Shown here: positions 1-64,000 of the stretch, in pieces
Position numbering within the stretch: position 1 is the first letter of the stretch
Layout: every line of letters begins with the position of its first letter
Origin: Golubevia sp. BC0850
Taxonomy: Eukaryota; Basidiomycota; Exobasidiomycetes; Golubeviales; Golubeviaceae
DNA: 64,000 nt
NCBI GenBank assembly: GCA_012976225.1
Contig: JAAVVG010000017.1
Coordinates: forward strand, 124,001-188,000
Direction: 5' to 3'
Notes under the pieces: model-generated
Told to the model about the DNA's origin: nothing
Databases searched by the model: none
What the model saw: the letters and a program-made list of their open reading frames with translations, nothing else
Position numbers and translations under genes: made by a program

Positions 1-600
1 TTGGTTTTGAGGTTGAGTTGAGCAATGGTTTCGTAGGAAAAGACGTTTCCGGTTGGTCGTAGTGCTACTATGTGAGAATGCGGAGTAAATAGCTGATAGA
101 AAGAAGGAAGAAACAGGGTGAGAGAGAAGAGGTTTAAGAGAGGGTTCCAGAAGCAGTCAGAGGTGGCCAAAGAGATGGCTCAGATGGCAGTATCCCATTC
201 TTCCTGCTAGTGTATGTTTCTAAGTTTTGATCTAATATGAAGCACTATGTAAACTCACCTTAAAACTGACAGGATCTCTCCATTTCCCGTGTTCATCCTT
301 ATCAAAGTTCAATTTAACCAATTCCTTCAATTCGAGCTTTGAACCATCTACTGGATTCAGATTTCCGTACTTTTTCAACCAAGGTACTATGTTAGTCAAT
401 TCAAAGATTGTACCAGTGTTTGGATCTGCGATGGGTAATTGCCAATCTTGAAGTGAAAGAGAGCAAGAAGTGAATGGAATTGGTTCATATTGAGCTCCAG
501 TGGATTTGTTTATGGCACCGGAAGAAGCTGCAACAGCACCATAGATTCCAGAATGCTCAGCTTGAGTCAAATGAAGTCGATCAGATTTACCATGTCCCAT
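1..600 (-). CDS. CYP8: PPIL2/CYP8-type cyclophilin with N-terminal U-box (partial, 5' part)
   Basis: Partial gene: the two 5' exons are present and the rest lies beyond the left edge. Exon 1 is 600..259 (start ATG at 600) and exon 2 is 92..1, with a GTGAGT donor at 258 and a CAG acceptor ending at 93. The protein begins MGHGKSDRLHLTQAEH and carries the U-box region of PPIL2-type proteins (CSLSLQDW, IVPWLKKYGNLNP, LVKLNF), then continues after the intron as HIVALRPTGNVFSYE. That matches the segment between U-box and cyclophilin domain in animal PPIL2. Family knowledge: a nuclear, spliceosome-associated cyclophilin fold with a U-box that can act as a ubiquitin ligase. The cyclophilin domain itself is not in view. 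A longer in-frame start at 684 exists but adds residues without family similarity, so I chose 600. It is divergent from ARP9, with only 120 bp between start codons. Confidence 0.87.
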
Positions 601-720
601 AATTGTAAAGTAGATGCACTTGGCGGGTTTAACGTTGAGGTGGATGGGGGAGAGGGATAACCTGCCTGCTAACCTCCCACACACACCATAGCTAATCTTC
701 TAGAATTCTTATCTTGAATC

Positions 721-2767
721 ATGTCAAGAGAATCGCGATCTGTTGTGATTTTACATGGATCTCATTCAATTCACGCACTTTATGGAATTAATTCAGAAGT
801 TTATCATCGTCCAAGTGTAACTGTAAAAGCTAAAGTTGGAATCTCAAAGACTTGGATTCAAGAGAGAAGTCATTTACATACTTTGCCTTTGCCAGATGTG
901 GCCGATTACATCGTTGGAAAAGAATTGGAACAGTTGGAAGCTCAGGGTGAAATTCAATACCTCATTTGGCCAATGAGGGAGAGGAAGGTTGTAGAATGGA
1001 AAGGTTTGATCGCTCTATGGTGAGTACGAGTACGCTGCTAGTTGTTGTTAGGCTTTGAGCGAGGTGAATGGATAGGTCCTATAGGTTTAGAATGATAGGA
1101 GTCAATGCATTCTTACTTAACGACGGGGCTCTTGAGATAGGCAGGGACTTGGTGGAGATGGATGCCTTACCTCCAAAAGTGATGATCCTCCAAGCTGTTA
1201 AAGATGATCTAATCTTCTCTCAAACTCTCTATTTCAATACTTCACAGGCATCATTTACTATTCCACCTTTTACCACTAAGACTATCAGCCAATGATTCCC
1301 ACGTCCTTCTAGCTCTTCCAACCTCTCTCATCACTCGATCCTTATCTTCTCATCTGACTTCAATCTTCTTCTCAAGATTCAACTGTGCTGGTTTCGCCTT
1401 GATCGACACTTCATTACTAAGTTGTTATGCAGCTGGAGTTTTAACAGGAGCGAGCATAGATTTAGGACATGAAAGTATAGAAGTAACTCCAGTTGTAGAA
1501 TGCATGCCAATTGCAGGAGCAGTAGGTTCAATCGGAATTGGTACTAAGCATCTAATAGGTCATTTAGCAAGTTTGATTTCAAAGGATTCAAATTTAGTAT
1601 CTCAACTTCAAGCTTTACCTCCATCAACAAAGAAAGAAGCCATTCAAATCGTAAATTCAGCTTCAACTTCAAAAGTCACTTCTAATTTTGGAGATAATCC
1701 TGTAGAAGAGAGGTTATTCCTAGCATTTGCGGATCATTTATGGGCATCAAATCAATTGAGAGCTCCAACACCTGAAGAATCAGGTGCAGCAGCTGCAGCT
1801 CAAGCTCAAGAAGAAGAAGAAGAAATCTTTGACGTTGCTGCTGCTTTGGTAGCTGGGAAAGAAAAGGCTTTGGTAGAAGAACAAGAAAGAAAGAAAAGAG
1901 AAGCAATGAACAAAGCCAATGGCAAAGGAAAAGAAGGTCCAAATGAGATTTTGGTGAATTTTAGAGGTAATAAAATCAAGGTTTCTAATTCTTTGTTGAC
2001 TAGATTGAGTGAACCATTATTTGAACCTCATTTGATTGACGAGATTGTTGGGAGATTTGGAATTGGGAAACCAAGTGAGAGTATTTTATTAGCTGCAAAA
2101 GGTTTGAATTCATCTGAAGGAGATTCCAATGATTCGATTTCAATTCAAGTTTTAGGACCTTTCGCAGGTGATTTTCTTCAAGATTTAACTTGGATTCCAG
2201 AAACTTATTCTCTTTATCCTTCATTACCTTACATGATTTCTCAATCTCTACTTTCAACTCAATTACCATCTCCATCAATTTCACCAATTCTCTTTGATTC
2301 TCTATTACCTCATGGATCTCTACTTCGTTTACAAGGTCTAACTCCCTTATTACTAAGTGGTATTTCAGAATACATTGCAACTGCTGTTGAAAATAAAGGT
2401 CATAATTCTGCTTTGGCAGCTTTGGCTGCTACTAGAGAAGAGAATTTAGAAGTCGAAGAAGAAGGAGTGATGAATGAAAGGCAACCTACTAATACTAGAG
2501 CTCTTAGAACTCCGGATTGGTTCCCTGAATACAAGGAAAGGGGTGATTTGGCTCCATTTTTGGGTGGAATCATTTATGGTAGAGTGAGTATTGAAGATTA
2601 GAGATGGAGATTGGATTGTGATAGACTAGATGACTGACCCATTTCTTTCTAAACCCTACTCTTGACGAAAGATCATCTTCACAGATCCGCAGGGCAAATC
2701 TTATATTTCTAAAGCCAAGTTCAATGAAAAAGGACCCACTGCTGGTTGGATTGTTACTGGTGCTTGA
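721..2767 (+). CDS. ARP9: Actin-related protein ARP9 (SWI/SNF and RSC subunit)
   Basis: Three exons: 721..1019, 1248..2583 and 2693..2767, giving 569 residues. The first junction restores TGG (W) and a continuous helix ending SANDSHVLLALP. Actin-fold features: N-terminal RSVVILHGSHSIHALYG, a phosphate-2-like loop GASIDLGHESIEVTPVVE, and a C-terminus with TPDWFPEYKERG, FLGGIIYG and KFNEKGP. The C-terminal block and the charged linker FDVAAALVAGKEKALVEEQE resemble Arp9 (yeast PDYFPEWK, LNVAEIITSGRD) rather than actin or Arp10. Known role: with ARP7-type partners it forms the actin-related module of chromatin remodellers bound to the HSA helix of the ATPase. The last intron is ambiguous: a perfect GTGAGT donor at 2584 needs the distal acceptor ending 2692 to stay in frame, whereas a weaker donor at 2579 with the acceptor ending 2684 would give YDPQGKSY. 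Confidence 0.83.
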
Positions 2768-3025
2768 GGGAGACGTCGTCCCTTTTCCCTTTGTTGTCCT
2801 CTCCTTTTTCCGTGTGATTCTTTCACTTGTATTCTCTACGCTAGCTGAAATATGTTTTGGAGATCTGCTCTCTAATTGCTTGAAGCTTTGAGACTCGTTC
2901 AGTGGTACTGTCTGCTCACGACGAGCTGCAATAAGCTGCCAGCTCAAAAGGTTCCCCTCTTCCAACCACAATCTGCTCAAACGTCAAATTCATCTGATTC
3001 CTTTCTGAAAGGAACGACTTTGAAA

Positions 3026-6000
3026 ATGGAATCTCCATTACAAGAACCGATTCCTGATAGCAATCCAGTCGATTCTCAGAACCAATTGACAGACCTCAAG
3101 GAATCATCATCATCATCTGCTTTAAAGTCTCCTAATCAATCCAATCCTTCCCCCACAACTTTCAACTCAATTCCCGACCTCAAATCAGATTCAACTATAG
3201 AAACCGGCTCAAATTCGATACCAACGGATCCGAACGCAGTTAGATTGGCTATCAAATGTCCATCTCTTGATCAAGATCCTGCTACTATCAACGTAACTAG
3301 ACAGACAACCGTACGTCAAATCAAATCCATCGTACAAGGTACTTGGCCTGGAAAACCAAGTTTGGAAGGAATGAGATGCATTAGTGCAGGCAGATTGTTG
3401 ACGTGAGTAGAGTACAACAGTCAAGGTAGAAGTAGAATTGCCAATCAAGGGTAACTACAACTCAGAAGAGAGCTGATGGCCCCAAGAAGACAACTGGTTC
3501 TGCAGGCTGGAACTGAAGGATCAGAGCTGTACTACTGAAGAGATCTCTTTCCAGGTCTTTCGGTTTCAAAAGGGAGACTCTAAGTCTTCGAAAGGGGTGG
3601 CAATCCCACATTCGCTCAGCTGGATGGAGATTAGACTCTGGCTCAAAGTCTCTACTCTAGTTGTGCCAAAGACTCTCTTAGACGCATTCAGACGAATTCA
3701 TTCAACCTTTTAAGCATACGTCAAGAGCTTCCTTGCTCCGGAGAGCCAAGCATGAGCTGACCTCTATCTTGTCCCCTTCCTTCTCCCCTGATTCCCGCCC
3801 ATAGCGACGATGATCTGGTGGGAGACATCACAGCCAACGTGAGTGTTCCATTTGAGACTTCCGAGGATTTCTCAGTTCGAGCTACCCCGGGTTGAGGTCT
3901 TACCTACTGACCTTCCTCTTCTGCTTCCAACAGACCGATTCAATCCCAACCGCTTCACTTCATCTAGTCATTCGTCCAGACGCTTGGAGCTCTCCACCAA
4001 CGCAATTCTCAAATCCACTTATTCAATCAGCTACTCCTCAAGTATCTCATCAAAACAGTCTTCCAGGAACTCCACCCGATGTCCTAGCTAATTCTCCTTA
4101 CTTTGGTGCTCCAACTGTTGCCAGAACTGCTGCTCCCTTCACTTCAACTTCAATTCCTTCCTCGAGAAACCTTGTCTCTCCAGAAACTTCTCCTACAAGT
4201 GTCGGGGTAGTGCCAAATCCATCTTCAGTCCCAACACTTTCAACCTTCAGTCCTTCGAATCAATTTCCAACCTTCACTCCAATCAATGAACCTCAAACTC
4301 TTTTAACTCCAGAGAAAGCTATCTCGAAGCTTCTGGAGAAAATAGCCTCTACTGAGTACGATCTGGTCAAGGAAATGTTGTTAGTTGGTCATGGTTGTTA
4401 CTTTGAAAGGTATAGAAACCTTTGGAAGGAACTGTATCCTAATCTTACGGATGGAGATCAGGAGGGAGGGAACAAAGAGTCGAGTTCAGAAAAGTCCGAG
4501 GAAGAAGATCGGGAGAAGGAAAGGAGTTTGAGAGTTTTGGAGAGAGACATCTTAGATTGGCCGGAATTACCAACTTCGATTGTTTCGGAAGGAGAGGGTC
4601 TTGGTGGAATCAGTCCCACCTACCAGCAGGTTACTATCAAGTGAGTATTGGAATAGTTCTCAGTATCTCCGACTCAAGAAGGCAATTCTCAAAAGGCATT
4701 CAAAGAGTTCTTACCATCTGGACTTCCCTCTCTTGCATCGTCACAGTGGACTTCCTTATCTTCTTCGCGTGCATCTTACTCCAAAGATAGAGGAATCTTC
4801 AGCTCTCCTTCACGAGTACTATACCAGAATGATAGTCCTACAACGACTCTGTCTGAAGATGGATCGAATGATTGGATACGCCAGGATGGGATCTCTTCTC
4901 GGAACCGGAGGATCATTTCAATTCTCATCAGCTTCTACCATGACACCTCTTCAACAACAGCAACAATTGATGACCTTAGATCCTCAAGCCAGAGCTCAAG
5001 CTATTCAAGGTCTGCAGTCTTTACAGAGAAGAATCGCTGCTGTCACTCAACAACAAGTAGATGCTCAAGGTCGTAACATTGGTGTGGCACCTGGAACAGC
5101 TACCACACTCACTCCTGCTCAAAGAGAACAAGCACGCCGTCGTAATAGAAGGTTCTTCCCTCATCCAGCGGACATGGCCAGAATCTTCACTCCAGTTCTA
5201 TTCCTATGCTTCAAAGTCTCAATCCTACTCTACGTTATCTCTAGGAATGCTTCAATGTTCAAGCAATACTTCTTATGCGCCACCGCAGCTCTTTACGTCA
5301 CCTATCAAGCCAACCTACTGCTGAGAAGACAGAGAAGACTTCGTCATGCAACCGAAAGAGCTCGTAGAGTGGCCGCAGGAGGAATGGAAGCCGGAGATCG
5401 CTTGGCTAGACGTATGGCTCAAAGAAGACCAGCTGCTCCAGGTGCCAACGCAGCTCATCGCCCAGCTGCTGCTCCTGCTGCTGGACCTCCAAACCCAGCC
5501 GCCCCGAACGCAGCAGCAGCTCCTGGTCCAACTCTCACTCAACCTGCAGCCCCAGCAGACTGGTCAGCGGATCCATTCGCTCCTCCTCCACCACTCTACG
5601 CTCCAGCTAGGCATCGTGCTTCATCACCTTCTAGTGCTGCATGGTGGTTGGAACAAATCGCCTACGCTGGAATGGCAAGAGAAGACATGCAATTGGGCCT
5701 ACTTCCTCCTCGTCCAGCTGCCAATGCCGCTGCTACAGCAAATCAAGGTCGTTCGATTCTTCAAATCATCTTTCCTTTCGCTTTTCCAGATCAAAATCAA
5801 GCTCGTCAACATCCTCCTAGTTCGCTGGGTCCTCTAGACTTTTTACCTACTTTCTTATTGGCTTTACTTCTTTTCGTTGGAACTTTAAATCCGGAAATCG
5901 AATTGATGAGAAGGAAAGCTGTGGATGAAAGAGAGAATGTTATTAGAGTTGCTGCAAGAAAAGAGGAGGAGAGAAAGGAGAAAAGAGAGGAAATCATGAA

Positions 6001-6421
6001 GAAGAGGGAGGAGGATGAAAAGAAGAGATTGGAGGAAATTGAAGCAACGAAGAAAGAAGCCGAGGAAAGGAAAACTGGGACAGAGGAAGTAAAGGAGAGT
6101 ATAGGCGAAGAAGAGGTTATCGATTCTTCAGCTTCTACTTCTTCAATACAACTTCAAACTGCAGCTTCTTCCACTTCTCAAACTCTTCCAGTCGAACCAA
6201 CTCCACCTCAAGTTCTTACTTCCGAATATTCTGAAAGAGTTCTAAGAGGGGAAACCCTTCGAGGCGGAGTACGTCCAGGAGCAGAGTTGGACATATCAGC
6301 AGAGCACGAAGCAGCTAGAGCTGCTGAAGCTGCAAACGACAACACTGATACTGATGGAGCAGATGGAGAGGATGAAGCAGCAGAAGAAGGCGATGCTGAA
6401 GAGGACATGGGCTTCTTCTAA
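3026..6421 (+). CDS. HERP/USA1-like ERAD membrane scaffold with ubiquitin-like domain
   Basis: Four exons: 3026..3402, 3805..3838 (34 nt), 3934..4640 and 4747..6421; 930 residues. An N-terminal ubiquitin-like domain spans about residues 72-150 (AVRLAIKCPS, TTVRQIKSIV, then GRLLTDDDLVGD across the first junction, LHLVIRP across the second). After a Ser/Pro-rich stretch come a Gln-rich segment and two closely spaced hydrophobic helices near 518-565 (IFTPVLFLCFKVSILLYVIS, then YFLCATAALYVTYQ). These match the membrane region of HERP and yeast Usa1. A third hydrophobic stretch (FLPTFLLALLLFVG) lies near 735-755, followed by a Glu/Lys/Arg coiled coil and an acidic tail. Family role: scaffolding of the HRD1 ubiquitin-ligase complex in the ER membrane. 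The 34-nt exon and the third acceptor are inferred from frame and consensus; intron 3 has other possible acceptors. Confidence 0.75.
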
Positions 6422-7079
6422 AAATCCGACCCTCCTCGTATATGACCATGTAGATTCCTTTCCCCCTCTTGCCGACCTTTCAACTTGTAAATGAAACAAA
6501 ACACACACCAGCGCCTCTCTTCTTTTTTCGTTCTTCAAGACATTCCCTTCTCTGTATCAACAATAAATCCAATTTTCTCCGCTAATGAAAGTCATTCAAT
6601 CTTCTATTTTTCTCTCGCGATTCGTCAAAAGTTCGTGGTATTCTTTGAATTAAGGTGACTGGTTTTTGAAAAAGACAAAGGGGAAAGAAGGAGAAAAGCA
6701 AAAGGTTCAAGTAAAACGCAAAAGAAGTTGAAAAGAGCAAAACCAAGGGAAGTGTATTAGCAATGAGAGAAGAGCAGTGGAAAATTGGAACCATCTGAAA
6801 TACGTTTTGTACACAAGGGGTAAGAGCAGGTAGAGAGAGTGAAGAAGAAGAAGGTAGAGTGGGGAAGACTTGAGAGAAGTCCAGTGCTTTGATGGAGATG
6901 AAAGAGGGGGAACAGAAACGGAAGGAAGGGGAAATCTTGCTGTAGGTAGACACAAAGAATGAATGGGTTGGTTGAATATGAGAATAGGTATCGGAGAGAG
7001 GCTTCATGAGTCTTGATGATTGATGAAAATGAAGGAGAATCGATGAGGCACCAGGCAAATATTTGATGTTCCTGAGGTC
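6422..7079. other. Convergent intergenic region
   Basis: 658 bp between the converging 3' ends of the USA1-like gene and the CRZ1-like gene. A canonical AATAAA lies at 6562-6567, 141 bases past the USA1-like stop, and could be its poly(A) signal. The right half is purine-rich on the + strand. The open frames here have no recognisable protein features and look like by-products of this base bias. Confidence 0.5.
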
Positions 7080-9399
7080 CTATCGCTTTCTCTTTCCACT
7101 CGAACTGTTCCTCGTACTTCGACCATGGCTGACTGGAGCTTGCTGCGGAGATTCTTGAACGGGAGGGGGCTGATTGTTCCATGGAGATTCGTTCTGGTAG
7201 TTCTGGTGGTAAGGGTTCGAGTAAGCTTGATTGTTGTTTGAGCTGTTGTCCGTCCGCAGAGAGGCTTCCTTTTCTTCTTCTTTGATTTTCTCCATCTCTT
7301 GCGCCCTCTCGCCACACTCTTTTTCGACACGCCTGAGAGGCAAAAAGAAAGCAAAGTGATTGGAAAAGAGGCTCAGCATCGAATCCAAAGTTTGAGATGC
7401 GAGAGAACGCTTTCAGAACTCACCAATGCCGCCTCAAAGCATCGCTACGAGGAAAACCTTTTTGACAAACTTCGCATACGTAAGGTTTGTCACCAGTCTG
7501 AGAATCAGAGACCGAAAAAGAGGGATGGAGAAGCAATGTCAGTCTCCGCAAACCACATTCAACTCGGTTCGATTCGGTCTCCACTCACATGAACTCTAGC
7601 ATGCCTCTCCAAATCGTGCCTTCTCGAGAAAGCTCTCGGGCACTCCGTGCAGGCGAATGGCTTGAGCTGAGAATGAGCTCTCAAGTGAGCCTTCAGATTG
7701 TATGTCCTGTTCTTGGCGAAGGTCTTTGTGCAATTCGGATAAGGACACTGAGCGATGCCATCAGATTTGACACTTCCTTCCACGGCTTCTCCTATCTCAT
7801 CGATCATCTCGATTTGACTCTGACCAGGTGTCGGTACTGGAATTCCTCCAGGTCCTACGAAAGTTGCGGGCATCAGAGCAGCAATCGGAGAAGGTCCTAC
7901 TGGAGCGTTGAGATTGTGATTCTGTTCCGACGATTGCGAATGACGACTGTTGACTTGGTGTTGATGGTGAGACTGGGAAGAAGATGAAGCTGGCATGAAG
8001 TGGTTTGATTCTGGAATATAAGATCTACCCATTCCGTAGTTGGAGTTGGTAGGCGGAGCTCCCATTGGGTACTGAACGTAGGAATTCCTTTGACCTCCAA
8101 TCATTCCTCCTGGCCTTGTTGGTCCATACGTTGAACTGGAGCTGACGTACATCCCACCACTTCCTCCTGCCATTCCACTTGCTCGCTGCCAATCAGCAGA
8201 GGAGGGATAGTATGCTCGATGTTGCGACTCGTCCCAGTTCGGTCCTACTCTTCCTCTCACACTCGAGAGATTACTGGAACTCCAAGTTGCAGTTGAGTTC
8301 TCCAGAGGCTGACCATAAGGTGAAGAAGCGGCGTAGAGCGTTCCGAGCGGAGTGCTGTGACCTGAAGATATGGAAGCTCTTCCATAGCCATTGTCGTTCG
8401 GACTCGGAGGAGAGGGACCTTCGTGCATCGAAGGCGCAGGAGGCGGCGGAGATGGATGAGCGTAGTCGTGGGTTTCTCTTCTTCTCTTAGCTTCAGGTTG
8501 CCTCGGATCAGCATCATCGAAGTACCTCCCGTCATGTCCACCATTGACCGGAGTCTGATTCCTGGACGATGAAGCGGCTGCGAATTGAGCTGGAGTTAAG
8601 ACTGAGAAGGAGCTTGCTGGGCTTGGGCCCCACTGGTCTACCATCGTTGGTATGCTTTGATTCGACGATGTAGCCTCTTGAAGATCATGAAAGAGAGGTT
8701 CAGCTTGAGGTATAGGCTGCGGCGGAGGTGCGTTCAAAGAGGTGTTGAAGTTGGCTTCCAGATCAGCACCTAATTCGTTCGTCAGCCCAAAGAGTTCCTC
8801 ATCGTTGGGTAGAGGACCACTTGGATCGTAAGAGTGGTCGAGACCAAAGACTCGATTCGCTTCTGCATCTCCTGCGTAGTCGTGAGTGGCGTCAAACACG
8901 TTGGTTCGAGTGTGGTGAGACTGGGCGGACAAAATCGACAAGAGAGTCAAAGGAAGAGCGATTTTTGAGTTTTGACGGCCGAAAGGTCAACTTCTTTCGA
9001 CAAACTCACATATTCGTATTCTGGAGCAGAATCTAATAGATCAGCAGGGAGTTCCGGAAATCTCAACTCGCCACCGAAAGCGGCTGGAGTGACTGCCTGA
9101 TCTCCCTTGAAAGCGTCTGAAGCTAGATCCAGTTCAAAGTCTACGTCGAATCCATTCCCAGGGATGACTGAGCCTGGGAGATGAGTACCATGACCAAAGA
9201 GTTCAGATGGGTTCTCTGCTGTAGTTGAAAGGTATCCCAACGTCTCGGAAGCGTGTTCTGGAAATCCTTGATCATCGGTCGAGCCAGCTTCGATTCTTCG
9301 ATCTGGAGGAGGCGGTGGAGGATCAAGAGTTTGAGAGATGTCCGAATAGTTGGCATAGTCTGGAGTCTGAGTCGACTGAGGATGCATCACTGAAGTCAT
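7080..9399 (-). CDS. C2H2 zinc-finger transcription factor, CRZ1-like
   Basis: Four exons: 9399..9010, 8920..7589, 7497..7424 and 7332..7080; 682 residues, with GTGAGT donors throughout. A long low-complexity N-terminal part (Pro, Ser, Gln, Gly, His) precedes three C2H2 fingers. Finger 1: CPYPNCTKTFAKNRTYNLKAH. Finger 2: CTECPRAFSRRHDLERH. Finger 3, split between exons: TGDKPYVCEVCQKGF, SDALRRHWRVEKECG. The spacing and the motifs YNLKAHLRAH, RRHDLERH and SDALRRHW resemble the fungal calcineurin-responsive Crz1 family, which activates genes in response to calcium and cell-wall stress after dephosphorylation. I did not find a convincing PxIxIT calcineurin-docking motif, so the Crz1 assignment is an inference from the fingers. 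A CAG in the leader (sense TTATCAG, just upstream of 9399) suggests a 5'-UTR intron. An MSN2-type or orphan C2H2 factor remains possible. Confidence 0.78.
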
Positions 9400-10776
9400 G
9401 ACGTCTTCGATGCGAGTCTGATAAGGGAAACGTTTTGGTTGAGGAAGAAGATGAGAGTGACACCGACAACGTCAGTAAGAGAGGGAGCACTGAAACCACA
9501 ACTAGACACTTAGAAGTATCAAAGGCTTAATGTACCTTGGAACTGATGAGCGGCATTAATCATCTGTGTCCTCTACTGATTGCGAAACATGAAGGTTGGC
9601 AATCCGCTATCCTCTTCATCTCCGCAGAGAGCACCGTGATAAGATTCTACCACGTTTAGAGATCTGAATCATGCTTTCTGACTGCTCACCTTTGGACTTC
9701 CAAGATATGGGAAAGGAAGTGCTAGTCCACCAGATGTTTCCACTAGCTTAGATCGAGGAAAAGAGAGGTGGAAGACTTTTGGGAGACGGTGAGAGGAGCC
9801 TCAATCGCGTAGACTGAGAAGTGAAACAGATTAGATAAGCAAAGACAACAGGAAGATGAGGGTCAGCTCCTCTGCTAGCCGCAAAGCCGAAGGAAGGAAG
9901 GAAGGTAAGCTAGAGGTGGGAGGAGCTAGAGGGGAACTTCACTCATCCAAAGCTCCACCTTTCTTACGGAACTCTGTCCAGCTCCTTTCAAATTGGATAA
10001 GTCTTCGAACCTATCAAAGATTTCACGAGAACCGAGAAGGGTTTTGCTCGTCTTCTCAGAGTACCCGAACTGCTGATCTGCCCACCCCCAAATTCCATTC
10101 TGCTCCCAACGTCAATGTCCACCCAAATGCGACTCACCTCGTTGATTTGAATACAGCTCTAATACAACCCAGCTCAGCAAGCCTCAAGACGCGGTTCGGG
10201 CAGAGACCTGCTCTTTTGAAGGTGGATTGGGCAATTGTTGGTACGGTGGATGCCACCTGCAGTCTGCTGATCTTTCCTCCCGTCGACTTCAAGCTGAAAG
10301 ACTCCAAATATTCGAACACTTGAGCTTTTGAGGTATTGAAGTTGTTCCGGAATGGTTCCGAGATGAATCGATGAAGTGTAAAGTTGTTGTGGTGGTAAGT
10401 TAGAACCAATTAAGATGGGCTTTCTTTCAGTTTGTTTTAGAGCTTCGGATCTTCTCCAATGGAAAGAGAGAGGGCAACACCCGGATGTGGGAGTGAGAGG
10501 ATCACCAGCGAGAAAGATAATAGAGTAATGACCAAAAGGACAAAAAAGGAACAGCAACTTTAGAAGAAAGTTTGGGGCGGCGCAGTGAAGTGGCGTACAC
10601 CAGGACGCCAGAGGTAGAGGCGTCTTGTAGACGGTTTCTTTTAGTCACTGTCGGAAAAATGCTGATCAGGCTTTAAGAAGAACGTCAGATTGAAAAGATG
10701 GAAAAGGTTGCTTGATTCTCTGAGGTCTCAGAAAAGGAGTGTACAAGTACAAGATGTGATGGCTATCGAAGGCTTC
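9400..10776. other. Intergenic region upstream of the CRZ1-like gene
   Basis: 1377 bp between the start of the CRZ1-like gene and the stop of the thioesterase gene, both on the minus strand. It probably holds the leader and promoter of the CRZ1-like gene, plus the thioesterase 3' UTR. A short GAAG tract (GAAGGAAGGAAGG) lies near 9890. A + strand open frame at 9856-10323 has no codon or domain character of a real gene. I see nothing else. Confidence 0.5.
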
Positions 10777-12009
10777 TCATAATTTCCCAACGCTATTATC
10801 GACTTTGGTGTGAGTTCCGCTTCAGGAGCGTAGGGTACAGGAGTCAAAAAAAAACAAAAATCGTAGAAGGGGTATAGCGATTGAAAGAGAGGTCAGTAAG
10901 GGGGCTCAGAAATCGTCGAGAATAAAAAAGGTCCATCTTTCTCACCTAGCAGTTTTGCGAACCCTCTTTCCTTCATCATCCAAAAGCCAAATGTCCGCCT
11001 GAATGACAGCGATATTTCTACCGACCGAGAGTGTACTGGTCTCAACCTCAATGGTCGATCCAACAGGAGTTCCAGAGAAATAGAGAACCTAATTGAAGGA
11101 AGGGGGTAGGACGAGGTCAGTGTGCGTACTCTGTGACCTGCGAGAGTGATTACTAGGTCACCTGTAGAGACTGAGTTACTCCAAGCATCGACCAGGGTTC
11201 TCCCCAGTTCCCTGAGGTATGATAGTAAATGTTCATCGACGTTAAGTTGTCCACTGACAAGAGAAGGGAGGGAGAGAAACGAGCTCGGTAAGAACAGAAG
11301 ATGCTTATGGTCAATGGGAAGGGACTGGCTTACCCAGTGTGGCCACCTGAAGCAAAGGAAGGTGGGGAATCAAGAAAGAGATAGGCAAAGATCAGAGTGA
11401 ATGACGGAAGTGCATCGTTCTCGCTTGGGAGCTACTCACGCAACCACCTAGATATCAAGAAAAACAATTCAAAAGAGTATAGTCAGCGCAGTTAGTTCGT
11501 GGAGCGCCAGAGGTGGGAGTTCTAGAAGGACCTGAGGTGCTTGTGTGACATTCCGAGAAGGTGATAAGGAGACTGACTTGGATCGGCATCAACGACCTCC
11601 TCACCGTATCGGTTGCTGCAAAGATGTGCTCTGATCTATTTGATTACTTTCCAGAGTAGATTCGCAGGTCCCAAAGCAGCGGCTAGGCCTTCAAGTATTG
11701 ACCGGCATTACCAGACTCTTCTGAATCCTCCCACCCTCAGCCTCCCGTCCCTCTTCTGTTGCTCTCGAGAAACTCACCGTGCAGGTTTCCCATCTGATTA
11801 GACATCTTCTCAGAAACCTCTAGCCTAATCTTCAATACGCTCTGAACAGACTTGCCATCTGAACCGGTTGTCCTTCCACCTTCCATCAGTTTCACGTTGT
11901 TCATGGCATATTTGCTAAACCCTGGAGAATCCTCCGATGAGATTGCTTCCAGCATATCTTCTACTGACCGCCTGGCTGATTCTTCAGATTGGTACGTTGG
12001 TGCTGGCAT
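10777..12009 (-). CDS. Hotdog-fold acyl-CoA thioesterase (PaaI/ACOT13-like)
   Basis: Six exons: 12009..11778, 11447..11440 (8 nt), 11346..11334 (13 nt), 11253..11162, 11088..10946 and 10819..10777; 176 residues with an exact frame. Joined across the two tiny exons the protein reads NLHGGC, VATL, VDNLTSMNIYYHTSG, which is the HGG plus following helix of hotdog thioesterases. Then come GVTQSLQVLYFSGTPVGSTI and TLSVGRNIAVIQADIW, and the end is SGTHTKVDNSVGKL. Family role: hydrolysis of acyl-CoA thioesters, usually as a homotetramer; the Gly-Gly of HGG forms the oxyanion region and the Asp after VATLV is the usual catalytic acid. Substrate is unknown. Without the 8-nt exon the HGG motif would be lost and the frame broken. 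Introns are 330, 93, 80, 73 and 126 nt. Confidence 0.88.
11440..11447 (-). other. 8-nt microexon of the thioesterase gene
   Basis: Sense sequence GTGGTTGC, between a TAG acceptor (11450-11448) and a GTGAGT donor (11439-11434). It completes a Gly codon and supplies Gly-Cys, making HGGC of the hotdog active-site region. The next exon (11346..11334) is only 13 nt, GTGGCCACACTGG, between CAG and GTAAGC. Confidence 0.82.
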
Positions 12010-12497
12010 GGTGAAGTGAAGCGATGAAGCGATGAATCGATGAAGGTCGAGGTGAGGCTGTTAGAAAGGAAAGCTATTTCGTTTACTTTTAATTTCTGCT
12101 TTATCCGGCAACTTGTTCGGAGGAAAGCGAAAACCGGTACACACACAACAATTTGCGATTCTCTGGTGAATCTTTATCCTCTGAAAATCAATCGAAGTTG
12201 AGAAGGAGAGATAGGGTCAAGCTTGACCTCAATTTGAGAGAGTGCCACCACTGCTCAAGACCTCGAGTCTCGAGTTTCTCCACTTCCCAGCAGAAGGATT
12301 GATGACTTGATGTCGTGAATCGCGATGCAAATAGGTCGAACATCTTTTGTGAGAGTGAAAGCGGAGATTGACTATTGACCACGCTGGACCAGCATCCGTG
12401 GGATCTTGGATTCCTCTTCTTCTCTCTTTAACCAAATCATCATCAAAGCACATCCTTTCCTCTTCTTCTCTTTTGAACATACTTCACCCTCACAAAG
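12010..12497. promoter_or_regulatory. Divergent promoter region, thioesterase / Zn2Cys6 factor
   Basis: 488 bp between the divergent start codons of the thioesterase gene (12009, minus) and the Zn2Cys6 gene (12498, plus). The inverted arrangement means any regulator bound here could act on both. No clear TATA box or inverted CGG triplet pair typical of Zn2Cys6 self-regulation was found by eye. Confidence 0.4.
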
Positions 12498-15400
12498 ATG
12501 AGCGTACCAAGGAGAACCAAGACGGCAAAGGCTTGCTTCGCCTGCAGAAAGCTGAAAGCAAGAGTGAGTGACACCTTTTCATTTACTCAAAGCAGAAATG
12601 CTGCGCTCTCCATTTCTTGATTAACTCACATCCTCATCCCCCTCCTATCTATCTTCCTTCTCATCAGTGTGAACCATCAACTGAGCTTTCAGAAGAGGGA
12701 CTCCCTCTACCATGCCATAGATGTTCTGCTTTGTTCTTGGAATGCGTTTTCGAGGGAAAGGACCCCATTCCGGCCATCACTGTCGAAGCAGCCAACAAGA
12801 GATCTTCCATCGTTCAGCTTCAACTTCAATCCCAAGCTCAAAACATATTGGCAAGGTTCGATACTCCTTTATCTGTAACGTGAGTCACCCTTGAGTAAAG
12901 TCTTTTGATCCGAGTGTTTCGTGAAGCGGGGATTGTGCTCCGGACTGACCCAGTTTCTTCATCTTTCCTTTTAACAGATTCCAAGACAAGAGGATGACTG
13001 TGAAACAGCTACCTATCTCTCAACCACTCCCTCCAAATGAAGTTAGATTCTACTGTCGTCAAGCCCAAGATGAAAGATGGATTAGCGCCATCTCTTTTCC
13101 GTCCTCGGTCTGTTCGCAGCTCGTAGGACGGGATCCCACCATCAAGGTCAAGAGCATCGCAGACAGTACCAAATGCTCTTCAACTTCTCAAATACGCCGC
13201 TCTGCCGATGTAAACATCCAGAGACCATTGAACCCTTCAGAGACGAAAGGAACTGTTCCTTTGGCAGAGGTTCTGACCTTCTTGGACTCGACTTTGGAAT
13301 ACCAGTTGATGAGCGTGTGAGTAAAAAACCTCCGGAGTGTTCCTCGAAACGTATCAAATTGTGTTTACCTGTCTCGAACATCTCTTTGCCATCTTTCTCA
13401 AGTTGACCGAGCTGCTCACCTTTACCCTTCCCTTCCCTCTTTCTCTCCTCTCAGCTTCGCCGGTCTCTACTCCCCATTCCTTCCATGCTTATCGCTCGAA
13501 GAAGTTCCGACATCGCTCAAAAAGGTCACTGCTTCCTCTGGATCGGACTCTTTCTTCCTGTCTACTATCTACCTGACAGCTCTACCTCATCTAGCCGACA
13601 AGAGCTTGGTCTCCAAACTGAGACCTCTTCTGAGGAAAGCAGTAGACAAGTTCACCAGAAAGAGTCTCAAAGCTCCGGTAAAGGATATGGCAGCAGTTCA
13701 CGCTCTGTTCGTGGTGTCCAAGTTCCTTCTTTGGCCATTGGATGAGCTAGCTAAGGATCCAAGGCCCAAAGTCGCAGTAGGAGAAGAGGACTCTCTGCTG
13801 GAATACTCGACGGATTTATCTCCCAGATTGATCATCAGAGCGGCTCGTAAGATAGCTCTCGATCTCGGATACTACCAGTCCCTGTTGGATATAGAAGACG
13901 TCAGGACTGAATGGGAACGCTCTAGAATTCCTCATCAATTCGAGGACCTTCAAGAACCGGACCAACAGCCCCAGGCGGTTTACCATTCCAAGTTGAGACA
14001 AGCTGTTCTCTGGTCTGGCCTCTCTCAAGCAGATGATGCTCTCGATCTGATCCAAGGCTGCCCAGAGGATTCAAGTAGCACTTTCGAAAGAGAGCAGAAC
14101 TTACGATTCCAGTCCATCGCCTCGGAAATGGGCTCTCTGCTTCCTCCGCCTGACTTCCTACCTGCTCACGAGCAAGTCAGACTGGTCTGGTTGGTTCGTA
14201 GATGCGAACTATTCGAAGTTGGATCTGCTTACAAACGTAGCTGGGATGAGGAGATCCCTTCCTTGGACAACGAAGTTGAGCTCTCCAAGAGAGTCCACGA
14301 GCCATTCAAGAAGGTCGCTAGTTGGGTCACGGGCTTCGATGACCAGATGGGAAATATCGGTGAGTCTTGCTTCGTCTCTCTTTCGTGTAGCTTGAATTTT
14401 TTTGTCTGATGACGTTCCCCCTTTCACTCGCAGCTGCCAAATTCGAATTGGATGGAACTACCCGCAGGCAGATTGGCCTACTTTCCGACATCGCTCACAT
14501 CGAAAGCAGTGCTATTCGAGCAGTAATCTCCGATGCAATCATCTGGCCACTAGCTAGAGTCGTTCCATTCGGAGGAAAAGCAGAAGACGGATCCACTTTG
14601 ATGCTTCCTCAAGTCTTCACAAGAGGAAACGATTCGATGCCAGGCTATCTTCTCATGGAGTTCTGTGGAATGGAAGGACTTCAGAGCTGTGAGAGAGTCA
14701 TCTCAATCACTGGCTCTGGTAATCTCTTCCCACTGGCAGGAGATGACGAGCTAGTCAACTTCGGAGCTGGTACGGGCTTCTTACCCTTCCCAACGATGGC
14801 CGGAGCACCTCCAGATCTAGTTTCTTTCGTCGTCTATGCGTTCTATCACATGATGGAGACTCAGATCTCGGTAGCAGACTCCTGGGGAATCCAGCTACAC
14901 GACGTTCCTTCTCAGACCAGCGTTCTAACCTCCCTAATTCGAGGGGTCGAAGGTCTCAGGCGAGAGGTCAACGTCTTCGGAGGAGGTCAGTCGAACAGCG
15001 AGACCATCGGCTTGAGGTTCAAACCCACCAGTCCTCGATGTGAATCTATCTTCCACTCTCTCAAGCTCGCTTGGTCAACTTGGCAAGCGGAGAGGAGGAT
15101 TCGATTCTCGGGAGGTGGAACTATTCAAACTGAGTCGAGAGGATCAGTGGCGTCTTCAAACCAAAGCCTTCTTTCCGACTCTAATTCAGCAAGGGACAGC
15201 TCTTCCGGATCTCCTTTGGGCACCATTACCGGTGCTATCGAGAGGTTTTGCGAAGACAGTCCGAGGTCCAGGATGCAGGCGAAACTGGCAAGTGAGGATA
15301 GAGAGACGAGCGCTGCTGAGAGAACATCCTCCATGGAAACCAATCCTCTACCGCAACTCCTTCAGCAACACCACGCACAATCCATCTCACAGAGCTTTCC

Positions 15401-16052
15401 AGCTTATCGAGCAGAAGGTCAGACTCCTCACAAGCTATTGGACTCCTACGCTCAAATTCTCTCGACCAAGGAGGGCATGCAATCTCAATCTTCGTCGAAC
15501 GGGATCGGTTCTTCGATGCCAAATAGCTTCTCTAGAGGCCAAGTCGCTTCGACTTTCCAACAGTCTCCCCCTTCTTCTTCTTCTCAGACAACCGACAGCA
15601 ACTCTTTCCCCGAATCTTCGAATTTCTCCCATCAACATCGAATGTCGCATCCACAAGAGTACCAGCAACCGCAATCGCATCATCACCAGCAGTTCCATTA
15701 CCATCAGCCAAACCACCGTTCCAATTCCATGGATCAACTGCAAAAGGATTTCGACCCCAGCATCCATCAGATGGGTTGGCTGGACGGTTTCTCATCAGGA
15801 ACTCAAACATTTCATCTCGGTCGCTACCAGCAGGATCTACCTATGCCTCCTCACATGATGGATCCTCGATATGCTGTAAGACCTGATTCTGTGAACAATC
15901 CTCATACTTATCAGTCCGGTTATCCTGAAGCTCAGCCTCCTCCAACACAACAACCTCTTCACCCATTTTATTCGAATCCACAAAGCAATTACTCAAATCC
16001 AGCTTTCCATTCTCATCCTGATCAAGCCTCTCATTCTTACTCTTCCTTTTGA
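12498..16052 (+). CDS. Zn2Cys6 fungal transcription factor
   Basis: Five exons: 12498..12563, 12668..12879, 12978..13316, 13455..14359 and 14434..16052; 1046 residues. The DNA-binding cluster is C13-x2-C16-x6-C23-x14-C38-x2-C41-x6-C48 (ACFACRKLKAR, then PCHRCSALFLEC), with intron 1 falling just before the third cysteine. The x14 loop is longer than the commonest Zn2Cys6 spacing. A region with QSQAQNILARF follows. The middle part, about residues 180-600, is rich in helices and resembles the fungal transcription-factor homology region. The tail is Ser/Gln/His/Pro-rich low complexity (QQPQSHHHQQFHYHQ), probably a disordered activation domain. Target genes cannot be inferred from sequence. It is divergent from the thioesterase gene. 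Confidence 0.83.
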
Positions 16053-16562
16053 AGTTCCAATTCTATTAGTCCTCTGTAAATCTCCCCTTCTGTTTTCTTG
16101 ATTCGCTTTCCTTTCCTCGTCATTTTCTCCTTCTCTAATGTTGTATTCCAAGTATTTCTGTTCGGGAACTGTTTCATGAATCAAACTTATTTTTCCTAGG
16201 TTTTGAATGAAGAGCGAATTTTGTTCTCACAAACGAATCGTCTCAAAGCAGTGTCGGCACGCAACGAAGGACGATCCTCAAGAAGTTCGATCCGAGTCAA
16301 GGAAGAAGCTGATTGCATCGCGCTTTCATTTTGAGTGTGATGTGTTGAGTATACAGAGAGAAGTGACTGCTCGAGAGAGGGAGAGACTTGGGAGGTTGAG
16401 ATTTTTTGTTTAACATAAATGAAAAAAGGAAGAAGTTAAAGAAAAAGTGAGGAGGTTGCATAACGAAGAACTTGAAATGTGAAAAGAAAGGTTGAGGAGA
16501 ACTAGAGAGAAACCAATGAGAGACGATTAGAGAAAAAGAGAATTTTGGATTGAAATTGAAAT
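16053..16562. other. Convergent intergenic region
   Basis: 510 bp between the 3' ends of the Zn2Cys6 gene and the eL31 gene. It is AT-rich on the right side, as expected for 3' UTRs. No RNA gene or repeat was recognised. Confidence 0.45.
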
Positions 16563-18063
16563 TTACTCGGCATCATCGATGATTTCGGTCTGTAGTCCTT
16601 TGAATTCAGTGATTCCTAAAACTGGGGCAGCGTAGGTGTATAGCTTCTCCTTGGCACCTTCATCATCATTACGCTTACCTGTGGAATGAAAGAAAGTGGG
16701 AGGGGAGTGAGAGGAGGTTCGTCAGATCTCTCGGGTTTGATCAAGAACTGAACGAGTTGGGACCGAAATTGGAGGCTTGAGCTTGGTGGAGATTCCTTTT
16801 ATCTTGTGAGGTTGTGAGCTGGTGAAATCGGACTGAGTGACAGATAGGCTGCTTCGAATGGTAGCTGTCTACCCATCTTCCCATTCATAACCGAACAAAG
16901 GAATGGTCGCTGTCTACCCATCTTTCCGAAGTAGACTGTCGGCACCTCTGCGAGCTTCTGGACATTCAATTGTCTCATCTGATTGCATAGCATCGATCTC
17001 CCATTGCCCTTGCTTCTCATCTGAGCCCAGTTCCTCTCCCCCTCTCCTTGTCACCTAGCTGCAGTCTCAACCTCTCCTTGATCCCTACATCAACCTCTTT
17101 CCTAACGCCCGGAAACCCCACTCTATCCCCTGATCATTCCCTCGGAACGTCGTCGTGTTCTTGAGAACTCACGTTCAAGTCTGACACGGAGGCGACGAGG
17201 AACATCCTTGACACCACGGGCCCAAACGGCTTGGTTGAGCTTTGGGTCAAGTCTGACATCCTTGGTTCCCATAGCCTTCTGGGCGAACTTGATGACCTCC
17301 TTGATTCCGGTTGGGGCACGCTTCTTGAAGGCTACATCGTGGACTCTCTTGTGAAGGTGGATGGTGTACTCGCGCTGAGCGGATTGAGAAGGTGAGGAGA
17401 AACGAGTACGTCAGTTGACAGCCAACTTGAAGATAGTGGGACCTGGAAAATGATAAAGTCGATTGCGAGCCAGAGAGTGAAAGATGAGGTTTGAGGTTTG
17501 ACAAGCTTGAGGTCGGTAGGTAGTGGATCATAGGTGAACTAGAGGTTCAAGTGTTTCTCCAATTCATTAACGTTGAATGACTTGGTTTTGACTCGGGGAC
17601 CGATTTCTGATCGATCAGAAGACTTGAGTTGAAGTGAGAAGTAGAGGATTGTAGACTTCCATCTGCGAAGCCTGCCTTCACCTTGTCCTACCACCATCCA
17701 ACCGACTGCCTCTCCATCTTTCAATCTACTCAGCTGAATTCTCTGACATCTCTGCTCTCATCTCTCCCGCTCTTTCGTTCCCCTCTTCCCTTGCGCGCTG
17801 CGTATCTTGAAGCAGGCCAGGTTTCTTCTTTCACCGAGAAGTTTCCCTCCCCTCCCGCTATCACTTCATCTTCTATTTCGTCCCGTCTTGAGGATGATGA
17901 CCTGGACTCGATACTGACAGTAACAACATCGTCTAAGAAAGAGGAGCATAAGAAGAGGCTGTGGTCAGTTCTGCTCCATCTGAGGACCTTCCTTCATTTC
18001 TTTCAATTTTGACTCACTAAGAGCAGAACGAGTCTTCTTTCCCTTGGTGTCCTTTGGAGCCAT
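16563..18063 (-). CDS. RPL31: 60S ribosomal protein eL31
   Basis: Four exons: 18063..18018, 17932..17919 (14 nt), 17374..17173 and 16678..16563; 125 residues. It starts [15 protein letters not shown] and reads NDVVT from the 14-nt exon. It continues [77 protein letters not shown] and [13 protein letters not shown], which is a complete eL31 of normal length. It is a structural protein of the large ribosomal subunit near the tunnel exit. Introns are 85, 544 and 494 nt, so most of the gene is intron. I looked for C/D snoRNA boxes in the long introns and found no convincing pair. Intron 3 contains a 27-bp direct repeat (separate entry). Confidence 0.95.
16856..16927. repeat. 27-bp direct repeat in eL31 intron 3
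   Basis: Two near-identical copies, 16856-16881 and 16901-16927, share GAATGGT and GCTGTCTACCCATCTT with one or two mismatches and start 45 bp apart. Both lie inside the 494-nt third intron of the ribosomal protein gene. They could be an intronic regulatory element or a chance small duplication. Confidence 0.75.
17919..17932 (-). other. 14-nt microexon of RPL31
   Basis: Sense sequence ACGATGTTGTTACT, between a TTAG acceptor and a GTCAGT donor. It gives N-DVVT, the conserved eL31 segment before REYTI. The donor GTCAGT is weaker than the GTGAGT used elsewhere in the gene. Confidence 0.87.
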
Positions 18064-18738
18064 CTGTTCAAAATTGAAAGGAGAATAAGTTGTTGAATAT
18101 TGTTGTTGTTTCTGAGATTGTCAGCATGAGTTTACACTCACTTTGATGAATTTTTGAGGTTGGTCGAAAATTGGGCGAATGGAAAAGACATTTGATGCAG
18201 TTCATCACTCCACGTGGCAGCAAATCACAGACCGCTCGAAAAACGAAGATGAGGTCAAAAAACGAAAAGGAGACCGAAGTCAAAGGATCAGAAACAGCAA
18301 TGAAGTGGCTTTGTTCTAAAGAGAAGGGAGATTAGATGGGATGAGAGTGAAAAGCTGCAGATGGGGGGGCAGGAGAAGGAGAAGGAGTTGACTGCCCTGT
18401 GAACCAGGCCGATAAGAAAAGGGCGCCTGCTCGAGAGATTAACAGATGTCAGAGATGAAAGTCTGAGTGGATTTTGCGAGCACAAGATGAGGTGATGAGG
18501 TAGGCTGACTTTGGTTGCTCCTCACGGCCTCACCACTCTGTACGTTCTTTTTGACATCAATTCACAATTCGAAAGGCAAGGAGTTATTACATGAGTGGAG
18601 GTTTGTGATTTTAGAGAATAAGAGAAAGAGAATGAACTTTTGGGGGTGCCGATGGGGCGAGAATAAAAGTGCGAAGAAAGTCTAGATAGCGAGAAAGATG
18701 CAATAAGGGAGAGAATGAAAGAAGATGCTAGAGAATAC
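18064..18738. other. Intergenic region upstream of RPL31
   Basis: 675 bp between the RPL31 start and the EF-Tu stop, both minus strand. It should hold the RPL31 promoter and leader. Purine-rich tracts (GAAGAAGAAGAAG near 18800 lies just inside EF-Tu) are common. No specific ribosomal-protein promoter element was recognised. Confidence 0.4.
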
Positions 18739-20975
18739 TTAGAACAGCTTGGTAACGATACCAGTACCGACTGAAAAGGGGGAAAGAAGAAGGAGAAGAA
18801 GAAGAAGAAGAGAAGATTAGTCAGAGTGTCTCCGGGTCCTCTTCGCATGATCGGGGTCACTCACTGGTCTTTCCTCCTTCTCTGAGGGTGAAACGAGATC
18901 CAAGCTCAAGAGCTACATCGTGAACTAAATCACCAACCAGTTCAACATTGTCACCTGGCATGACCATCTTCTCGTCCGCATCTTCAGTTCCTTCAGGGTG
19001 GGTCAAGGAGACTGTGACATCTGAGGTACGAATGAAGAGTTGTGGTCGGTACTGGATTGATAGAAAGAAAGAATGAAAGAAAGAAAGATTGAAGTCAGAA
19101 AACTTTCCAAAGGATCAGAATTGAGAAACAGAAGCTGCTCTCACTCACGTTGTTCATGAAAGGAGTGTACCTTCCACCTTCTTCCTTCGTTAGAATATAA
19201 CACTGAGCTTGGAACTTCTTAACAGGTTTGATACTTCCAGGGAAGATAATGACTTGACCTCTCTTGACCTGTTCTCTCTTGATACCTCTAAGCAGAGCTC
19301 CCATATTATCTCCAGCTTCACCTCTGTCCAACTCTTTGTGGAACATTTCAATTCCAGTCAAAGTGGTCTTCAAATAACCTCCCAATCCAACGATTTCGAT
19401 TTCAGAACCTTTCGTAATGACACCTCTTTCAACTCTGCCAGTGACTACTGTACCTCTACCAGAGATAGAGAAGACATCTTCAACTGGCATCAGGAAAGGT
19501 TTCTCCAAATCTCTTGGTGGAAGTTCTAACCAGCTGTCAGTTTCTTCCATCAATTTGAGGACTTGTTGTTGACCAATTTCTGGGTTCTTTCCTTCTAGAG
19601 CTGCTAGAGCTGATCCTTGAACGATTGGAGTACCTTCTCCATCGAATCCATAAGTTGTCAAGAGATCTCTCATTTCCATGTCTACTAGTTCCAACATTTC
19701 CTTGTCATCAACTTGATCAACTTTGTTGATGAAGACGACTAGCTTCTTGATTCCAACTTGACGAGCTAGTAGAAGATGTTCACGAGTCTGTGGCATCTGT
19801 CCATCGGTGGCGGAAACAACAATGATAGCTCCGCTGAGGGAAAGGGAAGAGAGGAAGGCGTGAGTCGCTGCTACTTTCGAACCTTGTAATCATACCCTTA
19901 CTCACTCCATCTGGGCGGCTCCAGTGATCATGTTTCGGATGTAACTATCAAGGAGGCGGAGAAGAACAAGGAAGTTAGCAAACAATTGAAGTCTAAAAAC
20001 TGGCGCTCCTCATACTCACTCGGCGTGACCTGGACAATCGACGTGGGCATAATGACGGTTTGGAGTTTCATATTCGACGTGTGCAGTAGAGATGGTGATA
20101 CCTCTAGCCTTCTCTTCGGGAGCCTTGTCAATCGAAGAGTAATCTACAAACTTTCCGTTTCCAGTTTCAGCCAGGACCTTAGTGATGGCAGCTGTGAGAG
20201 TGGTCTTTCCATGATCTGAAAGTGATGAAATAAGAATAATGATGTATTTAGAAGGGGTAGATCGATTGAAGAGAGCAGAAGATTGAGAATTTGATTACTC
20301 ACCGACGTGCCCAATGGTACCAATGTTCATGTGAGGCTTGTCACGAATGAACTTTCCTCCAGCTTCAGCAGCATAAGTACGAAGATTTCCCTCTTTGAGA
20401 GGGGGAATCGGGTTAGAAAGGATGGCCAAATAGAGGTTAATGATTGATCTAAAGACTCAGAGTTAGTGGCTGCGAGCTTCCTCCACCTTTCCTCTACCGT
20501 CTGGGGCAAAACGAAGCTCTATTTCCTAATCTAACTAGCTCCAAAACTCTTCTCTAATAGCCCCTGACCTCATCGGAGCTTCCTCCCCCCCCCCTTTCGG
20601 GAGGTTCAGGAAGGTTGGAGGTAGCTTACCAGAGAGAGCAACCAACTTCTACCTCTTTGCTTCCAACGTGACCCTCGTCATCCTAACAGAATACCCTTAG
20701 ACTTACTAGATGGAAGGAAAGCACCAGCGGCAGCTCCATTCCTGACTTGACGAGAGAGAGATTGACGAGGGGTTGATCTCAAGAGAGCTGGTAGGAAGAA
20801 AGTCGAAGAGGGAGAGAGGGGTCCATGATCAGCTACTCTGCTGCTACTTTGATGAGCGGAATGTCCAATTCTTATTCTTCTGATTCGATCTCCCTTGATC
20901 TGGAAGAAGAAGAGGCTCTCGAGAATGTCTTGTAGCCTCTCTTTCTATCAGAGCTTCAATTTTTCTCCTCACCAT
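18739..20975 (-). CDS. TUF1: Mitochondrial translation elongation factor Tu
   Basis: Eight coding exons: 20975..20973 (ATG only), 20899..20707, 20392..20303, 20215..20020, 19944..19906 (39 nt), 19833..19149, 19051..18865 and 18770..18739 (32 nt); 474 residues, exact frame. All GTPase motifs are present: GHVDHGKTTL (P-loop, split at GHV-D), EKARGITI (switch I), DCPGHADY (G3), NKVD (G4) and GSALAA (G5). Domains 2 and 3 are complete through [10 protein letters not shown]. The leader ([15 protein letters not shown], then [17 protein letters not shown]) is basic and suits mitochondrial import. It delivers aminoacyl-tRNA to the mitochondrial ribosome. The start is the only in-frame ATG before the GTPase domain: it ends exon 1 directly before a GTGAGG donor. 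If that intron were not used, translation would have to begin near MNIGTIGHV without a leader. Confidence 0.93.
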
Positions 20976-21798
20976 TTGGGAAGCTGGCAGTAGTCCTGTT
21001 TGCGATTGATGAAGTTGAGAATTGACGTAGAGTCGAGATTGAGGACTTGCTCGACTGGTTGCGTAAAAGGTTGAGCGACATTTTGGGCCGGGAAGAAGAG
21101 GAGCAGGTGAGTATTAAGAAGATCTTGAAGTTGAAGTTGTGAGTCGAACAAATCGCTGCGTCTTCCATCTTCCTCGCCACAGACCATCTTTTCGTCCAAC
21201 AGATCTGGAAGTGCTCTACTGAATTCGAACTAGAGCTTTGAAATTCAAGGGAGGATAAAGTGGGAAGAGAAAGGTAGGAAAAAATATCGCACTTCTTCCC
21301 ACAGAGAGAAAGAGAGAAGTTGAGATCGCTCATGAACATTTGCATGTCTTCTTCAAGCTGACCAGAGGTAGATCAAATTCAAATGGCACTGTTGAGACAC
21401 GAAAGACGAGACATTGATCTCGGGTTGGTCGGGAAGCGAGAGGCTGGTTTCCTTCTCTGAGCTCAAAGTTGTAGGCGTTTAAATTATGTACTGAATTCCG
21501 ATGATTTCTCATATCACTTTAACCTTGACCTCCCCAAAAGTCCTTCCAATCACAAGTGGAATCGCCAGAGCTTCTATCGAGACATCTTGACTACAACGGA
21601 GCGTACCATCTCATCCCTGATACGAAAGGCTCTCCGCGGAACGATTCGCTGGCTGCAGAAGAGAAAGAGAGGCGTAGAAAATGATTAGCTTCGAAAAAGT
21701 TGAAAAGTCTGAGCTCCTGTTGACTAGACTCGGACCAGTGATCCTTCGGATCCTTCGTCAGAGCCCTCGTTCGGTTTGGCACACAAAATGGTTTCAGA
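20976..21798. other. Intergenic region upstream of EF-Tu
   Basis: 823 bp between the EF-Tu start codon and the end of the decayed F-box-like gene. The first part must be EF-Tu leader and promoter. Open frames on the minus strand here show no family features. I see no repeat or RNA gene. Confidence 0.4.
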
Positions 21799-23742
21799 CT
21801 ACTCACCATAATCTCCAAATTCAGCAACTTTCAGCCTGAACCTTCTGCGTCCTGTCTCTAGTCTAGCAAGTTGCTTCCTTCCTTCCCTCCAATCACTTCT
21901 CTGAAGAGGCGAACCGAATTCAATTCCGCTCAGATCAATGATTTTTGAAGGCACGATCACTGTCCTCAAGTTCGGCAGTAGCTTTGTCTTGAGAATCTTA
22001 ACCAGAAGAAGTTCTCCTGCTGGATCAATAACGTCACCTCTGCCGTGGAACGGTAGAACAAGGCTATCAATGCTAGAAGGCAACCGTATTCTCTTGTCAA
22101 TTGGAGACTGCCTGTGTTCTATCTCTACAGGAGCAAGGAAATTATCGTCAGCAGTTAGAACTCTTAGCTTGTTGAATCGTGAATAATCTGTTGAGACTGG
22201 ATTCCTTTGGTCGGGCTCCATCCCAAAGAGGCGGACGTGGCGAAGCGTGTCGAACGAGTCCAGATTAGACACAACACTCGAACAGCAAGTCGTGTCATCT
22301 GATCTATAGGCAGCTTCGCTAGCAGCAGATGTGCGAGGTCCCGTACCTTCGGAGAAGAGTTCTAATGCGACTAAACCTTTTGTAACCTTTAGACCTTTTC
22401 TAACCTTGAGAAGCTGAGACATAGTCCGAGTCTTAGCATCTTCGTCTAAACCCCACCAAGTCTTTCTATTCTCAAGATCGAAACCGAATTGAGACTTGAA
22501 TGATAACTTCTTGACGTTTGATAACCCTTGAAGGCCTCATGATATTCAGAGATGTAGTTGAGAACTTCCTTAATCGAGATTGAGAACCCAAGACCTGCTT
22601 CGTGAAGATTAGAACAGAAGATTAACAGCCATAGAACTTCTCTAGCAAAGATCATTTGATCTAATTTGTTGAAAGTTGGTATACAAAGCTTCCTAATGGT
22701 GTTGGAGAAAGGAACAGAGGTTTGAACTCCGTTAATGTTGTACTGAAAGGAAAATAAGAAATCTGGATGTTCCATAATCAGAAGTTCGATGTTGATGAGC
22801 TTGAGATAGATTGACTTGGCTAGAGTTCTGATTCCATCATCTTGGTCAGCAGTTCCAGATCGTTTCTTGTTGGGGCGTAAGGTCGAATGGATTTTGAACT
22901 GGGACCGGAGGATAGCGTAACCTTCATGACTGGCCATAGTTGGACCGAGATGAAGGCTTCTGATGATTTTTCCGTATTCTGAATCCCTTTGCAGATGCTC
23001 GTTGAAAGAGAGGAAATCTTTGAGAGTGACAGTGACATTTTCCAGAAGAGAAGTGTTTCACAGAGGATACATGGTTGTAGAAACCCTAGAGGCGGAACGA
23101 AGAGTGTAATCCCTGGCTCTGTTTGAGTTTGAGAGATCATTCTTGCGTGAGTCAAAGGCAGGATTAAAGACTGTTCTTGACTCACTTCCTTGCTATCTCT
23201 CTTTCTTCCCGGCTCCCGCCTTTTTCTGCGAAACCCTGGACGTCTCGAATGATACTTAGAGCCGCATCTTCGGGAACCTTGTCTAGGTTAGCACGACTCA
23301 TGTCAAGAGTGGCCTCTTCTCCAAGGATGAGAAGGTTGTGGTTAAGAAGAAGCTTTCTTCTCGAGTTCTCGCCTGTCTCGACCTCTTCCCTCATGCGCGA
23401 ACGATCGAAACTGAACGTCAACTTTCAAGCGTCGGTCTACAATTGGTTGCAGATACAGTAAATCAGATTCGAAATCTTACAATGTAAGACATCTGTGATT
23501 TGCGAGCTGTAATTTAACTTTCTTGGGCTCCTGAACGCCACTCCAAATCTGATTGGGCCGTGTCTTTAACATAATTGTGCTTCTGCTTGTTCTACAGGCT
23601 GAGGCGTATGATGAATTCATCCATCCCTGAGGGAGACTTTGAATCTAACTTGAAGGTGGAGATTGGGTCCCTCAATCTCGCCTTCTTGTTCTCCCAAACC
23701 TGCTAGCCCTACCGCCTCGTCATCTCTTGCTTCTCCCGACAT
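21799..23742 (-). pseudogene. Decayed F-box/LRR-like gene
   Basis: A host-type gene on the minus strand whose coding segments fall in different frames. A plausible start is at 23742 (MSGEARDDEAVG). Later pieces include LLLNHNLLILGEEATLD near 23350, SLLENVTVTLKDFLSFNEHL near 23040, the 163-codon segment MASHEGYAILRSQF to 22446, and the C-terminal 207-codon segment 22422-21799 (VRLFGMEPDQ, LPSSIDSLVLPFHG, LPNLRTVIVPSKIIDL). An upstream frame stop precedes SLLENV near 23052. Around 22520 the frame must shift by one base to join HEAFK to SNVKKLSFKSQFGFDLENRK. The Leu-rich repeats of 'L-x-L' lines suggest an F-box/LRR protein, but no clean F-box is visible. Assembly indels are an alternative, although neighbouring genes read perfectly. 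Confidence 0.5.
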
Positions 23743-24590
23743 CTTGTCTATCAAGCTACTTCATGGCCCATAAATTTTCTTTGTCTTTGCGAACAAGCTT
23801 ACCTTCAATCCAGATTATAACTTGGTTTCTTCTGTCTCTCCGATCTCTCACAGGTTACCTTCGCAGTTTGAGCTGTGGTCCAAACTGCAGTCTCTGCCTC
23901 ATCATTAACGAAGATTTTGGAAAGAAGGCTCAAGTTCGAGCTCGGAGTTGTTCTCTTGTTTCGGTGAGGGACAAGCATCTTTGGATCGATCTCATCTAAG
24001 TTATACTGTCGTCGACATTCTGCCTCTGCGTCATGATTGATGCTGAAGAGAATTGCGAGGAGGATTCGTTTGGCTGACTATCTGAGGGTTCCTCATACTG
24101 GGATACACTTTTCAGATGGCAAAAACCGCCGGGTACGGTTCAGAACAGGACCTCCGACCACCGTGCGAAGCTGTAGGAGCAAGCTGCGAAAGAGATCGAT
24201 GCGAGACTATTTACTCGAACTCTCCTTCTTCTTCTCCATCATCGGCAACCAACCAGGTCCTTCAGTCATCTTTGAAAGATACATAGCTAACTTATACTGG
24301 ACTCAGGTGAGTCTAGATGGGATTGCAGTAGATGGAACAAGATGGAGAGGAAGAAGGGAGGCGTTGGACAGGCAGTGGTACTGGCAAAGAAGAAGAGCGA
24401 AGAGATACCGGATCTCTTTCCATGAGATGATGACAACTCTCGCCCGGAATGAATGCTCGAATAGAAAACTACTCTGTGCTTCAAAGTGAACAAAGAGTGA
24501 ACCACGCCCTTTGCTTGCCTCACAGCTGAACGTCCATCTCTCATCCGCAGCTGCCAATCTCAACCCTCAATCTCAGACCTGACCTCGATC
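23743..24590. other. Region between the two decayed F-box-like genes
   Basis: 848 bp between the divergent starts. Short segments such as ELWSKLQSLPHH near 23870 on the + strand hint at additional coding remnants, but no frame is sustained. I cannot assign a feature. Confidence 0.3.
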
Positions 24591-26288
24591 ATGACTAGCC
24601 CAATCGAAGGGTCGGACCTTCAGCTTCAATTGTCCCCAGTTGAAACAGGTCCAAGTGACTCTAACGAGGTTGAAGTCCAATCCTCCCTCAGAGATCCAAC
24701 CACTGCGCCTCCTTCAGAAACGTTTTGCCAGCTCCTTTCCTCTCTCCCTCCTTCCTCTATCGCAACTTCAATTGCCGTCTCTACCAACTGGAGAAACCTC
24801 GTTCATGCGAACTTGAACCTCCACAGAGAGGTCGATCTCTCGAAGGTCAACTCATGTTATCAAACAATGCAACACTTCAATCGCATATCGAGTCTAGCTC
24901 TAGACAGATTACTTAAGGTTTCTCTTAATTTGAGCTCCTTTTGGGAGCCCGAGTGGTGGAGACACGATAGATATGAAGACAAAGGTCCGGCTATTGACCT
25001 TCTTATGAACGCACTCAGCCGTTCCAGGGAGACGCTTAGGGATGTCTCATTGGAGCTGGAGACAGAACACGAACACGATTGGGAAGTGGCTTCCCGAAAC
25101 GGGCTACCATTTCTTTCTCCTGTTCTCGAGAAGTTGTTCGCGTTAAAAGATCTAGACAAAATATCTATCATAGCTCCAACCTACATCTGGATCAAAGCCG
25201 GAACCTCTATTCCTGGTTTCAAAAGCTTTGAGATGAACGATACTTCGTGGTATGACTTTGAACTAGAAGAAGCAAGTATCGATCAAAGCAGATTTGCCCC
25301 TCCAAGGCTGAAGCTCATGAAAGATGCTAGAAAATTCGCAGGAAATTTAGTGGAATTTGGAGGAGGTGGATGGGTTTGGAATGAGAAAAAAGTAATGAAA
25401 GAGCTGCGCCATTCAAGATCTACCCTTCAGGAGCTACGTTTCGGAGCTTTCAACTTCAACCAAAAGGAACGTAGAAAGCTTTAGTCCTTCGCCCTCAGCT
25501 GTAGAAACCTCCACTCATTTAATCTTTTAGGTCCGAGAGAACGTGAATTCAATGATTATGATGATTATGACGGTATCAGCGATCCAACCACGCACGAGGA
25601 GATGAAAATATCTAGAAAGTCGAAGAAGCTCCGCTTACAAAAGTTTTCAGATGAAGTGGGACTTAATGGCTGGGCTAGTCGGAGAGGAACTGAAGGAGAT
25701 GAGCTTTGACTTCGACAAACCTCTCAGTAGAGGACTTGGATTCTTCTCTTCCGGCGCTTTCAAATCAGTCATCCTCAAGTTTCAATCAACCTTGAGATCA
25801 ATTCGTCTTTCGGGACTCAATTGTATCCAAGATTCCTCACCAGCAGCCCAAAACTGTCCTGTTCAATTTCCAAACCTCAAATCACTCATTCTAGACAACT
25901 GTCAAAGGTCTATCTTTCAAACATTCTCTGGATTGAAAGCTGTCCTCAACTTCAAATATTATCAATCAAGTCCCAAAACTCTGCTCAAGAGCCTTTCGAA
26001 TGCCTCCTCTCTCTTATCAAAAAGCAAAGCCATTCCTTGATGAGTATCACATTTGACCCCAGATTTAGTTATAGATCCACCATAAGCATCCCAAGTGAAG
26101 AGATCTCTATTTCTTTCCCTGCATTAAAGGAAATCGAAATTAGAACTGACCCCGAGCAAAACATTTTCGACTTCTTTACCAGATTTAGTTATCCAAGCCT
26201 CATCGAATTACGTCCCTCGCAGTTGAAAGAACGCTTCCAGAAGATCACTCCCAAGCTCGTCAAAGATGAGGGCAAGCAATCCGATTAA
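24591..26288 (+). pseudogene. Decayed F-box-like/LRR gene
   Basis: It starts MTSPIEGSDLQLQLSP. An F-box-like segment (SETFCQLLSSLPPSSIATSI, STNWRNLVHANLNLHREVDL) is followed by long Leu-rich sequence. The first frame ends at a TAG at 25482-25484 (KERRKL-stop), yet the same frame continues with coding-like sequence (SFALSCRNLHSFNLLGP). A frame change near 25640-25690 leads into GLVGEELKEMSFDFDKPLS, and another near 25905 joins FPNLKSLILDNCQ to VYLSNILWIESCPQLQILSI. It ends LVKDEGKQSD at 26288. One stop and two frameshifts, none explained by an intron with normal splice sites, indicate decay. F-box proteins are adaptors of SCF ubiquitin ligases. It is divergent from a similar decayed gene at 21799-23742. 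Confidence 0.6.
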
Positions 26289-27243
26289 AATCAGTAGAAT
26301 GAAGCTTACGAGATCAATCAGGTTACTCTTCAAGCAAAGACAGTAAATCGATGTTCATAAGTTTAGAGAACCCAACGTCAACATCCAGTTGGCATAGCAT
26401 ACAGTCAACTTTTTCCTCTATCGCCAACTCTCTTTCTACCCATCTTGGTTCTCAACGATTGACCTTCGGCTCTGATCCGATTTCTCAATCATAATTTCTC
26501 TTTTCATTTCCGTCGCCTTCTCCGTCTTCTCTACTTTTGATCGCCACTAGATTCCGAAACACGAAACGCTTCAGAACCCTTTTCTACTCTTCCCGACCTT
26601 TTCTCTATTCTGTTTTCCCTTCTGTCTCGTGGACTTGAAGTCGCTTGCAAGTCGTTTCTTTTCTCGTCTTCCAGAAAGGCAGAGTTTGAGAACTGAAGTG
26701 CGAAATTCAAATGTTCAATTTGCTTTGATCTTGTTCTCCCTCCTCCCGCTTTCCTCTTTGTTTTGTTTAAATTTCGCCTGCAACATCCAGAAATAGCTCG
26801 TGAACGGTTCCAGCAAAGCTCAAAGACTGCCTTCTCCTTGTTGAGCCTCATTAAGGCGACATGATCCAGTGCAACTCAACTCGAGACAGCAAAGCGAGCC
26901 GTTTCTCTCGGTTTCTACGAGCTAACGAGCTTTGTATGTCTTGACTTTGCAAGAGTTGAAAGTACGAGAGACGCCAATCGTTACTTCTCCTCTTTCGTCT
27001 AGTGATCTGCACTCACACCCGGAATGCACTCACACTAACGACTACGCATGCTAACGACATCTAAATTTCAGGCCATTCAAAGAGTGGAAACTAGCTCAGG
27101 AGTCTGCCCAATACATTAGCAAACCGATGAAAGAAGAAAACGGTGGTTAGACCTATTTCCCAGACCCGATTCCCAATTTGATTCCCCCGTTGCCCCGCAT
27201 TTCATTCGAAGCACTTGATCTTTAGGGGAGTGAAGAATTTGAT
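26289..27243. other. Intergenic region with small direct repeats
   Basis: 955 bp between the end of the decayed F-box-like gene and the stop of COX4 (converging). TGCACTCACAC occurs twice (27008-27018 and 27025-27035) and CTAACGAC twice just after it. No gene recognised; the open frame at 26531-26851 (minus) has no domain features. Confidence 0.4.
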
Positions 27244-28257
27244 TTAGTGGTGATCATCTCCGTGGGCAGCTCCAATGTAGTTGAGCTTGTAGACTGTTGG
27301 GGGAGGAAGGGGGAAATGAGGAAGAAAGAGAGGGAATTAGATTCCAGGGCTCTTACCGCTTCGTCAACGAAATTCAAGAATGACGATTTGGCCAAAGATG
27401 CCAGACTCTTTGGACTAGCTGAAAAGCAGCTATGTTCATCTTGAGAAGCCAGACCGAGTTTGAGAAGTATAGTCTCCCTTCCTCTATCTCCCTCTGTACC
27501 TCAAAGACCTCATCTCCTCCTTTCTCAGTACTGTTCGATCCAATTTCGCTAATCTGTTCACTGGTACATTCCCCTAGCGACTCGTATGCCTCTAAGTACA
27601 GCCTGTCGCTTCTTCTCTTGAAGTTTCGTTCCTTCCTCAAACTCTCTTCCTCCTTCCCTCTCTTGCTCCCTTCCTACACTCAACTCGACTGCCACGCATA
27701 CATAGCTTGAAACTTACCACTTCCACATTCTGGGCATCTGTGATGTTCGATTTCTGTGTTAGTAGCCAACCAAATAGTGTCGTGTGAATCTGCTGGGAAC
27801 CCAGTGCAACCGACTTGACGGATAGGGAACTGTAGGGGGGAAGGAGATTCCATCATCAGCATTGAACAAAGTGACTAAAGAAGTGTTTCAAACACTATAT
27901 CAATCATCTGAGGGTGCTCTTCCTACCTCCTCTACTCACCAAAGAATCAATGACAATAGGATCTTTAGTCGTTCCCAATCTAGTCATCTCCAAAGGTTCC
28001 ATATCGAAGACATCTTTCCCACTTAACTTTCCTAAAAGTTCAAACCTTTCTAATCCAGTAGCTTGTTGTTCGTCAGTTGCAACTTGACCTGCTTTTGCAC
28101 CTTCTCCTTGAATGACTGGAGGAGCATCCGATCTTAAGATTGAAGAAGAAGAAATGAATCTACTGCTTGGAATGAAAGTTGATGGTAAGGCTGAAGCTCT
28201 TGGAATGGAGCGAACCATAACTTGAGAAAGCGATTTACGTGCTAGGAACATGGTCAT
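27244..28257 (-). CDS. COX4: Cytochrome c oxidase subunit 4 (subunit Vb family)
   Basis: Three exons: 28257..27940, 27829..27718 and 27293..27244; 159 residues. A basic N-terminal presequence (MFLARKSLSQVMVRSIPRAS) is followed by the COX Vb core: LERFELLGKLSGKDVFDMEP, FPIRQVGCTGFPADSHDTIW and HHRCPECGSVYKLNYIGAAH. The cysteines VGC and CPEC are the usual zinc ligands of this subunit, which caps the matrix side of complex IV. The last intron is 424 nt and the last exon only 50 nt. An in-frame ATG two codons further in (MFLARK) could also serve as start. The gene is upstream of no obvious partner but sits in a stretch rich in nuclear genes for mitochondrial proteins. Confidence 0.94.
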
Positions 28258-28798
28258 GTTGAATGGATGAGAATGAGGATGATGGGTTGGGCGAGAAGAA
28301 GTTGCGATGCGTTCAGAATCGGAAGGACCCATCTGAAGCCCCCTCTCATCACAGGCCAAGCGATCAAGTAAAGAGAGGGATATACACAGCTGAAATGCTA
28401 CATGGCCTGGAGATTGACTTGTTGGATCACCTCCAAAAGAGAAAGAGAGAAGGAGATTGGAACCCCCTCTTCTCCCGCCTCTAACCTCCCAGGCTCTCTT
28501 CGCCGTGTCGCAAACTGCCCTCAGCCTCCTGTCTTATCAGGTTCAAGTCCTCCCAAGTTTTGGCCAACTCGCGAGCATAGGAATCGTCAGAAGAAAATGA
28601 TTCAATCATTGACAGGAAAGGGAGAGAATACTGATACAAGAATGAGAAAGTTGATTTGATTGTCGGAGCTTTGGAGAATCGAATGGCAGAAGGAGATCAG
28701 CAATCAGAAGAGATCAAAAAGTTTGTGACGAGAGGCAGAGGGAGGGAGGGAAGTCAAAGGAACTCAAACTTGATTTGAGGTTTAGAAACATTTGCATT
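28258..28798. other. Intergenic region upstream of COX4
   Basis: 541 bp between the COX4 start and the prefoldin stop, both minus strand. Presumably COX4 promoter. No recognised binding site for HAP-type CCAAT factors was seen by eye. Confidence 0.4.
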
Positions 28799-29876
28799 TC
28801 AAGATTGTTGATCCCTTTCGACTTGTACAGCTTCGTTTTCCTTCTGCTTGTATTGTTTCATCAATTGTTCTAAGATTGCCTTCAGCTGTTGAAAGAAAGG
28901 AAATGAAGATAGATCGGAAAGAAGAAGGGGGCCGGTGAGAGAGAAAGAGAAAGAGAGAGAAGTAAAGAGAGAGACGTCAGAAAAGGTCGGAAAGAACCTT
29001 CGAAACCAAGCCCCTCAAAGCTCGGCTTGAAGAGACGAGCTAAACTAAAACCTGAAATAGGCTTCAACAGCTAAAGAGCTCAAGTGGAAAGGTGTGTGAC
29101 TTACTCCAGTCGCATTGCCTTCAACAGCTGGAAGAACGTCTTTGACAGTCCTTTCTGTTAGAACTCCACCGATTAACCTGAAACATTTTCGATCCGATTC
29201 TGTTTGATGGAGAGTTTCTAGTACTAGACTATTGAATTTGAGGTAGGATAGGAGTGAAAAGTCAGTGATGGGATTCTGAAGTCGAGGGAGACTGTGAGCT
29301 CTTTTTCTCCTCAACGCGAACGAGCGCCCCGACTGTTCATGATTGAAGACTGGATTGATTTCATAAGTGCTGATCAAGAGCAGCTAGAGAGCCATCTCGA
29401 AGCAAACGAGGAAGAGAGGAGCTCATGTCCAATCTCTTTCAATCTCCAAAAGCTCTCATCTGTCGCAGCTCTCTGTCTTGACTTCCTTGCTGCTTTTCTA
29501 TCTTCATCAAATCCTCTGTTAGGTCATACCCAAGCTCTGTCTTACTCCTTCAGGTCTCAGAAGCGACTGAAGTATTGAGTGGTCCACCTTGACTTGCCGT
29601 CTTTGCCATTGAGTGCTTTCCTTGGAGAACTCACCGATGTTCATCATGTTCAGCTTCAAGTTCAGTGATCTTCTGTGCGATTCCCTTCATTTCCTGTCTA
29701 AGCATGTTGTAACGCTGACCAGCCTCTGTGAAGTAGATTGAGTGGGGGGAGGGGAGGGGGATAGAGAATGAGAGTGAGTGCAGAGTGGCTGGATTGACTC
29801 GTGGTTAGAAAGCCGATTGAAGTTTGCGCTACTAACCTTGAGGAGTCAGTTTCTTTGGTGCTGCTGAGGCTGACAT
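28799..29876 (-). CDS. GIM4: Prefoldin subunit 2
   Basis: Four exons: 29876..29837, 29725..29635, 29228..29105 and 28885..28799; 113 residues. It begins MSASAAPKKLTPQEAGQRYN and continues LRQEMKGIAQKITELEAEHD, EHRLVLETLHQTESDRKCF, RLIGGVLTERTVKDVLPAVE and LKAILEQLMKQYKQKENEA. This is the beta-type prefoldin layout: two coiled-coil helices around a short beta hairpin (RLIGGVLTERTV). Length matches yeast Gim4. It is a subunit of the heterohexameric chaperone that hands nascent actin and tubulin to CCT. Intron 2 is long (406 nt). The gene is divergent from the fimbrin gene with 133 bp between start codons. Confidence 0.93.
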
Positions 29877-30009
29877 CTTGAAAAATTTAGTAGAGCTTAA
29901 GGTTGAATGGTTGTGGATTAAGAAGCGCTCTCTTGAATCTCCACCCACCCTTCTTCTGGACCAGCCACTACTTGTACAATCCGCTCGCATCAATCAGCTA
30001 TCTTGAATC
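29877..30009. promoter_or_regulatory. Bidirectional promoter, prefoldin 2 / fimbrin
   Basis: Only 133 bp separate the start codons of GIM4 (minus) and SAC6 (plus), so the two must share a promoter region. No TATA box was recognised. Confidence 0.5.
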
Positions 30010-32550
30010 ATGGAAGCGATTAAACTTCAGAGGAAATATCCTCAATTGTGAGTACATTCAATTTTCTCGATCTACAATCCAATCCAGCTTAACCATCCCC
30101 AGTTGTCTCTAATCTCGCTCACACCTCACCTCCCTCGCACACTCCCCATCGCTCACCCTGGCAGCTCTCAAGAAGAGATGATGCAATTGATTTCATCATT
30201 TCGTAGCATAGATGTTGAAGAAAGAGGTTCAGTTGCCAAACAAGACATGATCAAGACTTTACAAGATCAAGGAGAGAGTTACGATGCTGTCAGAGAGACC
30301 CTAAAGGAAGTTGATTTGGATTCAAGTGGAAGGGTAGAATTAGAGGATTACGTAGATGTGAGTCAAACCGATAGCTAGATTCTCAGCATTTTGGAAACGC
30401 TCTCAAAGCTTTGCTTAATGAGGAGGACGAGCCAGCGGGATCCTTGGAGTGCTGTGCCATCGTGGAAGGGTACCCGAAGCTGAGCTTGGATGGGGTTGAG
30501 GTTGATGATAAGCTGCCTCGGATGCAATCCTTTGATGCAGAAGATGTACAACTTCCAAGAAAGGATTGACCTGAAAAGTTATGTGATCCGATTGCGTTTA
30601 CTTGAAGCTGATTCTCTCCCCAATCTTCTCTACCACCCCCGCTTGTCAGCTACGAGCCAAACTTCGTGCTGGAAGGAATGCTCAAGCTGGAGCTGCTACT
30701 AAAGGTAAAGTCACTGTTAAAGGTACTAATACCAACATTCAGCATACTATCAACGAAGATGAGAGAACCGAATTTACTAGACACATCAACCAGGTAAGTT
30801 ACGATAGAGTACTCAAGACAGAATTTAATTCTAATCTCTGACTTCTTTGTTTTCTACCCTTCATCTTTTTCTTTAACAGTCTTTAGCCGGAGACATTCAC
30901 ATTGGAAAGAGACTGCCAGTTCCAACTGAGACATTCCAACTTTTCGATGAATGTAGAGGTTTGTAAATCCTTCCAAAAAAAACTTGCGTTCTTCCTTAGA
31001 ACTATGCTAATTTGGTTTCCCTTTCATTCTTCTCAGATGGGCTTATCCTCTGTAAACTCATCAACGATGCAGTACCAGATACGATCGACGAAAGAGTTCT
31101 AAACGTAGGAAAAGGAGGTAAACCACCTAATCAATTCCAAATGACAGAAAACAACAACATAGTGATCACTTCATCTAAAGCAATCGGATGCTCAGTCGTT
31201 AATATTGGACCTCAAGATTTGATCGATGGTAGAGAACATTTAATCTTAGGTTTGATTTGGCAGATTATTAGAAGAGGTTTACTAAGTAAAATCGATTTGA
31301 AAAACCATCCTGAATTGTATAGATTGTTAGATGATGGAGAAACTTTGGATGAATTCTTGAGGTTACCTCCAGATCAGATTCTGTTGAGATGGTTCAATTA
31401 TCATTTGAAGGCTGCTGGTTGGGGTAGGAGGTGAGTTTCAACTAGAGGTGGAAATGATGAGGATCGACTCTCTTTCTTGAACTGATCTGATTCATCTTCT
31501 TGGTCCTCTGCCTTTTATTTTTCTCACAGAGTCGCTAACTTCTCAAAAGACGTAGCTGATGGAGAGAATTACACTGTTCTTCTATCTCAACTCAAACCGG
31601 AATCTTGTGACAGAGCTCCACTTCAACAAAACGACCTTCTTCAAAGAGCGGAGATGGTACTTCAAAGAGCGGATTCCATTGGATGTAGGAAGTATCTGAC
31701 GCCTTCGGCCATGGTAGCTGGAAATCCAAAGTTGAATTTGGCTTTCGTAGCTCATCTCTTCAACACCTGGCCATGTCTAGAGCCATTAGAAGATGCACCA
31801 CCAGTAGAAATCGAAGATTTCGATGCCGAAGGAGAAAGAGAGGCCAGAGTTTTCACACTTTGGTTAAATTCTTTAGACGTAGATCCAGGAGTTTACAACC
31901 TTTTCGAAGATTTAAAAGATGGTACTATCATTTTACAAGCTTTCGACAAAGTTTCTCCTGGAAGTGTGGTTTGGAAAAGAGTTTCAAAACCAAAAGAAGG
32001 TCAAGAACTTTCTAGATTCAAAGCAGTTGAGAATACGAATTATGGAGTGGATTTGGCAAAAAACATGGGAATGCACATAGTTGGAATTCAAGGAGCTGAT
32101 ATTGTTGATGGTACTAGAACTCTAGTTCTTGGACTCGTTTGGCAGCTTATGAGATTAAATATCACTAAGACTTTGGCTAATTTAGGTAATGGTGGTAAAG
32201 GAATTAGTGATATGGATATGGTGAAATGGGCAAATGAAACTGTTAAGAAATCTGGTAAAACTTCTTCTATGAGAAGTTTTAAAGATCCTGGTTTGAAAAA
32301 CGCCATTTTCTTTTTGGATTTGTTGAATGGTTTGAGGAATGGAATAGTGGATTACAGTTTGGTAACTAAAGGGAATACAGAGGATGAATGTAAGCTTAAT
32401 GCTAAATTGGCTATTTCTATCGCTAGGAAATTGGGGGCTCTTATCTTTTTGGTTCCTGAAGATATCGTTGATGTTAGGCAGAGATTGATTTTGACTTTCG
32501 TTGGAAGTTTAAGTGAGTTGGAGGAAGATTTCAAGTGGGCTCAGGTTTGA
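30010..32550 (+). CDS. SAC6: Fimbrin (actin-bundling protein)
   Basis: Six exons: 30010..30047, 30165..30357, 30650..30793, 30880..30958, 31037..31430 and 31530..32550; 622 residues, standard fimbrin length. An N-terminal EF-hand region (FRSIDVEERGSVAKQDMI, EVDLDSSGRVELEDYVD) precedes four calponin-homology domains. CH1 starts SLAGDIHIGKRLPVP and reads FDECRDGLILCKLINDAVPD. Later markers are LLRWFNYHLKAAGWGRRV, RVFTLWLNSLDVDPGVYNL and FEDLKDGTIILQAFDKVSPG. It cross-links actin filaments in endocytic patches and cables. The first coding exon encodes only 12 residues. The second EF-hand loop keeps D-x-D-x-S at the calcium site, so calcium binding is possible. Confidence 0.95.
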
Positions 32551-33090
32551 GATAGTGACTGACACCTCCCTTCTTTTTCTCCCCCTCTCTCCTTTGCAGT
32601 GGCTATGCCAGCTCAGTAAAAATTCTTAAACTCGGACCTACTTCCAAAAGAAAGGTCATTATCCTTTTAGACTTGATTTGCTTTTTTCCCTCTTCTCACT
32701 TCTCTCCTATCACCCTGCTTTTATTCTACTTTGCCTTTCTTACGCTCTCACCTTTGGTTCCCTCTAAAATTTACTGCTTCCTCACATGTTCATAAAACTT
32801 GAAAATCCCGACCAAAAAAATTGAAATGGTGAATCTCGAGAAGAAACGCGTGATCGACGGAAACTAACAACTGTTTGTGGAGAAGGCACTCTTACGTATT
32901 CTCAATCCATCCATCTTTAAACAGGTTCACTTCAACATCAATTCCCTTCCCTTCTCGATTTGATCTGGTCTTTTAAGAGCAAGTCAAACTAAATCGGCTA
33001 AAGTTACAACAAAGGTTTCATTTCAAGAGGGATCTGCTCTCCAACTGCTATTAGCTCCTCCGATTACCTCACCTCATTCTGATTTCAAGA
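32551..33090. other. Intergenic region between SAC6 and the DUF1295 gene
   Basis: 540 bp, tandem orientation. The left part is pyrimidine-rich 3' UTR sequence; the right part should be the promoter of the DUF1295 gene. Nothing else recognised. Confidence 0.4.
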
Positions 33091-35045
33091 ATGTCGTTAC
33101 TTCCACATCCTTCAATTTCACCTTTCTCTCATGTCATTCCACTCTTGAAGTCTTTCCCTTCTTCAGTCGTTGATCATTTCTCAAATGGCAACTTAGCTAG
33201 CGTTACTGGGAATCCTCAATCTTACTTCTCACCTCTAAGCTGGTATCAATACTATCAACAAGCAGATGTTTTTCATGGAAGTATCTTGATTTGTGCAATC
33301 CTTAGCATTTACGTCTATGTCATGCAAGAGATCACTGGAAATGCTAGTCAGGTAGATGGTCTTTGGACTTGTGAGTACAATTCTCTTATTAGATGGCCTG
33401 TTCAGCGAGTGGGAGTGTGGGGGTTGAGGCTTCTCTTCAGCAAGAGGTGTCAGTCATGGTCGAATCCTACTCACTCTGAAACCCAGTTTAGCGTGTCTAG
33501 ATGATGTGGCCTCAAGGTTCAAGACTGACAATCTTGGCCCAAATCTCTAACCCCCCACAACCTTCTTCTCACAGTCATCCCCGTCATCTACTCTTTCCAC
33601 TTTGCCTTCCATGGTTACCTATTCGCTGATCAATCCAGAGCTGGCCTTCCAGCTAAGGTCACTGTCCCTTCCATCTCTTCTTGGTTCGGAAAGTCTGGTG
33701 TCAACGCTGTTCAACAACCTGGATTCTGGGATGAAGTTCAACCTAGATTGGCTCTCATGTTCGCTCTTTCTGTGAGTCGACAGTCTCACGAAAGTCGACC
33801 AACTCAGGGTTCTAGATCTAGGTCTTTGACTGATGCTTTTCCTCTTTCCCCGTCATCCTTTGTCTCATTGCCTCTCTCTGCCTTCCCAAAATCAGGTCCT
33901 CTGGTCAGCTCGTCTTACTTTCAATGCCTACAGAAGAGGAATGTTCAAGAAAGGTGAAGAAGATTATCGTTGGCCATTATTGAGAGCTTCAATGTCTAGA
34001 CCTCTTTGGGAACTCTTCACTATCACTTTCATTGCTCCAGCTCAAAATGTTCTTTTAGCTTGCACTGCTGTGAGTAGAAAGATCTTTTCCCATATCTTCC
34101 CACAGCTAATCCCACTATACCCAGCATTTCTGACACTTCCTCTCTCTCACTTTCCTTCAACAGTTACCAAACTACCTTCTTTTAACTTCCTTGTCTTCAA
34201 AACACGTCACCTCTCCAGTTCCAAGGCCAATCACTTCTTTAGTCGCTGGAGATTACATCATTGCAGCTCTCATGGTCGCTAATTTGACAACTCAATTCAT
34301 CGCAGATCAACAACAGTGGGATTACCAAAACTTCAAACGCGATTTAGATTCGAATGGTCTACCAAAGTCTACCGAAGCTAAGAAGCTGACTAATGGAGAA
34401 CAGGAAATTGGAAAATCTATGTTCGCTGAATTCGATTCGAATGATAAGAAGAGAGGTTTCGTTTCTAAGGGACTTTGGGCTTGGAGTAGACATCCTAATT
34501 TCGCTTGCGAACAAACTACATGGTGAGTTCGAACGTTTCAGTAGTTCTTCAGTCTTGAGCATTTGGTTGCATGAGTAGTTTCCTAACATACCTTTTTGTC
34601 TTTTCTACTCTGCTTTCTTTTTCTTGCAAATCTTTCAGGTGGATTCTTTACCTCTTCGTCCCTCTGACCTACCTGCCAACCTCTTTCAGCGCCAAGATTC
34701 CAATTCAAGAGTATGTTTTAACCTACGCTCTACTTTCTCCATTGTTGATGAACATTCTATTCTTAGCCAGTACAAGTGAGTTTGAACTTCTCCCTATCCT
34801 CCTTTTCATCGGGGGAAAAAACTTTCTGACTCCCCTCCCCTTCTCTCTATCGACCAGTCTTCTCGGAATCAGTCTCAGGTGGCAAATATCCATCTTACAA
34901 GGCTTACCAACGTCGTGTTGGTATGTTCCTTCCAATCGACACTTTGCTTCGTACTGTTTATTACAACACTATCGCTGGTAAAGCCGCTAAGGATAGAACT
35001 GAAGCTGAAGTTTGGGGACAACCAAAAGGTGGAAAAGAGAATTGA
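33091..35045 (+). CDS. DUF1295 / steroid 5-alpha-reductase-like membrane protein
   Basis: Six exons: 33091..33370, 33575..33771, 33896..34069, 34164..34522, 34639..34775 and 34858..35045; 444 residues. Several hydrophobic segments (SILICAILSIYVYVMQ, FIPVIYSFHFAFHGYLFA, GDYIIAALMVANLTTQFIA, WILYLFVPLTYLPTSF, LLSPLLMNILFLAS) and the signature GLWAWSRHPNFACEQTTWW place it in the DUF1295 group. That group shares its C-terminal fold with steroid 5-alpha reductases and isoprenylcysteine methyltransferases. RHPNF..E is the conserved C-terminal motif expected to bind a nucleotide or lipid substrate. Reaction and substrate are unknown for fungal members. N-terminal sequence before the first helix is short, without a cleavable signal. 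The C-terminal YKAYQRRVGMFLP is also typical of the group. Confidence 0.85.
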
Positions 35046-36750
35046 AAGTTGACCATGTCTTGTAACCTCCGCTCTCGACTTTGTCTCTTTTTCTTCCCCT
35101 TTCCGGTCCTTTCCATCTTTCTCTCTTCACTCCTCACTACACTCCCACTCTATCCTCCTCTCGTGATGACCACGATTGACGTCCGACAAACAAAAAGCAC
35201 CTCCTAATGTGTCCAATCATTTCCTTCCCTCCAAACCATTTCCTGCTCGCACCGAATGTACACTGTTCGCTCTAATTCTTCTGAAATCTCGTCCTCGATA
35301 TCCCTACGCTACACTTTTCTTTCACTCAATAGAAGTACAATACCAGAAATGCCTCAGTCGGACAAAGTATTGTACAGGATAGTCCCTTCCATTCGCAAGA
35401 TACAACAGAGAAGAACAATAGAGTATGAAGAAATCGACGATCCTCACTCCTCCTCATCTTTACGGAGACATCCAAAGAAGGTAAGACATGCAAGCCTCTC
35501 CTTTCAAAGGATCTCCAACTGTGGAACCAGTGAAAGAAGAGAATCAACAATGAGCATAGAGCAGAGATGGGAATGGGTCAAAATGCTGAGAAGACGAGCC
35601 ATCCTGAACTCACCAATTTCCCCGCTTTGAACTTGACCAGCTTAACCCTTCCAGTCTGGAAGAGTTCCCCTTGTTCTAGCTCCTTTCTTCTCTCGGCCCA
35701 GATCCGCATGAACTTGAGGGGGGTAGGATCTGCATTGATGTCTAGTGGTCGTTCTGGGATGTGGACTTCTCTTAGCTTTGGAGCTCGGCGAGGGAAGAAG
35801 ACTTCTGAACTTCATGATATCGCGAAGATCAATCCATTACGGCCGACTACATACGAAAAAGAGTTTCTTACTTAGAGGGCGTGGAATCGGATGGAATTCG
35901 CGCTTCCCAACTTTCTTTCCCACCTTTCACCCAAACTTCCCATCCTCACTTTGATCTTCTCGTGAACTAGCTCTTCTTTTCATTCCTTCACCAACCTTTC
36001 ACCTCTCCATTCCTTCTTCGCACTCTGCTTCACCAGGCTCTTCTCTGGAAGAGAGGGAGCTTCCTTCCGTCATATTCAGATGCGTATGAAACCTTTTCCT
36101 TCTCTTCCTTCCCTCTCTTTTCAAATTCCTCATTGATCGCTACTCATAACTCTCTCTACTTCAGAGAGCTCTAGTCGACACCGTGGTCTTTAAAGAAGTT
36201 CGGACCAGAGGTTCAGGTATACGGGCAATCATGAAGTCGGTAAGGTGTTGTCAGAGATGGAAACAGAGTGGTTGGATGGAAGATTTGGATGAGTAGGAGA
36301 GAGTGCTTTATCATGAAGAATTCTGGCAGTCGAGCTTTGTATTGGTAGACACTTAGAATCGTTCGTTGGAGGCTGTGGATTTGTGATCCGTCTTGCCCAG
36401 GGAGACTCCATGCCAAATTGGAGAGGCAGCGTAGAATTCATTGTCTCGAGTAAGAAAACCGAGATTTGATGTGTTCTTCTATCCCCCAAAACAAAAAGCT
36501 GGAGGCTATAGGAAGGGAGCATCGATTGGAAGAGACAGAAACTTCCCTCAGCAGATCTGATACATTGCATCCCTCCTGACTTTCTCAAATTGAAGCAATT
36601 AAATTGAATTATGGAATTGAAGAATACATGAGTTTGGACAAAAGTGGTTGGGGATTGATTGGAAGGCGAAAGCAAACAGGTGTTGGGGAGGATGAGACTT
36701 GAAATGTTGAGAGCGGTTCCGAAGAAAAGACTAAACAGACTGAGATCGCT
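35046..36750. other. Unassigned region with possible exon fragments
   Basis: 1.7 kb between the DUF1295 gene and TSC2. On the minus strand 35804..35614 is open, begins after a CAG and ends at a perfect GTGAGT donor. It encodes a basic, helix-rich segment (APKLREVHIPERPLDI, PLKFMRIWAERRKELEQG). On the same strand a short leader-like frame starts at 36230 (MIARIPEPLVRTSLKTT). I could not connect them with acceptable splice sites, and on the + strand an alternative intron with a good pyrimidine tract ends near 36163. A small mitochondrial or ribosomal-type protein gene is possible but unproven. Confidence 0.3.
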
Positions 36751-39700
36751 TTAATAGAGGTGAGAGAAGAGATGTGGATCTTGTTCTTCCGTGGTTGTCC
36801 CTGTTCCATCTTGTTCTTGCTGAGCTGCAGCAGCGGCAGCTCTCTTGTTTTGGAGTTGAGTTTTGAATCGGGTTATGTGCTGCAGACGAGAGACCCAGTC
36901 TAGACAAAGCAGGGAAGAGGGAAAGGACTGATTAGAGATGAAAGGTGGAAAGAGATTGGGGACCCAACTAACAAATTTCACTCACTACTTCTATAAGGTT
37001 GCATGGCCTCTCCAGTGTCCAAGTAGATTTGGCTCATGAGATTGGAGTTGAGAGCCAACACTCGAACAAAGCCTGGCATGGCAGCTGCTGAGACGAGTTG
37101 CCCGTCACCAATTGGAGAGAAATCTGGGAGACCAGGTCTGGTTTGAAGGGAGACTCGATCTGAGATGGGAGAGAAGAAATTAGAAATGAGAGATTCGTGT
37201 CAGCTTAGATACTTGAGATTTGAAAGAAACAGAAGCCACACTTACAGAAAGTGGAATCGACAGGAGCGACAGATCCCAGGTTGGCTCCTCCTCGAGAGTT
37301 CGGGCTGACGACAATGTTGACGAAGTTGAATTGACTTGGAATGGTTCCAAAGACATACTCCCCTCCACTCTCGTTGAAAACAATGTGAGTCCAGTCATTT
37401 CCGATGAGCGCTTTCTTAGCGGAGTGGTTCTTGTCCTCCGGTCTGCTAGGCATCAGAGTAGAAGTATGATAAACAATCTGAGTGATGTCATCGCCCCAAA
37501 CGTAGGCGTACTTTCCATGGTCATCTGACTGACGATCCAAACCTCCCGTGTAGACGTCCTCTTGACCCTTGAGAGCGACCAAAGATCCTAGACCAGACAA
37601 GAACTGAGTGTACACTGGAGAGCCTTGACGATTTCCTAAGATCTCTGTCTCAGTAGTTTGATTTGGTCCGACATACAAGACTCCGATCTTGTGGAAATCG
37701 ACAACCGGCGCTTGGTCCAAAGTTCGGATGAAACGATCGGTGGCAGGCTCTTCTGGAAGAAGTAGAGGAGCCTTGTCGGTAGCCATGTCCGGGAAAGCAG
37801 AGAGTTGGAGCGCGATGAATCCAGGATCTATCACAACATCTTTCCCACTTCTTGCTGTAGCTGAACCTGCAGCTTTGACTGCAGCCGATGCTGCTGGAGC
37901 AGGTCCAGAGTTGACGTCCTTTGTTTCCTCAGGCTCTCCGACTGCTCCAGTGGATCCAGGCAGCTCCAAGACGTCTCTCATGACTTCTCTCATAGCTTCA
38001 GAGCGAGCATCTTCAGAAGCAGGAGGTCCACTTTCGCCTGACTTCTGGCCCTTTTCTTCTGCCTTGGAGTCATTTCCATGTCTGTCAATAGAATTAGGGG
38101 TTCCTTGAGAGTAGGCGTCAATTGGCTGGCTAAAAGAGGGGTTGAGGCGCTGAGAGAATCCTCCAGAGAAAGAAGCAGCTCTAGGTCTACGAGCTACTCC
38201 AAAGTGAGCTGGTCCGATCGGTCTTCTAGCTCTGAGGTGCTCTCCTACCCTCAATCGATGTTCTGAATGTTGACGGGGAGACCAGTCTTCCGCAGTGGAG
38301 AGAATCTCTCCATCCTCACCTCTGGCAGGCAAGAGAGGAGCGGTGTGAAGAGGGGAGGCCATAGTATCGGGATTCCTCTGCATCATCAGAGCAGCAGGAA
38401 GATCCACTCTCTCTCCGTCCTCGTCCGGTAGAATACTGACAGGAGCGTTCTCCAGCTTGCATAACAGAGCTGTTGTACCAGAAGCTCTACGAACTAGTAT
38501 CTCCACCCAGCCTTCCTTCTTAAGGGTGGTGACTGTGACTAGACCTTTTCCGAAGAGCCAAGACTTGGATTGTCGGGCGTGATCTTTGGCAGCCGTGGCT
38601 CTTGCGATTCCAGTAGAAGCAGCTCCCATGATGACCGAGTTGACGAAAGATCTCTTCGGCTTTGGCTCAGCGTTCGAGTAGGTGAATCGAGATAAGAAAT
38701 CGAAGATGACCTCGGTTTGGTCGCCCATGCTACTTCCTTCGTGAGCTAGCAGCAAACCTCTTGCGATGTAAGGTACATGCTTCGGCCTGTCACCTATGCG
38801 AAGAGACATGAACCAAAGAGCTATGCAGTAGTAGGCAAGCATCATGACGTATTGAGAGAGAGTGAAGGAGGCAGGACTAGATCTGGGATCTTCTCGTGTC
38901 AGAGCAGCTGGAGACTGAAGGTATTGGATGTACTGCAAAGCGATGCCGAAAACTCTCTTGTAGTCGCTCTCGGTAAAGTTTGCGTAACAGGATGGAATGT
39001 GTCCGATGGCTACCATCAGCTCGAGAATGTGAACGCTCATTGTCATCGAAGACATGACAGTCGAGAGCCTGACGAGCATTCCTGGAAGGAGACGGGTGGT
39101 TGACTTTTGAAGCTCGTAGCAGGTCACCGACAACGCTCTCACACATGGAAGAGCGGTTGCTTGAGACTTGTTGAGCCCAGCTATGAAAGCTTCCACCAGC
39201 TCATCTTGTTCCGAACGACTGAAGAGAGTTCTGTAGCTGATGAGGACCTTGAGAATTCCATAAGACACTGCGTAAACGTCCGTCTTCTTGACTCCATCCG
39301 GAATTCCAGCGTCTGGAACCAGCAACCCTTTGAGGAGACCAGAGCAGAGGACTTGACGAAGCGCTAAGATCTGAATCTGAGCTTTCGGTCCGCAGAACAG
39401 GTGCTTGTTTGCGAGCTGATGAGGAAGATGGCAGATTAGATACGAGACCAGTTCCCACTCTCTTTCAATGGAAAGGATCTCAATCGATGCGAGAAGGAAT
39501 TCCGAAATTGGTAGAGGGGCAGGGGTCTCTCCAGAGCTGAGAAGAGCATGGCTGTGTCCTCCGCAGCTGGCGTCTTCTTGGTGCATGTAGGTGAAGACCA
39601 GATCACTTCGAAGGTTGGAAGCCGGAAGCTGAAATGGAAGCTGCTGAGGGAGCTTCCACAATGGCTCCGTTGCTTCGAAGTAGCCTGCTCCGCCTCTTCG

Positions 39701-42700
39701 CTCGTTCCGATTCTGACTGGCGCTCCTCGTCCTATCCCTTTCCCGATCTCTTTCCGCTCTGCCTTCCCTTGAGGTGTCTCTGACTCTTGATTTGGATCTA
39801 GAGCCGTCAGCAGAAGGAGTAGCGGCAGCTCGACCCTCTCTTTCTCTCTCGGCGGTTCTTGCTGAAGGAACAGGGCGAGCAGGTCGAGCTCGACTGTCGT
39901 TGGAACCAGAAGCCTCCATGGCGGCACCAGTTGGAAGATTGGAACTCCCTGTTCCTTCCGGTTCCAGAGTCGGGCCTCTCAGGAGAGCTGAGGCAGAGGT
40001 CGTCACCAGAACGTCCATATCTCCAGTCAGATAGACCCTGTGATGGCGATCAGTCCGAAGTCGGACCAGCCACTGGAGAGCCACCAACCTGGCTCTCAGC
40101 GAGCCGCCGTTCGTCTGGGGCTGTTGAGCTGCAGAGGGAGGTTTCAGGATCTCGAGCATGTCTCTGAAGACGCTGATGCAGCTCTTCCTGACTTGCTTTT
40201 CCCATTTCTCTCTCCTGGCTTCGTTTTCTTCTTTGGCTGTAGGCGAATTCTTCTCGCTTTGGGAGAAAGACGTCGACAGCGACCAAGGCAGCGAGAAAGC
40301 CAATCGATGGAAGATCTCAATGAGATCTGTCACGGCATTGACAGCCTTAGAAGGTTGATCTGGTTTCGAAGCCGAAGTAAATTGAGGTTGAGCAGATGGA
40401 TTTGGAGTTGAGCCAGCACTGACCGCACCTAGAAGAAGTTGGGTAGCACTTGACCTCCGTCCATGAGTTGAGGCGAATTCAGAAGAGTTGGGCTCAGGCC
40501 TGTCATGAGATCCTGCTGGGACGTTGAACGATACGTGACCGTGCGCATGAGCACTGGCTGCAGAAGCGTGAGCGGAGGAATTCTGCGAGAGCCAGAGAAT
40601 GGTAGGAGCATCCATTCCTTTGGCCAATCGAGTCAAGAGCTGCCTGATCTCTACGAAGACATGTTCGTCGTCTCTGGCTAGCTTCAAAGGGCTTGGCTTT
40701 GAGTCTGCATTCGCTTCTTCTCCTTCGGCTAGAGATTGTTCCACTTGAGCTCCACAAGCGGCAGCTCCGTCCACTAGAACGCTCCTGATATCCTCAGAGA
40801 TCTTCTCATCCCTCTCGTTCTCTAATTCTTTCCTGGCCAGGGGAACGATGACCTCGCTCAAGAGTCTAGCTCGATGGTGCGGAAGGTCTCTGACGATCTC
40901 GTAGGTGTGACCACAGACCAGGCGGACTAGTTCCCTTCTAGCCTTAGGGGCGTCTCCGTGACGATGGAAGAAAGCGTGGAGTAAGGATCGAATATTTGAG
41001 ATCCAGTTCTCGTTGGAAGGAAGACAGAGATGCTGAGACTTGTAGTATTGGACCAAGTTGACGACGAGCGAATCTGGAAGTAGAGGAGCCAGGGAGAGAA
41101 GGAGAGCACTGAACTTGGAAGTCCATGGGACAGCATCGGAGGAACTAGATGGGATGTGCTGTGACTGTTGCTGTTGAGAAGTATCTTCGTCTTGCTGTTG
41201 AGGAATGGGTAGGAGTTGAATGTTGGAGAGAAAGCTGAGCAACGCTCTAACAGCGGCCGGAGGAGTGGAGGAGGTGACTTTGACGACTTGAGTAGCTTGC
41301 TGAGGAAGTTTGTTGCCGATTTCAGAGACGCTTCTGTTCAAGCTGGCTCGGGAGATGGTCTGAGAAGAACCGAAGGGACCTACCGATCCACCTTTCAGCT
41401 TCCATCCCTCTACGTGTCTTCGTGCTAGCACTGTGAGTTCGAGGATAGCATCCCAATCTCCAAGGGTCAGCTTCTCTGCTAGTAGCTTCCTGTTTGGTTT
41501 CCGAGATGATCCCAAAGCCGAGGCAGTGGCGGCGCTCAATGGAGAGGCAGCTGAAGCCAAAGAGTTGGCAGTCGGAGGTTTTGAAGGAAGCATCTCTGAA
41601 ACGAGTTCCAACACCTCGATGTCGAGTCTATCGTCCTGTCGTTTCAGAGCTCCTCTGAGAGCAGGAAGGACCAAAGGTAAGGAAAGGGAAGGAGCGAGGG
41701 CGTCTTCCAACTGCATCGCCTCTTTCTTGGCAGCAGAAGCTCCACTTGCACCTCTGCTGGATTCCACTTGGGCCAAGGCTGCCGCATGAGCTGCTAGCTT
41801 GTCAGCTCTGAGCTCCGCTACGTATGCCATTGCGCTTCTAAGTAACCTCACCGACCCGACTAGGACGGAAGGATCTTCATACCTGCTTCCTCTGACGAAA
41901 GATTCATCTGTGAAGTGTTCATAGATCTTGTCTTCCAGATTCTCAGTAGCAGTGGGAGACGAGAGGAACGAAGCAGGTTCGGCCAGAAGTCTTCTGACAG
42001 CTCTGAGCGCTGCGTTAGCACAGTGACTTCTAAGAATGTTGCTCATCACAGGCGAGACTTCTGATTCCCAGTTCCTTTCACCTCCATCGAGAGGGGAAGG
42101 AACAGAAGGGTTGGTCCCATTTCCTTGCTCCTGCTCCATGGCTATAGATTGGAAACCGAGAATTCGACAGAGCGCTCTGACGATCAGGTCTACGCACTGA
42201 GGCGGCATATACCCATATCGAAGAGTAGCGTCCAGCAGCCTGAGAACGCATCTGACGTCCACCTCGTGTAGCTCAGGAGCAGAGGGGGTTGGGAAAGGTC
42301 CTTCCTTCGAGGATTCGGTTCCTATCGCCAGGAGACTACCTCGTCTAGCTCGTGGATCGGGCTGCCTAGAAGTTGCTCTAGATACTGGGGCGGAAGCCGA
42401 GCCAATCTTGAAAGAACCGAGTCCATTTCTGGTAGGAGATGGAGAACGCTCAGTGGAGTTGGTTCCAGAAGACGGGGATGACTGCTCCTTCGTAGTTCGT
42501 CCTCTAGATTGAAGTTGCTGTCTCGACGAAGGAGGAAGTGTTGCTAGTACTATCGGAGCCGGAATTGGGTTCTCTTGATGCAATGAGGTCCCTTCTCCAC
42601 CAGGCTGCACAGGATGAACCACGGGAGAGATAGGCGGGGTGTCACTACCAGAGGTAGTCTCCAGACCATAATAAGAGTATCCGTCCGTGAGAGCTCTAGA

Positions 42701-44521
42701 CTCCTTTAACTTCGGTAACTTCCTCGGCTGAGAGGTAGGGCTCGAGAGAGATTCCATCCTTGAAGAGAGAGCTGCTCCATCTCTGGCGTCTCTTTCTTCC
42801 TCGTCGTCACTGTCTGCTGCTTGCTCTTCATCAGCTTCATCGTCTGCCTCAGCTCCTGGCTCCTCTTCTGATTTCTTCGAGCTATCTGCCCCCTCTTCTC
42901 GCCTTCCAAGATGGGAATCGAGTTGCGCCGTTTCGGTCTCGCCTCTCTCTGGACCCAGAATGATCCTAGCGACTCCATTCAGTGTACTCTCGACGTCGAC
43001 TAGCTCTACCCTGGCAAAGCTGAACTTGAAGATGCTCATGAGAAGGTGTAGAATTGCTTGAACGTTCCATTCCCTTAGTGACATCAACGTCACTAGGGTC
43101 TCTAATCGCCCTTGATCCTTTCGTTTCTGAGAAGCAGGAGAAGGGCTCATAGTTGAAGAAGTAGTCGACTGAGAGAGTTGCTTGATTTGGCTCCTCGAAG
43201 ATTGAACCTCGGTCCAAGCGATTTCCAGCCAATCCGAGAGGAGTGGAACGATGGGAGTGAATCCGACGATCTCCTTGCCTTCCTTGCTGAGAGCTTCCAA
43301 AGCTCGGATCTGCGACGGCAGAGCGGGAAGTAGACTCTTCTCGTATTGAATATCCGAAGGTCCTCCTAGTGCTAGGTCTTCATCCGCGTCGTTCTCGCTT
43401 TGGAACGTGAGGCTGGTGACCAGCTTGTAGAAGAGAGCTCTATCGATTCCAGCCAGAGGCATGTCCCTGTTCCCCTTCCTAGGAGCCAGACTTCCCGGAG
43501 CTCCACTGTGAGTCTCTGCTACAATCCTGGCGGCAGCAGCTTCCTCTGTCATCATAGCGCTATCGATACCTGAGCCGCCATTCTGATCTCCATTCTTCGA
43601 GTGGCCAGCTGATGAGAACGACATCGAGTGAAGATCTGCTAATCGAACTGTGATCGAAAGCAGATCGCAGGCTGACGTCCGGATTGAAAGCGGTTGAGAA
43701 TGTGAGAGCAGATTTGGGATGACTCTGAACAGCTCCGCCGTTGAGGGCTCTGCTATCAAAGCGCCATCTTTTGAGATAACAGGATAGTCCTTTCCTTCCA
43801 TTACTTTCTCTTCGTTCTGACTTGAAGGCTGCTTCTTAGAATTGGACTGGAGGTCTGCTTCGCGTTGAGGAGCCCTTCCTTCCCAGATGTCCACCGCTCG
43901 ACCAACAGCAGCGCTCATTGCCTTTATCCTTCGATTCCTATCCTCGACTGCGCCATTGAATGCTTGCTTTTCTGATTGAGATTGGTTTGAGTAGAAGCTA
44001 GGTAGCGTCTTCCTCAGTTCTTTCAAGTTGTCTTCGTATTGAGTGAGGGTCAGAGCAGCAGGAGGTGGCAGAGGTTCTAGAGGAGAAGAAGCTGCAGGGA
44101 TTGACCGTTGATGCTGTTGCTGAGATGACTTGCTTGTGCTCGGAGTAGAAGACATGACCCCAGAGAAAGGAGAAGCTTCGATGAAATAAGGATCTGCAGA
44201 AGCATGGTCCAAAGGTCTGATCTGAGGTGAAGCTGTGGTAGCCGACGTCAAGGGAGAAGCAGTGGATCCCCTCGATCTGAATGTTCTGAGAAGCTGCTGA
44301 GAGAAAGTTGGCTTGGAAGAAGATGCTGTCGTTGGAGCAGAACTTGTTGATCCGAAGGGTGGACTGGCGAGAAAGTTGGTTGTCGAGGGACCAGCTGAGG
44401 CAGGAACCTTCTTCGAGGCGCCGCTTGACCCAGAGGGAGCTGTCTGATCCGATTCCATGTTGTGGTTCTTGAGGCAGGAAAGGGAAAAGAGAGAAGATTG
44501 AGTTGAGGATGACGCTATCAT
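36751..44521 (-). CDS. TSC2: Tuberin (TSC2) Rheb GTPase-activating protein
   Basis: Three exons: 44521..37246 (7276 nt uninterrupted), 37159..36986 and 36899..36751; 2532 residues. The Rap/Ran-GAP domain is at the C-terminus, from about residue 2265: VDFHKIGVLYVGPNQ, GDDITQIVYHTSTLMP, IGNDWTHIVFNESGGEYVFG, QFNFVNIVVSP, then FVRVLALNSNLMSQIY and WVSRLQHITRFK. The Asn of IGND is the catalytic 'asparagine thumb' of this family, so the GAP looks active. The long N-terminal part (helical repeats with Ser/Pro-rich inserts, for example residues 430-780) matches tuberin. Known role: with TSC1 it switches off Rheb and so TOR signalling. The start at 44521 is the first ATG; MESDQTAPSG at 44458 is an equally good start. 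The gene being one giant exon contrasts with its intron-rich neighbours. Confidence 0.92.
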
Positions 44522-45287
44522 GCAACCGAATGAGCAACTGCACTCACTTCGAGGAGACCTGCCTCTGTTCCCTTAGAGTTTGCAACGATGAGCTCTGGTC
44601 TTCAAAGATGATAGTTTGCACTCTTTTGATGGATTATGATTGGAAGAAGATGGGTGGAGAAGATGGAGGGGAAAAGGTTGTGAGGTGAGCACCTTATCGC
44701 AAGCCATGCTCTTCCTTCCGCTGCACTCGCCACCTTCATCGTGGTTTGTTTCCACTTAGTATAGGTCAGAAGGCATCTGATTAATCAGTTCTTTGTCGCA
44801 TTCGCTCGTGCCAGAACTGGACAAGACAGGGAGGAGGATGGAGCTTTTCTCTTCCCTCTCTTCGAAGTGATCTTTTGTTCGAAGATGAGTCCTAGTTGAG
44901 ATCACCCTCCGATAAGGGCTATATGACATTGACTAGACTACAAGAGTAACTTGTTATCTCTATCCACATTCTCGCCTTCTGTCTATGCCCTCCTAGCCTG
45001 GTAGAGGATCTCTCCCTCTCTTGTCATTGTCTTGCTATTACAGTGACTCACCGATTGAATTGACCTTCCCTCCTTCCACTCCTTTCTACCTGCGATTCTC
45101 TGGTAACCTTTTCAATTCGTGTATGTTGATTTGAAGACCTTCTAAAGCAGCGAAAGGGATCGCAATTATTCTGTTCGATGAAAAGTGCTGATGGGTTGCT
45201 CTTGGAGAGTCTACAATTCCCAAAAGTTCTGGCCTTCCCTTTCCACCTCTCAACCAAAGAACCACACACCAATCAAGATACTTGAAG
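44522..45287. promoter_or_regulatory. Divergent promoter region, TSC2 / QCR6
   Basis: 766 bp between divergent start codons. A GTGAGT-type donor on the minus strand near 44545 (sense GAAGTGAGTGC) suggests an intron in the TSC2 leader. No specific regulatory site was recognised. Confidence 0.4.
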
Positions 45288-46738
45288 ATGACCGCCACTT
45301 CTTCAAACAGTCAAGAATCTGAGTCCTCTACCGTTTTCCAAAACGTTGGCTCTTTCGTCTCTTCCTTCTTCCCAGTAGCTCACAACGAGGAAGAGCAAGA
45401 AGAAGAGGTAAGTTACCTCCTCCTGCTTCTCAAGCCTCTTTTACATCTTGTTGACCGCATGTTATACCATCTCATTCTATTTCTCTTTGTATCGGCAGCC
45501 TACTGAGGAAGAACCAAAGGAAGGAGGCGAAGACGCTGAGGAAGGTGGTGAGGAGGAAGAAGAGGAGGTGAGTTCATTTCAATTCATCGTTCAATCCACT
45601 TCTTTGTCTCTTTGTCTTTCAGCACTAATCAGGTTACTGAAATTGCTCTATCTCATTGTCTTCCCGGTGCTGAATATCTCCCTCGCCTCAGGAGGAAGAC
45701 GAGCCAGAAGACGTAAGTATCGCCTTTCTTTCATAAGTCCCACTTTGACTCTTTCATCGGTATAGGTCCAATGTTCAACGTCAACATGTAAAAAGTCTGG
45801 GTACTCTTAGCAAAGAGGGATCTAGTCAGAGGAGGAGAGAGTTCCAGAGAGACCTCTTCAGCCTTCCTCCCTTCCTCTGCTTATCAAGTGCTCTCTGATT
45901 GGCTTCGGGCTCTTCCCTCGAACTCGCCTTCCAGTTGGAATTTAGGAAGCTAACTTAAGTTCTATAAACACCCAAACTCTGAACAGGTCCGTGACGAGAT
46001 CTACGCTCAATGTGAGGAATCTAAAGCTTGTGCTCCAGCTAAGCACCACTTCGACGAGTGCCAAACTCGTGTTCAAGAGGGAAAAGGGTACAAGGGAGAA
46101 GACTGCATTGAAGAATTGTGAGTCCTCAGAGAATATCAAGCCGGCAGAGGTCATTGAAACTTTCGGTACAGAGGGAGAGATTGCAAAGGGTTATCGGACG
46201 GAGCAAACCGTTTGGGTCTGAGAGAGGCGAGAGATCCTCTGAAAGCGGTTTGGTCGATCCTTTAGGGAAGGAAATGATGAGAAAATAGTGTTCAGATTAA
46301 TTTCGAGGTTGGAAGTTGGACCGGAAGCAAGGAAATGGAGATTAGGCTCTGCAGTCCCTTTCTCCATAGCCTCGAAGCTCTACCTCTCAAGCATCAAGCT
46401 AGATTCTTCCTTACAAAAGGAAAGCTCTGGAAATCATGATTATCAAGTCTATATGCGCCGGTTCCTTCGTCCGATCTCAAGACATTTCTTTTTCGATGGC
46501 GATTGACCATCACTTCCTTTCCCTCTTCCTTTGGCCCCTTCTTTCTCTTTTCTTCGATTTCTTTCAGCTGTGAGTACTCGTTCCTAACAAAACTCCGATC
46601 TTGTTCATTGATCCCACTCCCTCTCGTTCTAGTGGCCAGTGATACTGACCTCTCTTTCACTTCTTCTCCCTCTCAGTCCACCTCGCTCACTGTGCCCAAG
46701 AATGCCTAGCTCCAAAGCTCTTCAGCAAGCTCGTTTAA
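45288..46738 (+). CDS. QCR6: Cytochrome bc1 complex subunit 6 (hinge protein)
   Basis: Six exons: 45288..45407, 45499..45567, 45692..45712 (21 nt), 45987..46117, 46568..46569 (2 nt) and 46677..46738; 134 residues, exact frame. An N-terminal part is followed by a very acidic Glu-rich stretch (EEEQEEEPTEEEPKEGGED), then the conserved cysteine domain: RDEIYAQCEESKACAPAKHH, FDECQTRVQEGKGYKGEDC, EEFFHLAHCAQECLAPKLFS. The cysteine spacing matches Qcr6/UQCRH, which sits at the cytochrome c1 face of complex III in the intermembrane space. Joining exon 4 directly to the last exon would put the conserved HLAHCAQEC block out of frame; the 2-nt exon CT restores GAA-TTC-TTC-CAC (E-F-F-H), the sequence expected in fungal members. 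Intron 4 is 450 nt and intron 5 is 107 nt. Confidence 0.93.
46568..46569 (+). other. 2-nt microexon (CT) of QCR6
   Basis: It lies between a strong pyrimidine tract plus CAG (ending 46567) and a perfect GTGAGT donor (46570-46575). It converts the phase-2 end of exon 4 (TT) into the phase-1 start needed by the last exon (TC CAC CTC). Intron 5 has an ACTGAC branch-site-like sequence and a pyrimidine-rich end with CTCTCAG. Because the donor sits two bases after the acceptor, removal of intron 4 could regenerate a donor for a second step, similar to a recursive splice site displaced by two bases. Confidence 0.82.
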
Positions 46739-47206
46739 ATCTAATCTCAAACATCAAGTTCAAACTCAATATTCTAGACGACTCTGCAAGCTCCATTGAT
46801 GAAGTCTGAAAAGTTTGGTCCTTTCACACTTTTCTGACCCTTCTCCCAACCTCTATTCCCTTATTTGGATCATGTCCGTTGCTCTTCTCAAGACGTATGA
46901 GTACGCATTCACCGATTTTTGAAATAGAAGGCTGGCTTCCGTAGACCAAGACAGAATGATGAAGTGATCAAGGCGGGCAACAAGTGAAATGCTTCAGTCT
47001 CTTGAGCAGTGGGAGAGATGGGCTGAGGACTTGATTTGAAATATGAAAAAGGTTAGGCGATTATGAAAGTACAGCTTGTTGTCGGGTATCTTACTTGCTG
47101 CGTTAAAGAGGTCGTAAAGAAAGATATGGGACGGTCATGAAGAAGGGTTCTGGCTCGTAACAACAAATTCGGTGAAAGTCTAGAAAGAATTAAAGCTAGG
47201 AAGGGG
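46739..47206. other. Convergent intergenic region
   Basis: 468 bp between the 3' ends of QCR6 and the unrecognised minus-strand gene. Nothing recognised. Confidence 0.4.
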
Positions 47207-49451
47207 TTAAGTTGTGGAGACGTTGACAACAGGACTTTGAAAGGCTGCTTGGACCGAATCTGGCTTTGGCGAAGCAATCCTCTCGACATCAGTCGTAGTG
47301 ACAGTGGTCCTGTGAAGGTTGAAAGAGGACTACCTTGTCAGCATCGCAGACAGTTGAAGAAAGGGAGAATACAACTCACACTGTGGTCCGAGTTATGGAG
47401 TCACCTTTGGAAGAAGCAGCAGAGGCTCCCTCTGCTTCGTCGTCTTCCTTGATGAATTGAGACTGGATACTTCCTTTGCTGAAGTGTAGCTTCTTCCCAG
47501 CTTTAGAAGCTTTGGTGACAGAATTAGAGGTCGACTTGACTTGAGCCTTGGGATCAGGGTCGTCGTCTGGTCCACCGGGACCTCCTTTGGTGGTTTCTCC
47601 TTGCTCAGCTTCAGCTTCGGCACTTTCACCTGCGGCTGACGCAGAAAAACTAGCAGAAGCTGATGTACCAGGTACAGCAACAGCCACTCCACCTCCGCAC
47701 ACAGCCGCCTTCGAGGCAGCAAGCATCAAAGCCAGCCTCTCCTGACGTTTTGCTGCTTGTTCTCTTTCGTAAGCTGCTTGACGTTCGGCCTCTCTTGAGC
47801 GACGACCTCCTCCAAATCCTAGTTTGAGTAAAGAGAAGGATCCGGAGACTTGGAAGTTGGCGGCTCCGTTGATAGTTTGAGACAGGTCTTTGGTGTTTGA
47901 CCCCCCTCCGCTAGCTGGCATGGAAGAAGACGAGGTAGAAGTGAAAGAATCGTCTGGAGAGAGAGTCGGACCGTGAGTAGCTGTAGCGGCAGCAGCAGAC
48001 TGATAGAGATCAGAGAATAGTAAACGAGAGACAAGGGATGGGTCAGAACTTTCCAGAACTTCTTCGTCAGGTGGTTCTAGTCCACACTGTGAGACTCACA
48101 TTGATCCCAGTAGCAGCAGCAACCCCGGTTCCGGCATTGCTGGTAGCTGTAGAAGTGACCAAAGAAGGTGCAGCAGGGGCAGCACTATCACTCGATGTAG
48201 CTTGGGTAGAGACTGGGACCACTTGATTTTGAGACTCCTTGAAAGAAGCGATTCTTTCAAGTGGTTCAGCCACAGAAGGACTGGAAGGAGTTGATGGTCT
48301 CCTAACCAGTCCAAAGAAGCTACGACGAGGCTTTCTTTGAGAAGGAGAGGGAGTAAAAGGTGGTGTAGCAGGCAGCGGTCTCGAATTCTATTTCCAAGGG
48401 GAGAAGAACGGGGAGAAGAACTTCAGTTAGGAGTTTACGAGGTCACATTGAAGGGGACAGAGAGACTCACCTGAATGGTAGAAAGAGGGGAAGAATTGCT
48501 TCTATGATGAGAGGGTCGATACTCATCGCGACTCGGATTCTCGTTTTGCTCTCCAGGGAAGGCAAAGTTGACTGGCTGTTGTTTGAGAGGAGTCGCAGGT
48601 GCGGGAACGATGACGTCTACACTGGAAGAAAGACTTTCTTCGAAGGAGGTCCAAGGTCTAGAGATGATGGCATGTGGTGCTACCCAGCTGTGAAAGAGAC
48701 GAGAATGACGAAGGATGAGTATGGTCAGATCAAGGAGTTGAGAAGCTTGCTACAAGCGCGTTATACACTCACGTAGCTGAAATGATGGTTCCAACTGCTG
48801 CACCTTGAGCTAAGTCCTTAAGTTCAGCAGTGCTTTTCGTGACCTTAGCAACTAGCCCATTCAAGGGTCCAGGAGGGAAGCCCTTGAGTTTGGACAAAGC
48901 TTCGATAGAAGGCGTGTACTTGGTGTTGACTTCTCCCGTCTTGGAAGCCTTCTCCATTTCCAAAACTGGGAAAGCGGAAGCTGGGATATAGAGAGAGTAA
49001 CCATACCAAGTTGAGATCAAATGTAATTGAGCATTCAATGAGGGCCATCTTCTCATTGTTCCAGTTGGAGGTGATAGCTCTTCGCCGGCGGAGGTCTGGA
49101 TTTCTTTCCACGCTGGTTTCAAAGCAGAGACTCGACCATTGTAGATTTCCTAGAATCATTAAAAAGACAGAAGGGCCAATTAGGGCTCATCGAGCTGTAG
49201 AAATAGCTAGGCAGAGGGGCAAAACTCACAATAGATACGGCTACGGGAGCGAAAGCCTGACAAGATTCAGGAGTTGAAAGAGAGGAGAGATCGTTCCAAA
49301 CAGATTCACATAGACTTCCGTTCTTTCCGTTCATGAGTTCAGGATTGGACAAAGCTGCATAGAGGGTGGAGGCTTCCAGTCGACTGGTTCCAGAAGACAG
49401 TAATCCTCGTACTGCTTTCGCAACAGAAAGAGAAGAGGGCGCTTCTGCCAT
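47207..49451 (-). CDS. Unrecognised conserved-looking protein, 608 residues
   Basis: Six exons: 49451..49230, 49149..48773, 48687..48471, 48387..48100, 47999..47380 and 47309..47207; exact frame. I do not recognise the family. The N-terminal 200 residues look folded (MAEAPSSLSVAKAVRGLL, SALKPAWKEIQTSAGEEL, LNAQLHLISTWYGYSLYIPA, LKGFPPGPLNGLVAKV). The rest is Ser/Pro/Thr/Ala-rich, with a basic patch SPSQRKPRRSFFGLVRR, a charged helix REAERQAAYEREQAAKRQER and an Ala/Gly-rich hydrophobic stretch. The latter may be a regulatory tail. The last intron (47310..47379) is short; if not spliced the protein would stop three codons later at 47376. An upstream open frame beyond 49600 joins through another donor and acceptor, so the true N-terminus may lie further up. 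Confidence 0.7.
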
Positions 49452-49725
49452 CTTGAAGAGTTTCCCTTTGGACAAGGATTGGCCGAAAAATCTGCTGGAA
49501 AGGTAGGAAGAGGTTGAAAGAAAGAGAGGAAAATTAGAAGACAAACAATCTCAGGGGTCTTCAGGGGTAAATCTTCCGATTCCACGCTAACTCACAGGTT
49601 GTGACCGATCGACCATTTCACCTCCCGGGACAATTGCAGAAGAGCGTTGGAAAACAAAGTTCCGCTGTATATATACGCAGGTCCGATTTTAGTTCCAAAA
49701 CGGAGAGGAACGCAGGACAGAGTAG
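49452..49725. other. 5' flank of the unrecognised gene
   Basis: 274 bp. It contains on the minus strand a GTGAGT donor near 49596 and a CAG acceptor near 49490 that could remove an intron of a leader or of an upstream coding exon. Confidence 0.4.
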
Positions 49726-50204
49726 GGTGGGGTAGAAATACATATACCCTCTGTAAAGATTCCTTACTCTTACGAGCCCTCGAAGAAGGCGATGTATCAG
49801 TTTGTAAAATAAAAAAATAAAAAAAAGGTGTCTGGGGCGAAAAGAATTTTTTACATATTTTTACATAGTTTGACAATTCTTAAATTCATTCTTACCCTGG
49901 TAAAAGTATGTAAAAGTATGTGAAAATATCCTCTCCCCTAGGAAAGGGGGAGAAACAGGGAGAAGAGAGAGAGGTCTCTGTCGAGGAAAGGTGGCAATCC
50001 ATCTTCTTCGACTCCCAAACCTCTCCATCACTTTCTGTCCGCATCTGCTGGCTAGTTTCTGAATGTGGCATAGGGAGACCAAACTGCTTATTTTTACAAA
50101 CTTTTACAGGTGAAATCCATAGTGTCGATGTAAAAGTGGTACTTTCATCCATATTTACGCGTAAAAGTAGAGTTTGTAGAAATAAAACCGGATTCTACCC
50201 CACC
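49726..50204. mobile_element. Possible MITE-like element with 12-bp inverted ends
   Basis: GGTGGGGTAGAA at 49726-49737 is exactly inverted at 50193-50204. The enclosed 479 bp differ from the surroundings: AT-rich, with nine copies of a TTTTAC/GTAAAA core (near 49804, 49849, 49858, 49900, 49910, 50091, 50102, 50130 and 50161), several extended to TGTAAAAGTA. Clustered subterminal motifs on both strands inside short inverted ends fit a non-autonomous DNA transposon. There is no transposase and I see no clear target-site duplication, so a regulatory site cluster in the promoter of the neighbouring gene is an alternative. Confidence 0.4.
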
Positions 50205-50214
50205 TTGGACCGAG

Positions 50215-50516
50215 AGTCGGGCTTTCAGACGGATCCTCTTACCTCCCTTTTCACGTCCCCTTCCCCTGTTGATCTCCTCAAAGTCTCACGAAGCACCCCA
50301 ACTTCCTTGCTCTACAGAGAACTTATCCAACATCTCAAAGATGGCGAGTCTCTAGCCAAAGTCACAGCTTACAGCTCAATTCTCTCGCTCGAGGTTTAGC
50401 AAAGCATCTGTTACCAACTCTCAAAGGTCGCCGTTCCAGGCTCTCCCTTTTCTCAGATACCAAAATGGGATTTCAACGGAGAACCTGTGCATCAATTCCT
50501 CTCTGAGGATCTTTGA
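50215..50516 (+). pseudogene. Possible gene relic next to the MITE-like element
   Basis: An open segment (VDLLKVSRSTPTSLLYRELI, QHLKDGESLAKVTAYSSIL) meets a TAG at 50397-50399. The same frame then continues with coding-like sequence (KVAVPGSPFSQIPKWDFNGE, PVHQFLSEDL) to a TGA at 50514. No intron of normal size explains the stop. The family is unknown; the left end is lost at the inverted-repeat element. Confidence 0.3.
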
Positions 50517-50936
50517 GAACCAAAAAGACCCAAGTCAGACAAGAGGGAGAAAGAAGCTGAATTGTATTTTATTTTTGGTAGTGAGTTTTCTGTGCTAAAG
50601 TAAATCTTTTTCGAAAATACACGATAATCTGTATAGAGAAGAGTTGGGTACATGATAACTAAAATGAGAAAAGGGAAAAGGGGGGAGGGAGAAAAGGGAA
50701 ACAGAGCGAAGAAGATGGAACTTGTAGACTTTTGAAAAAGTACCTTTTGGGTGAAAAAAGATAATTGACCCGTTTCATTTGATTGAAGTTTTTCTCTTTG
50801 GCAGGATAGTGTGGAGAGCAGGAGAATCATAAAGGGAAGGGAGAATTAAATATTTCTAGTTGAAGTTAGACGTTGGGCTGAGAAGGTCATGAATCTACTG
50901 GAATTGAAGGTTATTGAAGAGGGGCTTCGAAGAGAT
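50517..50936. other. 3' flank of ILV5
   Basis: 420 bp, AT-rich, just past the ILV5 stop on the minus strand. Probably the ILV5 3' UTR. Nothing else recognised. Confidence 0.4.
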
Positions 50937-52765
50937 TTACAAGTCCTTGACGGAACGATCTGGACGAAGGGCACGGACAACGTGACCGACACGCCACCTA
51001 GAGAGAAAGGGAGGGGGAGAAAGGTGGGGAAGTCAGTTTCTGGCCATTGGTGGCAAGACGAGCAGCAAAATTCCAGCTTTTGACAGAGGGAAAGAGGTAT
51101 GGAAACTTCGATTGAGAGCGCTAGAAGCCGAATTGGACGTGTGCGGTCGCTTTTTGCAGCTTCCCTGTAAAACCTCCTTTAGATCTTCCTTCCTCTCCTT
51201 CCTTTCCCCCTTCTCTCTTCAATCCAAGGTTTCCAACTTCATCACCACGAACTCCGAACTCACATTTCTTGATCAGCAATAGCATCAGTTTCTTTTTCAT
51301 AATCCTCTCTATAAGTCTTTCTTCCAGCGAATTCCAAAGTTCTCTTAGTTTCCGAACCATCTCTAACAGATTTATAAAGTCTTTCAAAGACAGGTTTGTT
51401 AGCTTTTTCGAATTCAGGAGCCCAATCAAGAGCCCCTCTTCTAGCAGTAGTAGAGCAAGCTTTGTACATATAATCCATTCCATGTTCTCCAACCAAAGGA
51501 TATAAAGACATTAAAGCTTCTTCACAAGTTTCATTAAAAGCTTCTGAAGGAGAATGACCATTTTCTCTTAAGACATCATATTGAGCTTTAAACATTCCTT
51601 GAATTCCACCCATTAAACATCCTCTTTCACCATAAAGATCAGAGTAAACTTCTTTTTCAAAGGTGGTTTCATAGACATAACCACTTCCTACTGCGATTCC
51701 CATAGCGACAGCCTTTTCTAAAGCTTTACCAGTTACATCTTGATGAACTGCTACTGAAGAGTTGATACCTCTACCTTCCTTGAATAAAGTTCTAACAGTT
51801 CTTCCTGAACCTTTTGGAGCACATAAAATGACATCAACATCCTTTGGTGCGACTACGTTGGTTTGATCTTTGTAAACGATTGAGAATCCGTGAGAGAAGT
51901 AAAGAGTCTTTCCTTTGGTGACGTACTTGGATAGATCTGACCAGGTGGCAGTTTGAGCTGCATCTGAAAGTAGGTTCATCAAGATGGTTCCCTTGGTTGC
52001 TGCTTCTTCGACAGTGAAGAGGTTTTCACCTGGAACCCAACCATCTTCAATGGCTTGGCGCCAGGATTCTCCATCCTTACGGACTCCGATAATGACGTTC
52101 ATTCCGTTGTCACGAAGGCTTGAAAGAGGGAGGAAGGAGGAACAAGGAGAACCGAGGTGCAAGATTAGAATGGGATGTAATCAAAGCGTAGAGTGTCTGT
52201 TTTGATGTTCAAATAGTCTCGTACTCTTCCCAATCAACTCAGAAGGTAGAGGAAGAGGGGGGCAAACTGGATTGACTCTCTTCCTCCTTTTCTTCTTAGC
52301 TCGGGGGAATTGGCTTGAGTGAGTCACCCAACATCGGGATAGCTCCAGTACCTCTGAGTGAGTCCCTTCTCACATTTCTACCCTTAAATGCTAACATGAT
52401 CACCTAGTATCTCAATCTGTGTTAAGTACTCACTTGAGACCTTGACCATGACCCTGAGAACCGTAACCGAGTAAAGCGAAGGTATCGTTCTTGAAGTAAT
52501 CGTGTAACTTCTCTAATGGCCAATCAGCACGTTCGTAGACTTTCTCCTTTGTTCCAGCAAAGTCCAAAGTCTGAATTCCTCTTGATGCAGCTGGAGTAGA
52601 GTTGAAAGCAGATAGACGTGGTAGAGTTGAGGAAGTTGAAGAAGTTGAAGGTAGACGAGTAGCAGCTTGAGAGAAAGAGCGACTGGCAGCTGAAGCTGAA
52701 GAGCGAGTTGAAGCTCTTAGTAAAGCACGAGTAGCTGAACGAGAAATGGTTGATGGAATAGACAT
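50937..52765 (-). CDS. ILV5: Ketol-acid reductoisomerase, mitochondrial
   Basis: Three exons: 52765..52434, 52118..51264 and 50997..50937; 415 residues. The mitochondrial presequence is Arg/Ser/Ala-rich (SRSATRALLRASTRSSASAA). The NADPH site is GYGSQGHGQGLN, interrupted by intron 1 exactly after GL. The catalytic domain has SDLYGERGCLMGGIQGMF and EALMSLYPLVGEHGMDYMY, and the end WRVGHVVRALRPDRSVKDL is conserved in fungi. It converts acetolactate and acetohydroxybutyrate to dihydroxy acids in isoleucine-valine synthesis and, in yeast, also packs mitochondrial DNA. It is head-to-head with LYS4, 247 bp between start codons. Confidence 0.96.
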
Positions 52766-53012
52766 GATGGGCGATGGAGAGAGGGAGAGAGGGAGGAGGA
52801 GAGAACTCTTTCAGAAGACCTGGAAGAAGTTTTTGTCGCTCTGGGTCGAGTCGGGTGAAAATTCAAGTCCATTAAATCCTGAACCAACCATCTTGCTCTG
52901 AAATCCTGATTTCTCATCTTTTGTCTATTCCTACCATCTAATTCTAAGAGAAAGGAGTTAACTCCATCGAATTGCCTTCTATCTCCATCTCCTTCTTTCC
53001 TCCACCGTCATC
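52766..53012. promoter_or_regulatory. Bidirectional promoter, ILV5 / LYS4
   Basis: 247 bp between divergent start codons of two mitochondrial amino-acid biosynthetic genes. I looked for a Gcn4-type TGACTC/GAGTCA site and a Leu3-type CCGG palindrome and found neither; GAGTCG near 52851 is one mismatch from a Gcn4 core. Confidence 0.55.
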
Positions 53013-53368
53013 ATGCTTCGATCTTGCTCCAGAAATCTACTCTCTCGTCGTTTTAGCCGTTCTTTACCTTCAACTGCTATCAACAAATCTAAACGATACT
53101 CAACAACTTCTATTTTACCTTCAAAACCATCTTTTATCTCAACGAGTCTTCGGTCTACTTCAAGAGGTCTAGCCACTCACACAAATTTACCTTCAAGCTC
53201 AACTTCTTCTTCCAAGAAACCTCAGACTCTCGTAGAGAAAATCGTACAGCGATATGCTGTCGACCTGAATCCGGATCATGTAGTTCAGGCTGGGGATTAC
53301 GTTTCTATTAAGCCAAACATTGTTATGACTCATGATAACACCGGACCTTGCATTGACAAGTGAGTAGA

Positions 53369-53399
<31 letters not shown>

Positions 53400-55616
53400 T
53401 GAGAAGGGTTGGAAAAGAGAATCAAAGACCCTTCGAAAGTCGAATGTATGCTATCTTTCACTGAGATTTTACTTTCAGATGGGCAATGAGTGTCCTTCCA
53501 CAAGGGAAATGCGTCTTGTATCCTCAAAAAGGCGAAGCTGAGAGCTTAGACTTCTTTTCCTACTCTCATCCCCAGATTCCAGTCAATCGGTGGAACTAGA
53601 ATCAAAGATCCCAGACAAGTAGTCTACGCCCTAGATCACGACGTTCAAAACAAATCCTCAAAGAACCTTGCCAAATATTCCAAAATCGAATCCTTCGCTC
53701 GATCTCAAGGAGTTGATTTCTATCCAGCTGGTAGAGGGATTGGACATCAAGTGATGGTAGAAGAAGGTTATGCTTTCCCTTTAACATTAGCAGTAGCTTC
53801 AGATTCACATTCCAACATGTATGGTGGAATTGGATGTTTAGGAACTCCAGTGGTTAGAACAGATGCAGCAGCTATTTGGGCATCAGGTCAAACTTGGTGG
53901 CAGATTCCAGAAGTCATTGAAGTAGAATTAAAAGGGAACTTATCAAAAGGTGTAACGGGAAAAGATGTGATAGTTGCCTTGTGTGGTTATTTCAATGAAG
54001 ATCAAGTTTTGAATAGTGCTATTGAATTCACCGGAGAAGGAGTTAAGAACTTGAGTATCGATGAAAGATTGGCTATTAGTAACATGACTACTGAATGGGG
54101 TGCTTTAGCTGGGGTTTTCCCTGTTGATCAAATGACTTTGGAATGGTATAGGAATTCACTTAACAAATTGGATAAGTTGAATTTCCAAATTGGAAGTTCT
54201 CCTTCTATTAAAGAAAGTCATCCTAGATTAAATGCTGAGAGATTGGAAACTTTGGAGAAAGAAATGAAGGATTACAAACCGGATCAAGGAGCTTTCTATT
54301 CAAAGCATTTGGTTTTGGATCTTAGCACTTTATCTCCTCATGTTTCTGGACCTAATTCTGTCAAGCTATCAACTCCTCTAGAGACCTTGACTGAAAAGAA
54401 CATTCAGGTTCATAAAGCCTATTTAGTCTCTTGTGTCAATTCTAGGTCTTCGGATCTCAAAGCAGCTGCAGAAGTCGTCAAGGGGAAGAAGATCAAAGAA
54501 GGGGTCGAGTTCTACGTAGCGGCAGCTTCCTCTGTGGTTCAAAGGGAATCGGAAGAACTAGGAGATTGGGGCATTCTAATGGCAGCTGGAGCAAAGCCAC
54601 TTCCTGCTGGATGTGGACCTTGTATCGGTCTAGGAGTCGGTCTATTGCAGGACGGAGAAGTTGGAATCTCTGCTACGAATCGAAACTACAAGGGTAGAAT
54701 GGGAAGTCCAAACGCAGCTGCCTATTTGGCTTCTCCAGCTGTCGTAGCAGCAAGTGCTATCGCCGGAAAGATCTGTGGACCAGATTCTCTAGACGTTTCT
54801 AGTCTTCCTGGAAGGGATGCTCTACAATTCTCAATGACAATCAACTCTCCAGCCGCTTCAACTTCCTCTGGTCCACCTCCTCCAGCTCCTGAACAACCAA
54901 CTTCAAAAGAAACTTCAGATCTTTTATTACCTGGTTTCCCAACTTCTTTCTCTGGTCCACTTATCTTCGCTCCTCAAGACAATTTAAACACTGATGGAAT
55001 TTATCCTGGAAAATACACTTATCAAGATGATATCACTCCTACCAAACAATCAGAAGTAGTCATGGAAAATTATGATGAGAACTTTTCGAAAATCGTTTCG
55101 AAATTAAGAGAGTCCTTCGATTTACCTCTTTGGGATTCTGAAGTTTTAAAACATCAGAAAGAAATTGGTTCAAATGAAGGTAGAAAAGGTGTGATTTTAA
55201 TTGGAGGGTATAATTTTGGTACTGGTTCAAGTAGAGAACAAGCTGCAACTGCTCTTAAATATTCTTCTATTCCTTTAGTTATCTCTGGTTCTTTTGGTGA
55301 TATCTTTAAAAGAAATGCTATCAATAATGGTTTGGTTTGTTTGGAATGTCCAGAACTTGTTGAAGATTTGACTAGCGAAGTTGCAAGGGATGGGAAACGT
55401 GGAAATGGTGGGAAAAATGAAGGAGAGATTTCAGTTTTGTTGGATGATGGGAAAGCGGAAATCACTTTGAGAAGTGAAGATGGAAATTTGGTGGTCAAGA
55501 GAGCAGATGGAAGTCAAAAGGTTTATACTACTAGACCGGCTGGAATTGGGAAAAGTGTTCAGGATATTTTTACCGCTGGTGGATTGGAAGCTTGGGTTAA
55601 GAAGCGTTTGGATTGA
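53013..55616 (+). CDS. LYS4: Homoaconitase, mitochondrial
   Basis: Two exons: 53013..53359 and 53576..55616; 795 residues. The presequence is basic ([18 protein letters not shown]). The core carries the aconitase features [55 protein letters not shown] and [15 protein letters not shown]. Iron-sulphur ligands lie in [16 protein letters not shown] and [12 protein letters not shown]. The swivel domain has [19 protein letters not shown]. Sequence around [18 protein letters not shown] and [12 protein letters not shown] is closer to homoaconitase than to aconitase or Leu1. It converts homocitrate to homoisocitrate via homoaconitate in the fungal alpha-aminoadipate lysine pathway, which most bacteria and plants lack. 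The intron (216 nt) holds a (GA)13 tract at 53369-53394. Confidence 0.95.
53369..53394. repeat. (GA)13 microsatellite in LYS4 intron
   Basis: A perfect 26-bp AG/GA dinucleotide run just after the intron donor. Length may vary between strains. Confidence 0.9.
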
Positions 55617-57540
55617 GAATCTTGAGATTCTGCTACAGATGGAGGTTAATTATCCCCAAAAGTACATTTAATATAATCGTTCTCTTTGCCTAATCTAATC
55701 GTCTGAGATGTTCGTTGACCAAGTAGAAGTACCTCTGTGCCATTGGAGTCCCTCAATCAGATGATGAAATTCACAAAGAAGAATAGTAGAGGGGCTCTCT
55801 ATAGCGAGAGGAGGGCAGATTGGCAGAACGTAGGACCTGCTTTTGCTTTCCCTTGCTTTCCCCTTACCTCATCAATCAACCAAGCAACTATTTGTTCTGA
55901 TTTCTAGAGGTTTGATCTCCACAGTAGGGACGAGTCAGATTCATCGCAACGAGAAGAGAGAGTTTCAAAGCTCTCACATGACCAGCACGGCGACCACGCG
56001 CCCTCAGAAAAGAAGATTTTTCATGAACTCTCTCTCTCCCCTTTCTTTAACCTCTTCCGTTCCTCCTTTCCTTCCAGAATCAGCAGAAATCATTCGAGAT
56101 TGAATCAGATGTCATTTCATCGAGGAAAGTTCTACTGATCTGCCCCAGACTGGCCAACCTATAAAAGACTGATTCGGCTTCCATCTCTTCAACATTCGCA
56201 AACACGCAAAGAGTGTTTTTGGAAGATCACCTTCCTTCTTCATCCACATCCTTGGAGCTCCAAAGTACAATCCCCAAAGATTTCAACAAAAACGAAAGAC
56301 AGTAAGAGGCTCCAAGGTCATACGTGGAGAATGAAAAGCCACAAACAACATTCACGCGTGAGTCAAAGGAGAGCTTGGTCTCTCCCAATACTTCTTCGCT
56401 TTCAAGAATGATCAGCGTCTTAGATCTCTTCTAGCGCTTCTGATATAATGATGCTCCCTTGGAAACAGTGGACAAAGGTGAGTAATAGACCGGATATAGC
56501 CGCCTGCTGCGAGACTCACGTTGGTTCACGCTCTTGCCTCTTCTTTCCCCTGCCTCTTCATATCGATTTTGCTGGTAAGAGATAGAAATTTCAAGAATTC
56601 TCTCGCCGCATGCTTTTATCGATTGGAGAGGGACGCTCTGGTCCAACTCTAGTTGGAAGGTAGCTTTTTCCAATCGACTAGTCGGAATTCCTAGAACCAC
56701 CTTGGCCGATTTCTGCTGCTCAATATGGTGAATCATTTAACACAGTGAATCATAGCTTTCGCCAAAAGGGATAAAGCAGCTAGTCGAACTTCGAAACTTT
56801 CCTCGAGGCGGGTAGCTCTCTCTTTACAAGATCTCATTTACTTCAACCTCAGGCCGATTGATTCATACCATTCCTGAATGAATTCTCTCAATTTCACTAT
56901 GACAGGAGCTCGTAGGGCACCTTTTTGAGCGTGTCTACGGATCAAAGTAGCCTCTGGATTCTCGATCGCTTTGGGGTTCTGATTCACTCTTTGTCGATTT
57001 AGAAAGGCCGCCTTCGGATTGCACAAGGCTAATCTCAAGATCAATCGCTCTCTCCAGAATCGTTCTCTAGCCCATGGAAGAAGGAAATAAATGGGTCGGC
57101 GCCAGTCGCCACTCGCCGCTGGCCTTCAGGTCGCTCCACGGACACCTTCCTCTCTCTTCCTGGTACTGATTCAGAGGTGAAATGACTCATAGTGTCTTTG
57201 CGGAGGAATTAAATAAATTCTTCTGGCTTTCTCTTTCTCTCTCGTGGCCGTTAATTCTGCTGTTTTCGGTCATCTCCGTTGTCGAAAGAGCTTGACCTCG
57301 ATCCATCCCACTTCAAGTTCTCAAATCCCTCTCTTTCCTCCCACCACCTTCCCTCAGCTTTCTTCACGTCTTTCTCTCTTTTCCTCTTCTTCTCCAAACA
57401 ATTCATCTCCTCTCACATCCTTGAGAAACTTTTCATCTCAAAGTCAATCTCTCAACTCTTTGACGCATTCGGATCTTTCATACACAAAGCCCACCTCATC
57501 ATTTCGCCTCTTCAAGGTCTCTTCTCTTCCCATTTCCTCT
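55617..57540. other. Intergenic region, LYS4 to the decayed gene
   Basis: 1.9 kb without a convincing gene. A TATA-like CTATAAAAGA lies at 56160 on the + strand. Minus-strand open frames at 56431-56736 and 56838-57044 (for example REFIQEWYESIGLRLK) have no family features and may be remnants. Nothing else recognised. Confidence 0.4.
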
Positions 57541-60500
57541 ATGTCAAACTCAAATAATCTCGATGTGGACAAAGATGACTCAATGGACGATCTTTCAGCT
57601 ACCAAATCGAATCCAGTCCCAAAACAAGCCTATGTACCTCCCTTCAGCTTCCCCGTTGAGTGCCTTCAATTCTGGAACTTCTCTTGTTTTCAACTCCTTC
57701 TCTAAGCTCACCTTTGGATCCTCGAACTCCATCGGCTCTAGTGGCTCGATCTCAACCTCACCTTCATCAATCTTTGGTCCCAAAGCGGAAAGCTCAGCAA
57801 TTCCAACTCGTCAAGAGAAGGCTATGATGGAATCAAAAGATCGTCCAGTTACAGATGGTTCAGGAGGTCTTTGGACTTTGGAGACTGGTTCCACACCTGA
57901 AGAGTTAAGCTTGAAGCCAAGCGAATTCAGTGAGATAGTCAAACTCCGTGAGTCATTGTAAGTGCTGGAATTCGCGAGAGCGTTTGAAAGAGATGGAAGA
58001 GGTATTGAGGGTATGACCTAGAAATTCGTTGGTCTGAAAGATTCTGAGGCAGAGCGCTCGTGATGAGAGATCTCACTTCAAAAAGGGGAGGGCAGTCACG
58101 GCAAGCCATGAAACGGCGACGACCAATCCTCCTTCTGAATCTTACTCACTGAACTCTCTCACCTAACTTCTACTCCATTTTAGATTACGAATTAACGATG
58201 GAGTTCGCGGACCTTTTCGGTTCTATAGCGATTGTTCATCTTCTTTCTCTCAACGCTCTTTACCCTATCCGCTTTACATCCGCTGCTTCCGGTAGTTCTG
58301 TCGAATTCGATCAAGACTGGCTGAAGTCTAGCATCCTCACTTTTGGGCCCTTTATCAAAGAGAATCCCCAAGGAGAGGTCAAAATCCCCTTGAGAGGTAG
58401 CAGAGCGGTCCTGTTGTCCTATTTCGGTCATCTAATCAACACTCAGTCGGAAGAAGAACTTGACACTAAGCTGAGATATCAAGACATAGAGGTAGCTGGG
58501 GAGATTCTGGGTTCAAGCTACTGTGAGTGCTATGTACGAAGGAGAGTTGCTCAGATCGTGTTCTGACTTCTGACTCTGCGATCCCTCCACTCCTAGTCCG
58601 TGGATCTCACCAGAGAATCGAAATAGAAATCCAGAAACGCTTGACTGCTACCAAAGAGGTCGAGAACCTAGGTTACGTAGTGGAACCCGCCACTCCTAAA
58701 GGAAACGAATCTGAGGTCGACGCTCGCAAACGAAGCCTTCTCACAATCCAGAGGCAGAATCTAGCCATCGTGGCCACCAACTGTCTAGGCTCTACTGAAT
58801 GGTTCAAGATTGGCTGGTTGAAGAGTTGCGTCAAGTACGAGGAGCTTCACAATACAGCAATCAAGATGGTGTTGATTGCTGTATCTTCTCAGAGCTCCAC
58901 TAGGTGGAACCAGCCCTCTGAAAGAAGCGGTCTCAGCTTATGCGGATGCTTTCTCAGATAATCCAGAGCTAGAACCGTTAGAGCTGCCAGAGAAAGCCCT
59001 TTCACTTCTGGGTAAACGTGTTACTCAGAAGCAGAGGACTCCTTGGACGGTCGAGGATTCGATCGATCCATCTCTTCTCTCTGGATCCCACGTCCGACCA
59101 GTCAGCTCTTCTTCAGGAGGGACTCGAATCTGGATCGAATTCTTCGCAGCTTACATTCAACCAGTGCAATCTCGAAATATGTTCTTGGTTCCCTTTGGGT
59201 AGCAGCTTGTCATCGCCAATTGAAAGCTTGCCTCACTCCTTCTAGTTTTGTGCCGGTTCGGTTCAGATTATTCCGGAAGACTTCGATTCGATTCAAAGTT
59301 TGATTGAAGAAGGTGAGTCCAACAAAGCTCTCAAGCTCATGCTCGCTCGAGCCGACTGACTTCCTCCAGAAAGAAAGAAAAACCTCTCATCATCTCTCTC
59401 TCTCTCCTCCCCCCCCCTTTTTTTATCAGTCAATTTCAACAAGAAGCTGTTGAATAGACTACGCAGGCGCTTAACACACTTCCAGCAGGTCGCAAACTTT
59501 ACTTTCAATGGTCAGCCTCTCATTGGAATGTGTCTCTCTATAGCTGCTGCAATCACCTTTCTACTCACGAGTAACGATTGGTGGTCCAAGCCCGGTCTTA
59601 GGCGCTTTCGGAAGGCTTTGATGCCCGTTCGTGCTTCTCAAGATGGAAACGTTCTGGTTCAAATGGTCTCACTCCTCGTAGTCAGTAGCGACGGACCAGA
59701 CTCATCTTACATCGGAAAGCTGGTTGCTGCTGAGAGGGAGGCTGTTGACCTTGCTTCATGGACCTCCAGAGAAGGAGGAAGATAGGTTCCATCCTTTCTT
59801 TGTCAACGAGATGGAAACAAGCCTTAGTAGGAACCTTGGTAGATCTTACACAAGCCAAGGACTTGGGACCGGATCCGTTCTTACTTCAATTCGTCAACTA
59901 TTCGGTGGCTCAATCTTTACCAAAGGAAAGAGTAGTGCAACTTCTGGCTCTAATTCCCTTTTTCTCCAAGAAAAAGTCTCCGATCAACCTTCTACGAGCT
60001 CAACGGGAAATACCTCAATCTTCAAGACCCCAGAAAAGACGAGGAAAAGAGTCGAATCTGCTGAAACTAGCACTCCATCTCCCTCGACGGCACAACTTCT
60101 ATCCAGCAAACAAAGGACCTCCGGTCCTGGTAGCCGCTTGGATCACCTCAAGTTTCCATACAGATCATCTTCTTCTAGGAGAGTCGCAAGCTCAGATCAA
60201 CCTCTAAAGAAGATCCCAGGGGAAGTGGTCATTCAAGAAGCCAGTTCAGTCGCAGTTTCTTCTTTCCCTGCCGCTTCAATTTCTTCAACTCCTTCTTGTT
60301 CTTAAGCTTCTGGATCTCAAGTACAATCAAAAAAGACTGTCAGCTCCTCGACTCCTCTTCGTTCCATTCCAGCTACCAGTTCAACTCCTTCCCAAGCTCC
60401 TCAATCCACTCAAGAGCAACCAACTGCTCAATCATCCGGTCAGGTCGTCTCAGAGCCATAATTTCAAGGAGAGGCTTCAGAATCTCAAGTCAGAAGAACC

Positions 60501-61092
60501 AACGCTTCAACACCCAGAGCTTCCGACTTTATGTAAATCGCCAAGGAGAGACTTTCGACCTTCCTCCGCCTCGCCAGTCTCTCAATCTCCAACCAGATCC
60601 TGAGTCTTTCTTAGCTTCAAGATCAAGATTCAAAAAACAAGAACCAAAGAGTCAAAGTGAATCTTCGACTTGGTCAACTTCACTCAAGTCCTCCAAAACT
60701 CCTCTATTCAACTCGATGTCCCCCACCTTTTCACCTCTTCTTTTCTTTTTCTTCTCCTTTCTCTTCCCCCCCCCGTTCTCACATCCTCAAAGTACATATC
60801 CTCTGAACAATCCACTTCACCTTTCATCTCGCCAGAATCGCCCTCCGATCCCACGTTCCATTCTCACGATAAACAGAAAACACCGATTCCGTCCTTTCCT
60901 CAGAACATATCTTACCAAACGTTCCTCCCTCAGCCTATTGAAAACAAAAGCTATGTAGTCGAAGACCCAGTTTCAACGTATGTAGATCCGAAATCAAATC
61001 ATGAAACGATCCCTTCTTCGCTGATGATCGATGACCCGTCTCGTCGGATCAAAGCCAAAGCCTCTGGGTCTCTAGTCATTCCTAGGCTTTGA
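57541..61092 (+). pseudogene. Decayed multi-exon host gene, function unrecognised
   Basis: Starting at MSNSNNLDVDKDDSMDDL (57541), coding-like sequence continues for 3.5 kb but in changing frames. A one-base shift is needed near 57655 (YVPPFS to LSAFNSGTSLVFNSF). Genuine-looking introns follow: a GTGAGT donor at 57951 with an acceptor ending 58183, and a GTGAGT donor at 58522 with an acceptor ending 58596. Between them and after lie TMEFADLFGSIAIVHLLSLN and RKRSLLTIQRQNLAIVATNC. The frame breaks again near 58880, at a TAG at 59200, near 59240 and near 59735-59760. Another good intron is at 59313-59429, followed by LLNRLRRRLTHFQQVANFTF. The Ser/Thr-rich tail meets TAA at 60303 and again further on. 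Preserved splice sites with several frame breaks point to fairly recent decay. I do not recognise the family. Confidence 0.5.
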
Positions 61093-61689
61093 CTGCTGTT
61101 TACAGATTATCCTTCAATTTCCAGAACCTAGTGGTTCTGGTTTTCTCTGGTCGAGGTCGAAGGTGAGAAGTGACGACATGCGTTTGCTTCTTCCAATCGA
61201 CGATTCATCGCATCACAAATCACTACGTTCAGGCATCACTACGCTTTGATTTGAAGAAAGATTTTGAGAAGAAAAAAAAAAAGAAAAAGAAAGAAAAAAA
61301 AAAAAAGATTGAAAAAAAAGAAGGGTGTTTCATGAACTCTTCGGCGAGCTGAAAGAGCCGTTTGGCTATTTGCTGAACCAACAGCTAGCTTTGATACAGT
61401 TGCTGAGAACCGTATGCTGAACATGGTCTCCCATCAGATATATCAGGTATCGAAGGTTAGAAAGAATGATGGCCAATATCCAATTGACAGCCTCTAGATC
61501 CAGACCTTTATAGAAAGTCGACTTGTTGCTTGCCTCGACCCTTGCCAAATGAGGCACCAGTCCAAGTTGAGAATGATCCAGGTTGATGTGATCTACTTCT
61601 ATCGATCTCTTACCATTCGTCCAGCCAAAATGCTGAAGGATAGCTCGAAGATGCCTCCGACAAGAGAACCAGCGACCGATTGACGCCCC
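61093..61689. other. Intergenic region with A-rich tract
   Basis: About 600 bp. An A/G-rich run of about 45 bp (61267-61321) is a low-complexity tract. No gene recognised. Confidence 0.4.
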
Positions 61690-63560
61690 CTGCTAGTCAC
61701 TTCGTAACTTTTCGAGGGGCCAAGCGACGTCCAGAATTCTTGTCAGAGGCGAGATGAGATGAGAGAGAGCTTCCGGTCAAATTGCATGGTTCCGGCGAGT
61801 ATGCTGCCATATCACTTATGGAATCCGTAGTAACCTGCCATAGATAAGAAATCGATATGATCTTTCGAATCAGCAGCCTTTCAAAGCCTTTGAAACGGAC
61901 CTTTTCCCGACTAGACTCTTATGGAAGAAAGAGAGTAGTGATTTCAACCCTGGAAAAGTTTCAACTTGAACTGGAAGAGAGTAGATAGAGAGGGGCGAAG
62001 GGGACAAGGAGAAGTTCTAAGGGTGGAGTAGCAGAGTTGATGCTTGGATGTGTCGCTTCGAAGCTTCCTGCGTTGACTCCGAACTGTTGAGATTTTGGAC
62101 CTTTCCTTATGGAATTCAAAATCAGAAAAGTAGATGAGGTTGGAGAGAGGAGGTTTGGAAAGTAGTGATGAAGAGAGTGGAAGTGATGAGTAGAGGGAGA
62201 AGAAGTTTTGTTGGGAAACCGCGCTCCTTTTGAGGGTAGGCGAGCTGGAAAAATCAGATTCGGCTTAGCTTGGTGGAGCAACATCGAGAGAAAAAACAGA
62301 ATCAGCCCGGCCTGAGGGTGAAATAGCCTGGAGGGGACGCGTCGACGCGTCGAGGGTCGCATCCCACCCGTCCACCAAGAAAACTTCAGTCTGAGATCTG
62401 GGCTGTTTTCTCGTGCTGTGAGTCATGTATTGGGCTGAATGGGCTCCGCCTACAAAGCCTGGAAAGTTGAGTTTGTGGTCGTCACCCAAATCGAGACGTG
62501 AACCTCGTAGAGTTCACAAGGAGAAAGTGGGGGGGGGGGGTCAGGGATGGATGTTGGCGCATCAGCGAAAGGCGCAGCTCCAGCAGAAGCTGAAGGCGAA
62601 GCATTTCTCTTCTGTTGAGAGAAAAAGTGGAGATGACCGATCTGCGACTTGAAGGCCCGATGGTCGTGAGGTGAGGGGAAGTTGCGAGATTGGTTTGTGT
62701 ACTTCACTGTGTTCACAGGTAGCTTTCCCGTCGCTGGAATCCACCGACGTGTCTTATCTTTTCTCGTCATCAGCAGAGCCTGAACGCTCCGAGACTGCCC
62801 ATGACAAGCATCCTACTCAGAGCCCACGATTCACAGCCCCCCACCTCTGCTTTCGCATATTGGGCGACTGTGGCGAACACGTTTTAGAGACGAGGATTTG
62901 ATAATGGACATTCAGATCCAAAGCCGCTTCAAAGCTTTTAGACCTGGACCTTGCCTCAATCTCGCTCTCAAAAGAGAGAGTGAAGAATGGGACCATTCCC
63001 TCGACGAGAGAATTCGAAACGAGATTGGTTGAAGTAAAGAGTTGGAGAGGGGAGAGGGAGGAAGCGGAGGCGAGAAGGAGTGGCGACGTTGGAAGAAGGA
63101 GAGAAAGTGATGAGAAAGGGGAGAAGGAAGTTTGAGTGGGATTGTGCGTTCCCATTTAAGGGAAGCGACGACTCAAAAAGGGAAAAGAAAAGTGTAAACC
63201 GGCTCAGCTTCGCGTGAAAAGAAAAGAGATTCAGCCCGGCCTGGTGGTGAAACCTTTGGGAGGAACGCGCCGACGAGGCTGGGTGGCAAAGTGGCATCCA
63301 CCGCGAGAAGGTTTTCCGGTCTGGTGCGAGATCTCTTTTTCTCTCTTCTATTTTGGCAGAGATCAACAGCTCTTTGGCTTTCGTTTACAGAAACTCGAGG
63401 GTTGAGCTTATTGGTGTCGTCCAAATCGAAACCGCGAGCTCTGTAGAGTTAGCAGAAAAGGGGGTTAGGCGACGAGCGATGGGTTGGTATTGTGGCGAAA
63501 GGCTCAACTCCAACAAGAGCTACACAATATTGGATACTGGATACTGATAGAATTCAGTTG
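61690..63560. repeat. Diverged tandem duplication, unit about 930 bp
   Basis: Two units, roughly 61690-62620 and 62620-63560, share several landmarks about 930 bp apart in the same orientation. ATCAGCCCGGCCTG at 62301 corresponds to TTCAGCCCGGCCTG at 63231. CCCAAATCGA at 62485 corresponds to TCCAAATCGA at 63420, each followed by a GTAGAGTT block. GCGAAAGGCGCAGCTCC at 62567 corresponds to GCGAAAGGCTCAACTCC at 63495. GTCGCTTCGAAGC in the first unit resembles CCGCTTCAAAGC near 62931. Spacing between landmarks is conserved but the sequence is diverged. No intact gene is present in either unit. The origin (duplicated unique sequence or old repeat family) is unknown. Confidence 0.6.
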
Positions 63561-64000
63561 TCCTAGCAAGAAGCAGAAGAGCTCGATCAAGACCGACACC
63601 GGAGTAACTTGAGAGAGCTCTTGTTCGCCTGTCTCCAACAACTAGCTTTCGCTACAACAGCATCAACAGCAGCGCATCCTATCGAACCACCTTACCAGGC
63701 AGAGATTTCAAATTGTTCCTGAGGTGTGGAAGAGACCTGCTTCTCGCCTGCCCAGTCACAACTTAAATGGCAGACTGGCTGTTCTGTGAGTGGAGTATTT
63801 CAAGTTGTAGCAACGAAGAAGAATGCTCTACAAGGGGCAGAAAAATTAAGGGTGAGAGGTAGAGTTCAAAAGAAATCGCACCTTCAAGACAAAGAAAGTA
63901 GCAAGAATCGAATTGTGTCAGATCGAGAAGCCTGAATGACAAGAGAGGAGGTAGAATAAAAGGGAGGAGTGAGAAAGTGGGAACGAGCAGGAGACACAGG
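63561..64000. other. Right edge, no gene recognised
   Basis: 440 bp up to the window end. No open frame with family features and no repeat recognised. Confidence 0.35.

Follow-up and report, generated by a model that had tools for sequence, protein, structure and literature searches.

Exons of a single nucleotide have been described in the plant genes APC11 (PMC4674806) and VPS55 (PMC8831610) and in the CYP621A gene of the ascomycete Fusarium, where the arrangement AG-G-GT was confirmed by RNA reads (PMC12940212). According to the Fusarium paper, earlier work had already described exons of 2 to 5 bp in Arabidopsis, Drosophila and humans (PMC12940212). At ratchet points, an acceptor and a donor are juxtaposed within long introns (PMC8605326), and a stwintron is an outer intron in which one of the splicing motifs is split by a second, inner intron (PMC5639578, PMC6616335). 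Microexons are further represented by MEPDB (PMC12409088) and by a paper on Trichoderma microexons (PMC11121469). Phrase searches of the literature for two-nucleotide exons, in several spellings, returned no on-topic paper as judged by title and the start of the abstract; searches for 2-nt microexons in connection with both fungi and introns, and for introns of the Exobasidium rhododendri genome, found none, and a search for Ustilago micro-exons gave mitochondrial genomes only.

We analysed a window of 64,000 nt from Golubevia sp. BC0850, which carries on its plus strand the nuclear gene for QCR6/UQCRH, the hinge subunit of complex III, with six exons, a coding sequence of 405 nt and a product of 134 aa (Table 1). 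The product that includes the CT of exon 5 matches UCR_hinge (PF02320) at 86.3 bits against a cut-off of 27.2, over positions 1-64 of 65, and a Pfam search of the 25.77-Mb, 64-contig assembly reported one UCR_hinge match, with no second intact QCR6 copy found. All five introns are of the GT-AG type; each starts with GTAAGT or GTGAGT and ends with CAG. The ends of exon 3 can hardly be checked by homology, as this exon lies in a low-complexity acidic stretch. Elsewhere in the window we observed a very long uninterrupted frame of 2438 aa at 37205-44521 on the minus strand, tuberin (TSC2)-like with DUF3384, Tuberin and Rap_GAP matches; an open frame of the aconitase family at 53751-55616; and, at 30200-32550, coding-looking sequence that is EF-hand-like by eye, followed by a fimbrin-like open frame with three calponin homology matches.

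Table 1. Exons of the QCR6 gene model in the window, with the two introns that flank the proposed 2-nt exon and their candidate branch points.
Feature	Coordinates	Strand	Length	Description
QCR6 exon 1	45288..45407	+	120 nt	phase 0; start codon at 45288
QCR6 exon 2	45499..45567	+	69 nt	phase 0
QCR6 exon 3	45692..45712	+	21 nt	itself a microexon; phase 0
QCR6 exon 4	45987..46117	+	131 nt	phase 2; ends GAAGAATT; first two thirds of the hinge domain (PF02320 match)
Intron 4	46118..46567	+	450 nt	GTGAGT...TTTCTTTCAG
Intron 4 candidate branch point	46503..46507	+		TTGAC; its A (46506) lies 61 nt before the end of the intron; pattern match only
Exon 5 (proposed)	46568..46569	+	2 nt	CT; completes codon 114 and opens codon 115 (TTC TTC), one base each
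Intron 5	46570..46676	+	107 nt	GTGAGT...CTCTCAG
Intron 5 candidate branch point	46645..46649	+		CTGAC; its A (46648) lies 28 nt before the end of the intron; pattern match only
QCR6 exon 6	46677..46738	+	62 nt	conserved C-terminus HLAHCAQECLAPKLFSKLV; stop TAA

The final bases of exon 4, GAA GAA TT, are followed by GTGAGT, and exon 6 opens with TC CAC CTC GCT directly after CTCTCAG. A previous sequence-only reading of this DNA had held that these two exons are out of frame when joined directly, that a pyrimidine tract with CAG, then CT, then GTGAGT lies between them, and that inclusion of CT yields EEFFHLAHC and an exact 405-nt coding sequence; all three statements were borne out. The CT is preceded by a canonical AG and followed by a canonical GT in the stretch TTTCTTTCAG-CT-GTGAGT at 46558-46575 (TTTCAG-CT-GTGAGT). 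Pyrimidines make up 23 of the 25 bases before the CAG of intron 4, whose closest upstream AG is 86 nt from the intron end, and 24 of the 25 before the CAG of intron 5; TTGAC is the sole branch-point match near the end of intron 4, and the only match in intron 1 is likewise TTGAC. The frame of the conserved protein needs CT: without it, exons 4 and 6 read on as EEFPPRSLCPRM, the conserved EEFFHLAHC...PKLFSKLV is gone, and the UCR_hinge match falls to 48.2 bits over positions 1-45 of 65. EEFFHL stands at this junction in five solved relatives for which an alignment was shown, including 8q1b, 7rja, 8ab6 and 1ezv.

The frame could in principle also be restored by some other cryptic exon of length 2 modulo 3 within the 559-nt gap. 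We enumerated 873 splicing alternatives: 433 with two introns (outer sites fixed and one inner exon), 439 with a single GT-AG intron, and the unspliced form. Candidate GT-AG sites were those within the scanned ranges, with introns of at least about 40 nt, and each product was scored by a profile from 14 homologues, window excluded. The conserved C-terminus was kept by 31 alternatives, 29 with two introns (CT included) and two with a single intron, which delete much of the domain. CT ranked first of all 873 (180.8 bits), and the other 28 two-intron alternatives, although they too keep the C-terminus, all scored below it. The second-best, a CG exon at 46246-46247 (176.9 bits), has poor sites (AAAG, GTTTGG) and reads FV in place of FF; the remaining 27 add at least one residue, whereas the FFHL-like homologues add none. 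We thus regard a different cryptic exon as very unlikely. Over both strands of the 25.77-Mb genome, the loose pattern YYYYYAGNNGTRAGT is found 89 times (41+48), so that about 0.001 instances would be expected in the 559-nt gap read in the sense direction. The reversed pattern is found 122 times (61+61); because YYYYYAGNNGTRAGT is not in excess over this control, the CT exon would be an individual case, and a genome-wide class of AG-NN-GTRAGT exons was rejected. Within the window, YAG-NN-GTRAGT is found elsewhere at 8877 (+), 30353 (+) and 5117 (-); the instance at 30353, TAG-AT-GTGAGT, looks like an ordinary exon end.

In sum, the frame needs CT, strong splice signals flank it on both sides, and none of the canonical alternatives enumerated restores the protein equally well. 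We infer that CT is used in the RNA and that its use is constitutive, such that CT at 46568-46569 is very probably a constitutive 2-nt exon of QCR6/UQCRH, set between a 450-nt and a 107-nt intron of the ordinary GT-AG kind. As only one assembly is at hand, a sequencing or assembly error might instead have removed two bases at an exon end, leaving one ordinary intron of 559 nt; such an error is most improbable, given that both exon ends carry consensus splice sites with a fitting CT exon between them and that the same two-base gap recurs in a protein of E. rhododendri (see below). The gap might also be a single intron, with the protein truly ending in the shifted frame or being rescued by a translational frame shift. 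The CT-less frame is indeed open to 157 aa, and the E. rhododendri protein was deposited in just this form; the shifted frame, however, drops H119, C120, C124 and P127, which are nearly invariant in an alignment of the window with 31 homologues, exon 6 encodes the proper C-terminus in intact form, and use of CT makes a frame shift unnecessary, so that we give this explanation very little credence.

For comparison with relatives, 232 distinct proteins were collected from three protein searches (the best 120 of 223, 28 of 28 and 92 of 92 matches) and sorted by the pattern that follows the EE preceding the junction; relatives were read as protein, with splice sites considered through degenerate codons. 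The closest homologues come from smut-related fungi, with Testicularia cyperi at the top of the matches listed (71% over 93%) and Tilletiaria anomala nearest in exon 4 (88% of 34 residues, among the matches listed). Among the 232 listed homologues, 133 continue FFHL-like, as if spliced, and 81 read EEC, as if a donor followed the initial base of the first F codon; the named members of the latter group are ascomycetes. The remainder comprises six that read EEL followed by a stop, four that lack FH, two that read EEFCK, P0021, P0023 and P0036 with one pattern each, and three without the anchor. Annotated proteins of Microstroma, Acaromyces, Meira, Tilletiaria and Tilletiopsis show FFHL, the encoding of which is not visible from protein. 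A pattern search for DNA of relatives found none, as none of 77 matches in genome contigs and none of 44 in viral contigs was confirmed.

EEL followed by a stop is also the unspliced genomic reading of the window itself (GAA GAA TTG TGA). The six such ORFs fit a TT/GTRA or CT/GTRA donor resembling that of the window, with the caveat that L-stop can also be spelled without a GT donor, and taken alone they would also fit one intron shifted by two bases (TT/intron/CTTCCAC). EEFCK, found in two Ustilago-like ORFs, corresponds to TTCT/GTAAG, a donor position that matches intron 5 of the window. P0036, the deposited protein of E. rhododendri, ends EEFPPRSLC, which corresponds to TT joined to TCCACCTCGC and may be compared with the CT-less EEFPPRSLCPRM of the window. 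Because a gene finder would have found FFHL had one shifted intron sufficed, the likeliest reading of this one gene model is that E. rhododendri shares a CT-type exon, and the deposited model seems to have missed it. P0020, an Exobasidium-like ORF, carries an apparent run-on stretch upstream and yet reads EEFFHL; as a guess, it may represent partly spliced RNA.

Two further homologues run on past the junction. P0023 (EEL-YV) best fits a YT/GTAYGT donor in the same phase as that of the window, and P0021 (EEL-CV) fits YT/GTGTGT and, less well, CTNT/GTGTNC, a poor donor with which one intron would be enough. Both can encode YAG-NT-GTRAG at residue 63 past the donor, that is, after an intron of 194 nt in each. 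A single site of this kind arose by chance in 14.6% (P0021) and 10.5% (P0023) of shuffles (2000 each) and is weak singly; a site at a common position arose in 7 of 40,000 shuffled pairs. Two caveats attach to this figure: the pattern was chosen after the sequences had been viewed, and, should the two introns be homologous, a common position would reflect their conservation and would not count as independent evidence. The pattern was absent from all 62 run-on tails of other donor classes (1505 residues in total, longest 51), but this control says little, since the expectation was only about 2.0 sites, and a site was likewise absent in 267 of 2000 rounds of shuffling. From this P0021 donor to the AG/TC acceptor the distance would be 194+2+52 nt, or 3n+2, with a second intron of 52 nt; read by eye, the end of that intron is preceded by the residues LTN, the codons of which could spell a branch-point-like CTNACNAAY. 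Taken together, E. rhododendri and the two relatives represented by P0021 and P0023 appear to share the exon, which is thus probably not private to the species of the window. The proposal of a 2-nt exon is well supported by the frame, the splice signals, the enumeration of alternatives and these traces in relatives.

These open frames also bear on whether CT is included in only part of the molecules, with skipping or intron retention tuning QCR6 output. In the window, the frame stays open over a long stretch when intron 5 is retained, P0021 is open through the entire intervening stretch to HLAHC, and P0023 is open far into it; the run-on ORFs may, however, be plain genomic DNA, and we consider partial inclusion improbable.

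At the same junction, four annotated Agaricomycete proteins, P0043, P0070, P0072 and P0093 (Dendrothele, Piloderma, Crepidotus, Marasmius), lack exactly two residues, FH, and read EELMMHC or EEFMMHC, and homologues such as P0026 and P0030 read EELFHMMHC. The gap looks like a skipped in-frame 6-nt exon.

Returning to the proposed CT exon, the general view of splicing in this fungal group is that it proceeds by intron definition, and the donor region that pairs with U1 stretches back across CT into CAG, so that both sites cannot be engaged simultaneously. Because the spliceosome must contact overlapping bases at the CAG acceptor and at the GTGAGT donor, stepwise splicing is nearly forced, and introns 4 and 5 are very likely removed one at a time. 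Under intron definition, the two introns would be excised successively; whichever the order, the first step would fuse CT to either exon 4 or exon 6, and what remained would be an ordinary intron. Removal of the 107-nt intron first seems to us slightly more likely than removal of the 450-nt intron first: intron 5 is short and has its CTGAC 28 nt from its end, and its removal would make CT an ordinary exon start. Intron 4 features that bear on the order are its long AG-free tract and the TTGAC at 61 nt. Recursive splicing from the left, with an intermediate that keeps only the 107-nt intron, may be the order instead. We found no special RNA structure bridging the introns (z 0.19, with 12 of 20 shuffles folding equally well). 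For APC11, the authors propose intron definition plus stepwise removal, and cite potato invertase, in which the intron downstream of a 9-nt exon is removed first (PMC4674806).

With regard to origin, the donors of introns 4 and 5 (46117-46127 and 46569-46579) share 10 of 11 bases, TGTGAGTnCTC, a similarity beyond what the consensus of splice sites requires, and resemble a duplicated donor. We did not build on donor duplication as an origin, since six of the 10 identical bases are splice consensus and the exon seems old. An introner or transposon origin of intron 4 was rejected; introners have many near-identical genome copies, and the 450-nt intron matched only itself in the genome (E <= 1). 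An embedded small RNA was also discarded, as the two sub-threshold matches to miRNA families include none in introns 4 or 5. We tentatively suggest, as a possibility we hold to be rather unlikely, that the 2-nt exon is an old trait which Exobasidiomycete-like fungi have in common, and that it represents a lasting intermediate of intron sliding. The Ustilago-like lineage would have TTCT/intron/TC and another possibly TT/intron/CTTC; the window would hold both introns, two bases apart, and loss of either would shift the intron by two bases. On this view, tiny exons at the junction may go back even further in Basidiomycota, given the four Agaricomycete proteins without FH.

If real, the CT exon would show that a basidiomycete-like fungus carries an exon of 2 nt in a housekeeping gene that is both core and conserved. 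Gene predictors are defeated by exons of this kind, and the deposited E. rhododendri protein looks wrong for that reason. The locus would also offer a simple natural substrate for two questions: which of two overlapping splice sites is used first, and whether intron sliding passes through tiny exons as intermediates.

A 2-nt exon as such is already known in other organisms, and the proposed QCR6 exon is a further ultra-small exon rather than a new kind; it is set apart by its size of two bases, by its place in a core respiratory gene and by signs that it is conserved. The sequence-only reading had placed exons this small at the physical limit of splicing, a view that needs revision in light of the published 1-nt exons of APC11, VPS55 and CYP621A. 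As at recursive splice sites, the acceptor almost abuts the donor, hence the expectation of stepwise splicing, but the zero-nt exon of such a site has GT directly after AG, and here two bases lie between; unlike ratchet points, which lie in long introns, the QCR6 site would leave two coding bases in the mRNA, and the intron is 450 nt. Like stwintrons, the locus has two adjacent fungal introns that need consecutive excision; unlike them, both QCR6 introns are complete, with separate donors and acceptors and two exonic bases between, and neither splits the donor, branch point or acceptor of the other. APC11 and VPS55 share with QCR6 an ultra-small, frame-required exon between two introns, and for APC11 stepwise splicing was likewise proposed, over an interval of 422 nt compared with 559 nt in QCR6 (PMC4674806); they differ in being plant genes with 1-nt exons demonstrated by cDNA, minigenes (APC11) and RT-PCR sequencing. 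Fusarium CYP621A is likewise a fungal nuclear gene in which an ultra-small exon was inferred from a phase conflict in a conserved motif, and its exon, too, was overlooked by nearly all gene models there and is kept among relatives (PMC12940212). In contrast to that 1-nt, RNA-confirmed exon, the putative QCR6 exon is 2 nt long and belongs to a Ustilaginomycotina-like host.
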